NCBI RefSeq assembly: GCF_014138265.1
Contig: NZ_JACGXL010000002.1
Coordinates: 847,640 to 911,639, forward strand
DNA from: Dokdonella fugitiva
GTDB taxonomy: Bacteria > Pseudomonadota > Gammaproteobacteria > Xanthomonadales > Rhodanobacteraceae
DNA length: 64,000 bases
Direction of reading: 5' to 3'
The notes beneath the pieces were generated by a model. The model saw nothing but the letters and a program-made list of their open reading frames with translations, had not been told where the DNA came from and searched no databases. This document shows, piece after piece, positions 1-64,000 of this stretch. The translations under genes were made by a program, and so were the position numbers. Each line of letters opens with the position of its first letter. The first letter of the stretch is position 1.

Positions 1-1847
1 CCCTGTCGCGCCTGCTCGTCCTGCCCCTGCTGCTGCTCGCGGTCGATGCCGCGGCGGCCGATCCGCACAGCTATGCGAACACCGATGCGGTGACCGTGCG
101 CGCGGTCGCGCTCGACCTCGACGTCGATTTCGACAAGCGCGAGCTCGCGGGCACCGTCGAGCTGCAGCTCGACTGGCACGATCCGGCCGCGCGCACGCTC
201 GTGCTCGACACGCGCGACCTGACCATCGACGGCGTCGAGGCGCAGGCGGCCGGTAGTCCGGCGCGCGTGCTCGGTTTCGCCCTCGACCAGCGCGACGCGA
301 TCCGCGGCTCGGCGCTGCGCATCCGCCTCGAGCAGCCGGCCGCGAGCGTGCGCATCCGGTACCGCAGTGCGCCGCAGGCGTCGGGCCTGCAGTGGATGAC
401 GCCGGCGCAGACCGCAGGCAAGCAGCATCCGTTCATGTTCTCGCAGTCCGAATCGATCCATGCGCGCAGCTGGGTGCCGCTGCAGGACACGCCGTCGGTG
501 CGCTTCACCTACACCGCGCACGTGCGCGCGCCGAAGGCGCTGCGCGTGGTCATGAGCGCGGACAACGACGTCAAGCACGCGCTCGACGGCGACTTCCGCT
601 TCACGATGGACAAGCCGATCCCGTCGTACCTGCTCGCGATCGCGGTCGGCGACATCGCGGTGCGCGAGACGGGTCCGCGCAGCGCGGTCTACGCCGAGCC
701 GTCGGTGGTCGATGCGGCGGCGAAGGAATTCGCCGACACCGAGAAGATGATCGAGACGACCGAAAAGCTGTACGGCCCGTACCGCTGGGGCCGCTACGAC
801 ATCCTCGTGCTGCCACCGAGCTTCCCGTTCGGCGGCATGGAGAACCCGCGCCTCACGTTCGCGACGCCGACGGTGCTCGTCGGCGACAAGAGCCTCGTCT
901 CGCTCGTCGCGCACGAACTCGCCCACTCGTGGTCCGGCAACCTCGTCACCAACGCGGCGTGGAAGCACATGTGGCTCAACGAGGGCTTCACGACCTACGT
1001 CGAGAACCGCATCGTCGAAGCCGTCTACGGCAAGGCGCAGGCCGACGAGGAATTCATCCTTGCCGCCGACGAACTGCGCGGCGAGATCGCCGAGATGCCG
1101 AAGCCGGACCAGCGCCTCGTGCCCGACTTCGACGCGCGCGATGCCGACGACGCCGGCTCCGACTTCGCCTACACCAAGGGCGCGTGGCTGCTGCGCACGC
1201 TCGAGGCGAAGTTCGGCCGCGACGCGTTCGATGCGTACCTGCGCGGCTACTTCGACCACTTCGCGTTCCAGAGCATCACCACCGAACAGATGCTCGCCTA
1301 CCTCGAGCCGAACCTGCTCGCGAAGTACCCGGGCAAGATGAGCCTCGCCGAGGTCAAGGCGTGGATCGAGCAGCCGGGCATCCCGGCCGACGCGACGGTG
1401 CCGACGTCGGAGCGTTTCGCCTCGATCGCCAGGCAGCGCGGCGAATGGCTCGCCGGCACGCGCAAGGCGGCCGATCTCGACGCGAAGGGCTGGAACACGC
1501 AGGAATGGATGTACTTCCTCGACGGCCTGCCGAAGCCGCTGAAGACGGCGCAGCTCGCCGAGTTCGACGCGGCCTGGCACCTCACCGGCGCGGCGAACGC
1601 GGAGATCGCGCGGCGCTGGTACCTCGCCGCGATCCGCGCCGACTACCGCCCCGCGCGCGACCAGATGGCCGCGTACATGTCGCGCATCGGCCGGCGTTAC
1701 CTGGTCCTGCCGCTGTACGAGGAACTCGCGAAGACGCCGGATGGCCTCGCGTTCGCGCGCGGCGTCTACGCGAAGGCGAAGCCGGGCTACCACCCGCTCA
1801 CGCAGGCGGGTATCGAGAAGGCACTCGCGAAAAGGCAGAAGCGCTGA
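1..1847 (+). CDS. M1 family zinc aminopeptidase, 5'-truncated
   Basis: Zinc-dependent aminopeptidase that removes N-terminal residues from peptides, probably in the periplasm. The frame is open from base 3 and encodes a hydrophobic Leu-rich stretch ending near AAAADPHSY, the tail of a signal peptide, so the true start lies upstream of the window and the GTG at 90 is not the start. Visible family marks are the substrate-binding GGMEN motif near 832, the zinc site HELAH at about 912, and the downstream glutamate in WLNEGFTTYVEN. The layout resembles the leukotriene-A4-hydrolase/aminopeptidase B branch of M1. The C-terminal helical region ends at the TGA at 1845. Family assignment is firm; substrate preference cannot be read from the sequence. 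Confidence 0.93.
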   Translation, partial: LSRLLVLPLLLLAVDAAAADPHSYANTDAVTVRAVALDLDVDFDKRELAGTVELQLDWHDPAARTLVLDTRDLTIDGVEAQAAGSPARVLGFALDQRDAIRGSALRIRLEQPAASVRIRYRSAPQASGLQWMTPAQTAGKQHPFMFSQSESIHARSWVPLQDTPSVRFTYTAHVRAPKALRVVMSADNDVKHALDGDFRFTMDKPIPSYLLAIAVGDIAVRETGPRSAVYAEPSVVDAAAKEFADTEKMIETTEKLYGPYRWGRYDILVLPPSFPFGGMENPRLTFATPTVLVGDKSLVSLVAHELAHSWSGNLVTNAAWKHMWLNEGFTTYVENRIVEAVYGKAQADEEFILAADELRGEIAEMPKPDQRLVPDFDARDADDAGSDFAYTKGAWLLRTLEAKFGRDAFDAYLRGYFDHFAFQSITTEQMLAYLEPNLLAKYPGKMSLAEVKAWIEQPGIPADATVPTSERFASIARQRGEWLAGTRKAADLDAKGWNTQEWMYFLDGLPKPLKTAQLAEFDAAWHLTGAANAEIARRWYLAAIRADYRPARDQMAAYMSRIGRRYLVLPLYEELAKTPDGLAFARGVYAKAKPGYHPLTQAGIEKALAKRQKR

Positions 1848-1865
1848 CGTGCTTCCCGGCTCGGT

Positions 1866-2618
1866 TCAGCCCGCCTCGAGCGAACCGAGTTCGCGTTTCG
1901 CCGCATCGAGCCATTCGCGCTCCTTGCGGCGGTAGTAGCGCGGCGCGAGACGCGCGCGCTTGAGCATGTCTTGCAGGACCGTGCGCGCCTCGGCGACGCG
2001 TGCGCGCCGGCGCAGCAGGTTCGCGTAGCGGTAGCGCGCCTGCTCGCCCGGGTAGCTGCGCGCGAGCACTTCGTACTCGGCGAGCGCGGCGTCGTGCTCG
2101 CCGAGTTCCTCCAGACAGCGCGCGTAGAGCAGGTGGCCGTCGGTCGAACGGAAGCCCGGGTTGGCCCGCATCAGTGCATCGAGCGTGGTGCGCGCGGCGG
2201 CGAAGTCGCCATTGCCGGCCTGCGCCTCGGCGAGGCCGAGCATGAACAGCGGCTCGGCCGCGTACATGCCCTTGAGGATCGATTCGTACAGCTCGGCGGC
2301 GTTGCGGTAGTCGCGCAGGCGCAGGCATTCCTCGGCGAGCGCGCGGCGGTTGTCGGTCGTGTCGGCGAGTTCGAGGCGCTCGCGGATCGCGCGGCGCCGA
2401 CGCTCCGGGTCGATCTTCTCGAGTACGTGCCGGGCCGCGGTGCGGCCGCGCGGGTCGTTGCGCAGGTCCGGCAGCACGGCGACGAACACGTACACGGCCA
2501 CCGCGGGGTAGGAGCCGATCAGCAGCAGCCAGATCCAGTACAGCGGCCGGCCGCTGCGCACGACGTGGATGGCGCAGAGGATCGTCAGCGCGAACGAGGC
2601 GAGCAGGAGCAGCGGCAT
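1866..2618 (-). CDS. TPR protein with two N-terminal membrane segments
   Basis: A 250-residue protein of unknown specific role. Residues 1-20 and about 27-50 are hydrophobic membrane helices and resemble the PLDc_N-type N-terminal hairpin. Residues about 90-230 form tetratricopeptide-like helical pairs (for example LFMLGLAEAQAGNGDFAAAR and LLYARCLEELGEHDAALAEY), a scaffold for protein contacts. I chose the ATG at 2618 because it begins directly with the membrane helix; the frame remains open upstream to 2720 but that extension is Arg-rich and unlike protein. It converges on the M1 peptidase with an 18-base gap. Function unknown; the TPR fold is likely. Confidence 0.75.
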   Translation of the reverse strand: MPLLLLASFALTILCAIHVVRSGRPLYWIWLLLIGSYPAVAVYVFVAVLPDLRNDPRGRTAARHVLEKIDPERRRRAIRERLELADTTDNRRALAEECLRLRDYRNAAELYESILKGMYAAEPLFMLGLAEAQAGNGDFAAARTTLDALMRANPGFRSTDGHLLYARCLEELGEHDAALAEYEVLARSYPGEQARYRYANLLRRRARVAEARTVLQDMLKRARLAPRYYRRKEREWLDAAKRELGSLEAG

Positions 2619-2639
2619 GGCGGCACGCGCGAGTCGAAG

Positions 2640-2822
2640 GACGCGCGCATCCTGCGCATTCCGCCGCGGCCATGCAAGCCGATGCGGGGTGTCGCAGGAT
2701 CTGCGACGGCGCCCGCGCAACCTTGGCGCCGCAGTGGATGCCGTCTTTCGCCCCAGGGACGGGGCGATCCCCTCCTAGGCAAGCCTTGACCCACGCCGTC
2801 GTCAGCGGCGTGGGTTTTTTTT
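2640..2822 (+). ncRNA. Candidate structured small RNA ending in a terminator
   Basis: There is no protein-coding frame of interest between the TPR gene and the VNG-repeat gene, but the plus strand carries four consecutive stem-loops: GTCGCAG/CTGCGAC (2691-2707), GGCGCC/GGCGCC (2708-2730), TCGCCCC/GGGGCGA (2748-2767) and a terminator hairpin (2790-2814) followed by eight T. No plus-strand gene precedes this terminator closely; the TPR gene on the minus strand intervenes after the M1 peptidase. A dedicated small transcript is therefore the simplest reading. The 5' end is a guess. I do not recognise it as a known RNA family. Confidence 0.45.
2790..2822 (+). terminator. Intrinsic terminator
   Basis: CCCACGCCG (2790-2798), a 7-base loop, then CGGCGTGGG (2806-2814), a perfect 9-bp stem followed by eight T (2815-2822). 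On the opposite strand the hairpin is not followed by T, so it works on the plus strand only. Confidence 0.85.
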
Positions 2823-2829
2823 CCGCGGC

Positions 2830-3486
2830 TTACGGGCTGTCGCCGGAGAAGGCCTGCGCCTTCGCGCCCGTGATCGTGCCGACCTTCGCGGTGTTGCTGA
2901 CGAACAGGTCGACTTCGCGGCGGAATTCGAGCGTGCCTTCGACGATCGCGTGCGGGCCGATCACGATGCGCGGGTTGCGCTGCTTGCCCCACGACCAGCC
3001 GTGCGGCTTGTCGACGAGGATGCCGCCCTCGACGCGCGAGTCGGCGCCGATCTCGATGTCGCCGCTGACCGTCTCGATACCGCCGCCGATGTGCGCGGCG
3101 TCGAGCACGTAGCGGCCGTTGACGTTCGAGGCATGGCCGGCGATCTCGGCGCCCTTGCCGAGGCGCACGCCGCCGTTGACGGTGCCGACCGTGCCGCTGA
3201 CCCGCGCGCCGGCGCCGAGGTCGATGCCGCCGTTGACGGTCTCGAGCGATTCCGCGGTCGCGCGGTCGCCGAGGTCGATGCCGCCGTTGACGGTCGACAC
3301 CTTGGTCGCGCTGCCGCCGCCGTCGACGCGGATCGAGCCGTTGACCGTGCTCAGCGAGCCGGCCTGCTGGTCGCTTTCGATGTGGATGGAGCCGTTCACC
3401 TTGTCGACGTCGACGCCGCGCGCGGAGGCACCGGCGGCGACGAACAGCGAGGCGAGGGCGAGGGACAGCGCGGTCTTGCAGTGCAT
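2830..3486 (-). CDS. Secreted VNG-repeat (polymer-forming/DUF4097-like) protein
   Basis: A 218-residue exported protein. It has an N-terminal signal peptide (hydrophobic LSLALASLFVAAGASA, cleavage probably near residue 22) and then about seven short repeats of 17-20 residues, each centred on TVNGSI, TVNGGI or TVNGGV. This spacing suggests a right-handed beta-helix or stacked beta solenoid, as in DUF4097 and polymer-forming (bactofilin-like) proteins. The C-terminal third (FRREVDLFVSNTAKVGTI) keeps the strand-turn pattern. The ATG at 3486 begins the signal peptide and is preferred over the in-frame extension to 3621. It is divergent from gpmI. The specific role is unknown; an envelope structural role is inference. 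Confidence 0.7.
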   Translation of the reverse strand: MHCKTALSLALASLFVAAGASARGVDVDKVNGSIHIESDQQAGSLSTVNGSIRVDGGGSATKVSTVNGGIDLGDRATAESLETVNGGIDLGAGARVSGTVGTVNGGVRLGKGAEIAGHASNVNGRYVLDAAHIGGGIETVSGDIEIGADSRVEGGILVDKPHGWSWGKQRNPRIVIGPHAIVEGTLEFRREVDLFVSNTAKVGTITGAKAQAFSGDSP

Positions 3487-3607
3487 GGCGGTCTCCAGGG
3501 TCGGTACGGTCGGGTGTTTGGATGCGTCGCCGGTCGGAAAGGTTGAAACGCGTCGCGGGCGGCGTTCCGTTAGCATTGGCGCCTGCCTTCGCCATGGAAT
3601 GTGCCAC

Positions 3608-5134
3608 GTGTCACGACCCAAGCCGATCCTGCTGCTGATCCTCGACGGGTGGGGCTACCGCGCCGAAACCGCGCACAACGCGATCGCCATGGCCGATTGC
3701 CCGAACTGGCGGCGCCTGCTCGCCGAATGCCCGCACACCCTGGTCGACACGCACGGCGAGCACGTCGGCCTGCCGGACGGCCAGATGGGCAATTCGGAAG
3801 TCGGCCACATGAACATCGGTTCGGGGCGGATCGTCTACCAGGACCTTACGCGCATCGACGCGGCGATCGCCGACGGCTCGTTCGGCGCGAACGCGGCACT
3901 GGTCGGCGCCTGCGACGCCGCGCGCCTCGGTGGCGGCACGCTGCACGTGTTCGGCCTGCTGTCGCCCGGCGGCGTGCACAGCCACGAGCGGCACATCTTC
4001 GCGATGCTCGACCTCGCCGCGCGCCGCGGCGTCGCGCGCGTCGCGGTGCACGCGTTCCTCGACGGGCGCGACACGCCTCCGCGCAGCGCCGCACCGAGCA
4101 TCGAGGCGCTCGCGGCGAAGTGCAGCGCGCTCGGCAACACGCGCATCGCGACGGTGAGCGGCCGCTACTACGCGATGGACCGCGATCATCGCTGGGATCG
4201 CGTGCGCCTCGCGTGGAGCGCGATCGCCGAAGCGGTCGCCGAGTACCACGCGATCGACGCCGCGGCCGCACTGCGCGACGCCTACGCGCGCGGCGAGAAC
4301 GACGAGTTCGTCAAGCCGACCGTCGTCGACGGCGGTGCGCGCGTCGCCGACGGCGACGCGATCGTGTTCATGAACTTCCGCGCCGACCGCGCGCGCGAGC
4401 TGTCGCACGCGTTCGTCGACGCCGATTTCGACGGCTTCCCGCGCGTGCACGCGCCGCGCCTGTCGGCGTTCGTGACCCTGACCGAGTACGAGCAGGGGCT
4501 CGCCGCGACCGCGGTCGCGTGGCCGCCGCAATCGATGCGCGACACGCTCGGCGAATACCTCGCCGCGCAGGGCCTGACCCAGTTGCGCATCGCCGAGACG
4601 GAGAAGTACGCGCACGTGACGTTCTTCTTCTCGGGCGGTCGCGAGGAACCGTTCGCGGGCGAGGACCGCATCCTGGTGCCGAGCCCGAAGGTCGCCACCT
4701 ACGACCTGCAGCCGGAGATGAGCTGCCCCGAACTCACCGACCGCCTCGTCGAGGCGATCGGCTCCGGTCGCTACGACTTCATCGCCTGCAACATCGCCAA
4801 TCCCGACATGGTCGGCCACACCGGCGTCGAGGCGGCCGCGATCAAGGCGGCCGAGGCGGTCGACGTCGCGCTCGGCCGGCTCGTCGCGGCGATCCGCGCG
4901 GCCGGCGGCGAGATGCTGGTCAGCGCCGACCATGGCAACCTCGAGCAGATGCTCGACGAGAACGGCGTGCCGCACACGCAGCACACGGTCGGCCCGGTGC
5001 CGCTCGTCTACGTCGGCCGCAAGGCGCGCCTGCATCACGGCGCGCTGCGCGATCTCGCGCCGAGCGTGCTCGCCCTCATGGGCCTGCCGCAGCCGGTCGA
5101 GATGAGCGGGCGCAGCCTCGTCGAATTCGCCTGA
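3608..5134 (+). CDS. gpmI: 2,3-bisphosphoglycerate-independent phosphoglycerate mutase
   Basis: Interconverts 3- and 2-phosphoglycerate in glycolysis and gluconeogenesis using two Mn ions and a phosphoserine intermediate. Landmarks are the N-terminal metal motif LLLILDGWGYR, the catalytic serine in NSEVGHMNIGSGR, FLDGRDTPPRSA, GRYYAMDRDHRWDR, NPDMVGHTG and SADHGNLEQM. The GTG at 3608 gives 508 residues, the normal family length of about 510, and starts three residues before the conserved strand; an ATG at 3599 would add three residues. It is followed without a gap by the EnvC-like gene, a gammaproteobacterial arrangement (gpmI-envC). Confidence 0.96.
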   Translation: MSRPKPILLLILDGWGYRAETAHNAIAMADCPNWRRLLAECPHTLVDTHGEHVGLPDGQMGNSEVGHMNIGSGRIVYQDLTRIDAAIADGSFGANAALVGACDAARLGGGTLHVFGLLSPGGVHSHERHIFAMLDLAARRGVARVAVHAFLDGRDTPPRSAAPSIEALAAKCSALGNTRIATVSGRYYAMDRDHRWDRVRLAWSAIAEAVAEYHAIDAAAALRDAYARGENDEFVKPTVVDGGARVADGDAIVFMNFRADRARELSHAFVDADFDGFPRVHAPRLSAFVTLTEYEQGLAATAVAWPPQSMRDTLGEYLAAQGLTQLRIAETEKYAHVTFFFSGGREEPFAGEDRILVPSPKVATYDLQPEMSCPELTDRLVEAIGSGRYDFIACNIANPDMVGHTGVEAAAIKAAEAVDVALGRLVAAIRAAGGEMLVSADHGNLEQMLDENGVPHTQHTVGPVPLVYVGRKARLHHGALRDLAPSVLALMGLPQPVEMSGRSLVEFA

Positions 5135-6313
5135 GTGGCGCCGCGCCTGAGTCCGTTCCTGCTCGCCGGCGTCGCGGCGGCGCTGCTCGCCGGCGCGGCG
5201 CACGCGCGCGCGGAGGAAGCGCCCGACCCGCAGCGCGCGGCGCAGGAGCAGGAAACGAAGAAGAAGCTCGACGCCGTGCGCGCCGAGCTCAAGGCGCTCG
5301 CCGAGCAGCAGCGCGCGGCCGGCGGTGAACGCGACGATGCCGCGCGCGCGCTGCGCGACAAGGAGCTCGCGCTCGCCGCGGTGGCGAAGGACGTGCGGGC
5401 GCTCGACGCGAAGGTCGCCGCGCAACAGACGCGCCTGGACGAACTCGACGCCGAGAAGGCCGGGCTCGATCGCACGCTCGCGACCCAGCGCGAGGCGCTC
5501 GGCGGCCTGCTGCGCTCGGCCTACGCGCTCGGCCATGGCGAGGAACTCAAGCTGCTGCTGCAACAGGACGACGTCGCCGCGATCTCGCGCGTGCTCGCCT
5601 ACCACCGCTATTTCCAGCGCGCGCAGGTCGAGCAGATCGAACGCCTGCTCGGCGACCTGCGCCGCCTCGCCGACGTGCAGGCGCAGATCCGCGGCGCGAG
5701 CGCCGAACTCGCCGCGTCGCGCGACGCGCGCGCGGCCGAAGGCGCCAAGCTCGACGGCGAGCGCGCGGCGCGCGCCGAACTGCTCGCGCAGCTCGAGGCG
5801 AAGCTGAAGGACCAGGCCGCCCGCCTCGCCGCGCTCGGTCGCAACGAAGCGGAACTCGGCAACCTGCTCGAGCGCCTGCGCGACGTGTTCGCGGACATCC
5901 CCAAGCAGCTCGCCGGGGCCGAGGCGTTCGCGACGCAGCGCGGCCGTCTGGCGTGGCCGCTGCAGGGCAAGGTCGTCACCGCGTTCGGCGCCGCCGACGA
6001 GTCGGGCCGGCGTAGCAGCGGGCTGCTGCTCGCGGCGAAGACCGGCAGTCCCGTGCACGCGATCTCGCACGGGCGGGTCGCGTTCGCCGACTGGCTGCGC
6101 GGCTACGGCCTCATGCTCATCGTCGACCACGGCGACGGCTACCTGAGCCTCTACGGCTGCAACGAGACCCTGCTAAAGGACGTCGGCGACTGGGTCGACG
6201 CCGGCGAGACGATCGCGACCAGCGGCGCGAGCGGTGGGCAGAAGGCGGCCGGGCTCTACTTCGAGCTGCGCGCGAAGGGGCAGGCCGTCGACCCGCGCGG
6301 CTGGCTGCGCTAG
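5135..6313 (+). CDS. envC: EnvC-like murein hydrolase activator (degenerate LytM)
   Basis: Predicted periplasmic activator of septal N-acetylmuramoyl-L-alanine amidases during daughter-cell separation. The GTG start abuts the gpmI stop. Residues 1-27 form a signal peptide; about 30-250 is a long charged coiled coil (Ala/Glu/Lys/Arg-rich); about 265-392 is an M23/LytM domain. The M23 zinc ligands look lost: the first-ligand region reads GLLLAAKTGSP, and the usual HxH/HFEL element reads YFELRAKG. A coiled coil plus an inactive LytM domain is the EnvC pattern rather than that of an active endopeptidase. Its 392 residues fit EnvC. Confidence 0.85.
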   Translation: MAPRLSPFLLAGVAAALLAGAAHARAEEAPDPQRAAQEQETKKKLDAVRAELKALAEQQRAAGGERDDAARALRDKELALAAVAKDVRALDAKVAAQQTRLDELDAEKAGLDRTLATQREALGGLLRSAYALGHGEELKLLLQQDDVAAISRVLAYHRYFQRAQVEQIERLLGDLRRLADVQAQIRGASAELAASRDARAAEGAKLDGERAARAELLAQLEAKLKDQAARLAALGRNEAELGNLLERLRDVFADIPKQLAGAEAFATQRGRLAWPLQGKVVTAFGAADESGRRSSGLLLAAKTGSPVHAISHGRVAFADWLRGYGLMLIVDHGDGYLSLYGCNETLLKDVGDWVDAGETIATSGASGGQKAAGLYFELRAKGQAVDPRGWLR

Positions 6314-6491
6314 CTGAACGTTTCGCGGGATTTGCGGTCCACAGCAACGCGGGCGATGCGTCGCGGGACTACACTGGCTTCCGTGTCGCACGCGCGCCCG
6401 CCGCGGCTTGTGCTCGAACGGTCGCGGCGGCATGTCTTCGTGGTGGAGCGGCCCGCGCGCCGTTCGTCGTTCACCCGTGAGGTCCGACCCG

Positions 6492-7862
6492 ATGTCCAAG
6501 CGTTTGTTGTCCACCTTCCTGTTCCTGTGCGCGTGCGCGTCGGCGTTCGCCGACGAGCCGCCGGCCGACAAGGCGCCCGTCGACGCGAAGGCGCCGATCG
6601 ACGCCAAGACGCCCGCGACGCCGGCGGCGGCCGAGAAGAATGCGCCGCTCGACCTCGCCGACATCCGCGCGTTCACGGCGGTCTACAGCCTCGTCAAGCA
6701 GGCGTACGTCGACGACGTCGACGACCACCGGCTCATGCAGGCGGCGATCCGCGGCCTGCTCGGCGGCCTCGATCCGCACAGCGAATACCTCGGCAAGGAA
6801 CAGATGGAGGACCTGACCGAAGACACCACCGGCAGCTACGCCGGCCTCGGCATCGAAGTCCTGCAGGTCGACGGCAGCCTCAAGGTGATCGCGCCGATCG
6901 ACGATTCGCCGGCGGAGCGCGCCGGCATCAAGGCCGGCGACACGATCGTGCGCATCGACGGCAAGCCGGTGCAGTCGGACGATCTCGACGGTGCGATCGC
7001 GCAGTTGCGCGGCAAACCCGGCTCGCCGATCACGCTCAGCGTGCTGCACGAGAAGCAGACGCTGCCGGTCGACATCCCGCTCAAGCGCGAAGTGATCCGC
7101 GTCGCGAGCGCGAACGGTCGCCTGCTCGAGCCCGGCTACGCGTACCTGCGCATCAGCCAGTTCCAGGCCGAGACCGGTGCGCAACTGCGCAAGCGCATCG
7201 AACGCCTCGCCGCCGAGAACAAGGCGCCGCTGCGCGGCGCGGTGCTCGACCTGCGCAGCAATCCGGGGGGGCTGCTCACCGCGGCGATCGAAGTCGGCGA
7301 CGAGTTCCTGGACGGCGGCGTGATCGTGAGCACGCGCGGTCGCGTCAAGGATTCGGAGATGACGTTCCGCGCGACGCCGGGCGACCTTCTCGCCGGCGCG
7401 CCGATGGTCGTGCTCGTCGACAACGGCACCGCGTCGGCCGCGGAAATCGTCGCGGGCGCATTGAAGGACAACCACCGCGCGCTGCTCATGGGGCGGCGCA
7501 CGTTCGGCAAGGGATCGGTGCAGACCGTTCTCCCGCTCGACGCGGAGCATGCGGTCAAGCTGACCACCGCGCGCTACTACACGCCGAACGACATCTCGAT
7601 CCAGGCCGCAGGCATCCAGCCGGACATCGCGCTCGCCGACCTCGCGCTGAGCCAGCGCGACGCCGAGCCGTCGCCGATCGTCGGCGAACGCGACCTGCGC
7701 AACCACCTCAAGGGCGCGAACGAAGGCAATGCGGTCGAGACGCCGCCGGCCGCGAACCGCGACCTGCAGCAGGACTACGCGCTCAACGAGGCGCTCAATG
7801 CGCTGAAGGCGCTTGCGTTGCGCAGCGTGCATGCATCGCCGAGCCCCGCGGGCAAGGGCTGA
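6492..7862 (+). CDS. S41 carboxy-terminal processing protease (CtpA-like)
   Basis: Exported serine protease of the C-terminal processing family, which trims periplasmic or envelope proteins. Residues 1-22 form a signal peptide (MSKRLLSTFLFLCACASAFA), about 25-50 a Lys/Ala/Pro-rich linker, about 112-195 a PDZ domain (GYAGLGIEV to GKPVQSDDLDGAI) and about 215-395 the S41 core. The catalytic pair is Ser315 in NGTASAAEIV and Lys340 in FGKGSVQT, 25 residues apart as in known CTPs. The ATG at 6492 follows GAGG at about 6479 and starts exactly at the signal peptide. Third gene of the gpmI-envC-ctpA group. Confidence 0.93.
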   Translation: MSKRLLSTFLFLCACASAFADEPPADKAPVDAKAPIDAKTPATPAAAEKNAPLDLADIRAFTAVYSLVKQAYVDDVDDHRLMQAAIRGLLGGLDPHSEYLGKEQMEDLTEDTTGSYAGLGIEVLQVDGSLKVIAPIDDSPAERAGIKAGDTIVRIDGKPVQSDDLDGAIAQLRGKPGSPITLSVLHEKQTLPVDIPLKREVIRVASANGRLLEPGYAYLRISQFQAETGAQLRKRIERLAAENKAPLRGAVLDLRSNPGGLLTAAIEVGDEFLDGGVIVSTRGRVKDSEMTFRATPGDLLAGAPMVVLVDNGTASAAEIVAGALKDNHRALLMGRRTFGKGSVQTVLPLDAEHAVKLTTARYYTPNDISIQAAGIQPDIALADLALSQRDAEPSPIVGERDLRNHLKGANEGNAVETPPAANRDLQQDYALNEALNALKALALRSVHASPSPAGKG

Positions 7863-7870
7863 GTTTCGCG

Positions 7871-8227
7871 GTGGCTGTCGCGACCGGTCCGTATTGCCCT
7901 CATTGCGGTGAGCGTGTGTCGCGTGCATGGCGACACCAGGATCCGTCGCGGGCATGGACGTGCACGCGCTGCGGCGGCAAGGCATGGTTGCGTGCGCCGT
8001 ACGGAATCACGGCGCTCGCCGTACTGACCGGGGTCGCCGTGAACGTCTGGTCCCTCCACTACGCCGCATTGCCCTACGCGGCGCGGCTCGCCACCGTGCT
8101 CGCCGTCGCCGTCGTCCTGTGCGCGGTCGGCGCCTGGATCGCCTGGCGCCATGGAACCATGATCGCCGTCGCCGGGTCTCGCCCGGTCGGAGATTCCACG
8201 GATCCCCCGTCCATCCTCGCCGAGTGA
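7871..8227 (+). CDS. Zinc-ribbon protein with two membrane segments
   Basis: A 118-residue protein of unknown function. Two CxxC knuckles lie in residues 5-45 (CPHC and CTRC, about 29 residues apart), as in a rubredoxin-like zinc ribbon. Two hydrophobic helices follow at about 48-66 and 70-96 (for example LATVLAVAVVLCAVGAWIAW), and a short polar tail ends the protein. The GTG at 7871 is the first start after the S41 protease stop and lies eight bases downstream of it; no strong ribosome-binding site is visible. It ends seven bases before lepB. The ribbon-plus-membrane layout is clear; the role is not. Confidence 0.65.
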   Translation: MAVATGPYCPHCGERVSRAWRHQDPSRAWTCTRCGGKAWLRAPYGITALAVLTGVAVNVWSLHYAALPYAARLATVLAVAVVLCAVGAWIAWRHGTMIAVAGSRPVGDSTDPPSILAE

Positions 8228-8234
8228 GCGAACC

Positions 8235-8903
8235 ATGAAGAATTGGCTGCACGCGAACCGCCGCATCATCGCGTTCCTGCTCCTGCTCGGCGTGTTCCGC
8301 AGCGCGGTCGCCGACTGGAACCCGGTGCCGACCGCATCGATGCGCCCGACCATCCTCGAGGGCGACGTCGTGCTCGTGAACCGGCTCGCCTACGACGTGC
8401 GCCTGCCGTTCTCCGACACGGTGCTCGCGCGACTCGACGATCCGCGCCGTGGCGACATCGTCACGTTCTCCTCGCCGCAGGACGGCACGCGCCTGATCAA
8501 GCGCGTGGTCGCGCTGCCGGGCGACACGGTCCAGATGCGCGACAACCGTCTGCTCGTCAACGGCGAGGAAGCGCGCTACGAGCCGCTCGGACGCGAATCG
8601 CCCGCGCACGTCGGCCAGCACGGCATTGCCGCCGACCGCGAACGCGAGGCCGTCGCGGGTTCCGAGCGCGTCGTGCAGTGGCTGCCCGGCAGCGCCGCGC
8701 GCTCGAGCTTCGGCCCTGTCACCGTGCCGGCCGACCAGTACCTCATGCTCGGCGACAACCGCGACAACAGCGAGGACTCGCGCTACATCGGCTTCGTGCC
8801 GCGCGAGAAGCTCATCGCGCGGGCCGAGCGCATCCTCGTCTCGGCCGACATCGTCGACCACTGGCAACCGCGCTTCACGCGCTTCGGCTCGGCATTGCAT
8901 TGA
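8235..8903 (+). CDS. lepB: Signal peptidase I
   Basis: Membrane-bound Ser/Lys protease that removes signal peptides from exported proteins. One N-terminal membrane helix (residues 10-22) leads into the catalytic region: Ser35 in PTASMRPT (box B) and Lys89 in RLIKRVVALPGD (box D). Box E follows as MLGDNRDNSEDSRYIG. The 222 residues are short beside E. coli LepB (324) and match the single-helix type. Xanthomonads often carry more than one S26 enzyme, so this may be a second copy; its neighbours are not the lepA-rnc block where the main copy usually sits. Confidence 0.92.
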   Translation: MKNWLHANRRIIAFLLLLGVFRSAVADWNPVPTASMRPTILEGDVVLVNRLAYDVRLPFSDTVLARLDDPRRGDIVTFSSPQDGTRLIKRVVALPGDTVQMRDNRLLVNGEEARYEPLGRESPAHVGQHGIAADREREAVAGSERVVQWLPGSAARSSFGPVTVPADQYLMLGDNRDNSEDSRYIGFVPREKLIARAERILVSADIVDHWQPRFTRFGSALH

Positions 8904-9096
8904 CGCCGCCGGCGGCGGACCATACGCGGCTTCGCGCATCGGGGACCTCGAACGACGTCGAGGTCCGGCGGCACAGGACGTGCCGTCGCCGGCAGGCCGT
9001 GCGTTCGATCACGCTGGCGCTCCGGGGCTGTCCGGATGCGCCGACCCGGACGACCGGCAGGACGGTGGTCGCGCGGGATTCGCCCACGGAGTCGCG
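8904..9096. other. Intergenic segment with two strong hairpins
   Basis: No coding frame. It contains a perfect 9-bp stem GGACCTCGA/TCGAGGTCC (8943-8951 with 8958-8966) and, directly after, a 6-bp stem CGGCAC/GTGCCG (8969-8974 with 8980-8985). Neither is followed by a T run. The pair may be a Rho-type or weak 3' end for lepB or a leader for the next gene. Confidence 0.4.
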
Positions 9097-9372
9097 ATGA
9101 ATACCCCGCAGGACATCACCGAAGACCAGTTCTTCGAACTGGTCGACCGCTTCGTCGCGCAGGCCAACGAATTCGGCCAGCGTTTTCCGCAGTCGCGCGT
9201 GAGCGCGGCGATCCTGTTCGCCGCCGCGCGCTTCAACGCGTTCCAATGGGTCAACCGCAGCCAGCTGTTGCAGCAGACACCCGAGGAGGCGACGGTCGCG
9301 TTCCGCGCCGAATACGAGGCGATGTTCCGCGAGAACCTGCGCAGCTTCGGCGTGTTGCGACCGGATGCGTGA
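9097..9372 (+). CDS. DUF3144 family protein
   Basis: A 91-residue soluble protein. It begins MNTPQDITEDQFFELVDRF and is largely helical and acidic, with the FIxxAN-like core FVAQANEFGQRFP followed by AAARFNAFQWV. This matches the short DUF3144 family of gammaproteobacteria, whose role is unknown. The ATG at 9097 has GGAG seven bases upstream. It is separated from lepB by a structured 193-base gap, so it may have its own promoter. It ends 30 bases before the convergent DUF1820 gene. Confidence 0.75.
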   Translation: MNTPQDITEDQFFELVDRFVAQANEFGQRFPQSRVSAAILFAAARFNAFQWVNRSQLLQQTPEEATVAFRAEYEAMFRENLRSFGVLRPDA

Positions 9373-9402
9373 GGTGGCGCCGCCGCGGCCGATCGCGCCT
9401 TG

Positions 9403-9729
9403 CTATTTCGCGCGCGGTGGTGCGAGCGGGAACGGCATGATCTTGTCGCCGCTGGCGGCGTCGCGGATCGCGGCGGCGCCGCGGCGTGCGACCTCCTCGA
9501 TGCGCACGATCGCGTGCATCGGCACGTGCAGCATGGTCGTGTCCTTGAACTCCTCGCGCAGGCGCTCCTCGCTCGGATCGACGACGAGCCCTTCGCCCGG
9601 CGCGTCGAACACGAGGTCGCCGATCTCGGTGAACCCCCACAGGTGGCTCGACGCGACGTGGCGGGCATAGAGCTCGATGCTCTTGCCTTGCGACAGGAAG
9701 CAGACCTTGTAGAGTTTCGTCTTGCGCAT
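9403..9729 (-). CDS. DUF1820 family protein
   Basis: A 108-residue soluble protein. The sequence starts MRKTKLYKVCFLSQGKSIEL and continues with the conserved GFTEIGDLVFD and LVVDPSEERLREEF segments, matching DUF1820, a short gammaproteobacterial family of unknown function. The C-terminal end is Pro/Ala-rich. The ATG at 9729 opens the family-typical N-terminus. It lies about 100 bases downstream of the rhomboid gene on the same strand. Confidence 0.8.
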   Translation of the reverse strand: MRKTKLYKVCFLSQGKSIELYARHVASSHLWGFTEIGDLVFDAPGEGLVVDPSEERLREEFKDTTMLHVPMHAIVRIEEVARRGAAAIRDAASGDKIMPFPLAPPRAK

Positions 9730-9827
9730 GCGGGCGATTGTAGCGTCGCAGCCCCGTCGATCCGCGGCGGCGGCATCGAGCGGCGATCCAAGATGGAAAG
9801 GGCAGGACGCCCTTTCCCCGGCATCGA

Positions 9828-10511
9828 CTAACGTCGCAGGCGCCGCGCGATCGCCGGACGCGACATCAGCGCGAGCAGGATGCCGATCACGAAGCCCGCG
9901 ATGTGCGTCCACCAGGCCACCGCGCCGAACGCCGGGCCGACGTAGGTGAACAACAGCTGCAGCGCCGCCCAGAAGCCGATCAGCAGCGGCGCGGGGATGC
10001 GTACGAATTCTAGGAACACGCCGAGCGGCAGCACGAGGCCGAGGCGCGCGCGCGGGAACAGTGCGAGATAGGCGCCGACCACCGCGGACACCGCGCCGCT
10101 CGAACCGATGATCGGCGCGCTCGTGCCGGCCAGCGTGAACGCGCCGACGAGGTTGGCGAGTGCGCCGCCGGTGACGAACATCGCGAGGAAGCGCGGCGAG
10201 CCGAGCGCGCGTTCGGCGGACACGCCGAACACGACGAGGAACAGCAGGTTGCCGGTCAGGTGCAACCAGTCGGCGTGGATGAAGATCGCCGTGACGAGGC
10301 GCGCCGCGCGCAGCTCGAGCAACTGCTGCAGCCACGGCGCGTGCGGATCGAGCAGGGTGGAGGGCACCGTGCCCCAACGCGACAGCGTCGCGAGGCGCTC
10401 CGCCGGCGGCAAGGTCACGAGCCAGAGGAACGTCGCCACGCAGGCGGCGACGATGAGCAGGGTCGCCCATGGCGGGCCGGCGCGGCGCGAACTCGGCAGG
10501 TGCACGAACAT
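9828..10511 (-). CDS. Rhomboid intramembrane serine protease
   Basis: Cleaves membrane-spanning substrates within the lipid bilayer. The 227 residues hold about six membrane helices. Catalytic features are His79, His84 and Asn88 in FIHADWLHLTGN, the nucleophile Ser138 in GSSGAVSA, and His203 in WWTHIAGF near the last helix. It is therefore predicted to be active. It lies downstream of gspB with an 18-base gap and may be cotranscribed with gspA-gspB. Substrates cannot be inferred. Confidence 0.93.
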   Translation of the reverse strand: MFVHLPSSRRAGPPWATLLIVAACVATFLWLVTLPPAERLATLSRWGTVPSTLLDPHAPWLQQLLELRAARLVTAIFIHADWLHLTGNLLFLVVFGVSAERALGSPRFLAMFVTGGALANLVGAFTLAGTSAPIIGSSGAVSAVVGAYLALFPRARLGLVLPLGVFLEFVRIPAPLLIGFWAALQLLFTYVGPAFGAVAWWTHIAGFVIGILLALMSRPAIARRLRR

Positions 10512-10529
10512 GCCGGTCGGTCGCCCGCG

Positions 10530-11450
10530 TCAGCGCCCGTCGCGCGGATACAGGAAGCGCTGGCCCTTGAAGTCGAGCACCATGCCGTCGGGGCTGATCT
10601 CGTGCAGCACGACGCCGTTGCCGAGGTCGTCGCCTTCGACATGGCGCGCGCCTTCGATGACGATGAAACGCTCGGCCGGCACACTCGAGTAGACGTGCAT
10701 CGTGAGCTTGAGGTCGGGCAACTCCTTGCGCGTGCCGTACGGCAACTCCCACACGCTCGGCAGGGCCGGCGCGGCGGGTTTCGGCGGCACCGGCTTGGCA
10801 TCGGCCTTCGCGTCCGCGACCGATTTCGTGTCCGCAGGCGCCGGCGCCTTCGTGTCCGGTGTGGCGGTTTTCGCATCGCGTGCCGCGGGATTCGCCTGAG
10901 CCGCGCTCGCCTTGTCGCCTCCCGGTTTTGCTGCGGGCGTGGGTTTCGCGTCCGCGCTCGCCTTCGGTGCGGTCGACTTCCCAGCGGGAGCGCTCGCCGT
11001 CGCCGTGGAAGCGGGTGGCGTCACGGGTTTCGCCGGAGCGGCAGGCGTTCCTACCAGCGCCGCGTTCGGCGGCGGCGTGACCGCGCCGGGACGGTCCGTC
11101 GTCGGCATCGGCACGACCACGGGCGCAGTGGCCGCTGGCGGAGCGACCGTTCGCGCGGCCGGCGGTTTCGTTTCGGCGCGCGCGGCGCGCGGCGGTGCCG
11201 CGGGCGTCGTCGCTGCGGTCGGATCGACGGCGGGTGCCGCGGCGGCGGGCTTCGCTTCGTCGGTGGGCGGCGTGTGTGGCGTGCGCATGAACCACCAGCC
11301 GGCGCCGAGCGCGACGACGATGAGACCGGTCAACACGGGCCGCACGCTGCGGCGCCGGCGGCTCATCGGCGCCGGCGTGCCGAGCGTCGGCATCTCGCCG
11401 AGCCGGCGCTGCTGTTCCGATTTCTTCAGGGCTTCGAGGATCAACGACAT
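10530..11450 (-). CDS. gspB: General secretion pathway protein B (GspB)
   Basis: Inner-membrane partner of GspA, which helps place the type II secretion secretin in the outer membrane and peptidoglycan. The N-terminus MSLILEALKKSEQQRRLGEM is the family signature. A membrane helix follows at about 37-52, then a long Ala/Pro/Thr/Lys-rich periplasmic linker, and a C-terminal GspB domain from about residue 235 (VWELPYGTRKELPDLK to YPRDGR). The ATG at 11450 fits the signature; it begins 31 bases after the end of gspA, forming a gspA-gspB operon. Confidence 0.92.
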   Translation of the reverse strand: MSLILEALKKSEQQRRLGEMPTLGTPAPMSRRRRSVRPVLTGLIVVALGAGWWFMRTPHTPPTDEAKPAAAAPAVDPTAATTPAAPPRAARAETKPPAARTVAPPAATAPVVVPMPTTDRPGAVTPPPNAALVGTPAAPAKPVTPPASTATASAPAGKSTAPKASADAKPTPAAKPGGDKASAAQANPAARDAKTATPDTKAPAPADTKSVADAKADAKPVPPKPAAPALPSVWELPYGTRKELPDLKLTMHVYSSVPAERFIVIEGARHVEGDDLGNGVVLHEISPDGMVLDFKGQRFLYPRDGR

Positions 11451-11481
11451 GAGGGGTTCCGACTGCGTTCGCGTTGCGGGT

Positions 11482-13077
11482 TCATTCCACGGTACGGGCC
11501 AGGTGCGGCCCGGCGTCGTCCAGCGCCGACAGCGCGAACAGGGTTTCCGGGCCGATGATTCCGTCGGCCTTGATGCCATAGGCTTGCTGCAGCTTGCGTA
11601 CGCGCTCCTCGAACGCCGCATCGAACGTCGCCGGCGTGGCCGCCCCGGCGCCGCCGTCGAACGTCTTCATGCGCTCCGTCGCCCACGCGACGCCGCTGCC
11701 GCTCGCGCCGCGCTCGAGCGTCGCCGGGATGTCCGCCGGCAGCCGCCAGAGCACGACGAAATCGCCGTTCCAGAACTTTGACAACGAATCGCGCTCGAGT
11801 TCGTAACGCGCACCCGCGAGATCGAGGCGGACGCGCCGCTTGCCGACGCCCTGCAGCAACGCGTGCGCGGGATGATCGCCCTTGCCGAGCAGCAGGATCA
11901 ACGGCCGATCGAAGCGCAGCAGCTGGTCGAGCGCGGCGTGGCCACGCAGGCAGGCGATGCCGGGTGCGACGATCGGCGCGCAGCGGCTCGCTTCGCGCAC
12001 GGACACCGAGTCGGCGTCGACCTGCCAGCGCGCGAGCAGCTGCGTGAACGCGGTCAGTTCGGTCTCGGGCTTCTCGGCGAGGCGCGCGTCGAGGCGCGTC
12101 GCTTCGGCGTCGACCGGCGTTGGCGCAGCGACCGCCGGTGCGGCGGGTATGAATTTCGGCGGCTCCGGCCGCTGCTGCCACCACCACGCACCCGCGCCCG
12201 CGGCGAGCACGAGCAACGCCGCGGCGGCCCAGACGCCGTAGCGACGGAACCAGTAGCGCGCGTGGCCGGGCAGCGTCTCGTCCGCGGCGCGATCGACGAG
12301 GCGTTCGCCGATGCCGTCCTGCTCGCGCGCGTAGCCAGCCATCAGCGCGCGGTCGGCGATGATGTTGACCAGGCGCGGGATGCCGCCCGAGCGCTGGTAC
12401 AGCGCCTTCATGCCGAGTCGCGAGAACGGGATGCGCATGCAGCCGGCGACGGCCATGCGATGGCGCACGTAGGTTTCGGTTTCGGCGGCGTCGAGCGGCG
12501 TGAGGTGGTAGCGCGCCGTGATGCGCTGTGCGAGCTGGCGCAGCTCGGGCCGCTCGAGCATCTCGCGCAGTTCCGGCTGGCCGAGCAGGATGATCTGCAG
12601 CAGCTTCTGCGTCGGCGTCTCGAGGTTGGTGAGCAGGCGCACCTGCTCGAGCGATTCGGTCGACAGGTTCTGCGCCTCGTCGACGATCAGCACCACGCGC
12701 AGGCCTTGCGCGTAGGCGTCGAGCAGGAATGCATTGAGCGTGTCGGTGAGCGCCTTCAGGCTGCCGCGCTTGCCCTCGATCGGCAGCTTGAGCTCCTCGC
12801 AGACCGTCTCGACGAGTTCGACCGGCGACAGTTTCGGATTGAGAACGAGCGCGATGCGCGTGTTCTCGGGCAGTTGCTCGAGCAGCAACCGGCACAAGGT
12901 CGTCTTGCCGGTGCCGACCTCGCCGGTGAGCTGGACGAAGCCGCCGCTGCCACCCTTGCCGATGCCGTAGAGCAGGTGCGCGAGCGCGTCCCGGTGCCGT
13001 TCGGACAGGAAGACGTAGCGGGGATCCGGGGTGATCGAGAACGGCGGCTCGCGCAGGCCGTAATACTCAAGATACAT
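11482..13077 (-). CDS. gspA: General secretion pathway ATPase GspA/ExeA
   Basis: AAA ATPase that works with GspB in type II secretin assembly. Residues 1-270 form the ATPase: YYGLREPPFSITPDPRY signature, Walker A GEVGTGKTT (52-60), Walker B VVLIVDEAQNL (about 128-138). A single membrane helix follows (about 280-297, ALLVLAAGAGAWWW), then a periplasmic region with a peptidoglycan-binding domain near 470-525 (LQQAYGIKADGIIGPETL). The length of 531 is typical of ExeA. No other gsp genes are in the window. A CRP/Clp-type operator lies about 105-125 bp upstream of its start. Confidence 0.94.
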   Translation of the reverse strand: MYLEYYGLREPPFSITPDPRYVFLSERHRDALAHLLYGIGKGGSGGFVQLTGEVGTGKTTLCRLLLEQLPENTRIALVLNPKLSPVELVETVCEELKLPIEGKRGSLKALTDTLNAFLLDAYAQGLRVVLIVDEAQNLSTESLEQVRLLTNLETPTQKLLQIILLGQPELREMLERPELRQLAQRITARYHLTPLDAAETETYVRHRMAVAGCMRIPFSRLGMKALYQRSGGIPRLVNIIADRALMAGYAREQDGIGERLVDRAADETLPGHARYWFRRYGVWAAAALLVLAAGAGAWWWQQRPEPPKFIPAAPAVAAPTPVDAEATRLDARLAEKPETELTAFTQLLARWQVDADSVSVREASRCAPIVAPGIACLRGHAALDQLLRFDRPLILLLGKGDHPAHALLQGVGKRRVRLDLAGARYELERDSLSKFWNGDFVVLWRLPADIPATLERGASGSGVAWATERMKTFDGGAGAATPATFDAAFEERVRKLQQAYGIKADGIIGPETLFALSALDDAGPHLARTVE

Positions 13078-13180
13078 ACGGCTACTTTACCCGACCGGGC
13101 CCGGACGACGCCCGAAGGCCTACCGCAGCGCACCTCCGACCGCGCTCCGACGGCGTGGCGGAGCGCCCGGGGGCGGCGTA

Positions 13181-13202
13181 AAGTGTGACGCAAATCACAC
13201 TT
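13181..13202. promoter_or_regulatory. CRP/Clp-type operator
   Basis: AAGTGTGA-N6-TCACACTT, a perfect 8-bp-arm palindrome that contains the full CRP consensus TGTGA-N6-TCACA (13184-13199). It lies between gspA (minus, start 13077) and the sugar dehydrogenase (plus, start 13228), 26 bases before the latter. A Clp-type regulator is encoded at 18856-19569. Control of either or both genes is inference. Confidence 0.75.
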
Positions 13203-13227
13203 TGAAGCGACCAGGGGCGGGGGAGCC

Positions 13228-15987
13228 ATGCCAGGAGGAATCGTGCGGACCCTCGTCGCCGGCCTGCTCGCCCTGGTCGTGGTGCCGGCGCTCGGCCAGT
13301 CGCTGCCCGCGGGTTTCCGCCGCACCGACCCGATCGCCAACCGGACCTTGCCGGTCGGCGTGTTCTTCGCCCACGACGGCCGCGTGTTCGTACCCGAGAA
13401 GAGCGGCCTGGTCTGGGTCTACCAGAACCTGCTCGACGTGAATCCGCAGGTGTTCGCCGACCTGCGCGATCGCGTGCACGACAACTGGGACCGCGGCCTG
13501 CTCGGCTTCGCGCTCGATCCCGGCTTTCCGGAAATGCCCTACGTCTACGTGCAATACGCCTACAACGGCGGCTTGTTCCCGGGCAGCGATCCGGTGCCGT
13601 GGGTGCCGCGCTGGCCCAGCTGCGCGCCCGGCGACCTGTGCGGCGTCAACGGTGGCACCGACTATTGCCCGAGCCCGCCGGGCGACACCACCAACGGCGG
13701 CGGTTGCGTGATCGGCGCGCGTGTTTCTCGCCTCACGGTGAGCGGCGGCGTCGCCGGCGACGAACAGGTCCTCGTCGAGGACTGGTACCAGCAGTTCCCG
13801 AGTCATTCGATCGGCACGATCGCGTTCGGTCCGGACGGCTACCTGTACGCGGGCGGTGGCGACGGCGCGAGCTTCAACGGCCACGATTACGGGCAATGGG
13901 GCAATCCCTCCTGGCCCGACCAGCGCTCGCCGCTCAACCCCGGCAATCCAACCGACCCGGCGACCAACCACGGCGGCTCGCTGCGTTCGCAAGGCCTCGA
14001 GATCGAGGCGCAGTACAACGCGGCCGGCCACGACATCTGGCTCGACGGCGCGATCATCCGCATCGATCCGGCGACCGGCGCCGGCGCGCCCGGCAACCCA
14101 CTCGCCACCGATCCGCAGGCGAATGCGCGGCGCATCGTCGCCTACGGCCTGCGCAATCCGTTCCGCTTCACGCTCCGCCCCGGCACGGGCGAAGTCTGGG
14201 TCGGCGACGTCGGCGAGAACACCTGGGAAGAGATCAACCGCATTCCCGATCCGTCGCAGCCGAACCCCGTGCTGCAGAACTTCGGCTGGCCGTGCTACGA
14301 AGGCCGCGGCCATCACGCGGGCTTCAGCGGCCCGATCTGCACGGCGCTGTACGCGGCGGGCGATACCGGCGGACGCACGCGCCAGTCGCCCCCGTGGTAC
14401 ACCTACGTGCACTCGGGCAGCTCCGACATCACCGGGCTCGCGTTCTACACCGGCACGAGCTATCCGCCGCAGTACCACGATTCGCTGTTCTTCGCCGACA
14501 ACAGCCGCACGATCATCTTCAACATCCCGTTCGTCGACGCGAACGCGGACGGCATTCCCGATGCGCCCGCGGACAGCGGCGCGACCGCGTTCTACGGCGG
14601 AGGCAATGCGACGGCCGTGCATCTGGGCACGGGGCCCGGCGGCGACGTGTTCTTCGCCAACATCAACACCGGCAAGATCTCGCGCCTGTCCTACTGCGGC
14701 GGCGGCTGCACGAACGTCGCGCCGTCGGCCGCCGTCGCGCTCGCCGCGGGTTCGGTCGCGGGCGGCGCGCCACGCACCGTCGCGTTCAGCGCGGCGAACA
14801 GCGTCGATGCGAACGCGGGCGACGTGCTCGCCTACGCGTGGGATCTCGACGGCGACGGCGTGTTCGACGACGGCACCGCGGTCGACGCGAGCCGGTTCTA
14901 CGCCGCTGACGGCACGCACGACGTCGCCATGCAGGTATCCGACAACCACGGCGGCGTCGACGTCGCGCGCATGCGCATCACGGTCGGCAACGCCGCGCCG
15001 AGCGTGGCGATCACGAGCCCCGCGTCGAGCCTGGCATGGGCGAGCGGCGACGCGGTCGCGCTCGCGGCGACGAGCAGCGACGCCGAGCAGGGCACGTTGC
15101 CGGACGCCGCGCTCGCCTGGCAGGTCTACCGCGAGGATTGCCTGGCCCCGGATTTCACCGGCTGCAGCGAATCGTTGCTCGGCGGCTTCAGCGGCGCATC
15201 GACCGCGTTCACCGCTCCGGATGCGGCGTTCCCTGCGTACTTGCGCATCGTGCTCACCGGCACCGACAGCGGCGGCCTCACCGACACCCGGGAGGTGTCG
15301 ATCTTCCCGCTGACCGCGCAGGTCACGCTCGCCTCGGATCCGGCCGGGCTCGCGCTCGCGTTCGACGGGGGCGCGCCGTCGGCGTCGCCGTCGGCGCACA
15401 CGGTCATCGTCAATGCGAATTTCGCCGTCGCCGCACCGAGTCCGCAGTCGCTGGCCGGGACGCAGTACGCGTTCGCGTCATGGTCCGACGGCGGCGCCGC
15501 GGACCATCTCGCGCACGTCGCCGCGGCCGGTGCATCGACCCTCGTCGCGAGCTTCGTCGCGCCGGCGGATCTCTCGCTCGCGCTCGACGACGGAGCGACC
15601 GTGGTGCTCACCGGTCGGCGGCACGCATGGACGATCACGCTCGCCGACGCGGGCGTCAACGCGCTCGCGGGCGTCGCGGTGGCTTCGCTCGCAACGGCCG
15701 GACTCGACGACGTGGGCTGGAGCTGCAGCGCGACACCGGGTTCGTCGTGCGGAGCGGGCGGCAGCGGCGACATCGACGATGTCGCGGACCTCGCGAGCGG
15801 CGGCGTCGCGACCTACGTCGTCGACGCGTACGTGCGCGCGGATGCGCCGTCGAGCGTCGGCGTTTCGGCGAGCGCGCAGGTCCCGCCCGGCTACGCGAAC
15901 GCGAGTCCCGGCGACGACAGCGCGAGCGACGTCGACGTGGTGCAGTACGACCTCGTCTTCCGCGACGGCTTCGACCCGCCGGCGTGA
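13228..15987 (+). CDS. Secreted PQQ-dependent sugar dehydrogenase with PKD and C-terminal domains
   Basis: Predicted exported quinoprotein that oxidises aldose sugars. Residues 1-24 form a signal peptide; about 30-490 is the six-bladed GSDH propeller (RGLLGFALDPGFP, YLYAGGGDGASFNG, WVGDVGENTWEEINRI, FGWPCYEGRG). A PKD-like domain (about 497-590), an Ig-like segment and a DUF11-like domain (about 780-905) follow. The protein ends VFRDGFDPPA, a tail shared with the DUF5666 protein at 16708. The 919 residues are roughly twice a bare enzyme. A GGGGGAG site precedes the ATG at 13228, and a CRP/Clp palindrome sits just upstream. Substrate unknown. Confidence 0.88.
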   Translation: MPGGIVRTLVAGLLALVVVPALGQSLPAGFRRTDPIANRTLPVGVFFAHDGRVFVPEKSGLVWVYQNLLDVNPQVFADLRDRVHDNWDRGLLGFALDPGFPEMPYVYVQYAYNGGLFPGSDPVPWVPRWPSCAPGDLCGVNGGTDYCPSPPGDTTNGGGCVIGARVSRLTVSGGVAGDEQVLVEDWYQQFPSHSIGTIAFGPDGYLYAGGGDGASFNGHDYGQWGNPSWPDQRSPLNPGNPTDPATNHGGSLRSQGLEIEAQYNAAGHDIWLDGAIIRIDPATGAGAPGNPLATDPQANARRIVAYGLRNPFRFTLRPGTGEVWVGDVGENTWEEINRIPDPSQPNPVLQNFGWPCYEGRGHHAGFSGPICTALYAAGDTGGRTRQSPPWYTYVHSGSSDITGLAFYTGTSYPPQYHDSLFFADNSRTIIFNIPFVDANADGIPDAPADSGATAFYGGGNATAVHLGTGPGGDVFFANINTGKISRLSYCGGGCTNVAPSAAVALAAGSVAGGAPRTVAFSAANSVDANAGDVLAYAWDLDGDGVFDDGTAVDASRFYAADGTHDVAMQVSDNHGGVDVARMRITVGNAAPSVAITSPASSLAWASGDAVALAATSSDAEQGTLPDAALAWQVYREDCLAPDFTGCSESLLGGFSGASTAFTAPDAAFPAYLRIVLTGTDSGGLTDTREVSIFPLTAQVTLASDPAGLALAFDGGAPSASPSAHTVIVNANFAVAAPSPQSLAGTQYAFASWSDGGAADHLAHVAAAGASTLVASFVAPADLSLALDDGATVVLTGRRHAWTITLADAGVNALAGVAVASLATAGLDDVGWSCSATPGSSCGAGGSGDIDDVADLASGGVATYVVDAYVRADAPSSVGVSASAQVPPGYANASPGDDSASDVDVVQYDLVFRDGFDPPA

Positions 15988-15991
15988 GTCG

Positions 15992-16639
15992 TCAGCGCGC
16001 GGCCTTTGCGCGCAGGCTGCGCGCACGGCGCGGCGCCGGCGTCGCGTCGCCCGAGAACAGCGTGATCGCGGTGCGCGCGACCTGGCCGGTGTCGTAGTAC
16101 GCGTAGGCGCCGACGCCGAGCGCGCCGACCACGGGCAGCCAGCGCGTGATGCCACGACCGACGAGGCGCTTGGACAGGCTCAGCCCGATCTTCGCGGCGA
16201 CCTTCTCGATCAGGCGCAGCGGCACGTCCTGGATCAGCAGACGTGCGCCGACCTGCACGCCGACGTCGCGCAGCGCCTGCGCGGCCGCGTGGCGGAACAG
16301 GCAGTACAGCATGTGCGAGCGCGTGAGGTCGGCGCCGACGCCGTAGACGCCCGCGATGTCGGCGACCATCTGGCGCTGGATGCGCCAGATCGCGACGAGT
16401 TCGGGCACGATCGTCAGCCAGCCGAGCGGGCCGGGCGGCAATGCGAGCGAGCCGGCGGCGAGCGCGGCCTTGTTCGCCGCGGCAGAGGCGATCGCGCGTG
16501 CGCGATCGTCGGGCGTGCGGCTCGCGTGCTCGTCGCTGCCGGGCACGTGGCCGGCGATGTCGAGCACGGCGCGCGTGAGGCGTTCGCCGAGGCTTTCGCT
16601 CGCCGCATCGACGCGGCGCGCAGGAACGTGGCGGGTCAT
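15992..16639 (-). CDS. EcsC family protein
   Basis: A 215-residue protein of the EcsC family, named after a Bacillus ABC-transporter operon member of unclear activity. Typical elements are the long hydrophobic-amphipathic helices around PPGPLGWLTIVPELVAIWR and MVADIAGVYG, and the glycine-rich C-terminal helix near WLPVVGALGVGAYAYYD. The C-terminus is Arg/Lys-rich. The ATG at 16639 was chosen; upstream in-frame sequence is Arg-rich and unlikely. It converges on the sugar dehydrogenase with a four-base gap. Confidence 0.8.
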   Translation of the reverse strand: MTRHVPARRVDAASESLGERLTRAVLDIAGHVPGSDEHASRTPDDRARAIASAAANKAALAAGSLALPPGPLGWLTIVPELVAIWRIQRQMVADIAGVYGVGADLTRSHMLYCLFRHAAAQALRDVGVQVGARLLIQDVPLRLIEKVAAKIGLSLSKRLVGRGITRWLPVVGALGVGAYAYYDTGQVARTAITLFSGDATPAPRRARSLRAKAAR

Positions 16640-16707
16640 CGGCGCCCTCCGGCGCGCAAGCATTCGCCGCAGTCTCGCATGCGCCGCCTGTACGCGCGGC
16701 GACCGGC

Positions 16708-18162
16708 TCAGTCGAAACCGTCGGCGAACAGCGCGTCGCCCGCGCGCAGCGTGCCGACGACGAGCATGCGCGGCGCGTCGGCCGGCGGCGGGTCGAGTGG
16801 CGCGATCAGCGCGACCACCCCGCCGGCGAGCGTGTCGACGCCGTTCCACGCGCCGCTCTGCTCGACGAGTGCGCCGGGCACGGCGCCGGCGAAGAACGCG
16901 TCGGCGTCGATCGCATTGCCGGCCGGATCTTCGAACGTCGCGCCGGTCGCGTCGAGCGTGAGCCCGAGCACGGACATCAGCGGACGCGCGACGCTTTCGA
17001 CCGGACCGCCCGCGCGCGCGTCGGCCGGATCGGGCGCGCCGCGCAGGCGCGCGCGCGTCGCCCAGCGCTGGCCGACGCGATCGAGATAGCCGCGCAGTTC
17101 GACCTGGGCCGGCTGGCCGATGCCGCTCGCGTAGATCCCGTCCTCGTCGCGCAACTGCGCCGCGCGGCGCACGGTGTTGCCGAGCAGGGTGACCGTGCCG
17201 TCTGCACCGGCCTGCACGTCGGCGGGATCGACCGGGCCTTCGAGGCGGATCATCGGTGCGTCGAACTGGATGCCTTGCGCCGCGAACGCGCCGCCGGCAC
17301 CGAACACGCCGTCGACTTCGATCGCCGCGCCGGCGACGAGATCCTCCGCGCTGCCGTAGCGGAACTCGGTGCTCGCGTCGTAGCTGACCGTGTACGGCCC
17401 GAACGTGAAACTGCTCGCGTCGACCACGCCGACGAGGCCGGTGAGCGCGCCGAGCGCGCCCGGCGTGCCGACCGGCATCGGCGTGGCGCAGGCGAGGCGC
17501 GTCACGCTGTCGAGCACGCTCGCAGCGTCGAAGCCGGGGATCGCGTCAGCCCGGATCTGGACGTACTGCCCTGCCGCGACGCTACCGCCGCAGTCGATCG
17601 GCGTGACGCCGGCGACGCTCACGCGTTGCGGGCCGATCGAGATTTCGTCGCCGTTCGCGGCGTCCACGTAGCCGGACAGCAGCCAGCGCGGCGTCGGCGT
17701 CGGCAGGTATTCGACGAACGAGGCGAGCAGGCTCGCGTTGGCGTCGACGTAGCCGCTCACGTCGAGATGGTCGCCGAGCGCGACGTTGCCGATCGCGCCG
17801 CCGGGCACGCCCGTGAGGCGCGTGTCGGCGGTGACGGTGACTTCCTGGCCGAGCACGCGCAGCGGCACGACCGACGTGACCGGGCCGCGCACCGCGTAGG
17901 AGAACACCACGGTCGCCGCCGCCGGCACGCCGAGCGGTGCGGCGGTCGCGGCATAGCGTGCCTCGACGCGCAGGCCGGGCTTGTCGGGCAACGCACTGCC
18001 GGACGGCAACACCGCGTCGTCGACGACGACCTGCGTCTGCGCATCGACGCGCACGGCATGTCCGTTGACGTCGATGGTCTCGACCGCGCCCGCCAGGGCG
18101 CAGCCGCCGGTCATGGCCGCGCCGAGCAGCCGAGGGAGAGTCCGGGAAGATTTCGCTCGCAT
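16708..18162 (-). CDS. Secreted DUF5666-repeat protein with FADGFD tail
   Basis: A 484-residue exported protein. The N-terminus (MRAKSSRTLPRLLGAAMTGG, then CALAGAVETI) looks like a signal peptide. The body consists of repeated beta-rich units with the DUF5666 look: short runs such as VSGYVDANASLLAS, LSGYVDAANGDEISIGPQ and VDGVFGAGGAFAAQGI, each ending in a G-x-V-type strand. The protein ends ALFADGFD, nearly the same as the tail of the dehydrogenase at 13228. The ATG at 18162 starts the signal peptide. Function unknown; a secreted or surface protein is likely. Confidence 0.7.
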   Translation of the reverse strand: MRAKSSRTLPRLLGAAMTGGCALAGAVETIDVNGHAVRVDAQTQVVVDDAVLPSGSALPDKPGLRVEARYAATAAPLGVPAAATVVFSYAVRGPVTSVVPLRVLGQEVTVTADTRLTGVPGGAIGNVALGDHLDVSGYVDANASLLASFVEYLPTPTPRWLLSGYVDAANGDEISIGPQRVSVAGVTPIDCGGSVAAGQYVQIRADAIPGFDAASVLDSVTRLACATPMPVGTPGALGALTGLVGVVDASSFTFGPYTVSYDASTEFRYGSAEDLVAGAAIEVDGVFGAGGAFAAQGIQFDAPMIRLEGPVDPADVQAGADGTVTLLGNTVRRAAQLRDEDGIYASGIGQPAQVELRGYLDRVGQRWATRARLRGAPDPADARAGGPVESVARPLMSVLGLTLDATGATFEDPAGNAIDADAFFAGAVPGALVEQSGAWNGVDTLAGGVVALIAPLDPPPADAPRMLVVGTLRAGDALFADGFD

Positions 18163-18233
18163 GCGCGCATTGTCGCCGTGCGGGCGCGCCGGCGCATGGG
18201 TGGTTTCACCCAGGCGCACGAGCGCGATCCAGT

Positions 18234-18836
18234 TCACCGCGCGCCGTACTTCCAGTTGCGCGGTTTGCCCTGGGCGAGCCATTCGAGCGTGGTGGCGAGG
18301 CGTTGCGCGCGCGTCGCCTCGCGCTTCGCCTCGGTGATCCACTCGATGTACTCGCGTCGATCGCTGTTGCTGAAGCGCTCGAAGGTCTCGCGTGCCTTGT
18401 GGTTCTTCGCGAGCGCCGCGGCGAGGTCGTCGGGTACGTCCGCGGGTGGTCGCGGCCGGGTCCCGCGCGCGGCCGCGCGCGTCGCGCCGGCGTCGCCGAG
18501 CGCCATCGCCTTCTTCACGAGCGCCGCGAGCGCGCGTTTCGACGGCAGGTCCGCGAGCCGCTCGATACGCCCGAACTGGCCCATCGCATCGGCCGCCTTG
18601 GCGCTGTCGGCGACGCGGTCGCCGAGCCAGAAGCCGAACGCGACGTGCTGCTTGAACGCAGCCATGTTGCACAGCAGGCGACCACCGTAGGTGAAGTGCG
18701 GCGAGCTCCACTTGATCGTTTCCTGCGCGGCCGGGCAGGCCGCGTGCACGCATTCGCGCAGGTGCTCGAGGATCGGCCGCGCGAACGGAGCGGCCGCACC
18801 GATGTAGGCGTCGACGCGCGGATCGCGCGAGCTCAT
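18234..18836 (-). CDS. YdeI/OmpD-associated family protein with DUF1801 domain
   Basis: A 200-residue soluble protein. The N-terminal half (about 10-115) is a DUF1801/YdhG-type fold, with IKWSSPHFTYGGRLLCNMA and HVAFGFWL. The C-terminal half (about 140-195) is the YdeI-type domain, with DLAAALAKNHKARETFERFS, EYIEWITEAKREATRAQR and the terminal GKPRNWKYG. Some homologues are annotated as bacteriocin-protection proteins, but the biochemical role is unknown. The start at 18836 lies 19 bases downstream of the clp stop on the same strand, so the two may be cotranscribed. Confidence 0.85.
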   Translation of the reverse strand: MSSRDPRVDAYIGAAAPFARPILEHLRECVHAACPAAQETIKWSSPHFTYGGRLLCNMAAFKQHVAFGFWLGDRVADSAKAADAMGQFGRIERLADLPSKRALAALVKKAMALGDAGATRAAARGTRPRPPADVPDDLAAALAKNHKARETFERFSNSDRREYIEWITEAKREATRAQRLATTLEWLAQGKPRNWKYGAR

Positions 18837-18855
18837 GGCGTCGTCGCGCGCGGCG

Positions 18856-19569
18856 TCAGTGCGTGCCGACGACGACGATCGTCTTGCCCGACACCTCGAT
18901 CATGCCCTGTTCCTCGAGCTGCTTGAGCACGCGTCCGACCATCTCGCGCGAGCAGCCGACGATGCGGCTGATCTCCTGGCGCGAGATGCGGATCTGCTTG
19001 CCCTTCGGGTGGGTCATCGCGTCGGGCTCGTCGATGAGGTCGAGCAGGGTCTTGGCGACGCGACCGGTCACGTCCATGAAGGCGAGCCGGCTGACCTTGC
19101 GCGAGGTGTGCAGCAGCCGGTTGGTCAGCTGCGAGCCGATCGCGAACAGGATCTTCGGGCACTCGTCGCGCAGCGGCCCCTCGAACAGGTTGAACATGCG
19201 CTCGTAGCCGATCTCGGCCAGCTCGCACGGCGTGCGCGTGCGCACCATGACCTCGCGCCTTGGGGTTTCGACGAACAGCCCCATTTCACCGATGAACTCG
19301 CCCCGGTTGAGGTAGGCGAGGATCAGCTCGCGGCCTTCCTCGTCCTCGGACGAGACGGTGAGCGAGCCGTCGATGACGTAGTAGAGGATGTTGGCCGAGT
19401 CGCCCGGGCGGATGATCGCGGTCTTGCTCGCGTAGCGGCGTCGATGGCAGGCGCCGAGGAACCGCTCCATCGCGGCACGGTCGGGCGTGAGCATCGCGGG
19501 CGCCTGGACGCGGTTGACCTCGCGCTGCAGGTTGTAACGGAAATCGGCGATCTTGCCTTGCGCTTCCAT
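18856..19569 (-). CDS. clp: CRP/FNR-family global regulator Clp
   Basis: CRP-like transcription factor. In Xanthomonas the orthologue Clp binds TGTGA-N6-TCACA sites and is inhibited by cyclic di-GMP, linking signalling to secreted enzymes and adhesion. The N-terminal cyclic-nucleotide-binding fold is clear (RPGDSANILYYVIDGSLTV, YLNRGEFIGEMGLF), followed by the long dimer helix and a winged helix-turn-helix (about residues 180-225: ISRQEISRIVGCSREMVGRV). Length 237. A perfect CRP-type site occurs in this window at 13181, and a separate inverted repeat lies in its own upstream region at 19689. Ligand not determined here. Confidence 0.93.
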   Translation of the reverse strand: MEAQGKIADFRYNLQREVNRVQAPAMLTPDRAAMERFLGACHRRRYASKTAIIRPGDSANILYYVIDGSLTVSSEDEEGRELILAYLNRGEFIGEMGLFVETPRREVMVRTRTPCELAEIGYERMFNLFEGPLRDECPKILFAIGSQLTNRLLHTSRKVSRLAFMDVTGRVAKTLLDLIDEPDAMTHPKGKQIRISRQEISRIVGCSREMVGRVLKQLEEQGMIEVSGKTIVVVGTH

Positions 19570-19688
19570 TGGGTCCCCTCCGCACGGGGGCAGGCCCGTG
19601 GCGGTCGTGCTGGGCCATGGCGGAACGCACGGGGTTACATGCGTTTGCGAGCCCGCCGGGGGCCGGATGATTCATCTTATTGCAAATT

Positions 19689-19708
19689 GTGTCGCGCGTG
19701 GGCGACAC
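19689..19708. promoter_or_regulatory. Inverted repeat upstream of clp
   Basis: GTGTCGC-N6-GCGACAC, perfect 7-bp arms. It lies 120 bases upstream of clp, just upstream of a TAAGAT -10-like hexamer on the minus strand (19674-19679), so it would overlap the -35 area of clp. The spacing is CRP-like but the arms are not CRP consensus. Possible operator; the binding protein is unknown. Confidence 0.4.
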
Positions 19709-19804
19709 GGGAAGGATGGACGGGTGCGAAACGCCGTGGCGGCGGCGTGGAATCCGGTTTCATCGTGCTGGCGCTTGGCCCATAATCCGCCCCCTTGGCG
19801 GGGC

Positions 19805-19821
19805 GCCGCGGACTCCGCGGC
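19805..19821. promoter_or_regulatory. Palindrome in the speD leader
   Basis: GCCGCGGA-C-TCCGCGGC, perfect 8-bp arms, 40 bases before the speD start and downstream of a CATAAT -10-like hexamer (19780-19785). It could fold as an RNA hairpin in the leader or bind a regulator. No T run follows. Confidence 0.35.
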
Positions 19822-19861
19822 GGCCCCTTCGTTCGTTTTCGACGTTTCGAGGTAGTACGCC

Positions 19862-20647
19862 GTGGTCAAACCGATCCCGCGCCTGCAGCTGCAGGGTTTC
19901 AACAACCTGACCAAGGCGCTCAGCTTCAACATCTACGACATCTGCTATGCGGTGTCGGAAGACCAGCGCCGGCGTTACATCGAGTACATCGACGAACAGT
20001 ACGACTCCGATCGCCTCACGCAGATCCTCACGGACGTCGCGGAGATCATCGGCGCGAACATCCTCAACATCGCGCGCCAGGACTACGACCCGCAGGGCGC
20101 GTCGGTGACGATCCTGATCTCCGAGCACCCGGTGGTCGACAAGCTCGGCAAGGACGTCATCTCCGACGCCGTGGTCGCGCACCTGGACAAGAGCCACATC
20201 ACGGTGCACACCTACCCGGAGACGCACCCGCACAACGGCATCGCGACCTTCCGCGCCGACATCGACGTGGCCACCTGCGGCGTCATCTCGCCGCTGCGCG
20301 CGTTGAACTACCTCATCGACAGCTTCGAGTCGGACATCGTCACGATGGACTACCGCGTGCGCGGTTTCACGCGCGACGTGAAGGGTCGCAAGCACTACAT
20401 CGACCACAAGATCAACTCGATCCAGGATTACCTGGCCAAGCACATCCGTCAGAAATACGAGATGTTCGACGTCAACGTGTACCAGGAAAACATCTTCCAC
20501 ACGAAGATGCACGTGAAGGACTTCGACCTCGACACCTACCTGTTCGAGGCGAACGCCGACGATCTCTCGTTCAAGGAACGCCAGCGCATCGAGCAGCTGC
20601 TCAAGCGCGAGATCGAGGAACTGTTCCACGGCCGCAACCTGATGTGA
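19862..20647 (+). CDS. speD: S-adenosylmethionine decarboxylase proenzyme
   Basis: Makes decarboxylated S-adenosylmethionine, the aminopropyl donor for spermidine synthesis. This is the long enterobacterial class (262 residues with the GTG start at 19862). Self-cleavage is expected between Lys110 and Ser111 in [13 protein letters not shown], turning Ser111 into the pyruvoyl cofactor. The segments [20 protein letters not shown] and [11 protein letters not shown] are family-typical. It is divergent from clp, an arrangement typical of xanthomonads. Spermidine synthase is not in the window. Confidence 0.96.
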
Positions 20648-20680
20648 GCGTGGCGGCGCCGGCGCGGCCGGCGTCGTGCG

Positions 20681-21325
20681 TCACACGCGGTACGCGACCG
20701 CCTTCATCACGTTCGAGGCGAAGCGCATCAGCGCCGGGATCGGCGCGGGCAGGGTGATCGCGCCCGCGGCGAGCGCGTGCTCGGCGTGGCGCGCCTCGTC
20801 GTCCTTCATGCGCCGCACGATCGCGCGGCTGCGCGCGTCGCCTTCGGGCAGCGTCTCGAGGTGTTCGCCGAGGTGGGCTTCGACCTGGCGCTCGGTCTCG
20901 ACGACGAAGCCGAGGCTGACGCGATCGCCGACCAGGCCCGCCCCCGCGCCGATCGCCCACGCACCCGCGTACCAGACCGGATTGAGCAGGCTCGGCCGGC
21001 TCGCGAGTTCCTCCAGCCGTTCGCCGCACCAGGCGAGGTGGTCGGTTTCCTCCGCCGCGGCGGCGAGCATCTGCCGGCGCAGCGGCGCTTCGCGCGCGAC
21101 CGCGGCCTGGCCGAAGTAGAGCGCCTGCGCACAGACTTCGCCGACGTGGTTCACGCGCATGAGCCCGGCCGCATGGCGGCGCGCGCGCTCGTCGAACGCA
21201 GGGTCGGCGAGGCCGCCCGCGGGCGAGGGCTGCGCGGCGGCCGGTTTCGGCACGCTCACGGTCTCGAGCGCACGCCCGATCTCGACGAGCAGGCGATCCA
21301 GCGGCGACAGCGATCGTTCGATCAT
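20681..21325 (-). CDS. coq7: Coq7-type demethoxyubiquinone hydroxylase
   Basis: Di-iron enzyme that adds the last hydroxyl in ubiquinone synthesis. Iron-binding Glu/His motifs are visible in order: [44 protein letters not shown] and [13 protein letters not shown]. The N-terminal 50 residues are variable. The ATG at 21325 ([13 protein letters not shown]) gives 214 residues, the usual bacterial length. It converges on speD with a 33-base gap. Confidence 0.94.
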
Positions 21326-21369
21326 GGCGCCATTGTCGGGCGAAACGGCCATTGCAGCCAATGACGGCG

Positions 21370-22605
21370 TCACGTCGGTGCTCCGGCATCGAGTTGCGCC
21401 GCGAGCAGCGCGAGCGGATGCACTACCGGCGGTGCGCCGCCGCGTTCACGCAGCCCATTGCCGAGGTGGATGCGGCAGCCGATGTTGGTCGTCAGCAGCA
21501 GGTCGGGCTCGAGCGTGACGGCCTGGTCGAGCTTCTCCGCCCGCAGCCGGTCGGCGAACGACGGATGTTCGATGAAGTAGCTGCCGGCGGCACCGCAGCA
21601 GCGCGGCTGCTCGGGCAGCTCGAGCACGACGAGCTGCGGCACGCGCGCGAGCAGCGCGCGGATCGCGGCGAGCGCGCCGGCGACGTTGACCTGGGTGCAC
21701 GGCAGGTGCAACGCAGCGCGGCACTGCAGCGGCCGGAAGCGCAGCGCGGCAAACGCCGCATCGGCCGCGAGGAATGCGTGGATGTCGGGCGCCGCGAGCG
21801 GCGTGCCCGCGGCGACTTCGTCGCGCAGGTCGCCGTGGCAGCCGCTGCTGCAGCCGAGCACGACCTCGGCGTGCGTACCCAGCAAGGCCTCGCGCGTCGC
21901 CGCGGCTTCGCGTGCGGCGTCGTCGACGAACCCGCCGTGCCGCGACAGCGCGCCACAGCAGTGGTGGTCGACCTCGATCACGCGATGGCCGGCTGCTTCG
22001 AGCAGGGTGCGCGCGGCGGCGAGCGTGTCGGCCTCGTAGACGCTGCCGACGCAGCCGCGGAACAGCGCGATCGCGCACCCGGTCGCAGGGGCGGGTGGCG
22101 CCGCGATCGCGCGCCGCCGTGGCGCCGCGGGAACGGTCTCGCCGATGCGACGCCAGCGTGAGCCGCGCGGCAGCAGGCGCGCGAGCCGCGGCAGCCAGCG
22201 CGGCGCGTGCACCGCGGCGCCGAACCACGCGAGCGCGCGCAGCCGGCGCGGCGCATGCAGCCAGCGGCGCAGGCGGCTCGGCGGCGCCGCGGCGACGAGC
22301 GCGGCCCGGGTCTGCACGAGCAGGTCGTCGTAGCGCACCTGCGAGGGACAGACCTTCTGGCACGACAGGCAGCCGAGGCAGTGGTCGAGATGGGCGACCG
22401 CGGCCGCGTCCGGCGCGAGCCGCCCCTCGGCCAGCGCCCGCGCGAGCGCGATCCGCCCGCGCGGGGACTCCGCTTCGGTCCGCTCCAGGCGGTAGGTCGG
22501 GCAGTGCGGCAGGCACAGGCCGCACATCACGCACTGGTCGGCGAGGGCCGCCACGCCCGGTTTGGCGCGGGGGGCGCCCGATGCAGGTACGGACATGCGG
22601 TTCAT
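21370..22605 (-). CDS. GlcF-like iron-sulfur oxidoreductase subunit
   Basis: Electron-transfer subunit resembling glycolate oxidase GlcF. Two 4Fe-4S clusters are indicated by [14 protein letters not shown] and [12 protein letters not shown] in the first 110 residues, followed by two CCG domains with [12 protein letters not shown] and [14 protein letters not shown]. The first 22 residues are variable; ATG codons at 22605 and 22596 are both possible, and a GTG at 22626 less so. No glcD or glcE partner is adjacent, so the oxidised substrate (glycolate, lactate or another 2-hydroxyacid) is open. It is divergent from rplM. Confidence 0.85.
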
Positions 22606-22643
22606 GCTACCATTCACGGCTTGCACTGGATCGCGCCCCCTGC

Positions 22644-22672
22644 TTGCTAGCCGGCGGCACTTCCGCTATCCT
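22644..22672 (+). promoter_or_regulatory. Probable sigma-70 promoter of rplM-rpsI
   Basis: TTGCTA (22644-22649), a 17-base spacer and TATCCT (22667-22672), 58 bases before the rplM ATG. Spacing is ideal and both hexamers are reasonable for a GC-rich genome. Confidence 0.55.
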
Positions 22673-22692
22673 CCCGCGCCCTCATTTACGAC

Positions 22693-22710
22693 GGCCCGGT
22701 TTCTTGGGCC
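22693..22710 (+). promoter_or_regulatory. Hairpin in the rplM leader
   Basis: GGCCC (22693-22697), an 8-base loop and GGGCC (22706-22710), in the 5' untranslated region 20 bases before the rplM start. In other bacteria L13 can repress its own operon through the leader RNA; this hairpin is a candidate site, not proven. Confidence 0.35.
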
Positions 22711-22729
22711 CAGCCAGAGTCTTACCGAT

Positions 22730-23164
22730 ATGAAAACGATCAGCGCCAAGGCTGAAACCGTCAAACGCGACTGGTACGTGGTCGACGCCGCCGGCAAGAC
22801 CCTCGGCCGCCTGTGCACGGAGCTCGCGCATCGCCTGCGCGGCAAGCACAAGACCATCTACACCCCGCACGTGGATACCGGCGACTACCTCGTCGTGATC
22901 AATGCGGAGAAGATCGCCGTCACCGGCAACAAGATGGAAGACAAGAACTATCATCGCTTCACCGGTCACATCGGCAACCTCAAGACGACGTCGCTGAAGG
23001 ACATGCTCGCGCGTCATCCGGAGCGCGTCATCGAGATCGGCGTGAAGGGCATGCTGCCGAAGAATCCGCTCGGCCGCGCGATGTACCGCAAGCTGAAGGT
23101 GTATGCCGGCCCGAACCATCCGCACACGGCGCAGCAGCCGCAGGTGCTCGAGGTCAAGGCGTAA
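22730..23164 (+). CDS. rplM: 50S ribosomal protein L13
   Basis: Large-subunit ribosomal protein. The 144 residues carry the family blocks [54 protein letters not shown] and the HPHTAQQP end. The ATG at 22730 gives the normal N-terminus. It is followed by rpsI after 58 bases, the universal L13-S9 pair. Confidence 0.98.
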
Positions 23165-23222
23165 GAATTCCGAGCCCGTGCCGGCTGGTACGGACTAATC
23201 CACGAAGCTGAAGAAACGACAC

Positions 23223-23615
23223 ATGGCGATCCAGCAGAACTACGGCACCGGCCGTCGCAAGTCCTCCGCAGCGCGCGTGTTCCTGCGCAAGGGCAGCGGC
23301 GCGATCACGGTCAACGGCAAGGCCCTCGACGACTTCTTCGGTCGCGAGACCTCGCGCATGATCGTGCGCCAGCCGCTCGAGCTGACCCAGAACCAGGACA
23401 AGTTCGACGTGCTCGTCACGGTCGAAGGCGGCGGCATGACGGGCCAGGCCGGTGCGATCCGCCTGGGCATCGCGCGCGCGCTGGTCGAGTACGACGAGGC
23501 GCTCAAGTCGCCGCTGCGCAAGGCCGGGTTCATGACCCGCGACGCGCGCGAAGTCGAGCGCAAGAAGGTCGGCCTGCACAAGGCCCGCCGCGCGACGCAG
23601 TACTCCAAGCGCTGA
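23223..23615 (+). CDS. rpsI: 30S ribosomal protein S9
   Basis: Small-subunit ribosomal protein whose C-terminal tail reaches the P site. It starts [20 protein letters not shown], has LTVEGGG-like [20 protein letters not shown], and ends with the conserved basic tail ATQYSKR. 130 residues, normal length. Cotranscribed with rplM. Confidence 0.98.
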
Positions 23616-23627
23616 TCGATCGATCTT

Positions 23628-23667
23628 CCGCTGCCGTCGATGGCGGCAGCGGCGGGCCTTCGGGCCC
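23628..23667 (+). other. Tandem hairpins after rpsI
   Basis: CCGCTGCCG/CGGCAGCGG, a 9-bp stem (23628-23652), then GGGCC-TTCG-GGCCC with a stable tetraloop (23654-23667). No T run follows, so this is a processing or Rho-dependent 3' end candidate for rplM-rpsI rather than a classical terminator. Confidence 0.45.
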
Positions 23668-23725
23668 GGGGATGGGAGCCGGCTCAGACGGCCACGCCGC
23701 GGCTCCCGCCAAATCCCGCCCTCAT

Positions 23726-23799
23726 TGGGGGATCGTCTAACGGTAGGACAACGGACTCTGACTCCGTTTATCTAGGTTCGAATCCTAGTCCCCCAGCCA
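23726..23799 (+). tRNA. tRNA-Gln (anticodon CTG)
   Basis: A full cloverleaf is visible: acceptor TGGGGGA/TCCCCCA, D arm GTCT/GGAC, anticodon stem ACGGA/TCCGT with loop CTCTGAC giving anticodon CTG (reads CAG), T arm CTAGG/CCTAG with loop TTCGAAT. The discriminator G and the CCA end are encoded. It is followed at once by an intrinsic terminator. Confidence 0.97.
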
Positions 23800-23803
23800 T
23801 ACG

Positions 23804-23831
23804 AAAAGCCCCCGCATCGCGGGGGCTTTTT
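23804..23831 (+). terminator. Intrinsic terminator of tRNA-Gln
   Basis: GCCCCCGC (23808-23815), loop ATC, GCGGGGGC (23819-23826), then five T. The A run before the stem pairs with the T run. It begins five bases after the tRNA CCA. Confidence 0.9.
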
Positions 23832-23891
23832 ATTTGGCGGCGGAGATCCATCCCGTCACACGCCGCCGGGCGCATCCGGCCCGCCACACAC

Positions 23892-23920
23892 AAAAAGGCC
23901 CCCGCATTGCAGCGAGGGCC
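23892..23920 (-). terminator. Intrinsic terminator of the beta-helix gene
   Basis: On the minus strand GGCCCTCGC (23920-23912), a 6-base loop and GCGGGGGCC (23905-23897) are followed by five T (A run at 23892-23896). It has one mismatch in the stem and lies 75 bases past the stop of the beta-helix gene. Confidence 0.7.
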
Positions 23921-23995
23921 GGGTCCAAGACAGACAACTCCGACGCCGGGAGTGTTGCGGCGTCACCCCTGAGTTGCGGCCGCCGGCGTGCGTTT

Positions 23996-25522
23996 TCAAC
24001 GATCCTGCGGCAGCCGTCCCGCCGCTGCCCGGTGCCGGGACGAGGCGCGCAGGCGCGAAGCAGCGAGGCCGCCGAGCAGGCCCGCGAGGAGCACGGCGAA
24101 GCGCACGGAAAGACCCGGTACCGCTGCCGCGGCCGCGGGCGCGCCCTGCTCGAACGCGCCGACATCGGTGGCCGCTCCGTACACGCGCGGGAATCCGCGC
24201 TGGTCGAACGCGAGGCCGTCGTCGTTGCTGCCCGCGTCCACGGCCGGGCTACCGGGCGCCAACGCATGCGTGCGCGTGGGGCCGCCGTTCGAACGCAGCG
24301 GACCGAGCAGCGGGTCGTCGCTGCGCGTGTCCGCGGGCAGGACGAGCGCGGGATCGCTGGCACCGACGAGATCGTGGCTGCCGACGATCGTGAGCGGCGT
24401 GCGTCCCTGCAGGTTCGCTGCTTCGTCCGCGTCGGCTGCGTTGCCGTGGACGATCGTGCTGTACAGCGCGCTGCCGTCCGCCTCGATCCACGCCGCGCCG
24501 CCGGCACTCGCGCGGTTCGCGGCGATCGTGCTGTTGACCGCACGCAGGGTCGACGGCCAACGCATGAACAACCCGCCGCCGACGCCGTCGGCGGCCTCGT
24601 TGCTCGAAATCGTGCTGTTCGACAGGAACAGGGGATTGAACGTGGCGATGCCGCCCGCGCGGCCCTCGCTGTAATTCGAATCGATCGTCGAGCTGCGCAC
24701 GTTGCCGCCGACGATCGTGACGATGCCGCCGCCGATGTCGTAGCTCGTGCGCCCGTCGCGCACCTCGTGCACGGCTCGATTGCCGCTGACCGTGCTCGCG
24801 GTGAGGTCGAGCACGTAGGTGAAGATCGCGCCGCCGAACGCGGCGGTGCCGGCATCCTCGTGCACGCCCTTGGCGACGTTGCCCGAAACCGTGCTGTTGT
24901 CGAGCGTGACCGCATACGCGTAGATCGCGCCGCCGTACGAGCCTTCGCCGCCCGCGTAGCAGTTGCGCACGGTGGTGTCGTCGAGGTACAGGAATGCCGC
25001 GGACGCGATGCAGCCGCCCGCGCCGACGTGGAAGCCGGTCGCGCGATCGTGCCCGTTCTCGATCGTGAGGCCCTTCACGGTCAGCGCACCGTCGGCCGGA
25101 TGGATCAGCACGCGATCGCGATGGTTGCCGTCGAGCGACAGCTGGTAGCGGCCGGGTCCGGTCAACGTGAGCGTGTCGGCGTCGATTTCGATCGCGCCCG
25201 TCGTGAGCGTGATGCGCGAGCACGTGAGCTGGCTCAGGTCGATTTCGTCGTTGTCGCTCGCGGCGGCGGCGGCTGCGCGCAGGCTGCCGGGACCGGCGTC
25301 GGCGCAGTTCGTCACCGGCAGCACCGTGGCCGGCACCGACGGGCGCGACGGCCTTGCGCGGCCGGTCGCGAACGTCGCGAACACGCGGCGCGCCGGATCG
25401 CTGCGCAGCTGCGGTGCCGTCGCGGCCTGCGCCGCGAACCCATCCGTCGGTGCGCCACAGGTCGCGGCCACGAGTGCCGTCGCGAGCAGGCGGTGCGGCA
25501 GGCGAGGCGGACGGGCGATCAT
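23996..25522 (-). CDS. Choice-of-anchor Q beta-helix protein with C-terminal sorting tail
   Basis: Exported 508-residue protein. It has a signal peptide at 1-30 (LPHRLLATALVAATCGAPTD), then a right-handed parallel beta-helix with repeated rungs such as VTLDNSTVSGNVAKG, LDLTASTVSGNRAV and LFLSNSTISSNEAADG. The choice-of-anchor Q segment follows (AVDAGSNDDGLAFDQRGFP to ATDVGAFEQG). The C-terminus is VPGLSVRFAVLLAGLLGGL, a hydrophobic helix, then an Arg-rich end; this resembles an IPTL-CTERM type tripartite sorting signal. The ATG at 25522 starts the signal peptide. A surface-attached adhesin or polysaccharide-binding role is inference. Confidence 0.8.
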   Translation of the reverse strand: MIARPPRLPHRLLATALVAATCGAPTDGFAAQAATAPQLRSDPARRVFATFATGRARPSRPSVPATVLPVTNCADAGPGSLRAAAAAASDNDEIDLSQLTCSRITLTTGAIEIDADTLTLTGPGRYQLSLDGNHRDRVLIHPADGALTVKGLTIENGHDRATGFHVGAGGCIASAAFLYLDDTTVRNCYAGGEGSYGGAIYAYAVTLDNSTVSGNVAKGVHEDAGTAAFGGAIFTYVLDLTASTVSGNRAVHEVRDGRTSYDIGGGIVTIVGGNVRSSTIDSNYSEGRAGGIATFNPLFLSNSTISSNEAADGVGGGLFMRWPSTLRAVNSTIAANRASAGGAAWIEADGSALYSTIVHGNAADADEAANLQGRTPLTIVGSHDLVGASDPALVLPADTRSDDPLLGPLRSNGGPTRTHALAPGSPAVDAGSNDDGLAFDQRGFPRVYGAATDVGAFEQGAPAAAAAVPGLSVRFAVLLAGLLGGLAASRLRASSRHRAAAGRLPQDR

Positions 25523-25598
25523 GCGCGAGTCTCCGAGGCGCCGGCCTGGTTCGGCCGGTCCCGCATGGGAGCACGGCCGCCGCGAAGCGGTCAATTGC

Positions 25599-26243
25599 TC
25601 AGCGCATTTCCTCGGCGCCGACCAGCACGACGTCGGCCGGACGCTGCGCGAACAGGCCGACGGTGACGACACCGGCGATCTGGTTGAGATCGCGCTCGAG
25701 TTCGATCGGCGCGGTGATGCGCAGGCCGTGCACGTCGAGGATCCAGTTGCCGTTGTCGGTGACGACGCCGTCGCGCCAGACCGGCTGGCCGCCACGCTTG
25801 ACGATCTCGCGAGCGACGTAGCTGCGCGCCATCGGGATCACTTCGACCGGCAGCGGGAAGCGGCCGAGCACGTCGACGCGCTTAGCCGGATCGATGATGC
25901 AGACGAACTTGCGTGCGGCCGCGGCGACGATCTTCTCGCGCGTGAGCGCGGCACCGCCGCCCTTGATCAGGCACTTGTGGCCGTCGCACTCGTCGGCGCC
26001 GTCGACGTAGAGCGGAATCTCGCCGGCCGCGTTGAGGTCGAGCAGCGGGATGCCGCGTTCCTTCAGGAGGCGCGAGGACTGTTCCGAACTCGACACCGCG
26101 CCTTCGATGTCGGCGCGCCGTTCGGCCAGCGCGTCGATGAAATGCGCGACGGTCGAGCCGGTGCCTACGCCGACGATCATGCCGTCCTCGACGTAGCGCA
26201 TCGCGGCGCGCCCGGCGAGGCGCTTCTGGTCGTCCTGGCTCAT
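25599..26243 (-). CDS. rpiA: Ribose-5-phosphate isomerase A
   Basis: Interconverts ribose 5-phosphate and ribulose 5-phosphate in the pentose phosphate pathway. Motifs are [15 protein letters not shown] (phosphate loop), [19 protein letters not shown] (catalytic region) and [20 protein letters not shown]. 214 residues, normal length. The ATG at 26243 gives the standard N-terminus. Confidence 0.96.
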
Positions 26244-26354
26244 CGCGTGCTCCGCAGGCGGGGTTCGAGGCCGCGCATGGTACGCGTTTCGCGGGCGCGA
26301 CTCACTCCGGATCGCCACTGCGGGCGCTGCAACGCGAGCCGAGAAGGTTCCGAC

Positions 26355-26707
26355 CTAGTGCATGTGGCCCATGGCGATCGCTGCGACGGCCTGTAGGCCG
26401 AGGAATCCGAGTGCGAGGCTGGCCACCGCGACGAGGAGCCACCACGGATTCACACGATGGATCGCGAGCCCCATCCCGCCGAAGAATCCGGTCAGGAGGC
26501 AGCCGAAAGTCAGGCTCGCCGGCACGAATCCGATCCATCCGCGCGGGTCCGCGATCATCGCGTACAGCGTCAGTGCAGCGGCGGCAATCGCCACGGCCGG
26601 CGCCAGCCCCACGATCCATGTCGCGTAGCGACTCGGCGACTTGGCTCCGGGCGTCGGACCTGCGCTCGTCGCGTTCGCGTCGTCGCCGCCGGGCACGCGC
26701 TCGATCT

Positions 26708-26711
<4 letters not shown>
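26355..26711 (-). CDS. Small membrane protein of unknown function
   Basis: A 118-residue protein with a polar N-terminus (about 1-33, Pro/Ser/Thr/Ala-rich) and three hydrophobic helices: about 37-56 (WIVGLAPAVAIAAAALTLYA), about 62-84 and about 90-112. It ends AIAMGHMH. The GTG start at 26711 overlaps the stop of the EVE gene in a GTGA, which points to translational coupling. No family recognised. Confidence 0.6.
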
Positions 26712-27160
<449 letters not shown>

Positions 27161-27246
27161 CGCGGGCGAGTCTTGACCGGGAGAGGAGCGAGAGTAGCGG
27201 TTTTTTCCGCGAGCGTCCGCGCGGCGCGGACCCGCGTGCCCGGTGC

Positions 27247-27867
27247 CTACAGACTCGCGACCGGCGCGGTGAAATCGAGCAACTCGCGCTCGGTCGCGAC
27301 GTAGTCGAGGCGCACGTCCCACGGCTGCGCGTCGAGCGCGTCGATTTCCTGCAACGCGTAGCCGACGCCGACGAGCACGGGCTTGCCGACGTCGGCGCGC
27401 CCGGCGAGGAAGGCGAAGCTGCGGTCGTACCAGCCGCCGCCGAAGCCGAGGCGGTGGCCTTTGCGGTCGAAGCCGAGCAGCGGTACGAGGACCACGTCGA
27501 TGTCGGCCGGGGCGAGCAGGTCCGCCGCTGCGCAGGCGGGTTCGGGGATGCCGAAGCGATTGGTTTCGACCGCGGTGCCCGGGCGCCACGGCGCGAAGCG
27601 CAGCAGGCGATCCGCGCCGATGACGGGCAGGAAGTACTGCTGGTCGCGCGCGCGCAGCCCGCCCATCAGTGCGGCGAGCGGCAGTTCGCCGTCGACGGCC
27701 CAGTAGCCGCCGATGCGTCGATCGGTCATGAACTCCGGCACCTGCTCGAGCTGCGCGACGACCGCCTGCGCCGCCGCGATCCGTTCCACGGCAGGCAGCG
27801 CTGCACGCCGCTCGCGAAGCGCCTTCCTGAGTGCCGCGCGGTCGACGGGCGTGGAGGAATCGCTCAT
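27247..27867 (-). CDS. fau: 5-formyltetrahydrofolate cyclo-ligase
   Basis: Converts 5-formyl-THF to 5,10-methenyl-THF with ATP. Landmarks are the N-terminal ALRKALRERRAALP, YWAVDGELPL and the nucleotide-binding GFGGGWYDRSFAFL near residue 150. 206 residues. It lies downstream of 6S RNA, as ygfA/fau does in many gammaproteobacteria, and may be read from the 6S transcript. Confidence 0.94.
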   Translation of the reverse strand: MSDSSTPVDRAALRKALRERRAALPAVERIAAAQAVVAQLEQVPEFMTDRRIGGYWAVDGELPLAALMGGLRARDQQYFLPVIGADRLLRFAPWRPGTAVETNRFGIPEPACAAADLLAPADIDVVLVPLLGFDRKGHRLGFGGGWYDRSFAFLAGRADVGKPVLVGVGYALQEIDALDAQPWDVRLDYVATERELLDFTAPVASL

Positions 27868-28140
27868 GTCATCGGTCCTGCGAACGCTGCATCACATTAC
27901 GCGGACACACGACGCGACGAATCAAATGGATGCCCGCTTGCGCGGGCATGACGCCACGAGGTGTTCCGGCCAGTGCAGCCACGCATCAGGCCGCGTCGCA
28001 TGGACGATGCCGTATCGATCCGCAAAAGGGCTCCATCTGAAAAGTGCGGCCATGGAAGGCCGCTCTGGACTCGACCGTAACGCGCTCATGCACTGCACGA
28101 ACCCGTCATCAAGCCGCTTTCAAGGACGAAAGCAAAAGTA
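27868..28140. other. Intergenic segment between 6S RNA and fau
   Basis: No gene. It contains a REP-like hairpin (27930-27949, listed separately) and a second stem GCGGCC/GGCCGC (28046-28063). On the minus strand the second stem is followed by ACTTTTC and could partly terminate 6S transcription ahead of fau. Confidence 0.5.
27926..27953. repeat. REP-like extragenic palindrome
   Basis: ATGCCCGC (27930-27937), loop TTGC, GCGGGCAT (27942-27949), flanked by GG and GACG. The form NGGATGCCCGC..GCGGGCATGACG is typical of short dispersed palindromes found in many proteobacterial genomes. Only one copy occurs in this window. Confidence 0.6.
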
Positions 28141-28332
28141 GATGCCCTCCGCATGTGCCGGTGCGCATCGAACGACCTTGATCCCGGGGATCAGGTGGGA
28201 AGGCTGACGGAACCATAAGGCTTTCCGCTCGTGGCGGACATGCACACCGGTTGTCGTCTCGCCGTCCCGGGGTCGTCTATAGGAACAAGGCAATATGTAA
28301 GAGTGCGCTGCCGGGCACTGCAGAGGACACCT
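28141..28332 (-). ncRNA. ssrS: 6S RNA
   Basis: Regulatory RNA that binds the sigma-70 RNA polymerase holoenzyme. Identified by position (zapA-6S-fau) and by structure on the minus strand: a long closing stem between the 5' end (GTCCTCTGCAGTG, near 28326) and the 3' end (CACATGCGGAGGGC, 28157 downward), an inner GCCTTATGGTTCC segment like the conserved GCCTTAAAAC, and the hairpin GATCCCCGGGATC flanked by CACCT and AAGGT. About 190 nt, the usual size. Ends are approximate. Confidence 0.85.
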
Positions 28333-28337
28333 GGGGC

Positions 28338-28643
28338 CTATTGTAGTGAGGCCGGCAACAGGCGTTCAAGCTTCAAGTTGATCGCTTGCAGTTTCTCTGC
28401 CAGCTGGCGCGAATCGCTCGACTCGCGCGCGCGCGCGTCGAGCAGCTCGTGGCAGATGTTCAGCGCGGCGAGAATCGCGATGCGGTCGAGCCCCGCGGTG
28501 CGCGCGCTGTTGCGCATCTCGCGCATCTTCTCGTCGAGATAGCGTGCCGCGGCGATCAGGCCGGGACGTTCGTCCGGCGTGCAGGCGACGTGGAATTCGC
28601 GGTCGAGGATGTGGACGGTGACCGGTTCGCCGGGACCATTCAT
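28338..28643 (-). CDS. zapA: Cell division protein ZapA
   Basis: FtsZ-ring-associated protein that stabilises Z-ring bundles. 101 residues: the N-terminal ZapA fold (VTVHILDREFHVACTPDER, LIAAARYLDEKMREMRN) and a C-terminal coiled coil. The ATG at 28643 overlaps the stop of the ZapB-like gene by four bases (ATGA). The 6S promoter -35 and -10 lie within its last 30 bases. Confidence 0.94.
   Translation of the reverse strand: MNGPGEPVTVHILDREFHVACTPDERPGLIAAARYLDEKMREMRNSARTAGLDRIAILAALNICHELLDARARESSDSRQLAEKLQAINLKLERLLPASLQ
28340..28369 (-). promoter_or_regulatory. Sigma-70 promoter of 6S RNA
   Basis: On the minus strand TTGAAC (28369-28364), an 18-base spacer, TACAAT (28345-28340), then a purine start near 28332. 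The -10 overlaps the zapA stop codon (28338-28340) and the -35 is inside zapA. Confidence 0.7.
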
Positions 28644-28858
28644 GCCTGGTTCTGCTCCAGCGACTTGAGCCGCATGATCATCGCCTCGACGCGCGATCGC
28701 GCCTGCTCGTTGCGCGCGATCAGTTGCGCCCGCTCGGTGGCGAGCTGCTCCTGGCTGTTGCGCAGGCTGCGATTCTCTTCCTGCAACGAGCGACACAGGT
28801 CGAGCAGACGGTCGACCCGTTCGCTGATCGCCAGCAGGCTTTGCTCGTGCGCGGACAT
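28640..28858 (-). CDS. ZapB-like coiled-coil protein (TIGR02449 family)
   Basis: A 72-residue, almost entirely coiled-coil protein (heptads through AISERVDRLLDLCRSLQEEN and LRNSQEQLATERAQLI). This short family occurs directly upstream of zapA in gammaproteobacteria and is thought to be a ZapB-like division factor. It overlaps zapA by four bases. Confidence 0.85.
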   Translation of the reverse strand: MSAHEQSLLAISERVDRLLDLCRSLQEENRSLRNSQEQLATERAQLIARNEQARSRVEAMIMRLKSLEQNQA

Positions 28859-28945
28859 GCGACCGAATATAGCGGGAATCCGTGGCAGGGAACAGCGAGC
28901 CGCTGCGCGGATTCCCGGGCCGGTCGACCCGGCCCGCGGCGGTGC

Positions 28946-31900
28946 TCAACCGCGCTCGCCGAGCGCGGTCCGGCGCCGCTGCGCGCGCTCGCGCAGGAAC
29001 GCCAGGCACTGGTCGGCCGGCAGCGGGTAGGACAGCCAGTGGCCCTGCACCTCGTCGCAGTCCTGTTCGCGCAGGTAGTCGACCTGCTCGACCCGTTCGA
29101 CGCCCTCGGCGACGACGTTGAGGCCGAGCGAATGCGCCATCGCGATCACCGTCGCGGTGATCGCCTCGTCGTCCGGGTCGGTCGTGATGTCGCCGACGAA
29201 CTCCTTGTCGATCTTCAGCGCGTCGATCGGCAGGCGCTTGAGGTAGCTCAGCGACGAGTAGCCGGTCCCGAAGTCGTCGATCGCCAGGTTGACGCCGATC
29301 GCCTTGAGCCGGCGCAGGGTGGTGATCGACTGCTCGGCGTTCGCCATGACCATGCTCTCGGTGAGCTCGAGCTCGAGCTGGTTCGGCGCGATGTCGTGCT
29401 CGGCGAGCACGTCGCACAGGCGCCGGATCAGGTCGCCGCGCAGGAGCTGCGCGACCGAGATGTTGATCGACATCGTGATGTCGTGCAGGCCGGCGTCGCG
29501 CCACTGCGCGAGCTGCGCGCACGCGTGCTCGACCACCCAGTCGCCGATCTCGATGATCATCCCGGTTTCCTCGGCGATCGGGATGAACACGCCCGGCGAG
29601 ACGTCGCCGAGGTCGCCGCTGCGCCAGCGCAGCAACGCCTCGACGCCGGTGATGCGGTCGTCGAGCAGCGACAGTTTGGGCTGGTAGTGCAGGCTCAGTT
29701 CGTTCCGTTCGAGCGCCTTGCGCAGCGCGGCCACCGTGGTCGCGCGCAGGCGCGCGGCCGCGTCCATCGCCTCGGTGTAGACCATCCACGTCTTGCGGCC
29801 GTGTTCCTTGGCCTGGTACATCGCGGTGTCGGCGAACTTGAGCAGGTCGCTCGCCGCCTGACCGTGGTCCGGGTGCAGGCTGATGCCGATCGACGGCGAG
29901 ATCACCACTTCCTGGCCGTTGTCGAGTTCGAGCGGCTGCTCGAACGCGGCGATGATCTTCGCCGCGACGTGCTCGGCCTCGGTGCTGCTGCCGATATCCT
30001 CGATCACGACCGTGAACTCGTCGCCGCCGACGCGCGCGACCGAGTCGCCCTCGCGCACGACGTGGCGCAGGCGCGCGCCCGCCGCCTTCAGCATGCTGTC
30101 GCCGGCGGCGTGGCCCATCGAGTCGTTGACATGCTTGAAGCGGTCGAGGTCGAGGAACAGCACCGCGACCTTGCGCCCGTTGCGGCGCGCGCGCGCGATC
30201 GCGTGCGCGATGCGCTCGCTGAGCAGGGTGCGGTTCGGCAACCCGGTCAGCGCGTCGTAGTTGGCGAGGTAGCGCAGCTCCTGTTCGGCGCGCTTGCGGT
30301 CGGTGATGTCGGACGTGACGCTGACGAAATGCGTGCGCTTGCCGTTGGCGTCGCAGATCTCTGAGATCTCGACCCAGCTGAGGAACTCCTCGCCGGTCTT
30401 GCGCCGCTGCCACAGCTCGCCGCGCCAGTGGCCGTCGCGGTTCAGCACTTCGCGCAATTCGAGGTACTGCTCGACCGGGTGGCGCGCACAGTTGAGGATC
30501 GCCGCCGAGCGGCCGGCGATCTCGTCGACGCGCCAGCCGGTGATGCGCGTGAACGCGGGGTTGATCGTCATGAAGCGGAATTCGAGGTCGGTCACCGCGA
30601 CCGCCTCGCCCATGCTGCGGATCACCTCGTGCGCGACGCGGCGCTCGTGTTCGGCGGCGCGCTCGGCGGTCACGTCGCGCGCGGTGCCGCACATGCGCAG
30701 CGGCTGGCCGTCGCTGTCGCGTTCGACGATCTTGCCGCGCGTGAGCGACCAGGTCCATTCGCCCTTCGGGTTGCGCACGCGATGCTCGGACTCGAACGTG
30801 TCGGTGCTGCGGTTGATGTGCTGGTCGAGGCGCCGCTCCACCGCGGGCAGGTCGTCCGGGTGCGCGTGTTCGCGGAACCATTCGCGGGTGAGCGCGACCG
30901 GCTTGCGCGAGACGCCATTGAACAGGTCGCCGGAGCCGGTCACGACGATCGTGCCGCTCGCCATGTTCCAGTCCCAGAAGTCGTCGCCGGAACCCCACAG
31001 CGCGAGGCGCAGACGATCCTCGCGCTCGCGCAGGTCGCGGTGGTGCGAGCGCTCCTCGCGCCGCCGCAGGCGCTGCGCGCGCCACGCCACGAGCGCGACC
31101 AGTGCCGCGCCGAGCAGGTAGAACGTGCGCGCGGCGAGGCTGTCCCACCACGGCGGCGTCACGCGCAGCTCGGCGCGGGCGACGCGGTCGCTCCAGTAGC
31201 CGTCGCGGTTGCTCGCGCGCACCTTGAACGTGTAGCGGCCGGCATCGAGGTTGGTGTAGGTGGCGTCGTGGCGCGTGCCGGCGTCGACCCAGTGCTCGTC
31301 GAAGCCTTCGAGCTGGTAGGCGAAGCGGTTGCGGTCGGGCGCTGCGTAGTCCAGCGCGGCGAACTCGAATCGCACGACGCGCTCGGCCACGGCCATCGTC
31401 AGCACGCCGCTTTCGCTCTGCGCGGGCGTGCCCTGCGAGCCGACGCGCACCGCGGTGAACACGACCGGCGCCGCGTAGCGGCTGCCGACGATCGTCTGCG
31501 GCGCGAACAGGTTGAGGCCGTTGACGCCGCCGAACGCGATCTCGCCGTCGGCGAGCGTCGCCGCGGCGCCGCCGTTGAACTCCATGCCCTGCAGGCCGTC
31601 GGCGAGCGTGAAACCGCGGAACGTGCCGCTCTGCGGATCGAACGACGCGATGCCGTGGTTCGTGCTCAGCCACAGACGCGCGAGGCGGTCGTCGCGGATC
31701 GCGTACACGGTCGCGCCGGGCAGGCCGTCGCGCGACTGCCAGCGCGAGAAGCGCGCGCGTTCGCCGTCGAGCGCGTCGAGCCGGTTGAGACCGGCCTGCG
31801 TGCCGACCCACAGGTGCCCGTCCGCGCTCTCGTGGATCGAGCGGATGAGATTCGCCGACAGCGAATGCGCGTCGCGCGCATCGCTGCGGAAGACGCGCAC

Positions 31901-33514
31901 GCTGCGCGCGTTCGCGTCGACGAGGTTGAGGCCGTTGATGTTGCCGGACCAGATGCGGCCTTCGTGGTCCTGGTACAGCGCGAGCACGCGATCGTCGCTG
32001 AGCCCGCCGATCGCACCGCCGTTCGCCTCGCGCTGGTAGCTTGTCCAGCGGTCCTCACGCGGCTCGTAGCGGGCGATGCCGGCGCGCGTGGTGCCGAACC
32101 AGAGGCTGCCGTCCGTCGCTTCAAGCAGGCTGCGCACGTTCGCGTCGGCGAGGCCGTGCGCACCGCTCGCATCCTGCGGCAGGAACGAGAGCGAGCGGTG
32201 GGTCGGGTCGAACAGGCCGGCGCCGTGGTCGGTGGCGACCCACAGTCGGCCGTGGTCGGCCTGCGCGAAGGCGTAGACGACGATGTCGCCGATGCGCAGG
32301 TCGCCCTTGATGCCGTGCAGGGCGATGTCGTCGTAATACTCGAAGCGATTGTCGCTGCGCTGGTAGCGCTTGAGGCCGTCCTTCGCGCCGATCCACAGGG
32401 TGCCGGCGTCGTCCTCGAACACCGCGCGCACGTAGTTGGTCGCGGTCTGCGGCCGCTGCGGATCGCGGTCGGCGATGTAGCGGAACGGCGTGCCCTCGGG
32501 GTCGACCTTGCTGATGCCGCGTTCATGCGTGCCCAGCCAGAGCAGGCCGGAGCGATCGAAGCGCATGCTCGTGACGATCGCGTCCGGCAGGCTGCCCGGC
32601 GTGTTCGGATCCGGCCGCAACCATTGCGTGTCGCCGTGCACCGGGTCGAACAGCGCGACCCCGGCGTTCTGCACGCCGAGCCAGAGGCGATGGCGCGCGT
32701 CCTCGACCATCGCGCTGATCAGTTGCTCGCCGCTGTCGGGCCAGATGCGCTGCGCGGCGCCCTGCGCGTCGATCACGTAGAGCCCGTCGCCGGTGCCGAC
32801 CTGCAGGCGCCCGTCGAACCGCGTGAGCAACGCGCGCGCGTCGCCGATCGTCTGTGCGGCGACGCGTTGCGGCACGTCGTCGCCGGCGGCGAGCCGCAGC
32901 AGGCCGATCGACGTCGCCGTCCACAACGTGCCCGCCTCGTCGACGTGGAATTGGCGCACGAGCACGCCGCGGGTGTCGGGCGACTCGATCGTCCAGCGTC
33001 GTTGAACCCGCCCCGTGCGCGCGTCGAGCAGCACGATGCCCTGGTCGCAACCGACCCAGAGGCCGCGACGTGCGTCGGCGAGCACCGTGTGCACGTTGGC
33101 GACGTCGCCGAGGTCGGCCCGCTCGAAGCCGTTCGTGTGCGGCGCATGCCGCACGAGTCCCGAGCCGAGCGTGCCGATCCACAACGTGCCGTCGCCGTCC
33201 TCGGCGAGCGAGGAGATCGGCCCCTCGGGCAGGCTCGCGGGATCGTCGCCCGAATGCGCGAAGGTCGTGAACGCGTAGCCGTCGTACTGCTGCAGGCCGC
33301 TGTCGGTGCCGACCCACAGGAAGCCGTCACGATCCTGCAGGAACGAGCTGACCGTGTTCTGCGCGAGGCCTTGCTCGGTGCTGATGGTCTGGAAGTAGAA
33401 GTCGCGCCGCAATGCGTCCGCGCCGGCCTGTGCGGGCGCCGCCAGCAGACAACCCAGCGCAAGCAGCCCGCTGCACCAGCGGCGAAGCGGGCGCGATCGG
33501 ACCGATGACGACAT
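28946..33514 (-). CDS. Periplasmic-propeller sensor with PAS, GGDEF and EAL domains
   Basis: A 1522-residue inner-membrane sensor predicted to make and/or degrade cyclic di-GMP. Order: signal peptide (1-30), two-component regulator propeller repeats (about 30-690, many DGxLWVGT-like units such as DRDGFLWVGTDSGLQQYDG), a Y_Y_Y domain (about 690-765), a membrane helix (about 775-795), two PAS regions, GGDEF (about 1070-1235, intact VARVGGDEFTVVIED) and EAL (about 1255-1505, VEALLRWRS, LTESMVMAN, IDDFGTGYSSL). Both catalytic signatures look intact, so the net direction is open. The ATG at 33514 is preferred over 33613. The neighbouring Clp class responds to this messenger in Xanthomonas. Confidence 0.93.
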   Translation of the reverse strand: MSSSVRSRPLRRWCSGLLALGCLLAAPAQAGADALRRDFYFQTISTEQGLAQNTVSSFLQDRDGFLWVGTDSGLQQYDGYAFTTFAHSGDDPASLPEGPISSLAEDGDGTLWIGTLGSGLVRHAPHTNGFERADLGDVANVHTVLADARRGLWVGCDQGIVLLDARTGRVQRRWTIESPDTRGVLVRQFHVDEAGTLWTATSIGLLRLAAGDDVPQRVAAQTIGDARALLTRFDGRLQVGTGDGLYVIDAQGAAQRIWPDSGEQLISAMVEDARHRLWLGVQNAGVALFDPVHGDTQWLRPDPNTPGSLPDAIVTSMRFDRSGLLWLGTHERGISKVDPEGTPFRYIADRDPQRPQTATNYVRAVFEDDAGTLWIGAKDGLKRYQRSDNRFEYYDDIALHGIKGDLRIGDIVVYAFAQADHGRLWVATDHGAGLFDPTHRSLSFLPQDASGAHGLADANVRSLLEATDGSLWFGTTRAGIARYEPREDRWTSYQREANGGAIGGLSDDRVLALYQDHEGRIWSGNINGLNLVDANARSVRVFRSDARDAHSLSANLIRSIHESADGHLWVGTQAGLNRLDALDGERARFSRWQSRDGLPGATVYAIRDDRLARLWLSTNHGIASFDPQSGTFRGFTLADGLQGMEFNGGAAATLADGEIAFGGVNGLNLFAPQTIVGSRYAAPVVFTAVRVGSQGTPAQSESGVLTMAVAERVVRFEFAALDYAAPDRNRFAYQLEGFDEHWVDAGTRHDATYTNLDAGRYTFKVRASNRDGYWSDRVARAELRVTPPWWDSLAARTFYLLGAALVALVAWRAQRLRRREERSHHRDLREREDRLRLALWGSGDDFWDWNMASGTIVVTGSGDLFNGVSRKPVALTREWFREHAHPDDLPAVERRLDQHINRSTDTFESEHRVRNPKGEWTWSLTRGKIVERDSDGQPLRMCGTARDVTAERAAEHERRVAHEVIRSMGEAVAVTDLEFRFMTINPAFTRITGWRVDEIAGRSAAILNCARHPVEQYLELREVLNRDGHWRGELWQRRKTGEEFLSWVEISEICDANGKRTHFVSVTSDITDRKRAEQELRYLANYDALTGLPNRTLLSERIAHAIARARRNGRKVAVLFLDLDRFKHVNDSMGHAAGDSMLKAAGARLRHVVREGDSVARVGGDEFTVVIEDIGSSTEAEHVAAKIIAAFEQPLELDNGQEVVISPSIGISLHPDHGQAASDLLKFADTAMYQAKEHGRKTWMVYTEAMDAAARLRATTVAALRKALERNELSLHYQPKLSLLDDRITGVEALLRWRSGDLGDVSPGVFIPIAEETGMIIEIGDWVVEHACAQLAQWRDAGLHDITMSINISVAQLLRGDLIRRLCDVLAEHDIAPNQLELELTESMVMANAEQSITTLRRLKAIGVNLAIDDFGTGYSSLSYLKRLPIDALKIDKEFVGDITTDPDDEAITATVIAMAHSLGLNVVAEGVERVEQVDYLREQDCDEVQGHWLSYPLPADQCLAFLRERAQRRRTALGERG

Positions 33515-33585
33515 GGGTCTCGGACGGGGCACTGGCGATGACGGGATTGGGCTGCCGGCAGTGTAGGCAAACGCCGCGGCCGGTT

Positions 33586-33609
33586 CCATTCGCCGGGCCC
33601 GGCGAATGG
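33586..33609. promoter_or_regulatory. 24-bp perfect palindrome
   Basis: Arms CCATTCGCCGGG and CCCGGCGAATGG without a spacer. It lies between the divergent GGDEF/EAL gene (start 33514) and ygfB (start 33724). Possible operator or a cruciform-forming element; no T run, so not a terminator. Confidence 0.45.
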
Positions 33610-33660
33610 TCATGGCGATCGGTCGGACGCCGGGGCCCGGGGCCGCGGCGGGGCACGGGA

Positions 33661-33677
33661 CGCAGGCCAGGCCTGCG
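33661..33677. promoter_or_regulatory. 17-bp palindrome before ygfB
   Basis: CGCAGGCC-A-GGCCTGCG, perfect 8-bp arms around one base, 47 bases before the ygfB ATG and upstream of a TAGACT -10-like hexamer near 33691. A second palindrome in the same divergent region; role unknown. Confidence 0.35.
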
Positions 33678-33723
33678 CCGGTGGCCTGCTAGACTGCGGC
33701 CCCTCCCGCGACTAAGACCGTTG

Positions 33724-34272
33724 ATGAGCGCATCTGCCCGCCATGAGGAACTCGCCGGCGTGCTCGCCACGTTGCGCCTCGGCGTGAATCCGAGCGACCT
33801 GCACGGCTCGCTCACGGGCTACTTGTGTGCCGGCGGCGTCGCCGGCGAGGACGACTGGCTCGACCGCCTCGAGATCGCTCCCGGCGACGCCGGCGCGGTC
33901 CGCCACGAGGCGCTGCGGGCGTTGCTCGCGGCGGCGCTCGCGCAGTTCGGGCAGGAACCCGCGCGCGTCGCGCCCCTGCTGCCGGAGCGCAGTGCGCCGC
34001 TGGCGCAGCGTGCCGACGCGCTGGTGGAATGGTGTCGCGGCTTCCTCGGCGGCTTCGGCCTGGTCGGCACGACGTTGCGCGTGCAGCTGTCCGACGACGC
34101 CACCGAGATCCTCTCCGACCTCGGCACGATCGCGAGTTCGCGCCTGGAGATCGACGGCGGCAAGGAAGACGAGCAGGCGTTCGCCGACGTGCTCGATTTC
34201 GTACGCACGGCGACCGCGGTGCTGCACCGCGAAGTCGACGCGGGGCGGCGCACCGCTCGCTCGTTGCATTGA
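33724..34272 (+). CDS. ygfB: UPF0149/YgfB family protein
   Basis: A 182-residue helical protein. Family blocks are LHGSLTGYLCAGG, LVEWCRGFLGGFGL and LSDDATEILSDLGTIA. YgfB-type proteins occur upstream of pepP in gammaproteobacteria, as here. The ATG at 33724 is used; a TTG three bases earlier is possible. Molecular function is unclear (in Pseudomonas a YgfB protein affects gene regulation; not tested here). Confidence 0.9.
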   Translation: MSASARHEELAGVLATLRLGVNPSDLHGSLTGYLCAGGVAGEDDWLDRLEIAPGDAGAVRHEALRALLAAALAQFGQEPARVAPLLPERSAPLAQRADALVEWCRGFLGGFGLVGTTLRVQLSDDATEILSDLGTIASSRLEIDGGKEDEQAFADVLDFVRTATAVLHREVDAGRRTARSLH

Positions 34273-34352
34273 CCCTCGCCCGTGCGGGCGTTGGGTATCG
34301 CGCGCGAATCGCGGATACTACGCACGACCCCGCTCCCGCGCGCGCAGCACCG

Positions 34353-35666
34353 ATGATCGAACCCAGGGAATACGCGCGCCGGCGCAAGCAGCTGATGCGC
34401 ATGGCCGGTCCCGATGCGATCGTGATCGTCGCCGCCGCCCCGGAACGCCTGCGCAACAACGACGCGCACTACCCCTACCGGCAGGACAGCGACTTCCACT
34501 ACCTGACCGGCTTCCCGGAACCGGATGCGGTGCTCGCACTCGTGCCCGGGCGCGATCCGAGCGAGACGATCCTGTTCTGCCGCGAGCGCGATGCCGAGCG
34601 CGAGCGCTGGGACGGCCCGCGCGCGGGCACCGATGGTGCCGTGGCGACCTGGGGCCTCGACGACGCGTTCCCGATCGACGACATCGACGACATCCTGCCC
34701 GGCCTCATCGAGGGGCGCACGCGCGTCTACTATCACTTCGGCCGCGACACCGAGTTCGACCTCAAGATCATCGGTTGGGTCAACCGCGTGCGCGCGCAGG
34801 TGCGCCTCGGCGCGAAGCCGCCGCACGAGTTCGTGGCGCTGTCGCACCTGCTGCACGACCTGCGCCTGTACAAGTCGCGCGCCGAACTGCGCCTGATGCG
34901 CCGCTCCGCGCAGATCGCCGCCGAGGCGCACCTGCGCGCGATGCGGGCGACCCGGCCCGGCCTCAACGAGCACGAAGTCGAGGCCGAACTGCTGCACGCG
35001 TTCCGCAAGCACGGCGCGGTGCCGAGCTACGAACCGATCGTCGGCGGTGGCGCCAACGGCTGCGTGCTGCACTACCGCGCCAACAACGCCGAACTGCGCG
35101 ACGGCGACCTGCTGCTCGTCGACGCCGGCGCGGAATACCAGTGCTACGCGTCGGACATCACGCGCACCTGGCCCGTCAACGGGCGCTTTTCGCCCGAGCA
35201 GCGTGCCCTCTACGACATCGTGCTCGCCGCCCAGCTCGACGCGATCGACGAGGTGCGCGCAGGCCGCTCGTTCGATGCCTACCACGAGGCGGCCGTGCGC
35301 ACGATCACGCGCGGCCTGTGCCGGCTCGGCCTGCTCGCGGGCAGCGTCGAGAAGAACCTGCGCGAGCACGCCTACCGCAAGTTCTACATGCACAAGACCG
35401 GGCATTGGCTCGGACTCGACGTGCACGACGTCGGCGACTACCGCATCGACGGCGAGTTCCGCGTGCTCGAGCCGGGGATGGTCGTCACGGTCGAGCCCGG
35501 CCTCTACGTCGCGCCCGATGCGAAAGGCGTGCCGGCGAAGTTCCGTGGCATCGGCATTCGCATCGAGGACGACGTCCTGGTCACCGGCGGTGATCCCGAC
35601 GTGATGTCGGCCGGTGTGCCCAAGCAAGCCGACGAGATCGAAGCCTTGATGGCGGAGCGGCGATGA
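34353..35666 (+). CDS. pepP: Xaa-Pro aminopeptidase P
   Basis: Mn-dependent M24 peptidase that removes an N-terminal residue preceding proline. The N-terminal creatinase-like domain (1-165) includes NNDAHYPYRQDSDFHYLTGF. The metal ligands of the C-terminal pita-bread domain are visible: Asp pair in DAGAEYQCYASDITRTW, His in HKTGHWLGLDVHD, Glu in TVEPGLY and Glu in GIGIRIEDDVLVT. 437 residues. It follows ygfB and overlaps the AcvB-like gene by four bases (ATGA). Confidence 0.95.
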   Translation: MIEPREYARRRKQLMRMAGPDAIVIVAAAPERLRNNDAHYPYRQDSDFHYLTGFPEPDAVLALVPGRDPSETILFCRERDAERERWDGPRAGTDGAVATWGLDDAFPIDDIDDILPGLIEGRTRVYYHFGRDTEFDLKIIGWVNRVRAQVRLGAKPPHEFVALSHLLHDLRLYKSRAELRLMRRSAQIAAEAHLRAMRATRPGLNEHEVEAELLHAFRKHGAVPSYEPIVGGGANGCVLHYRANNAELRDGDLLLVDAGAEYQCYASDITRTWPVNGRFSPEQRALYDIVLAAQLDAIDEVRAGRSFDAYHEAAVRTITRGLCRLGLLAGSVEKNLREHAYRKFYMHKTGHWLGLDVHDVGDYRIDGEFRVLEPGMVVTVEPGLYVAPDAKGVPAKFRGIGIRIEDDVLVTGGDPDVMSAGVPKQADEIEALMAERR

Positions 35667-37048
35667 GCGTGTTGTCCCTGGTGTTCGCCGGCTGGGCGGC
35701 GCTCGCCGCGAACGGGCGCGAGACGATCGACTACGGCCTGTTCGGCTCGCTGCACCTGAGCCGGCCCGCGGGCGAAATCGCGCACACGGTGCTGCTGTTC
35801 TCCGATCGCGACGGCTGGACCGCGCGCCAGCAGGTGCTCGGCGACGCGCTGGCCGGGCAGGGCGCATTCGTCATCGGCATCGACCTGCCTGCGTACCTCG
35901 CGCGCATGGAAGCGATCAAGGACAAGTGCTCCTACCCGGCCGGCCACGTCGAAGAAGCCGCGCACTGGGTCGAGCGCAACGCGGGCGTCGCGAACTACTC
36001 GGTGCCGCTCGTCGTCGGCGACGGTGCCGGCGCGACGTTCGCGTACGCGCTCGCCGCGCAGGCGCCGGCCGGCACGTTCGAGGGATTGCTCACGCTCGGC
36101 TGGGATGCAGCGCTGCGTTTCCCGAAGGCGTTCTGCGCCGGCGACGCCGGCGCGACCACGCTCGCGACCGCGGCCGGCGACTGGCAGGTGCAACCGGTGA
36201 AGACCCTGCCGCTGCCCTGGTCGGCGCACCCGTTCGCCGCCGGTGCGCGCCTCGATGCCGGCAACGTGCCGCTCGCCGTTGCCTGGCGCTGGTTCGCCGC
36301 GCTCGCGCCGTCGCTCGCCGCGGGCGACCCCGCGCGCGAGGTCGCCGCATCGTGGCGGCGCTGGCGCCGCGCCGAGGACGCGCAGCGCACCGCATTGCCC
36401 GACGACGTCGCCGACCTGCCGATCACCGAGATCGCGCCGACCGCGGCGGCGAAGAACCCGGCGAATGCCCATCGCGTCGCGATCATCGTGACCGGCGACG
36501 GCGGCTGGGCCGGCCTCGATCGCGGCGTCGCCGACGCGCTGACCGCGGACGGCGTGCGCGTGATCGGCTTCTCCACGCTCAAGTTCTTCTGGCACAAGCA
36601 GACGCCCGAGGCCGCCGCCGCGGCGATCGCGCGCGTGATCGCGCACTACGGCGCCGCGGACGCCGACGCGCGCTTCGTCGTCATCGGCTATTCGTTCGGC
36701 GCGAGCCTCGTGCCGGTCATCGTCAACCGCCTGCCCGAGGCGGCGCGCGCGCGCGTGCAGGGCGGCGTGATGATTTCGCCCGACGACGAAGCGGTGTTCG
36801 AGATCCACGTCGGCGACTGGTTCGGCTCGACCCACCACGACGAGGCGTTGCCGATCGGCCCCGAACTCGCGCAGGCGCGCGTCCCGCTCGTCTGCGTGCA
36901 CGGCAACGACGAGGACGACAGCGTCTGCCTCAAGCCGCTGCCCGCCGGTGTGCGCGCGGTCGGCCTGCCGGGCGGTCATCACTACGACGGCGACTACGCG
37001 GCGCTCGGCGCCGCGATCGTCGCGAACCTGCCCGCCGCGGCGCGCTGA
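35663..37048 (+). CDS. AcvB/VirJ-family hydrolase, two tandem alpha/beta-hydrolase halves
   Basis: A 461-residue protein like AcvB, which in Agrobacterium and Rhizobium hydrolyses lysyl-phosphatidylglycerol in the periplasm. The C-terminal VirJ half has VAIIVTGDGGWAGLDRGVAD, the nucleophile Ser344 in GYSFGASLVP, and a GGHHYDGDY ending with the expected His. The N-terminal half shows the same fold but reads GDGAGA (119-124) where GxSxGA is expected, so it lacks the serine. The N-terminus is a weak signal (VLSLVFAGWAALAANG). Start overlaps pepP. mprF and a second VirJ-type gene lie within 5 kb. Confidence 0.85.
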   Translation: MSVLSLVFAGWAALAANGRETIDYGLFGSLHLSRPAGEIAHTVLLFSDRDGWTARQQVLGDALAGQGAFVIGIDLPAYLARMEAIKDKCSYPAGHVEEAAHWVERNAGVANYSVPLVVGDGAGATFAYALAAQAPAGTFEGLLTLGWDAALRFPKAFCAGDAGATTLATAAGDWQVQPVKTLPLPWSAHPFAAGARLDAGNVPLAVAWRWFAALAPSLAAGDPAREVAASWRRWRRAEDAQRTALPDDVADLPITEIAPTAAAKNPANAHRVAIIVTGDGGWAGLDRGVADALTADGVRVIGFSTLKFFWHKQTPEAAAAAIARVIAHYGAADADARFVVIGYSFGASLVPVIVNRLPEAARARVQGGVMISPDDEAVFEIHVGDWFGSTHHDEALPIGPELAQARVPLVCVHGNDEDDSVCLKPLPAGVRAVGLPGGHHYDGDYAALGAAIVANLPAAAR

Positions 37049-37145
37049 GGGCGCCGCTGGAGCGGATCGGCCGGCATCGTCTATGCTTTCCCGCGCCTGC
37101 AGTCGACGACGCCACGGATCGACGCATACAGCTCGAGGGGGAGCC

Positions 37146-37610
37146 ATGGGCGGGTGGGATGGAAAACGCGCGGTCTTCGCCGTCGCGCTGGCGCTTGCGG
37201 CCGGCGATGCATGGGCGCAGACGCTCGAGCAAGACGAAGCGCGCATCGAGGAACTGATGGCCGCCGGAGCCGGCGCATCGCCGCAGCAGGCCGCATCGGC
37301 CGCTGCGGCCGCGCCCACCTACGACGACTCGGTCAAGGAGACGCCTGTCGTCGCCGCGGTCGTCGCGCCGGCGCCGAGCGCCAACGACGAATGGCTCGCC
37401 GCGTCGACGCAGGACGACAGCATTCCGTTCGCCGAATTGCGCTACCACGTCGGCCAGCGCGTCCTGATCACGACCTCGAACGAACGCGAGCACAACGGCA
37501 TCGTCACGTCCGCCGATGCGCGGCAGGTCACGATGGAGATCCGTCGCAAGGGCGGCCTCGCGACGTACGTGCTCAAGAAAGAACAGATCCTGCGAATCGA
37601 ACCCCGCTGA
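37146..37610 (+). CDS. Exported protein with C-terminal small beta domain
   Basis: A 154-residue protein of unknown function. It has a signal peptide (1-25, VFAVALALAAGDAWAQ), an Ala/Pro-rich linker, and a C-terminal domain of about 60 residues (YHVGQRVLITTSNEREHNG then VTMEIRRKGGLATYVLKK) that looks like an Sm-like or KOW-type small barrel. The ATG at 37146 follows GGGGGAG. It lies between the AcvB-like gene and the DUF2167-like gene, nine bases from the latter, probably one operon. Confidence 0.65.
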   Translation: MGGWDGKRAVFAVALALAAGDAWAQTLEQDEARIEELMAAGAGASPQQAASAAAAAPTYDDSVKETPVVAAVVAPAPSANDEWLAASTQDDSIPFAELRYHVGQRVLITTSNEREHNGIVTSADARQVTMEIRRKGGLATYVLKKEQILRIEPR

Positions 37611-37619
37611 GGACGCCGC

Positions 37620-38639
37620 ATGTTCACCGCGCTCTACCTGCTCGTGGTCATGCCGGTCGTCGCCGGGTTGCTGTACCTGCTCGCGACGGTACGCGTCTGG
37701 CGCTCCAACTCCATGCTGGCCGTGCTCATGCTGCTGTTCTGGCCGGTCGGCGTGTACGCGCTCGTGCGTTACTGGGGCGAGAAGGAGGAAGGCGTGCGCG
37801 GGCCGCTGCTCGCCGCGTTCGCGGTGTTCGGCATATGGGTCGGCTTCATCGCGTGGGGCGCGAGCCAGGTGCCGCCCGAAGCAACGATGGTCGCCGGGCA
37901 GGAGGACGAGTCCGCTCCTGTCGAGGACGAAGGCATCGGCGCGCAGGTGCGTCGGTCGGTCGCGCTCGCTAGCCTGCCGATGAGCAGCGGTCGCGTCGAC
38001 ATTCCGATCGCGAAAGCGTCGATCGACGTGCCCGCGCATTTCCGCTTCATCGATCGCGACGCGTTGCAGCGTGCGTTCGGCGGCACCGACGACGCGCCGG
38101 GGCCGCAGACGGTCGGCTGGCTCGTGCACGAACGCGTCGACCTCGCCGCGAAGGATGCATGGCACGTCGACGTCGACCATCTGGCCGACGGTTTCGTCAG
38201 CGACGAGTCGTTCGTCGGCCAGTCACGCGAGACGTTGCTGGCGGCGGGCCAGCGCGCGACCAAGGCGATGTCCGACCAGCAGGAGGCCGGCGAACCCGAG
38301 TTCAGCCTGGTCGACTACGTGGAAACGCCGCGGCTCGATCCGTCGCTGCACACGGCGGCGTGGGTCGAGGAGATCGCCTACGCGGGCAAGGGCGCGCACC
38401 ATGCGCTCGATTGCTATTCGGTGCGCCTCGGCCGCGCCGGCGTGCTGATGTTTTCCGTGGTCGACACCGTGCCTTCGCGGCGCGAGCTGTGCCTGCGCAG
38501 CGTGCGCCTGCTCGCCGGGCGCAGCAGTTTCGAACCGGGACAGACCTACGCCGATCGCTCGCGCCTGCTCGACCGCAAGGCGAAGTACGACCTGGTGGCG
38601 CTGGTCACCGGAGCGTTCCTGCCGACGCAGGCGCGCTGA
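37620..38639 (+). CDS. DUF2167-like membrane protein
   Basis: A 339-residue protein. Two or three N-terminal hydrophobic segments lie at 1-22, about 30-50 and about 64-82. An extracytoplasmic domain follows whose pattern (GWLVHERVDLAAKDAWHVDV and DGFVSDESFVGQSRETLL) matches DUF2167: a G-x-L-x-P strand, a W-x-V-x-V strand, a GxVxD loop and a lysine-rich helix. Function unknown. It converges with mprF; the stop codons are 11 bases apart within a GC-rich inverted repeat (38641-38664). Confidence 0.65.
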   Translation: MFTALYLLVVMPVVAGLLYLLATVRVWRSNSMLAVLMLLFWPVGVYALVRYWGEKEEGVRGPLLAAFAVFGIWVGFIAWGASQVPPEATMVAGQEDESAPVEDEGIGAQVRRSVALASLPMSSGRVDIPIAKASIDVPAHFRFIDRDALQRAFGGTDDAPGPQTVGWLVHERVDLAAKDAWHVDVDHLADGFVSDESFVGQSRETLLAAGQRATKAMSDQQEAGEPEFSLVDYVETPRLDPSLHTAAWVEEIAYAGKGAHHALDCYSVRLGRAGVLMFSVVDTVPSRRELCLRSVRLLAGRSSFEPGQTYADRSRLLDRKAKYDLVALVTGAFLPTQAR

Positions 38640-38650
38640 GGGCCGCGCCT

Positions 38651-41275
38651 TCAGCGGCCGCTGAGGAAACGGCGGTAGCCGCCGGCGACGAGCGCCGCGA
38701 TGTCGATGAGCAGCCCGGGCACCCACAGGCCGCGTGGATAGGCGAGGTAGGAGCCGGTCCATTCGGGCTGGAACTTTTCCTTGTAGCGGCGCAGGCCCTG
38801 GTAGTTGTAGAAGCGGCCGCCGTACTGGAACGCGAGTGCCGCGAGGCGTTCGTTGATGCGCGCGTACGGGTTGTCGCCGACGTTCGACAGAGGCGCCATG
38901 CCGAGGCTGAAGGTCGCGTGGCCCTGATCCTTCGCCCACTGCATCACGCGCGCGAAAAGGTAATCCATCGTGCCGCGCGGCGCGTCGTCGGTGTGGCGCA
39001 TGAGGTCCACGCTCGCGGTGCCGTTCGGCCCGTACGGCGGCAGCACGTTGGCGAACGCGATGAGTTCGCCGGAGCGGCGCACGAGCGCGAGCGGGCTCCA
39101 GGCGAAGTAGTCGGCATCGAAGCGGCCGAGCGAGAAGCTCTTCTCGTGCGCGCCCTTGTCGGCGAGCCAGGCTTCGGAGACGCGCTCGATCTCGCTCATG
39201 ATGACGGTGTCGAACGGCGGCTCGACGATCTCGAACGTGAGCTGTTCCTTGACCGACCGGTTGACCGCCTGGCGCAAGTCTTCCCAGCGCTTGCCGGCGA
39301 GGGTGAATTCGTCGAGGCGGATCGTCGCGAGTTCGCCGAGCTTGAACAGGTCGAAGCCGAGGTCGTGGTAGAGCGACAGGTCCGGTTCGAGCACTTCGTA
39401 GAACACCGGCGCGCGATCCTGGGCGTCGGCGAACTGGCGGAAATCGAGGATCGCGCGCTTGATCGCGCCCTCGGGGCCGCACGGCGAACCGAGCGCGACG
39501 AGACGGTCGCGCACCGCGCCGTAGGCGACGACCGCGCGGTGGTCGCCCGACCAGAACAGGTGCTTGTCGCGCATGAACGAGAGGTGGGCGAACTCGCCGC
39601 CGCCGTGCTCGCGATACACCTCGCGCGCGCGCTCGAGCTCGGCGTGGTCGGGCAGCTTCAGCGACGGCCGGCGCACCGCGAACGACTGCCAGACGAGGTA
39701 GCCGCAGACGCCGAGCGCCGCCGCGAACAGGCCGCGCACGATGCGCGAGGAATGCTCGCCGAAGCCGAAGTACCAGAGGTCGAAGCTGTCGTCGCCGAGC
39801 ATCATGCCGACGCCGACGACGAAGAAGGCGCAGACGACGACGATGAGGCCGGCGAGCCAGGTGAAGGTCGTCAGCGAGGTGAGGCTCATCGCGCGCTGGG
39901 TGAACTCGCGCTTGCGCAGGCGCAGCAGCGCGGCGATCGCGAGCAGGAACAGCGCCTCGCCGAAATGCAGGCCCTTGGTCACCGCGAGCAGCGCGGCGAA
40001 GATCAGCAGCGGCTGGGCCAGGTTGTAGGCGACGCGCAAGCGCCCGTCGATGCCGCGGCCGAGGCCGAGCAGCAGCACGCCCGTCAGTACCGACAGCCAG
40101 TAGGAGCCCTCGACCGCGGCGAGCGGCAGGTTCGCGCGCACGACCACGCTGTGCTCGTGCACCGCCGGGATCGCCGCCGACGCAAGCAGCAGCAGGCCGG
40201 CGCCGAACGTGAGCACGGCAAGCACGCGCATGCCGAAGCCGGCGAGCAGGTTCGCCGGCAGGCCGAGCAGGCCGAACAGCGGGTGCGTCTGCAGCCGGGC
40301 GGCTGCGCGCGCGATGCCCGGCAACTGGCCGACCAGCATGCCCGATCCTACGTAGAGCCCGGCGAGCAGCGGCAGCAGATAGTAGGCGATGCGGAACAGG
40401 AACAGCCCGGACAGCACCTGCGCGTTGTCGTAGCCGCCGCTCGACAGCGCGAGCAGCATGAGGCCGTCGAACACGCCGAAGCCGCCCGGGATCAGGCTGA
40501 GCAGGCCGAGCGTCTGCGCCGCGGCGAAACTGCCGAGCAGCGGCCCCGGTTTGACGTGCGCGCCGGAGATGTAGAGGCAGCCGTACAGCACGGCCGCGCT
40601 GAGCACCCAGTCGACGAACGACAGCGCGGAGAGCGCGAGCTTGAGGCGCAACGGCGGCAGTTCGCGGCCGGCCGGCAGCCAGCGCATGAGGCGCCGGCGC
40701 GTCGTCAGCACGAAGAACGCGGGCAGGTAGCACGCGGCCCCGGCGAGCACCGCGAGGGCGACCCAGTGCGTCGTCGCGCTCGGCGTGATCGGGCGCGAGC
40801 CGAGCGCGAGCGTGATGATGATGAGCACCGACAGGCCGAGCGGCAGCGACAGCACCTGCAGGCCGATCAATGCCGCGCCGCGCGCGAGCTCGACCTTGCG
40901 CGCGGCGAAGCCGAGCAGGCGCACGCCGGAACCGACCGCGCCGGACAAATTCAGGATGTTGGCGAGCGTGTTCGCGACGAACGCGAGGCGCAGCATCTCG
41001 CCGGTCGGGATCGGCAGGCCGAGCCAGCGCGCGATGAGCACGTCGACGAGGCCGGTGAACGCGACCGCGACGAGCGCGAGTACGGCGACGCCGAGCGCCG
41101 GCACCGTCGGCACGTCGAGCAGGGTGCGCTGGATTTCGGGCAGGTCGAACTCGTCGACGCCGCGCCAGACCAGCCAGCCGACGAGCGCGAGGAACGCGAT
41201 CGGAACGAGCCAACGCAGGTACGCCGTCCAGCCGGGGCGGGCGGCAGGCGCGGTGGCGGTGTCGGCGGTGCTCAT
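38651..41275 (-). CDS. mprF: Bifunctional lysylphosphatidylglycerol flippase/synthetase
   Basis: Adds lysine (or another amino acid) from aminoacyl-tRNA to phosphatidylglycerol and flips the product outward, lowering surface negative charge. The 874 residues comprise an N-terminal multi-helix flippase/LPG_synthase_TM region (about 15-540, more than ten membrane helices) and a C-terminal DUF2156 GNAT-type synthetase (about 560-860, for example GDHRAVVAYGAVRDRLVALG, RVSEAWLADKGAHEKSFSLG and YNYQGLRRYKEKFQPEW). The ATG at 41275 gives a normal length. Followed upstream on the same strand by a VirJ-type hydrolase gene. Confidence 0.93.
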   Translation of the reverse strand: MSTADTATAPAARPGWTAYLRWLVPIAFLALVGWLVWRGVDEFDLPEIQRTLLDVPTVPALGVAVLALVAVAFTGLVDVLIARWLGLPIPTGEMLRLAFVANTLANILNLSGAVGSGVRLLGFAARKVELARGAALIGLQVLSLPLGLSVLIIITLALGSRPITPSATTHWVALAVLAGAACYLPAFFVLTTRRRLMRWLPAGRELPPLRLKLALSALSFVDWVLSAAVLYGCLYISGAHVKPGPLLGSFAAAQTLGLLSLIPGGFGVFDGLMLLALSSGGYDNAQVLSGLFLFRIAYYLLPLLAGLYVGSGMLVGQLPGIARAAARLQTHPLFGLLGLPANLLAGFGMRVLAVLTFGAGLLLLASAAIPAVHEHSVVVRANLPLAAVEGSYWLSVLTGVLLLGLGRGIDGRLRVAYNLAQPLLIFAALLAVTKGLHFGEALFLLAIAALLRLRKREFTQRAMSLTSLTTFTWLAGLIVVVCAFFVVGVGMMLGDDSFDLWYFGFGEHSSRIVRGLFAAALGVCGYLVWQSFAVRRPSLKLPDHAELERAREVYREHGGGEFAHLSFMRDKHLFWSGDHRAVVAYGAVRDRLVALGSPCGPEGAIKRAILDFRQFADAQDRAPVFYEVLEPDLSLYHDLGFDLFKLGELATIRLDEFTLAGKRWEDLRQAVNRSVKEQLTFEIVEPPFDTVIMSEIERVSEAWLADKGAHEKSFSLGRFDADYFAWSPLALVRRSGELIAFANVLPPYGPNGTASVDLMRHTDDAPRGTMDYLFARVMQWAKDQGHATFSLGMAPLSNVGDNPYARINERLAALAFQYGGRFYNYQGLRRYKEKFQPEWTGSYLAYPRGLWVPGLLIDIAALVAGGYRRFLSGR

Positions 41276-41363
41276 CGGCGCTCGCGTCGTCCTTGAAATC
41301 GCAGGACCGGATTCTAGCGGGTGTCGCGTGACGCGCAGGGTGGTGCGCCAGCGCCCGTCCGCT

Positions 41364-42200
41364 TCACGGTGCGTCGAGCAGGTCGTGCAGGCTCTGGCGG
41401 TACTGCGCGAGCCAGTTCTTCGGCACGCCGAAGCCGTGGCCCACCTTCGGCAGCATGACCGCCTCGGCGTCCTTCTGCCCGGCCGCGAACTCGCCGGCGA
41501 ACTTCGGATCGCAGACCTGGTCGGCTTCGCCCTGCAGGATGCGCCAGCGCGTGGCGACCGTGTCGCGTTTGTCGAACACCCAGGTCGGCGGCTGCTGTTG
41601 CCAATGTGCGGTGAGGCCGCCGTCGCCAGGGCAGAACGGCTTGTGGATGAGCAGGTCCGGGCAGAAGCCGAGGCTGATGCCGCCACCGAAGCGCTTGCCG
41701 GCGTCGGCGGCGAGCGCGGTGTAGGCGACCGTCGCGCCCGACGAGTAGCCGACGATGACCGCGCGCGTCCTCGCCGGCAGCGCGAGCTCGCGCACGAGGC
41801 TGTCGGCGAGGCGCGCGAGCACGCCGTCGGCGTCGCTGCAGCTGGCGTCGCCCGCATCGAGCGCCTTGAGGTAGCGCGGCGTGCTGAAGCCGGCGACCCA
41901 GTAGCCGAGCGCGGCGGCTTCGTGCGCCATCTCGGTCACGCCGAGGTTCCAGCCGCCGTCGCCGGAGGCGAACAGCACGAGCCCGCGCGCATCGGTCTTC
42001 GGCCGGTACAGCGCGACTTCGCCGAAACCGGCGACGTCGATCCAGCGGTCGACCTCGGGATCCTTGACCGGCGCGGCCTTGTGGTGCGCCTTGGCGGCCG
42101 CGGCGCCCGCGGGCGCGCCGTTCTTCGCGGCGACCGGGTGGGCTGCGACACAGGCGGTGAACGACAGCAGGGATGCGAGCAGGCGGGCGGAACGGATCAA
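41364..42200 (-). CDS. VirJ-type alpha/beta hydrolase
   Basis: A 278-residue exported hydrolase of the VirJ/AcvB family. It has a signal peptide (1-24, RLLASLLSFTACVAAHPVAA), an alpha/beta-hydrolase fold with VLFASGDGGWNLGVTEMAHE, the nucleophile Ser153 in GYSSGATVAY, and a C-terminal GHGFGVPKNW His region. The start is taken as the TTG at 42200, with GAGGT about 14 bases upstream and directly before the signal peptide; no better ATG is present. It ends 88 bases before mprF on the same strand. Possible role: turnover of lysyl-phosphatidylglycerol made by MprF. Confidence 0.8.
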   Translation of the reverse strand: MIRSARLLASLLSFTACVAAHPVAAKNGAPAGAAAAKAHHKAAPVKDPEVDRWIDVAGFGEVALYRPKTDARGLVLFASGDGGWNLGVTEMAHEAAALGYWVAGFSTPRYLKALDAGDASCSDADGVLARLADSLVRELALPARTRAVIVGYSSGATVAYTALAADAGKRFGGGISLGFCPDLLIHKPFCPGDGGLTAHWQQQPPTWVFDKRDTVATRWRILQGEADQVCDPKFAGEFAAGQKDAEAVMLPKVGHGFGVPKNWLAQYRQSLHDLLDAP

Positions 42201-42262
42201 GGTGGCGCTACCTCGGCAAAGGTGGCGCACGCTAGCGGAAGCGGTCGGCGCTGTCCACGCGG

Positions 42263-42394
42263 TCAGCGTGGCGGCGTTTCCTCGTCGGCGCGGCGCGCGG
42301 CGGCCGCGTCGGCGGCGAGTTCGAACCACATCGCGTTGAGGATCGCGAACGCGAGGGCGAGGCCGAGGCCGAGGATCCAGCTGAAGTACCACAT
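42263..42394 (-). CDS. cydX: Cytochrome bd oxidase small subunit CydX
   Basis: A 43-residue single-helix subunit needed for stable cytochrome bd oxidase. It begins MWYFSWILGLGLALAFAILN and continues with MWFELAAD, matching the CydX consensus. It lies 32 bases downstream of cydB on the same strand. Confidence 0.92.
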   Translation of the reverse strand: MWYFSWILGLGLALAFAILNAMWFELAADAAAARRADEETPPR

Positions 42395-42426
42395 GGGCGA
42401 ACCTCCGGTTTCGATAGGATCCGGTT

Positions 42427-43560
42427 TCAATACATGCCGTGCGTCTGCTTGACGTGCTCGAGCGAGACGCGCCCGCGCAGCACGCGATAGACCCAGCTCG
42501 TGTAGGCGAGCACGATCGGCAGCAGCAGCGCGGTCACGAGCAGCATGAGGCCGAGCGTCGTGCGGCTGCTCGATGCGTCCCACACGGTGAGGCTGCTGCG
42601 CGGGTCGAGGCTCGACGGCAGCAGGAACGGGAACAGCGCGAAGCCGGCCGAGAACACCGTCGCGAACACCGCGCACGCGCTCGCGAAGAATGCGCCGCGA
42701 TGGCGTGCGCGCGCAGCGAGCAGCGCGGCGCCGAGCGCGGCCGCGATCGCCAGCGCGGCGGTGCCGCAGGCCCAGCCACCGAGCGCGCCGTCGCGCAGCC
42801 AGTTCACGCCGGTGACGACCGTCTTCATCAGCGGATTCGACGGCGCGGCGGCCTGCACCGGCGAGGAAATCGCGTAGCCGCCGACGCCGACGAACAGATA
42901 GGCGCCGGCGAGCACGTAGGTGGCGACGAACGCGACGGCGGCGAGACGCAGCATGCGCTCGGCGCGTCGCGCGATCACCGCTTCGGACTTGAGCGCAGCC
43001 CAGGCGGCGCCGTGCATGAGCAGCATCGCGACCGAGACGAGGCCGGCGAGCAGTGCGAACGGTCGCAGCAGGCCGAAGAAGCCGCCTTCGTAGCTCATGC
43101 GCAACGTGTCGTCGTAGCGGAACGGCACGCCGAGGAACAGGTTGCCGATCGCGACGCCGAAGATCAGCGCGGGCACGAGCCCCGACAGCGTGAGCAGCCA
43201 GTCCCACGCACCGCGCCAGCGCGGGTCGGCGATCTTGTTGCGGAAGCCGAAGCCGACCGGGCGCAGGATGAACGCGAGCAGCACGAGCAGGATCGCGAAG
43301 TAGAAGCCGGAGAACGACGCCGCGTAGAGCAGCGGCCACGCCGCGAACACCGCGCCGCCGCCGAGGATGAACCAGACCTGGTTTCCTTCCCACACCGGCT
43401 CGATCGTCTCGAGCAGCGCTCGTCGCTCGTCGTCGTCCCTGGCGAGCACGCGCAGCAGCGCGGCGACGCCGAGGTCGAAACCGTCCATGACCGCGAAGCC
43501 GGCGAGCAGCACGCCGAGCAGCAGCCACCAGATCACGCGCAGGGTTTCGTAGTCGATCAT
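42427..43560 (-). CDS. cydB: Cytochrome bd ubiquinol oxidase subunit II
   Basis: Membrane subunit of the quinol-oxidising, oxygen-reducing cytochrome bd complex. It starts [20 protein letters not shown] then [10 protein letters not shown], and has about eight membrane helices and [20 protein letters not shown]. 377 residues, standard. It follows cydA by 22 bases. Confidence 0.96.
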
Positions 43561-43582
43561 CGCGGACGCTCCGTCGCTTCCA

Positions 43583-45130
43583 TCAATGCGAGGTGGCCGG
43601 CGGCCACATGCCGAGGCCGTCCGGACCCTTGCGCGCGTACTTGAGCATGAGCACGGCGTCGACGACGGCGAGCGCGCTGTAGAACAGCACGAAGCCGACC
43701 AGGCTCGTCGCGACCTGCGCCGCCGACACCGAGGAGACGCCGAGCGCGGTCGGCAGCACGCCTTCGATCGCCCACGGCTGGCGGCCGTACTCGGCGACGA
43801 TCCAGCCGAGTTCGATCGCGAGCCACGGCAGCGGCAGGCTCCACAACGCCGCCTTGAGGTACCAGCGCCGGCGGTCGAGTTCGCGTCGCGCCGACAGCCA
43901 GAACGAATAGGCGAAGAGCGCGATGAACCACAGGCCGCAGCCGACCATGATGCGGAACGCCCAGAACAGCACGGGTACGTTCGGGATCGTGCTCGCCGCG
44001 GCCTTGCGGATGTCGTCGGGACCCGCCGTCGCCGGATCGGCCATGTTGCGCTTGAGCAGCAGCGCGTAGCCGAGGTCGCGCTTGTGCGCCTCGAACTCGG
44101 CGCGCGCGGCGGCGTCGTTGCGGTCGACGCGCAGGCGCTGCATCGCCGCGTACGCCTTCATGCCGTTCGTGATGCGCTTCTCGGCGTCGTCGACGAGTTC
44201 GCGGATGCCGGGCAGCACGCGGTCGAGCGAACGCGTGCCGATGATGCCCATGAGCCACGGGATGTGGATCGCGAAATGCGTCGTGCGCTCGGCCACGTCG
44301 GGGAAGCCGAACGCGGTGAACGCCGCCGGCGCGGGCTCGGTCTCCCACATCGCCTCGATCGCGGCGAGCTTCATCTTCTGGTGTTCGGTGACCGTGTAGC
44401 CCGACTCGTCGCCGAGCACGACCACGCTCAGCGCGGAAGCGAGGCCGAAGCTCGCCGCGACCGTCATCGAGCGCTTGGCGAAATCGACGTTGCGGCCCTT
44501 GAGCAGGTACCACGCGCTGATCGACAGCACGAACATCGCGCCGAGCACGTAGCCGGCGCTGACCGTGTGCACGAACTTCGACTGCGCGACCGGGTTGAAG
44601 ATGACCGCGCCGAAGTCGGTGATCTCCATGCGCATCGTGTCGAGGTTGAACTCCGAGCCGACCGGGTTCTGCATCCACGCGTTGGCGATGAGGATCCACA
44701 GCGCCGACAGGTTCGTGCCGAGCGCGAGCAGGAAGGTCACGATCAGGTGCTTCACGCGCGAGAGGCGGTCCCAGCCGAAGAAGAACAGGCCGATGAACGT
44801 CGCCTCGAGGAAGAACGCCATCAGCCCCTCGATCGCGAGCGGCGTGCCGAAGATGTCGCCGACGTAGTGCGCGTAGTACGCCCAGTTGGTGCCGAACTGG
44901 AACTCCATCGTCACGCCGGTGGCGACGCCCATCGCGAAGTTGATGCCGAACAGCACGCCCCAGAACTGGGTCATGCGCTTCCATACCTCGCGCCCGGTCA
45001 TCACGTAGACCGCCTCCATGATCGCGAGCATCCACGACAGGCCGAGCGTGAGCGGCACGAACAGGAAGTGGTACAGCGCGGTCAGCGCGAACTGCAGGCG
45101 CGACAGCGTGACGACGGTCTCATCGATCAT
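43583..45130 (-). CDS. cydA: Cytochrome bd ubiquinol oxidase subunit I
   Basis: Catalytic subunit carrying hemes b558, b595 and d. Visible features are [20 protein letters not shown] with the axial His near residue 21, [41 protein letters not shown] and the C-terminal [13 protein letters not shown]. Length 515. It overlaps the upstream cydP gene by 11 bases. Confidence 0.97.
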
Positions 45131-45338
45131 CGGGAACCTCGCGGGCAGGGGCCAACAGATGGTCTGCGACGGCGGCGGGCTGCGTGTCCGCGCGCGGTTG
45201 CGGGCGGATGCAGAAGAACCAGATCAGCACGAGCGCGACGAGCTTGAGCACGACGATCGCGCCGAATTCGAAACCGAAGCGGCGGCCGCCGCGGCTGCGG
45301 AACCAGGACGCTTCGGCGGGGCGATGCGATTCGGTCAC
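45120..45338 (-). CDS. cydP: Putative cytochrome oxidase small subunit CydP
   Basis: A 72-residue protein with one membrane helix (residues about 22-43, FGFEFGAIVVLKLVALVLIW). This matches the CydP/Cyp small family that sits directly upstream of cydA in several proteobacteria. The start is a GTG at 45338, and the end overlaps cydA by 11 bases, which points to translational coupling. The N-terminal 20 residues are basic and cytoplasmic. Confidence 0.75.
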   Translation of the reverse strand: MTESHRPAEASWFRSRGGRRFGFEFGAIVVLKLVALVLIWFFCIRPQPRADTQPAAVADHLLAPAREVPDDR

Positions 45339-45406
45339 CGCATCAGGTTACGCCCGCGGGGCGGGCCTGTCTCGCGACAGGTTGCCGCATACGGACGACA
45401 CGCGGC

Positions 45407-45766
45407 TCAGCGGGCGGTGAGCGCGGCCTGCTTCGCCTTCGGCAGCGAGGCGAGCGCGCGCCGGTACGACCAGTCGACGAGCTCGCGCAGGTACGCCGCG
45501 GGCACGCTGCGCACGTCGACGATCGTGACCCAGTGGAAGCGCGCCATGTAGCGCGCGGGCTTGATGCCCGGGATGCCCGTGAGTTCGAGGAAGCGCTCCG
45601 GCGTCGCACGGAAGCTGAAGCGCCACTTCTCCGGCTCGGACAGCTTGAAGTAGGCGAACTGCTTGCCGCCGATTTCGTAGAGCAGGATGTTGTACGGCGG
45701 ATCGAGCGCGCGCGAGGTCGCGCCGGGGAAGCGCGCGCAGTAGGCCTTGAGTCCGCGCGTGTCCAT
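45407..45766 (-). CDS. MmcQ/YjbR family protein
   Basis: A 119-residue protein of the MmcQ/YjbR family, which has a double-wing DNA-binding-like fold but no settled function. Family segments are YCARFPGATSRALDPPYNIL, EIGGKQFAYF and YMARFHWVTIVDV. The ATG at 45766 was chosen. It lies 44 bases downstream of the prolidase gene on the same strand. Confidence 0.85.
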   Translation of the reverse strand: MDTRGLKAYCARFPGATSRALDPPYNILLYEIGGKQFAYFKLSEPEKWRFSFRATPERFLELTGIPGIKPARYMARFHWVTIVDVRSVPAAYLRELVDWSYRRALASLPKAKQAALTAR

Positions 45767-45810
45767 GCCGGCGCGCCTCAGTCCGTGACCGCCGGCGAGG
45801 GCATCGCGCG

Positions 45811-47145
45811 TCAGCCGAGCGCCGCGAACGCGTCGCGCGTGAGGTTCTCCGGCTCGCCCTCGGTACAGGCGACGTCGTCCTCGATGCGGATGCCGCCGTA
45901 CTTGCGGAACGCGTCGACGCGCGCCCAGTCGACGTCCTTCGCGGCCGGCTTGTTCTTCAGTTCGGCGAGCAGCATGTCGATGAAGTACAGGCCCGGCTCG
46001 ATCGTGACGACCATGCCCGGCTCGAGCGCGCGCGTCATGCGCAGGTAGGGATGGCCGGGCGGGCGCGGCAGGGTGCCGCCGCGATCGCTCGCCTGGAAGC
46101 CGGCGACGTCGTGCACCTGCAGGCCGATCGGGTGGCCGAGGCCGTGCGGGAAGAACGTCGACGTGACGCCGCCGTCGAGCGCGGCCTCCGCGCTCATGCG
46201 CACGAAGCGGTGTTCCTTCAGGATGCCGCCGAGCACGAGGTGCGCGTGCACGTGCAGGTCGGGATAGCTCTGTCCCGCGCGCACCTTCGCGACGAAACCG
46301 CGCTGCGCGGTATCGACCGCGTCGACGAGGGCCTGGAACTCGCCTGCGTCCGCGGCCGCGTACGTGCGCGTGATGTCGCTCGCATAGCCGTGGAAGCTCG
46401 CGCCCGCGTCGATGAGGAACGAATGCGCGCGCGCAGGCGGCGCATGCGCGAGTTCCATGTAGTGCAGCACCGCGGCATGCTCGTTGAGCGCGATGATGTT
46501 GTTGTACGGCAGCTCGTTGTCGCCCTGGCGCGCGCTCGCGAGGTAGGCGACGTGGATGTCGAACTCCGATGCGCCGGCGCGGAATGCGCGCTCGGCGGCG
46601 CGATGCGCGCGCGCGCCGATCTTGCTCGCGACGCGCATCATCGCCAGCTCGTACGCACTCTTGTACGAGCGTTGCCAGTGCAGGTAGTCGAGCACGCCCT
46701 GCGGATTGTTCGGCGCGACGCCGTCGAGCGCGGCGGTCGCCTCGCCGACCACCGCGCAGCGCGCGATGTCGTTCGGCAGGTGCGCGCGCGCATCCGTCGC
46801 TTCGCGGATGATCACCACGTCGAAGTGCTCGACCCAGTAGCCGGCGGGTGCGTCCGGAACGACGTGCCAGTAGTCGTGCGGCTGCAGGTAGACGAGCTTC
46901 GGCCGGCGTCCGGGCGTGTACACGATCCACGAGCCGGGCGCCTTCGTCGCCGGCAGCCAGTGCTTGAAATGCGGGTTGACCGCGAACGGATACGGGCGGT
47001 CGTCGAGGAATTGCATGGCCGGCTGGCCGGCGGCGATCACCAGATGGTCGAAGCCCTCGCGCAGCAGCGCCTTGTCGGCGCGCGCCTGCAGCGTGGCGAG
47101 GTGCTCGGCGTAGAGCGGATGCAGGTCGGGATGCTGGGTGTCCAT
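45811..47145 (-). CDS. pepQ: Xaa-Pro dipeptidase (prolidase)
   Basis: M24B metallopeptidase that splits Xaa-Pro dipeptides; this branch often also hydrolyses organophosphates. 444 residues with metal-ligand motifs DAGASFHGYASDITRTY, HGLGHPIGLQVHD, TIEPGLYF and GIRIEDDVACT. The N-terminal region (HLATLQARADKALLREGFDH) is typical of PepQ. It complements pepP at 34353 in proline-peptide breakdown. Confidence 0.94.
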   Translation of the reverse strand: MDTQHPDLHPLYAEHLATLQARADKALLREGFDHLVIAAGQPAMQFLDDRPYPFAVNPHFKHWLPATKAPGSWIVYTPGRRPKLVYLQPHDYWHVVPDAPAGYWVEHFDVVIIREATDARAHLPNDIARCAVVGEATAALDGVAPNNPQGVLDYLHWQRSYKSAYELAMMRVASKIGARAHRAAERAFRAGASEFDIHVAYLASARQGDNELPYNNIIALNEHAAVLHYMELAHAPPARAHSFLIDAGASFHGYASDITRTYAAADAGEFQALVDAVDTAQRGFVAKVRAGQSYPDLHVHAHLVLGGILKEHRFVRMSAEAALDGGVTSTFFPHGLGHPIGLQVHDVAGFQASDRGGTLPRPPGHPYLRMTRALEPGMVVTIEPGLYFIDMLLAELKNKPAAKDVDWARVDAFRKYGGIRIEDDVACTEGEPENLTRDAFAALG

Positions 47146-47221
47146 CGCGGGCTCCGGAACGGAACCCGCATTGTGCCGCCAACGCGCGGCCGCGTGTAGA
47201 CGCGGCCGCGATCGTTCGGCG

Positions 47222-47743
47222 TCAGCCGCGCGCCGGCTTGAACTCCTTGCGCAGCCAGTCGTCGAGCATGCGCTTCTCGAAGCGCAGCGGGTCGCTGTCG
47301 TCGGGCGTGCTGCGCATGAGGAACGCGCTGTCGCGCAGCTTGCGCTCGCCCTCGGCGAGCACGCGACCGTCGGCGCCGGTCAGGGTGAAGCGCAGGTCGA
47401 TGCGCGGCGGGTAGATGTCCTTGACGATGCGCACGTCGTTCCATTCCGGTCCGCGCCACGGCTCGACGCGTCCGGCACGGTCGACGTCGGTGAAGGTCAC
47501 GTCGAGGCGTTCACCCGCGGGCAGCACGCGGTCGGCGCGCCGCTCGAGGTGCCTGGACAGCAGCGCGAGCCACTCCTCGGGGCGCATCTGGCGGATGCCC
47601 GGGTTGTCGCGCGAATCGGAAAACGCGTGCGGGTCGGTCCAGTCCACGCTCACGCGCGCGGTCGGTTCCGCCGCGCCCGCGAGCGTCGCGAACCACAGTG
47701 CGGCGAAGGTCACGGCGCCGCGTCCGGCAAGGCGATGGGTCAT
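47222..47743 (-). CDS. DUF3016 exported protein
   Basis: A 173-residue protein with a signal peptide (1-25, AVTFAALWFATLAGAAE). The mature part begins VSVDWTDPHAFSDSRDNPG and has the DUF3016 blocks LDVTFTDVDRAGRVEPW, DVRIVKDIYPPRIDLRFTL and a C-terminal helix with LRFEKRMLDDWLRKEF. DUF3016 proteins are short periplasmic or outer-membrane-associated proteins of unknown role. The ATG at 47743 gives a clean signal peptide. Confidence 0.85.
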   Translation of the reverse strand: MTHRLAGRGAVTFAALWFATLAGAAEPTARVSVDWTDPHAFSDSRDNPGIRQMRPEEWLALLSRHLERRADRVLPAGERLDVTFTDVDRAGRVEPWRGPEWNDVRIVKDIYPPRIDLRFTLTGADGRVLAEGERKLRDSAFLMRSTPDDSDPLRFEKRMLDDWLRKEFKPARG

Positions 47744-47915
47744 GTCGATCTCCACGTGTTTCGGATATTCCCATGACGTTGCTGTGCCCCGCGACGTCGC
47801 GTCGAGTATGCGCGCGGCGCGGTAAACGATTGAAAACGACGTATTGTGCGACGGTTCAGTTTCCGAGGTGCGCCGCGTGTTTTCCGCATCGATGCATGAT
47901 CGGACGCGCGACGGC
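47744..47915. other. Intergenic, AT-richer than the surroundings
   Basis: No gene. The stretch around 47820-47870 is AT-richer and may hold the DUF3016 promoter (minus strand). A TGTGC-N6-TCAGT motif (47845-47860) matches the CRP consensus at 8 of 10 positions but is too weak to call. Confidence 0.3.
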
Positions 47916-49085
47916 TCAAAGCCAGCGTCGCTTCGTCCCGGCGAGGATCGAGAGCATCTGGCCGCGCACGTACGGCAGCCGGCCGAGCGGCCCGAAACAG
48001 GCGTCGCGCAACGGCGCGAGCGCGCGATGGTCGGACTGGAACAGCGGCGTCAGCCAACGGCTGAACGCCTGGTAGATCGCGACGTGGCGCGCGCGCCGGC
48101 GCGCGTACTCGGGCAGCGCGGCGGCGACGTCGTCGCGGTGGACGACGAGCGCATCGGCGAGCGCCTGCGCGTCGAGCAGCGCCATGTTGACGCCCTGGCC
48201 GAGCTGCGGGCTCATGCCGTGCGCGGCGTCGCCGATGCAGACGACGCGATCGCGCCACGGCCGGCGCAGCACGACGTCGCGGTAGCGTGCGCGGTTGAGC
48301 TGCGCGGGCGCGCCCAGCATGCGCGTGCGTTCGGCGAGTTCAGGCCACAGCGCCTCGACCTCTCGCTGCATGCGCGCGAGCGCCGCCGCGTCGAAGGCGT
48401 CGACCGCGTCGCCGGGCAGGCTGTAATAGAACGTGAGCCAGCGCCGGTCGCCGTCGCCGGGCCGGCGACCGACCGGCAGCGCGCCGAACATCGTGCGCGT
48501 GCCGTCGTAGCGCTGGCGCAGCTCGCTCGCGTGCGGCCAGTCGTCCGCGGGCAGCAGGCACCACATCGCGCCCCACGGATAGAGCGGATCGCGTACGACC
48601 TCGCCGACCCGGGCGCGCAGTGAGGAATGGCTTCCGTCGGCGACGACGACGAGGTCGTACGGGCCGTGCGTGTCGCCACCGGCGTCGACGAGGCTGCGGC
48701 CGTCGTCCGACAGCGCGCTGATCGCGCTGCCCGTGCGGATCGTCGCGACGCGTTCGCACGCGTGCAGCAGCGCGAACAGCGCGCCGCGGGTCATGCCGAG
48801 CCCATACAGTCCCGGCGCAAGATCGGCGTAGCGCATGTCCATGACCGCGCGCCCGCGGGCGTTCGCGCCGTGCAGGCGGTCGATGCGCGCGCCACCCGCG
48901 CGAGCCGCCTCGTCGAGGCCGAGGTCGGCGAGCACGCCGAGGCCGGTCGGCTGCAGCAGGAAGCCGGCGCCGACCGGCCGCAACGCTTCGCTGCGCTCGA
49001 ACACCTCGAGCGCGTGGCCGCCGCGCGCGAGGAACAGCGCAGCAGCCTGTCCGGCCGTGCCGTAGCCGACGATCGCGATCTTCAT
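47916..49085 (-). CDS. FAD-dependent monooxygenase
   Basis: A 389-residue class A flavoprotein monooxygenase of the PHBH fold. The N-terminal FAD site is MKIAIVGYGTAGQAAALFL, the middle has LVVVADGSHSSLRARVG, and the C-terminal FAD-ribose motif is CIGDAAHGMSPQLGQGVNMA. These enzymes hydroxylate aromatic or polyketide-like substrates with NAD(P)H and O2. No biosynthetic neighbours define the substrate. Confidence 0.9.
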   Translation of the reverse strand: MKIAIVGYGTAGQAAALFLARGGHALEVFERSEALRPVGAGFLLQPTGLGVLADLGLDEAARAGGARIDRLHGANARGRAVMDMRYADLAPGLYGLGMTRGALFALLHACERVATIRTGSAISALSDDGRSLVDAGGDTHGPYDLVVVADGSHSSLRARVGEVVRDPLYPWGAMWCLLPADDWPHASELRQRYDGTRTMFGALPVGRRPGDGDRRWLTFYYSLPGDAVDAFDAAALARMQREVEALWPELAERTRMLGAPAQLNRARYRDVVLRRPWRDRVVCIGDAAHGMSPQLGQGVNMALLDAQALADALVVHRDDVAAALPEYARRRARHVAIYQAFSRWLTPLFQSDHRALAPLRDACFGPLGRLPYVRGQMLSILAGTKRRWL

Positions 49086-49183
49086 GCGCCCTCCCGCGTC
49101 GAGCGTAGCCGTGCGGGCGGTGCCGTGGAAAGGCGCCTGGGCCGCCTCGGCCGGCGGCGGTGGTCGCGCGGCGGCGAACGTGT

Positions 49184-49197
49184 TTCAATGCGCATTG

Positions 49198-49199
<2 letters not shown>
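49184..49199. promoter_or_regulatory. 16-bp palindrome next to the TPP aptamer
   Basis: TTCAATGC/GCATTGAA, a perfect palindrome whose right arm runs two bases into the P1 strand of the TPP aptamer (49198-49201). It could be an operator or an RNA stem competing with P1. Confidence 0.4.
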
Positions 49200-51257
<2,058 letters not shown>

Positions 51258-51359
51258 GCCGCGGCGCCTTCAGCTGGCGGACATGCGCGCGCCGTACCCT
51301 AGGCCGGTGTCGCCCGCGTCGCGGGCGCTCCCATCCCACCGATGCAGGAGGAGGCAGGC

Positions 51360-51956
51360 ATGGCCGCGAGTCCGCGTAGCGACAAACCGTTCCTTTCCGA
51401 CATCAAGACGATCCGCAAGCGCGCCCGCGCGCACATGGAGCGCGGCGCGGTCACCGACAGCTACACGCTCGACCGCGCGACGGTGCTGAAGCTGCTCAAC
51501 GAGGCGCTCGCGACGGAAATCGTCTGCGTGCTGCGCTACAAGGCGCACTACTACCTCGCCGCGGGCATCAACGCGAAGAGCGTCGCCGCGGAGTTCCTCG
51601 AGCACGCGGCGGAGGAACAGGCGCACGCCGACACGATCGCCGAGCGCATCACCCAGCTCGACGGCACGCCGAACTTCTCGCCGGAAGGCCTGTCCGGGCG
51701 CAGCCATTCCGAGTTCGTCGTGCCCGACGACCTCGCCTCGATGATCGAGGAGAACCTCGTCGCCGAGCGCATCGCGATCGACAGCTACCGCGAGATCATC
51801 AACTACGTCGGCGACCGCGACACGACGACCAAGCGCCTGCTCGAAGGCATCCTCGCGGTCGAGGAGGAGCACGCCGAGGACATGAAGACCCTGATGGAGA
51901 ACTTCGGCCAGAAGGGCGAGCCGGCCAAACCGGGGCGGAGCGGCAGGAAGAAGTAG
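51360..51956 (+). CDS. Ferritin-like/bacterioferritin family protein
   Basis: A 198-residue four-helix-bundle protein, probably di-iron. Ligand helices carry NEALATEIVCVLRYKAHYYL, EHAAEEQAHADTIAERITQL, EENLVAERIAIDSYREIINY and VEEEHAEDMKTL, an E, ExxH, E, ExxH pattern. An N-terminal basic segment (SDIKTIRKRARAHMERGAVT) and a Lys/Gly-rich tail are extra to the bundle. The ATG at 51360 follows AGGAGGAGG. It lies about 100 bases after thiC, possibly independent. Iron storage or protection is inference. Confidence 0.85.
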   Translation: MAASPRSDKPFLSDIKTIRKRARAHMERGAVTDSYTLDRATVLKLLNEALATEIVCVLRYKAHYYLAAGINAKSVAAEFLEHAAEEQAHADTIAERITQLDGTPNFSPEGLSGRSHSEFVVPDDLASMIEENLVAERIAIDSYREIINYVGDRDTTTKRLLEGILAVEEEHAEDMKTLMENFGQKGEPAKPGRSGRKK

Positions 51957-52048
51957 GCTCCCGATGACCTAGAATGGCGGCTGGCCGCAGGCGATCGTCG
52001 CCCGCGGCGTCGGCATGCCGGTTCGATCGGCGATTCGAGGGGGAACAC

Positions 52049-53062
52049 GTGGACGGAACCTGGCTCGGTCGCGCGCGCTCGTGGCTGATCGGCGGCATCG
52101 GCGTCCTGCTCGCCGCCTGCGTCGTGCTCGTGCTCGCGCTGATGTGGTGGTGGGACTACGAACCCGACCATTTCGACGTCGTCGCGACCGCGCAGGCGCG
52201 CCTCGCCGCGAAGGGGGAGCGCGTCGTCACCGGCAGCGTCACGACCGCGGCGCTGGTCACCAGTGCCGAGACGCTGCTCGACAAGCGCGGCGGTTACCTC
52301 AGCAACGACCGCCTCCCCCCCGGCGTGTTCATGGACAACGTGCCGAACTGGGAATTCGGCGTGCTCACCGCGACGCGCGACCTCGCGCGTGCGTTGCGCA
52401 ACGACTTCAGCCGTTCGCAGACGCAGTCGGTCGAGGACAAGGACCTGCAGGAAGCCGATCCGCTGTTCAGCTCGCCGAACGACCGCTGGCTGCTGCCGAG
52501 CTCGGAGAGCCAGTACCGCAAGGCGATCGCGCACGTCGACGCCTACCTGACGCGACTCGGCGACGGCGACGACAGCAACGCGCAGTTCTACGCGCGTGCG
52601 GACAACCTCGCCGACTATCTGCAGGTCGTCTCGGCGCGCCTCGGCTCGCTTTCGCAGCGCCTGTCGGCGGCGGCCGGGCAGGTGCGCATCGACACCGACC
52701 TCGCCGGCGACGAGCACGCGCGGCAGTCGACGCCGGCACCGAGCCCGCGGCTCGTGAAGACGCCGTGGACGAAGATCGACGACAACTTCTACGAGGCGCG
52801 CGGCTACACCTGGGCGCTGCGCGAGCAGCTCGAAGCGATCCGTGCCGATTTCGCGCCGATCCTCGCGAGCAAGAACGCCGCGGTGAGCCTCGAACAGGTG
52901 ATCCGCGAACTCGAGGAGTCGCAGAAGGCGCTCGGCAGCCCGATCGTGCTGAACGGCACGCCGTTCGGCTTCTTCGCCAACCATTCGCTCGTGATGGCGA
53001 ACTACATCTCGCGCGCGAACGCCGCGGTGATCGACCTGCGCGAGCTGCTCAAGCGCGGCTGA
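52049..53062 (+). CDS. DUF2333 family membrane protein
   Basis: A 337-residue protein with one N-terminal membrane helix (about 10-34, LIGGIGVLLAACVVLVLALM) and a long periplasmic helical domain. Family segments are TTAALVTSAETLLDKRGGYL, PPGVFMDNVPNWEFGVL and FYEARGYTWALREQLEAIRAD. DUF2333 proteins are widespread in gammaproteobacteria without a known role. The GTG at 52049 has a strong site, GAGGGGGAA, upstream. Confidence 0.88.
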   Translation: MDGTWLGRARSWLIGGIGVLLAACVVLVLALMWWWDYEPDHFDVVATAQARLAAKGERVVTGSVTTAALVTSAETLLDKRGGYLSNDRLPPGVFMDNVPNWEFGVLTATRDLARALRNDFSRSQTQSVEDKDLQEADPLFSSPNDRWLLPSSESQYRKAIAHVDAYLTRLGDGDDSNAQFYARADNLADYLQVVSARLGSLSQRLSAAAGQVRIDTDLAGDEHARQSTPAPSPRLVKTPWTKIDDNFYEARGYTWALREQLEAIRADFAPILASKNAAVSLEQVIRELEESQKALGSPIVLNGTPFGFFANHSLVMANYISRANAAVIDLRELLKRG

Positions 53063-53138
53063 ATCGGCGCCAGAAGCGCCCGCCAAGCCGAAAGGGGCGG
53101 GGCGGCGCCCGCCAGCGGTCGCGCTCGTGTCGGCCGCC

Positions 53139-54827
53139 ATGCCAAGATTCGCGTCCCGCCGACGGCCGCGAGTTCCGAGCCCCGTGTTTCCATCGAACGC
53201 CCCTGACTGGCGCGCCATCCTGTCGCATCCACTGACGGCGGCGGCCCTGCTGCTGCTGCCGATCGTGTTCCTGCTCGGTCCGCTGCCGATCGACGAAACA
53301 CGCTATCTCGCGGTCGCCTGGGAGATGCGCCAGACCGGCGAATTCCTCGTGCCCCACCTCAACGGTGCGACGTACGCGCACAAGCCGCCGCTGCTGTTCT
53401 GGCTCATCAACGCAGGTTGGCTGCTGACCGGCGTGCACGCGTGGACCGCGCGCGCGATGACCCTGCTGTGCTCGCTCGCGAGCCTGCTGCTCATGCAGCG
53501 GCTGACCCTGCGCCTGACCGGTTCGGCGGCGACCGCGCGCGCGTCGATGTGGTTCCTGCTCGGCGCGATCTACTTCGCGCTGTTCTCCAACGCGATCATG
53601 TTCGACGTGCCGCTGGCGACGTGCGTGCTGCTCGCGTTGCACGGCGTGCTCGACCTCGTGCAGGCGCGCACGCGTCGCGGCGTGCTGCTCACCGGCGGCG
53701 CGATCGGCCTGGGCATCCTCGTCAAGGGCCCGGTCATGCTGCTCGACGTCGCGTTCGTCGCGCTGGCCGCGCCGTGGTGGAGCGGCGACCGGCTCGCCGG
53801 CCGGCGTGCGCGCTATTTCGGCGCGTTCGCGCTGTCTATCCTCGTCGGCGCGATCATCGGCCTCGCCTGGGCGATCCCCGCGGCGCTGCACGGTGGCGAG
53901 GCGTATGCGCGCGCGATCTTCCTCAACCAGACGCTCGACCGCATCGGCGGCGTCAAGGGCACGAGCGCGCACGGCCGCCCGTGGTGGTGGTACCTCGCGG
54001 TGTTCCCGCTCATGCTGCTGCCGTGGCCGCTCGCGATGCGCCGCGGCGCGGTGAAGCTGCGCGAGCTCGCGGCGCAGGTGCCGTGGCGTTTCGGAATGGC
54101 TTGGGTCGCGCCGACATTCGTCGCGTTCTCGCTGGTCGGCGGCAAGCAGCCGCACTACCTGCTGCCGATGATCCCGGGCGTCGCGTTGTTGCTCGCATTC
54201 GCGCTCGAGCGCGACGCGCTGCGCGTGCGCGCCGGTGCGTTCGGCCTGTTCCTCGTGCTGTTCGGCACGGCGACCGCAGCGCTGCCGTGGCTCGCGCCGA
54301 GGCTGCCGTCGCTCGCGTTCGCGGCGGAGGTTTCGCCGCTGTGGGGCTGCATCATCGCGGCGATCGGCGTCGCGCTCGCGTTCGGGCACACGCGCTTCGC
54401 GCAACCGGCCGGCGCGGCGGTCGCGATGGTCGCGGTCGCTCTCGTGATCAAGCTCGCGGTGATCCAGGGGTCCGGCGACCGCTACGACGTCGGCGCGCTC
54501 GCCACGCGCATCCACGACGCGCAGGAGCGTGGCCAGCCGGTGGTGCACCTCGGCTGGCACCACGGCGTGTTCGAATTCGCCGGCCGCCTCACCCGGCCGC
54601 TGCCGGCGCTCGACACGCTCGAATCGTTCCAGGCGTGGGCACGCGAGCATCCCGACGGCTACGTCGTGAGCTTCTACCGCCGTTTCCGCTTCCGCGCCGA
54701 GCCGGCGCACGCGCAGCGATTCCGCGGCGGCGAAGTGTCGATGTGGAAGGCGTCCGACGCCCTTGCCTCGGGCGTCGACCCCGCGTCCTCGCACGCCGGT
54801 GACGAGCCCGACGAAAGCGACGACTGA
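53139..54827 (+). CDS. GT39-family (ArnT/PMT-like) glycosyltransferase
   Basis: Integral membrane transferase that uses a polyprenyl-linked sugar donor at the periplasmic face. 562 residues with about twelve membrane helices. The N-terminal acidic motif IDETRYLAVAWEMRQTGEFL, VPHLNGATYAHKPPLLFWL, and YARAIFLNQTLDRIGGVKG-type loops are typical of ArnT/PMT enzymes. The C-terminal periplasmic part is soluble and short. ATG 53139 is taken; a GTG at 53127 is possible. Lipid A or glycan modification is inference. Confidence 0.88.
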   Translation: MPRFASRRRPRVPSPVFPSNAPDWRAILSHPLTAAALLLLPIVFLLGPLPIDETRYLAVAWEMRQTGEFLVPHLNGATYAHKPPLLFWLINAGWLLTGVHAWTARAMTLLCSLASLLLMQRLTLRLTGSAATARASMWFLLGAIYFALFSNAIMFDVPLATCVLLALHGVLDLVQARTRRGVLLTGGAIGLGILVKGPVMLLDVAFVALAAPWWSGDRLAGRRARYFGAFALSILVGAIIGLAWAIPAALHGGEAYARAIFLNQTLDRIGGVKGTSAHGRPWWWYLAVFPLMLLPWPLAMRRGAVKLRELAAQVPWRFGMAWVAPTFVAFSLVGGKQPHYLLPMIPGVALLLAFALERDALRVRAGAFGLFLVLFGTATAALPWLAPRLPSLAFAAEVSPLWGCIIAAIGVALAFGHTRFAQPAGAAVAMVAVALVIKLAVIQGSGDRYDVGALATRIHDAQERGQPVVHLGWHHGVFEFAGRLTRPLPALDTLESFQAWAREHPDGYVVSFYRRFRFRAEPAHAQRFRGGEVSMWKASDALASGVDPASSHAGDEPDESDD

Positions 54828-54847
54828 TGCGCTAGGCAGAGCAGAGC

Positions 54848-55029
54848 CTGAAACACGAAGGACACGAAGGAAAAGCGAGATCAGATCAAAAGATTGAAAC
54901 ACGAAGCACACCGAGCATACCGAGGAAAAGCCTTCGATCGAGAAGCTCTCTTGCCTTGCTTTCTCCGTGTGCTCCGTGTTTCAAGCTCTTTCCTGGTTCT
55001 GCTCTTCCTTCGTGTCCTTCGTGTTTCAG
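54848..55029. repeat. Nested inverted repeat built from ACACGAAGG-type units
   Basis: Outer arms are 54848-54872 and 55005-55029, perfect 25-bp inverted copies made of GAAACACGAAGGACACGAAG. Inner arms, 54894-54930 and 54958-54984, are imperfect (TTGAAACACGAAGCACACCG against the complement of GTGTGCTCCGTGTTTCAA). The unit ACACGAAGG recurs in both arms. The stretch is AT-richer than its surroundings and lies between the convergent glycosyltransferase and ppa genes. It would fold into a hairpin of about 180 nt on either strand. It is likely a copy of a dispersed genomic repeat. Confidence 0.85.
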
Positions 55030-55057
55030 TCTTTTGGCTTTGGCTTTGGCTTCGATG

Positions 55058-55606
55058 TCAGAACGCCGGTTTCTGCGCCGACGACTCGTAGCGCTCGACG
55101 CCGGCGTTGATTTCGGCCTTCGCCGCGGCCGCGTCGGCCCAGCCTTCGAGCTTGACCCACTTGCCCTTCTCGAGATCCTTGTAGTGCTCGAAGAAGTGGC
55201 CGATGCGCTCGAGCCAGTGGCCGGACACCTGGCCGATGTCGGCGATGTGCCCGTAGCCGGCGAAGATCTTCGCGTGCGGCACGACGACGAGCTTCTCGTC
55301 GGCGCCGGCCTCGTCGGTCATGCGCAGCATGCCGACCGGGCGGCAGCGGATCACCGAGCCCGGCACGAGCGGCAGCGGCAGGATCACGAGCGCATCGAGC
55401 GGATCGCCGTCGCCGCCGAGCGTGTGCGGCACGTAGCCGTAGTTGCACGGGTAGCGCATCGGCGTCGACAGCACGCGGTCGACGAAGATCGCGCCGGAGG
55501 CCTTGTCGACCTCGTACTTGACCGGCTCCGCGTCCTTCGGAATCTCGATGATGACGTTGATCTCGTCGGGCACCTTGGCACCGGCGGGGACGCGCTCCAA
55601 ACCCAT
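55058..55606 (-). CDS. ppa: Inorganic pyrophosphatase
   Basis: Hydrolyses pyrophosphate, pulling biosynthetic reactions forward. 182 residues with DINVIIEIP-like EINVIIEIPKDAEPVKYEVD, the signature GGDGDPLDALVI, and KIFAGYGHIADIGQV. The ATG at 55606 follows AAGGAG. Its leader (minus strand) contains a stem GCGCGCC/GGCGCGC (55633-55652) and, further up, TATCCT at about 55680, a possible -10. Confidence 0.95.
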   Translation of the reverse strand: MGLERVPAGAKVPDEINVIIEIPKDAEPVKYEVDKASGAIFVDRVLSTPMRYPCNYGYVPHTLGGDGDPLDALVILPLPLVPGSVIRCRPVGMLRMTDEAGADEKLVVVPHAKIFAGYGHIADIGQVSGHWLERIGHFFEHYKDLEKGKWVKLEGWADAAAAKAEINAGVERYESSAQKPAF

Positions 55607-55843
55607 GACTGACTCCTTGGCGTATTCGAATGGCGCGCCGCTGAAGGCGCGCGGCGGGGTCGCGCCCGCGCGGCGCGAAGGATACGGCAAAGTCTGCGGC
55701 GGTGCAGCAAAAGGCGGCGTGGCGCGGTGCCGCGGGAGCGTGCATCGCTGCCTTGACGGTTCGAGCATCGCGACCGTGCTCTTACAGGGGGTGGTGCACT
55801 CCTGCGACCCGCCCGCATGCGTTGCCGCGACTCCGTCCGGCCT
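55607..55843. other. Intergenic, ppa leader and downstream of thioredoxin gene
   Basis: No gene. It holds the ppa leader hairpin (55633-55652) and a probable ppa -10 (TATCCT on the minus strand, near 55680). I see no repeat or RNA gene in the rest. Confidence 0.4.
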
Positions 55844-57136
55844 TCAGGAGGCGAGCTCGGCCTTGAGCTTGGCGACCTGCTCGGGGAACCACTGCCCGTT
55901 CTGTTCGAGCACGTCGGCGACCACCTGCTTCGCGTCGTCGCCGCGGCCGAGCGCCTTGAGCGCCTTCACGCGGTAGAGCGCGACGCCGAGGCGGTTCTCG
56001 CCGTAGGCCTTCTCCGCGGCCTTCTCGAGCCAAGGCAGCGCTTCGGCGGCGCGCTTGCGTTCGAGCAGGCTGCGCCCGAAGCGGTACGGATAGACGTAGT
56101 CGTCGGGCCACGCGGCGACGAGCTTCGGATACAGCGCGTCCAGCTCGGCATCGCGCTTCGCGCGCGTTAGGTAGACGCGCAGGTTGTCGGCGAGGTTGCG
56201 GTCCCGGGTGTAATCGCCGCCGAGGCGCGTGCGCGCATCGGCAATCGCACGGTCGAGCACGGCCTTCTCGGCCGTGGCGTCGCCGAGCGCGGCGTCGACG
56301 TCGGCGGTCGTCACGACCGCGCTGCGCTGGTCCGCGCACGCAGGCTTCGCGATGTAGACGTCGTGCGCGAGCAACGCCTCGAGCGCGCTGCGCTGCGGCT
56401 TCAGGAGGGCGATGCGCGTGGCCTTCGCTTGCTTCTCGCTTGCTTCGAGCAGGGCGTCGACGACGTAGGGTCGATCGCAGCCGATGTCGCCCGCGAGCAC
56501 GCGCTGCGCGGCGGCGATGGTCGCCGCGGGATCTTCCTGCGCGCGCGCCAGGGCGAGCGCGAGGCGGTCGCGCTGCAAGGTCACGGCCTTGTCCTTGTCC
56601 GCCTTCGCGCGCACGTCGGCCGGCAATGTCGCGTACCACGCGAGCCCGTCCTTGCCTGCGTCGCGCGCCTGGTAGGCGCCGAGCACGGTCGCGACCGCGT
56701 CGATCGAACCGCCGGCTGCCTTGCGCTGGAGCTCGTCGAGCGTGCTCGCGCCCGCGATGATGCGCTCGACCATCGGATAGAACTTCGCGCGCGGCTGCTC
56801 GGCGAGGATGCGGCCGAGTTCGGCGCCGTTCTCGTCGAGCACGACGTAGGCCGGCAGCGCCTTGATCTCGAGCTTCTTCATCCACGCCGCACCGTCGGGC
56901 GAATCGGCGTCGACCGCGGCGACGACGGTCCTGCGGCCGAGCGCATCCCACTCGGCGCCGTTGAGCACGTGCGTCGCCATGAAGTAGCAGGAGTAGCACC
57001 ACGGTGCGCTGAAATCGAGGAGCAGCGGCTGGTGCGCGAGCTTGGCCTGCGCGAGCGCGGCGTCGACGCTCGCCGGTTCGGCTGCGTGCAGCGCGCCCGA
57101 CAGCACGAGCGCGAGCAACAGCGGCGCGCGCTTCAC
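55844..57136 (-). CDS. Exported thioredoxin-fold protein with helical repeat C-terminus
   Basis: A 430-residue protein with a signal peptide (1-19, APLLLALVLSGALHAA), a thioredoxin-like domain (about 25-135) with active-site CYSC (Cys47, Cys50) in DFSAPWCYSCYF, and a C-terminal helical, TPR-like region (about 330-425: YRFGRSLLERKRAAEALPWL, ALYRVKALKALGRGDDAKQV). Role: periplasmic disulfide exchange or reduction, perhaps chaperone-like. The GTG at 57136 overlaps the S9 peptidase stop in a GTGA, and GGAGG lies upstream, so the two are coupled. Confidence 0.82.
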   Translation of the reverse strand: MKRAPLLLALVLSGALHAAEPASVDAALAQAKLAHQPLLLDFSAPWCYSCYFMATHVLNGAEWDALGRRTVVAAVDADSPDGAAWMKKLEIKALPAYVVLDENGAELGRILAEQPRAKFYPMVERIIAGASTLDELQRKAAGGSIDAVATVLGAYQARDAGKDGLAWYATLPADVRAKADKDKAVTLQRDRLALALARAQEDPAATIAAAQRVLAGDIGCDRPYVVDALLEASEKQAKATRIALLKPQRSALEALLAHDVYIAKPACADQRSAVVTTADVDAALGDATAEKAVLDRAIADARTRLGGDYTRDRNLADNLRVYLTRAKRDAELDALYPKLVAAWPDDYVYPYRFGRSLLERKRAAEALPWLEKAAEKAYGENRLGVALYRVKALKALGRGDDAKQVVADVLEQNGQWFPEQVAKLKAELAS

Positions 57137-59274
57137 GGCGCCTCCTTCGGCGCCAGCTGCTGCCAGAGGAAGCCGTAGGCGAGCGCGTGCATGAACGCGG
57201 ACTGCTGGTTGTCCGCGGCGGCGCCGTGGCCGCCTTCGGTGTTCTCGTAGAACCACGCGTTGGAGTAGCCGAACTCGCGCATGCGCGCGGCCATCTTGCG
57301 CGCCTGCACCGGCCCGACGCGGTCGTCGCTCGTCGCGGTGTAGAACAGCACGGGCGGATAATCCTTGCCCGCGGCGAGATTCTGGTACGGCGAGAACGTC
57401 TTGATGAACGCCCATTCCTCGGGCTTGTCGGGGTCGCCGTACTCGGCGATCCACGACGCGCCCGCGGACAGGTGGGTGTAGCGCTTCATGTCGAGCAGAG
57501 GCACCTCGCAGACGATCGCGCCGAACAGCTGCGGGTAACCGGTGAGCATGTTGCCCATGAGCAGACCGCCGTTGCTGCCGCCTTCGGCACCGAGGTGGCG
57601 GCGCGAGGTGATGCCGCGATTGACGAGATCCTCCGCGACCGCGGCGAAATCCTCGTAGGCGCGCGGGCGGTTCGCCTTCAGCGCGGCTTCGTGCCAGCGC
57701 GGGCCGTACTCGCCGCCGCCACGGATGTTGGCGACCGCGAACGCGCCGCCGCGCTCGAGCCACGAACGGCCGACGCTGCCGCTGTATACGGGGGTCAGCG
57801 AGACCTCGAAGCCACCGTAGCCGTACAGCAGGGTCGGCGTGCTGCCGTCGGCCTTGAGGTCCTTGCGCGCGACGACGAAGTACGGGACGCGCGTGCCGTC
57901 CTTCGAGGTCGCGAAGTACTGGTGCGCGTCCATGCCCTTCGCGTCGAAGAACGACGGTGCGTGCTTGAGCGGCGCCGCGTCGGCGTTGCCGAGCGCGCCG
58001 TAGTAGAGCGTGGTCGGCGCGAGGAACCCGCTCACGCTGAGGAAGTACGCGTCGCCCGCGTCGGCGTCGATGCCGTGCGCCTCGATCGTCGACAGCGCCG
58101 GCGCGCCACCGAGCTTCTCGCGGCGCCACTCGCCGGTGCGCGGCGTGAGCACCTCGAGGCGGCTGACGACGTCGTCGAGGATGTTCAGGATGAGGTGGTT
58201 GCGCGTCCACGAATAGGCCGACAGCGAGGTCGTGTCGGTCGGCTTGAACAGCACGACGAGCTTGCGCTTGCCGGCCTTGTCCTGGTTGGCGAGGAAGTCG
58301 TCGAACTTCGCCGCGAGCAGCGCGCCCTGCGGGTAGGTCGTGCCGTCGAGCGTCCACGCGTCGCGCAGCTGCACGAGCAGCCATTCGCGGTGCGCATCGA
58401 CGGTCGCGTCGGGCGGCACCTCGAGCTTGACGAGCTTGCCGTCCTTGCGCCGCACGAACGTCTCGCTCGTGTAGAAATCGATCGCGCGCGTGACGAAGTC
58501 GCGTTCGAAGCCGGGCGTGAGGTCGCGCGACGCGGAAATCGCCAAATCGTCGTCCTTGCCTTCGTAGACGAGCGTCGCCGCGGCGAGCGGCGTGCCTCGC
58601 TTCCACTCCTTGACGATGCGTGGGTAACTCGACTTGGTCATCGTGCCCGGGCCGAAGTCGGTCGCGACGTAGATGCGGTCCTTGTCGATCCACGCGACGT
58701 CCGACTTCGCTTCGGCCAGTTCGAAGCCGCCCTTGACGAACGTACGGTCGACGAGGTCGAACTCACGCACGACATTCGCGTCGCCGCCGCCCGGCGACAG
58801 TGCGACGAGGCAGCGCCGGTTCGCCGGGCGCAGGCAGAACGCGCCCTGCCAGACCCAGTGCTTGTCCTCGGCCTTCGCGAGCGCGTCGAGGTCGATCACG
58901 GTTTCCCAGCGCGGCTTGTCCTTGCGGTATTGCTGCAGGGTCGTGCGCCGCCACAGGCCGCGCGGGTGGTCCTTGTCCTTCCAGAAGTTGTAGTAGCGGT
59001 CGCCGATCTTCGTGACTGCGGGGATCTTCGCGTCCGAATCGAGCACTTCGAGGATGCGCGAGCGCGTGCGTTCGAACTCCGGCGTCGAGGCGAACGCCTG
59101 CTTCGTCTCCGCGTTGCGTTGCTCGACCCATTCCAGCGGCTTGGCGCCGTGGACGTCCTCGAGCCAGAGATAGGGGTCTTCGACCTGGGGAGCGGCGGGG
59201 CGTTGCGGGGCGGTCATGCAGCCGGTTCCGAGCAGCAGCAGGGAGAGGGTGGCGAGACGCGGGAGCAGGTGCAT
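57133..59274 (-). CDS. S9 family prolyl oligopeptidase
   Basis: Serine peptidase that cuts short peptides after proline. 713 residues: an N-terminal hydrophobic signal (LPRLATLSLLLLGTGCMTAP; a possible but imperfect lipobox), a seven-bladed propeller domain, and the catalytic alpha/beta-hydrolase domain. The nucleophile Ser (about residue 567) is in GGSNGGLLMGNML; the Asp and His lie in TATSDDRVGPVQ and GGHGAAADNQ. Family tags YGYGGFEVSLTPVYS and ANIRGGGEYGPRWHEA are present. Translationally coupled to the thioredoxin gene. Probably exported to the periplasm. Confidence 0.93.
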   Translation of the reverse strand: MHLLPRLATLSLLLLGTGCMTAPQRPAAPQVEDPYLWLEDVHGAKPLEWVEQRNAETKQAFASTPEFERTRSRILEVLDSDAKIPAVTKIGDRYYNFWKDKDHPRGLWRRTTLQQYRKDKPRWETVIDLDALAKAEDKHWVWQGAFCLRPANRRCLVALSPGGGDANVVREFDLVDRTFVKGGFELAEAKSDVAWIDKDRIYVATDFGPGTMTKSSYPRIVKEWKRGTPLAAATLVYEGKDDDLAISASRDLTPGFERDFVTRAIDFYTSETFVRRKDGKLVKLEVPPDATVDAHREWLLVQLRDAWTLDGTTYPQGALLAAKFDDFLANQDKAGKRKLVVLFKPTDTTSLSAYSWTRNHLILNILDDVVSRLEVLTPRTGEWRREKLGGAPALSTIEAHGIDADAGDAYFLSVSGFLAPTTLYYGALGNADAAPLKHAPSFFDAKGMDAHQYFATSKDGTRVPYFVVARKDLKADGSTPTLLYGYGGFEVSLTPVYSGSVGRSWLERGGAFAVANIRGGGEYGPRWHEAALKANRPRAYEDFAAVAEDLVNRGITSRRHLGAEGGSNGGLLMGNMLTGYPQLFGAIVCEVPLLDMKRYTHLSAGASWIAEYGDPDKPEEWAFIKTFSPYQNLAAGKDYPPVLFYTATSDDRVGPVQARKMAARMREFGYSNAWFYENTEGGHGAAADNQQSAFMHALAYGFLWQQLAPKEAP

Positions 59275-59512
59275 GGACCGGTACCGTTCGTCGAAAAATC
59301 CATCGTGCGCAAAGCTGAACGCGATTGTCCAGTGCGAAGCGGCCGTCTGCCGGAACCGGTCACGTTTCGGCTGCCCAGGCCCTGCCGCGAGACTTGGAAT
59401 AGAGGGGTGCTGCAGATCGGCCCGAAGGATGATAGGCTGGCCCGGCAGTACCGGGTGCGACTACGCCTATCGGCCGAGTCCGCGGGTGATGCCATCTAAC
59501 AGGGGAAAACTC
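59275..59512. other. Intergenic region between divergent genes
   Basis: No coding frame. It contains the promoters of the divergent S9 peptidase and the repeat protein. A ribosome-binding site AGGGGA lies at about 59501, before the ATG at 59513. I see no strong palindrome in the 238 bases. Confidence 0.4.
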
Positions 59513-62500
59513 ATGTTCCGCACACGTGCGCCCTCCGCGGCGCAGGCGTTCCTATGCGCGTCGGTTCTGTTCGCGGCGACGGCGCTCGCCGCGCCCGGCG
59601 AAGCGAGCGACATCTCCGGCGTGCGCGTGCCGACCACGTCCGGCGTCACGCACACCTCGGCCGATCTCATGCAGCTCGAGGCGTCGCGACCGCCGCGCCG
59701 CGGCCCGCGCCCCGAGCATGAACTCGAAGGTCCTGAGCGTGACGACCTGCTGCCGAATCCGGCCGCACCCGCGATATCGCGCTACCCCTCGACCTCGACC
59801 AGCGGCCCCGACCGCGGCCCGCGCGCGATCCACACGCCGTCGACGTCGTTCGACGGCGCCACGCTGACCGACACCGGCGCCTTCCCGCCCGACTCGATGG
59901 GCACGGTGGGCCCGTCGCAGTACGTCGTCGCGGTCAACGGCCGCATCCGCTCCTTCACCAAGGCCGGCGTCGCCGACGGCGTGCTCAACCTCGACACCGA
60001 CGCGTTCTTCGCCTCGGTGATGACGCCGGTCGGCGGTTCGGTCGTGCTCAACTTCACGAGCGACCCGCAAGTGCGCTACGACCGCTTCAGCGCACGCTGG
60101 TTCCTCAGCATCATCGACGTGCCCTGCACGAACGCGACCTGCACCGCGACCGCGGCGAACCGCTGGCTGCTCGCGGTCAGCGACGCGGCGAGCAACGGCG
60201 TGATCAGCGGGTCGACGGTGTGGACGTTCTTCTTCGTCACGACCGACCCGGGCACGAACTTCTGCGACTACCCGTCGCTCGGCATCGACGTCAACGCGCT
60301 GTACTTCGGCTGCAACATGTTCTCGAGCGCGGGCAGCTTCGTCGGCACGAACGCGTACGTCGTGCAGAAGGCGTCGGCGATCGGCGCCGGTCCGCTGGTC
60401 GTCACGAGCTTCCCGAACGTCGGTACCGGAACCGGCGGCCCCTACGCGCCGCGCGGCGTCGACAACTTCGACGCGACCGCGACCGAAGGCTATTTCGTCG
60501 GCGTCGACACCGCGGTGTTCAGCCGCCTGGTGTTCCGCCGCGTGACCAATCCCGGCAGCGCGACGCCGACCATCTCGGCGAACATCAACCTCACCGTGCC
60601 GACGACCGGCGCGACGAATCCGGTCGAGCACGCTGGCAACACCGGCGGCAACAATGGCCGCCTCGACTCGCTCGACGATCGTCTCTACGCGGCGATGATC
60701 CGCAACGGCCACCTGTGGACCACGCACAACCTCCGCGTCAGCACGACCGGCGTCGCGAGCACGGCGACGACGGCGCGCAAGGCGGCGCGCTGGTACGACA
60801 TCCAGAACCTCACGACGACGCCGACGCTGGTGCAGTCGGGCACCGTGTACGACAACGCGGCGACGCTCGCGGCGGCGCTGCAGTACTGGATCCCGTCGAT
60901 CACCGCGACCGGCCAGGGCCATGCCGTGATCGGTTTCAGCCTCGCCGGTACGCCGTCCGGCGCGACGCCCGCGTATGCGGGTCGCCTCGCCGGCGATACG
61001 CTCGGCGTCATGACCGGGCCGCCGACCGCGGCCGCCGTGCAGTACGGCCTCACCTCCGCCAACTACAACCCTCCATCGGATCCGGGCGGTACGTCCGGCC
61101 GCCGCTGGGGTGACTATTCGTTCACGGTCGTCGACCCGCTCGACGACATGAGCGTCTGGACGATCCAGGAATACAACCAGGCACTCAACAGCTACGCGGT
61201 GCGTATCGGCAAGCTGCTCGCGCCGCCGCCGGCGACGCCGACCTGCTCGGGTTCGCCGATCTCGTTCGCGGGGGGCACCGGCAACGTCACGATCAATGCG
61301 ACGTCGAGCGGCGGCTCGGGTTTCTACGATCCGGGTGCGAACCTGCCCGCGCCGGCGCGCCCGTTCAGCCACATCGCGGCGACGGTCACCAATGCGACCG
61401 TCAACAGCGTCACCTACAACTCGCCGACGCAGGTCGTGCTCAACATCACCGCGAACACCGCGGGCCTGCAGAACGTCACGATCACCAATCCCGATGGCCA
61501 GCAGGTCACGGCGAATGGCTGCATCAATGTCTCGGCCGTCACGCACACGGTCACGCCGAGCGTCTCGGGCGGCAACGGCACGATCAGCCCGTCGACGCCG
61601 CAGACGGTCAACCACGGCGCGACGACCGCGTTCACGCTGACACCGAACGCGGGCTACCACATCGTGACGCCGGTCGGCGGCACCTGCGGCGGCAGCCTCG
61701 CGGGCAACACCTACACGACGAACGCGGTCAACGCCGACTGCACGGTGATCGCGAGCTTCGCGATCAACACCTACACGGTCACGCCGAGCGTGAGCGGCGG
61801 CAACGGCACGATCAGCCCGTCGACGCCGCAGACGGTCAACCACGGTGCGACCAGCGTGTTCACGTTGACGCCCAACGCGGGTTATCACGCGGTGACGCCG
61901 GTCGGCGGCACCTGCGGCGGCAGCCTGGTCGGCAACACCTACACGACCAACGCGGTCACGGCCGACTGCACGGTGATCGCGAGCTTCGCGATCGATACGC
62001 ACGTGGTGACGCCGAGTGTTTCGGGTGGCAACGGCACGATCAGCCCGTCGACGCCGCAGACGGTCAACGACGGGGCGACGACCGCGTTCACGCTGACACC
62101 GAACGCGGGCTATCACATCGTGACGCCGGTCGGCGGCACCTGCGGCGGCAGCCTGGTCGGCAACACCTACACGACCAACGCGGTCACGGCCGACTGCACG
62201 GTCATCGCGAGTTTCGCGATCGACACGCACGTGGTGACGCCGAGTGTTTCGGGTGGCAACGGCACGATCAGCCCGTCGACGCCGCAGACGGTCAACGACG
62301 GCGCGACGATCGCGTTCACGCTGACGCCGAACGCGGGTTACTCCATCGTCACGCCGGGCGGCACCTGCGGCGGCACGCTCGTCGGCAACACCTACACGAC
62401 GAATGCGGTCACCGCGGACTGTACGGTCATCGCTTCGTTCGCGCAGGTCACCCACGTGGTGGCGCCCAGCGTGTCGGGTGGCAACGGCACGATCAGTCCG

Positions 62501-64000
62501 TCGACGCCGCAAACGGTGAACGACGGCGCGACGATCGCGTTCACGCTGACGCCGAACGTGGGCTACCACATCGTGACGCCGGTCGGCGGCACCTGCGGTG
62601 GCGCGCTCGTCGGCAACACCTACACGACGAGCGCGGTCACGGCCGACTGCACGGTGATCGCGAGCTTCGCGATCAACACCTACACGGTGACGCCGAGCGT
62701 GTCGGGCGGCAACGGCACGATCAGCCCGTCGACGCCGCAGACGGTGAACCACGGCGCGACGACGAGCTTCACGCTGACGCCGAACGCGAACTTCCACGTC
62801 GCGAACGTCGCGGGCACGTGCGGCGGCAACCTCGTCGGCAACACGTACACGACGAACGCGGTCACGGCCGACTGCACGGTGATCGCGAGCTTCGCGATCG
62901 ACACGCACGTGGTCACGCCGAGCGTGAGTGGTGGCAACGGCGCGATCGCGCCGTCGACGCCGCAGACGGTGAACCACGGTGCGACGACGAGCTTTACGCT
63001 CACGCCGAACGCGAACTACCACATCGGCAGCGTGACCGGCACGTGCGGCGGCAACCTCGCCGGCAACGTCTACACGACGAACGCCGTCACGGCCGACTGC
63101 ACGGTGATCGCGAGCTTCGCGATCGACACGCATGTGGTGTCGCCGAGCGTCTCGGGCGGCAACGGCGCGATCGCGCCGTCGACGCCGCAGACGGTGAACC
63201 ACGGCGCGACGACGAGCTTCACGCTGACGCCGAACGCGAACTACCACGTCGCGAGCGTGACGGGTACGTGCGGCGGCAACCTCGCCGGCAACACGTACAC
63301 GACGAACGCGGTCACGGCCGACTGCACGGTGATCGCCAGCTTCGCGATCGACACGCACGTGGTCACCCCGAGCGTGAGCGGTGGCAACGGCGCGATCGCG
63401 CCGTCGACACCGCAGACGGTCAACCACGGCGCGACGACGAGCTTCACGCTGACGCCGGCTGCGAACTACCACATCGGCACGGTCGCCGGGACGTGCGGCG
63501 GCTCGCTCGCGGGCAACGTCTACACGACGAACGCGGTCAACGCCGATTGCACGGTCATCGCGAGCTTCGCGATCGACACGCACACCGTGACGCCGAGCGT
63601 CTCCGGTGGCAACGGCGCGATCGCGCCGTCGACGCCGCAGACGGTGAACCATGGCGCGACGACGAGCTTTACGCTGACGCCGGCCGCGAACTACCACATC
63701 GGTACCGTCGCCGGCACGTGCGGCGGCTCGCTCGCAGGCAACGTCTACACGACGAACGCGGTCAACGCTGATTGCACGGTCATCGCGAGCTTCGCGATCG
63801 ACACGCACGTGGTGACGCCGAGCGTCTCCGGCGGCAACGGCGCGATCGCGCCGTCGACGCCGCAGACGGTCAACCACGGCGCGACGACGAGCTTCACGCT
63901 GACCCCGGCCGCGAACTACCACATCGGTACCGTCGCCGGCACGTGCGGCGGCTCGCTCGCAGGCAACGTCTACACGACGAACGCGGTCAACGCTGATTGC
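59513..64000 (+). CDS. Large secreted protein with at least eleven InlB-B-like repeats, 3'-truncated
   Basis: Open from the ATG at 59513 (AGGGGA upstream) to the window end, at least 1496 residues. Residues 1-27 form a signal peptide (FLCASVLFAATALAAPG). Residues about 28-590 are a beta-rich domain of unknown family (SMGTVGPSQYVVAVNG, SDPQVRYDRFSARWFLSI). About 590-680 is an Ig/IPT-like module. From residue 680 on come tandem repeats of 75-76 residues like the divergent InlB-B/bacterial repeat (PF18998), with GGNGTISPSTPQTVNHGAT, FTLTPNAGYH, GGTCGG and ADCTVIASFAI. Each repeat has two Cys, probably a disulfide. Likely a surface adhesin or matrix protein; the C-terminus is outside the window. 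Confidence 0.88.
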   Translation, partial: MFRTRAPSAAQAFLCASVLFAATALAAPGEASDISGVRVPTTSGVTHTSADLMQLEASRPPRRGPRPEHELEGPERDDLLPNPAAPAISRYPSTSTSGPDRGPRAIHTPSTSFDGATLTDTGAFPPDSMGTVGPSQYVVAVNGRIRSFTKAGVADGVLNLDTDAFFASVMTPVGGSVVLNFTSDPQVRYDRFSARWFLSIIDVPCTNATCTATAANRWLLAVSDAASNGVISGSTVWTFFFVTTDPGTNFCDYPSLGIDVNALYFGCNMFSSAGSFVGTNAYVVQKASAIGAGPLVVTSFPNVGTGTGGPYAPRGVDNFDATATEGYFVGVDTAVFSRLVFRRVTNPGSATPTISANINLTVPTTGATNPVEHAGNTGGNNGRLDSLDDRLYAAMIRNGHLWTTHNLRVSTTGVASTATTARKAARWYDIQNLTTTPTLVQSGTVYDNAATLAAALQYWIPSITATGQGHAVIGFSLAGTPSGATPAYAGRLAGDTLGVMTGPPTAAAVQYGLTSANYNPPSDPGGTSGRRWGDYSFTVVDPLDDMSVWTIQEYNQALNSYAVRIGKLLAPPPATPTCSGSPISFAGGTGNVTINATSSGGSGFYDPGANLPAPARPFSHIAATVTNATVNSVTYNSPTQVVLNITANTAGLQNVTITNPDGQQVTANGCINVSAVTHTVTPSVSGGNGTISPSTPQTVNHGATTAFTLTPNAGYHIVTPVGGTCGGSLAGNTYTTNAVNADCTVIASFAINTYTVTPSVSGGNGTISPSTPQTVNHGATSVFTLTPNAGYHAVTPVGGTCGGSLVGNTYTTNAVTADCTVIASFAIDTHVVTPSVSGGNGTISPSTPQTVNDGATTAFTLTPNAGYHIVTPVGGTCGGSLVGNTYTTNAVTADCTVIASFAIDTHVVTPSVSGGNGTISPSTPQTVNDGATIAFTLTPNAGYSIVTPGGTCGGTLVGNTYTTNAVTADCTVIASFAQVTHVVAPSVSGGNGTISPSTPQTVNDGATIAFTLTPNVGYHIVTPVGGTCGGALVGNTYTTSAVTADCTVIASFAINTYTVTPSVSGGNGTISPSTPQTVNHGATTSFTLTPNANFHVANVAGTCGGNLVGNTYTTNAVTADCTVIASFAIDTHVVTPSVSGGNGAIAPSTPQTVNHGATTSFTLTPNANYHIGSVTGTCGGNLAGNVYTTNAVTADCTVIASFAIDTHVVSPSVSGGNGAIAPSTPQTVNHGATTSFTLTPNANYHVASVTGTCGGNLAGNTYTTNAVTADCTVIASFAIDTHVVTPSVSGGNGAIAPSTPQTVNHGATTSFTLTPAANYHIGTVAGTCGGSLAGNVYTTNAVNADCTVIASFAIDTHTVTPSVSGGNGAIAPSTPQTVNHGATTSFTLTPAANYHIGTVAGTCGGSLAGNVYTTNAVNADCTVIASFAIDTHVVTPSVSGGNGAIAPSTPQTVNHGATTSFTLTPAANYHIGTVAGTCGGSLAGNVYTTNAVNADC
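61550..64000 (+). repeat. Tandem coding repeats, 225-228 bp, at least eleven copies
   Basis: Units begin (at the codon before TPSV) at 61550, 61778, 62006, 62234, 62459, 62687, 62912, 63137, 63362, 63587 and 63812. Periods are 228 bp for most early units and 225 bp for the later ones. Units 1-6 encode GNGTISPS; units 7-11 encode GNGAIAPS. Copies are very similar at the base level. The last unit is cut by the window end. Confidence 0.92.

Follow-up and report, generated by a model that had tools for sequence, protein, structure and literature searches.

A nine-residue tail on exported proteins of Dokdonella fugitiva co-distributes with a second type II secretion system in the Lysobacterales

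A nine-residue motif, D-x-[ILV]-F-x-[DN]-G-F-[DE], ends many exported proteins of Dokdonella fugitiva, and within the order Lysobacterales such tails co-distribute with a second type II secretion system (T2SS), here called T2SS-A. This co-distribution, the evidence being correlation throughout, suggests that the motif marks T2SS-A cargo, and we estimate at about 0.55 the probability that the short tail serves as a terminal targeting tag on proteins handled by this machine. It has long been an open question how a T2SS recognises folded cargo. A short tag associated with one of a cell's two T2SSs opens this question to direct tests on nine residues, in which the other T2SS provides an internal control. 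If true, it would allow exoprotein prediction across the Lysobacterales and perhaps the deliberate export of proteins.

Two tail carriers lie in the window, by which we mean the whole analysed stretch of 64,000 nucleotides. The original prediction had claimed a common tail on these two proteins as well as a signal peptide on each, and both claims hold. The first carrier is an exported glucose/sorbosone dehydrogenase-like (GSDH) protein of 919 aa with a PKD domain, encoded by an ORF at 13228..15987 on the + strand (Pfam matches GSDH, 2.3e-23, and PKD_4, 3.3e-08). Its signal peptide, MPGGIVRTLVAGLLALVVVPALG, of about 23 aa with an approximate predicted cleavage site (13228..13296, + strand), was found by heuristic and direct reading. 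The C-terminus reads D-L-V-F-R-D-G-F-D-P-P-A, which is tail 1, DLVFRDGFDPPA (15949..15984, + strand), with the core D-L-V-F-R-D-G-F-D at 15949-15975 and the stop codon at 15985-15987. The second carrier, an exported DUF5666 protein (Pfam, 3.8e-29) of 484 aa counted from the ATG at 18162, is encoded at 16708..18162 on the - strand and has tail 2, D-A-L-F-A-D-G-F-D, at its extreme C-terminus (16711..16737, - strand; stop codon 16708-16710). Its signal peptide, MRAKSSRTLPRLLGAAMTGGCALAGA (18085..18162, - strand), was judged by eye; the script had picked an upstream start and reported none, and the ATG at 18162 was read directly. The GSDH and DUF5666 genes are not neighbours in one operon, being separated by a gene with an EcsC-like product (Pfam E 0.0029, which does not reach the family cut-off). 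Among 92 named tailed loci the GSDH protein has two relatives, both distant, and the DUF5666 protein has none. Another motif match in the window, at 42545-42877 (ISGFDG...), lacks a signal peptide, and longer ORFs compete with it; it was dropped from the protein census used below but is still counted within the 65 C-terminal tails.

In the whole genome of D. fugitiva, the strict pattern D-x-[ILVM]-F-x-[DN]-G-F-[DE] gives 132 matches against 0 for a reversed-pattern control, and the loose motif gives 183 against 3. Three matches with non-coding-looking codon positions were left out; the genome has 70% GC and the gene-caller seed was chosen on codon-position GC. C-terminal copies make up 65 of the 80 loose-motif copies examined, and 56 of these 65 end the protein with 0-5 residues after the motif. 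They have D at position -3 in 57/65 and I, L or V at position -1 in 65/65, neither of which was imposed by the search. The placement at the very C-terminus expected by the original prediction thus stands for most copies, while a minority lie directly behind the signal peptide, at the mature N-terminus, or between domains; among five signal-peptide-proximal copies examined, one (L095) is likely a chance match in a membrane protein and another (L005) is doubtful. The proposed test of enrichment at C-termini and among signal-peptide proteins came out positive in an unselected 864 kb sample with 750 called genes. There, 15 of 23 motif occurrences fall in the last 26 residues, compared to 1.7 expected if evenly spread, and a permissive heuristic predicts a signal peptide for 14 of the 15 C-terminal-motif genes against 280 of the 735 others. 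The 15th carrier is the DUF5666 protein of the window, so that with the reading by eye all 15 have a predicted Sec or Tat signal peptide, as expected of T2SS substrates. A further signal-peptide count (42/45) was set aside, the search behind it having permitted starts far inside the ORF.

All 65 tails differ in their DNA, which rules out a DNA-level repeat or uptake sequence as their origin; mean nucleotide identity is 0.73 over the tail codons and 0.34 over the preceding 90 nt. The tag is hence real, is carried by exported proteins and is independent of the carrier protein, and this genome-wide, protein-end and signal-peptide-linked distribution supports the earlier idea of a sorting, secretion or processing tag. 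No model covering the tail appears among the listed matches of ten proteins to NCBIfam or of the two tailed window proteins to Pfam. The same holds for the 25 of 60 Pfam and 25 of 46 NCBIfam families listed for a census of 62 proteins (the 65 tails minus the 42545-42877 match and two sequences under 90 aa), and no earlier description of the tail was found among the matches listed in open-access literature searches.

Within the Lysobacterales the tails are patchy. They occur in Dokdonella, Tahibacter, Rudaea and other Rhodanobacteraceae, the family named in the original prediction, but also in Marinicella, Wenzhouxiangella and others, and most genera sampled from the family of the window itself have none. 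This patchiness follows T2SS-A. In a set of 42 genomes, 22 chosen for many loose-motif matches (28 to 218) and 20 for few, two GspDs score above the TIGR02517 cut-off in 22/22 motif-rich, tail-bearing genomes and in 4/20 motif-poor ones. On the tree of these GspDs, a core type-A clade is represented in 23/23 tail-bearing and 0/19 tail-less genomes; it comprises the 22 motif-rich genomes and G029, which has seven variant tails and one canonical tail. A GspD above the cut-off is kept in 18 of the 19 tail-less genomes, G001 having none. In the type-B part of the tree the tail-less rows stand in three separate places (family f1, crown f2 and f8), hence tails and T2SS-A look to have been lost together at least three times.

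The link was also seen in a survey of 398 genomes, in which T2SS-A was detected with a type-A GspD profile and a genome was called tail-bearing with at least three matches to two strict patterns together. T2SS-A and tails are both present in 112 genomes, T2SS-A alone in 13, tails alone in 15 and neither in 258, such that T2SS-A is found in 112/127 tail-bearing genomes compared to 13/271 others. Family f1 contributes 125 genomes, each with a completeness of 99% or more, and here the figures are 20/20 and 1/105; a high-scoring second GspG has a distribution similar to that of T2SS-A. Five of the 15 tail-only genomes hold type-A-like fragments (G118, G153 and G212, with G123 and G167 borderline), which leaves ten tail-bearing genomes without a type-A GspD even as a fragment. 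Eight of these are 73-90% complete, including G168, G188 and G209 of lineage g33 with 23-26 variant tails, and the other two, G063 and G097, are 97-98% complete members of family f8, where the link is weak (T2SS-A, fragments included, in 3/6 tail-bearing genomes and 4/33 others). In two of the 13 T2SS-A genomes with fewer than three strict tails, G371 and G005, the loose motif is abundant (28 matches each, the control giving 3 and 2), and two others, G257 and G335, have their gsp genes in one cluster.

The variant tail, F-x-D-[RS]-F-[EQD], is carried by lineage g33, whose genomes have T2SS-A and 0-2 canonical tails. It is present in at least three copies in 23/27 g33 genomes with T2SS-A compared to 0/228 f1 and f2 genomes without it. 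In 440 kb of G037 (127,068 residues), 14/14 occurrences of F-x-D-R-F-[EQD] fall in the last 18 residues; their signal-peptide enrichment in this genome is not significant (10/14 vs 140/317, p 0.056).

Where the original prediction proposed to look for a co-occurring processing enzyme, the co-occurring system found is a secretion machine instead. Around the 92 named tailed loci, the largest families of conserved neighbours are tailed paralogues; an ECF sigma factor, the largest tail-less neighbour family, is found at 5/92 loci, too few for a partner. The genes of T2SS-A, which has a PDZ-bearing GspC, are split over two loci. In D. fugitiva one of them (C7:79500-99000) holds gspC, gspE and gspF by Pfam and gspD by TIGR02517; the other has a GspG by profile at C6:69415-69816 followed by genes in the expected H to N order, as judged by order and start sequences alone. 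With gspC, D, E and F and pseudopilin genes, T2SS-A thus has the predicted gene content of a type II machine. A C-terminal PDZ match was obtained for 9/9 GspC-A proteins tested, three of them above a PDZ gathering score, and was absent from the single type-B protein tested, which is weakly XpsN-like. In G279 two tailed genes are divergent to gspC, and at the same gspC-side position in D. fugitiva the neighbour ends DDTIFRYGAE, a decayed-looking tail. Clustering of tailed genes at T2SS-A loci is nonetheless not above background, with two in 252 kb and one in 209 kb compared to ten in 800 kb of the D. fugitiva genome.

In the mechanism that we propose, the signal peptide would bring the cargo into the periplasm, where it would fold with the tag on a free end; most likely the PDZ domain of GspC-A, or else the secretin, would bind the tag first, and T2SS-A would then carry the folded cargo across the outer membrane. 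We infer that T2SS-A both exports the tailed proteins and reads the tag, with the PDZ domain as reader. The copies at mature N-termini and the acidic rather than hydrophobic end are unlike the classical binding of a free C-terminus by PDZ domains. At somewhat below even odds, and thus tentatively, the tail may be the first linear and transferable T2SS signal, by which T2SS-A would select more than 100 unrelated folded proteins, probably via the GspC PDZ domain, in a dialect that changed with the machine.

In the main rival reading, which we consider rather unlikely but to be taken seriously, the tail acts after export by T2SS-A or another route: a surface component, either an outer-membrane receptor or a protein of the S-layer, would bind it and keep the protein on the cell. 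A receptor tag would suit either protein end, as is observed, 11 of the 62 tailed proteins match a choice-of-anchor Q domain, and individual tailed proteins hit the models for families that are MYXO-CTERM-anchored or rhombosortase-dependent. Exported proteins with a GQxLxxPYxTVN motif sit in both T2SS loci of D. fugitiva, and PMC10765051 describes NpdA S-layer genes adjoining gsp clusters in Beta- and Gammaproteobacteria. According to PMC7691419, protease activity in one Wenzhouxiangella strain stays with the cells instead of appearing in the medium, and the genus of this strain is represented among the tail carriers (L202). However, no receptor was found, a 478 aa protein inside the T2SS-A locus of D. 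fugitiva has no relative in the other type-A loci compared, and surface retention would account for the link to T2SS-A only indirectly.

It is improbable that a shared lifestyle explains the pattern, lineages that shed a large surface proteome having lost tails and T2SS-A without any interaction between the two. In its favour, a tailed subtilase family vanished along with the tails, with relatives in 6/7 tail-bearing genomes compared to 0/36 others (two of which, G029 and G044, carry variant tails), so that at least one cargo family was lost too. Yet something must read a nine-residue motif for it to be retained on proteins that are otherwise unrelated, the variant tail occurs mainly in a lineage still possessing T2SS-A, and a GspD persists in nearly all tail-less genomes as given above. 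Still more improbable is a cleavage tag, at which a protease or transpeptidase would cut or join as do sortases, exosortases, rhombosortase and myxosortase. The C-terminal position and the many-to-one use are as in sortase-type systems, but cleavage at the C-terminus cannot apply to the copies that follow the signal peptide directly, a membrane-like 19-mer is found in the last 60 residues of 2/65 tails and at least two K/R follow the motif in 3/65, departing from PEP-CTERM anatomy. Exosortase (PF09721) is excluded as partner by its absence from 8/22 tail-bearing genomes in all, among them the three from the genus Dokdonella (G000, G279 and G348).

Compared to known systems, the proposed targeting tag resembles MYXO-CTERM, GlyGly-CTERM and PEP-CTERM, which likewise are short, sit at the C-terminus of dozens of exported proteins that are not related to one another, and have a scattered taxonomic distribution. 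It differs from them in having no transmembrane helix, basic end or invariant cysteine, and in occurring also at the mature N-terminus. CTERM sorting signals span about 25 residues, compared to nine here. GlyGly-CTERM is defined by Gly-Gly, a transmembrane helix and a basic end, which is not the anatomy of the 65 D. fugitiva tails. MYXO-CTERM has an invariant cysteine, a transmembrane helix and an arginine-rich end, whereas none of the 24 tail columns counted shows a conserved Cys and there is no membrane helix. The Xcs system of Xanthomonas is likewise a second T2SS in the same order; two second GspDs of family f2 (G061 and G131), which we take to be Xcs, adjoin the type-A clade outside its core on the tree, and strict tails are absent from both genomes. 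According to PMC11980579, MYXO-CTERM and GlyGly-CTERM proteins depend on a T2SS for their passage through the outer membrane. Also comparable are the PDZ-dependent T2SS substrates, as with VesB and EpsC of Vibrio cholerae or OutC of Dickeya, which are also signal-peptide exoproteins served by a PDZ-bearing GspC; some but not all of the cargo requires such a GspC (PMC12369372). The known export information of T2SS cargo resides in folded domains or composite loops, as in the Ig fold of VesB and in Pel3 (PMC7949064), and a 2025 paper states that a conserved T2SS signal has not been identified (PMC11981180). In contrast to VesB and Pel3, the tail is a linear and widely shared motif.

The two window proteins, a GSDH/PKD protein (13228-15987, + strand) and a DUF5666 protein (16708-18162, - strand), have unrelated domains, and an EcsC-like gene is situated between their genes. 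The original prediction, that two unrelated secreted proteins carry a common C-terminal tail, is borne out by both ends, which read DLVFRDGFDPPA (15949-15984, +) and DALFADGFD (16711-16737, -), and by a signal peptide at each N-terminus, that of the DUF5666 protein being visible when read from the true start. Another motif, ISGFDG, close to the end of a short ORF (window 42545-42877, +) without signal peptide and in competition with longer ORFs, is probably a chance match.

A DNA pattern search of the 4.77 Mb Dokdonella fugitiva genome gave 183 matches to the loose motif F-x-[DNSG]-G-F-[DE] versus 3 for the reversed pattern, and 132 versus 0 for the strict motif D-x-[ILVM]-F-x-[DN]-G-F-[DE]. 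The proposed enrichment at exported C-termini was found in an unselected 864 kb of this genome (two 400 kb stretches and the window; 750 called genes), where 15 of 23 protein-level occurrences lie at most 26 residues from the C-terminus compared with 1.7 expected. A permissive heuristic, positive for 39% of genes, predicts a signal peptide in 14 of these 15 genes versus 280 of the 735 others (Fisher p 1.6e-5), the fifteenth being the DUF5666 gene, whose signal peptide it missed.

Inspection of 80 loose-motif copies, a subset of all those in the genome, placed 65 at C-termini (including the doubtful short ORF of the window), 12 further inside proteins and 3 in apparently non-coding DNA. Columns not fixed by the search are conserved in these 65 tails, with D at -3 in 57, I, L or V at -1 in all 65 and D or N at +2 in 62. 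The stop follows 0 to 5 residues past the tail in 56/65, and a membrane-like stretch lies near the C-terminus in 2/65. All 65 tails differ from one another in DNA, with a mean identity of 0.73 within the tail versus 0.34 in the preceding 90 bases, which are unrelated. A minority of tail copies stand directly after a signal peptide, as in the loci L081 (SAQ-PIFNNGFE), L118 (SAQ-PIFADGFE) and L050 (AAGSCDTIFASGFE). At four loci (L046, L055, L063, L128) the motif is found at an apparent domain junction and 100-600 more residues follow, an arrangement suggestive of a tailed protein fused with an additional domain. Two full copies in tandem form the C-terminus at L222 (VIFKDGFDEFIDLIFADGFE), and a changed tail-like copy followed by a full tail that at L194 (LIFKNSFEAQIDLIFANGFE).

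The tailed proteins are diverse: 62 of them span 60 Pfam families, and the 25 families listed include FG-GAP and PQQ propellers, beta-helices, subtilases, metallopeptidases and phospholipase C. The NCBIfam choice-of-anchor Q domain, a name used for domains that occur with varying anchors, is present in 11/62. The tailed subtilase also has relatives outside its own genus, and 4 of the 7 long matches read have a tail-like end straight after the catalytic domain; ends seen are VFADGFETAR, VFSNGFE, MYRDGFE and a decayed IFATGHE. Because these tails directly abut the catalytic domain while the D. fugitiva subtilase has extra sequence in between, the tail behaves as a separate module.

A scan of named genomes, one per species, found 92 stretches. 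Among the 80 matches listed, nearly all carry the label Lysobacterales or that of a genus within this order (Dokdonella, Rudaea, Tahibacter, Pseudofulvimonas, Marinicella, Wenzhouxiangella, Pseudolysobacter and others); the remainder are three Alcanivoracaceae, one Pseudomonadales and several assigned no more closely than Gammaproteobacteria or Proteobacteria. In the window's order (398 genomes surveyed) a genome tends to have either many strict motifs or practically none. In survey family f1, which we infer to be Rhodanobacteraceae, four genera have 23-163 strict motifs per genome and the remaining genera 0-1; in f2, by the same reasoning Lysobacteraceae, two genomes have 9 and 11 and the others 0-1. 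Outside the order the strict motif is absent from 205 of 213 phylum genomes and matches once in each of the other 8.

One genus, g33 (family f10), has 0-2 canonical tails per genome, and in 440 kb (331 genes) of its member G037 the canonical tail ends no protein. Several G037 proteins in this stretch end instead in [ILV]-F-x-D-R-F-[EQD]; 127,068 residues contain 14 matches to this variant, each of them no more than 18 residues from a protein's C-terminus, and a signal peptide is predicted for 10/14 of these genes versus 140/317 others (p 0.056). The survey pattern for this variant allows R or S at that place.

The processing enzyme suggested as a partner was sought in exosortase, which is missing in 3/3 Dokdonella genomes tested; of the 22 tail-bearing genomes, these included, 8 lack it. 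With the T2SS secretin model, two GspDs over the cut-off were found in 22/22 motif-rich versus 4/20 motif-poor genomes, both sets chosen by loose-motif counts (G005 and G371 are tail-bearing by the loose motif only, with 28 each versus 2 and 3 for the control, and 2 and 0 strict motifs). A quick tree of 60 GspDs with SH-aLRT supports, including all 22 type-A but 15 of the 22 type-B copies, groups the second GspDs of the 22 tail-rich genomes with that of G029 in one clade (T2SS-A). G230, with one GspD, falls outside this clade, as do the second copies of G061 and G131. G029, picked as tail-poor, has 7 variant and 1 canonical tails. The clade is thus present in 23/23 tail-bearing and 0/19 tail-less genomes, the latter including G001, without a GspD over the cut-off, and G075, whose below-cut-off copy was left out of the tree. 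In the type-B part, tail-less genomes occur at three separate positions, one a clade of f1, one crown f2 (to which tail-bearing G237 is sister) and one f8; on a gene tree rather than a species tree, this suggests that tail and T2SS-A were jointly lost at least three times.

A profile built from the 22 type-A GspDs was then run over the 398 genomes, those with at least three canonical and variant strict matches in sum being counted as tail-bearing. Both features are present in 112 genomes, T2SS-A alone in 13, tails alone in 15 and neither in 258 (p 4e-66, uncorrected for relatedness). Core T2SS-A was assigned by hand from about 1.15 bits per aligned position upwards, which excluded the Xcs-like scores (0.94 and below) as well as G230, G366, G275 and G314 (about 1.05); G177 and G229 were accepted on E-value and family, without aligned span. 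At a looser threshold, 5 of the 15 tails-only genomes show type-A-like GspD fragments, two of them borderline (G167, G123). No type-A GspD was found even so in G048, G059, G063, G097, G122, G168, G178, G182, G188 and G209, eight of which are 73-90% complete and two (G063, G097) 97-98%. In f1 (125 genomes, all at least 99% complete) T2SS-A is found in 20/20 tail-bearing genomes and 1/105 others (G257), and in f2 (128 genomes, hand count) in 3/3, G371 on the loose motif, and 1/125 others (G335). In g33 it is found in 27/30 genomes, 23 of these 27 having at least 3 and up to 58 variant tails, versus 0/228 f1 and f2 genomes without T2SS-A; variant copies number 23-26 in each of the remaining three g33 genomes, which are 73-84% complete and gave no T2SS-A match. 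The link is weak in f8, with T2SS-A in 3/6 tail-bearing genomes, counting a fragment, and in 4/33 others; the nearly complete G063 (8 tails, strict and variant patterns counted) and G097 (3) belong to this family.

A high-scoring GspG (176-194 bits) is present in 12/12 tail-bearing genomes tested, including G037 with its variant, and missing in 9/12 tail-less ones. The three tail-less genomes that do have one are G075 (171-175 bits) and two exceptions known beforehand and entered as such, G257 and G335. A wide distance or a contig border separates gspD-A from gspG-A in the 12 tail-bearing genomes, while the high-scoring gspG of G257, G335 and G075 is no more than about 5 kb away from a gspD; the split layout is thus one more characteristic of the system associated with tails. 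The close T2SS-A-like pairs of G257 (C1:1333615-1338601) and G335 (C44:27309-32358), genomes without strict tails, possibly belong to a relative of T2SS-A that is put to another use or was acquired.

In D. fugitiva, gspC, D, E and F of T2SS-A lie outside the window at C7:79500-99000 (L289), and gspG, with genes in place of other pseudopilins and platform proteins, on contig C6 (L329). Tailed genes show no concentration near T2SS-A loci. In G279, two tailed proteins divergent to gspC-A (L290:1407-5590) end in DDTLFRDGFD and GRDVIFRDGFD; the D. fugitiva protein at that place (L289:5591-7102), with a weak delta-60-repeat match, ends in a changed tail, DDTIFRYGAE. ECF sigma factor and Ser/Thr kinase genes adjoin the locus (L289:2384-5513), and relatives of both occur in L292; such sigma factors are the commonest non-tailed neighbours of tailed genes (5/92 named loci: L159, L161, L189, L209, L221), with a kinase in two of the five. 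Exported GQxLxxPYxTVN proteins of about 480-500 aa are encoded inside the T2SS-A locus (L289:11986-13422) and beside T2SS-B genes (L249:6632-8137, contig C4). Genes of NpdA S-layer proteins are described beside gsp clusters (PMC10765051), and the exported proteins found here are possibly of that kind.

These results establish a new terminal tag on exported Lysobacterales proteins, whose presence and absence largely follow those of T2SS-A. The main rival for its role is retention at the surface after export, which fits the anchor-type cargo as well as the cell-bound proteases described for a Wenzhouxiangella strain (PMC7691419). In the reading that we propose, T2SS-A would select tailed cargo and the PDZ domain of GspC-A may be the tag reader. 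The extreme C-terminus is the canonical binding place of PDZ domains (PMC12369372); however, the N-terminal tail copies do not fit such a reader, nor does the acidic end of the tail. A conserved T2SS signal is described as not identified (PMC11981180), and the prevailing view is that the signal is structural (PMC7949064). All 9 GspC-A proteins tested match T2SSC and a C-terminal PDZ domain (best E from 5e-11 to 1.4e-3; 3/9 over a PDZ gathering score), while the one type-B counterpart tested, from D. fugitiva, is weakly XpsN-like (41 bits versus a curated cut-off of 400) and has no PDZ. In Vibrio cholerae, secretion of one substrate requires the PDZ domain of EpsC (PMC12369372).
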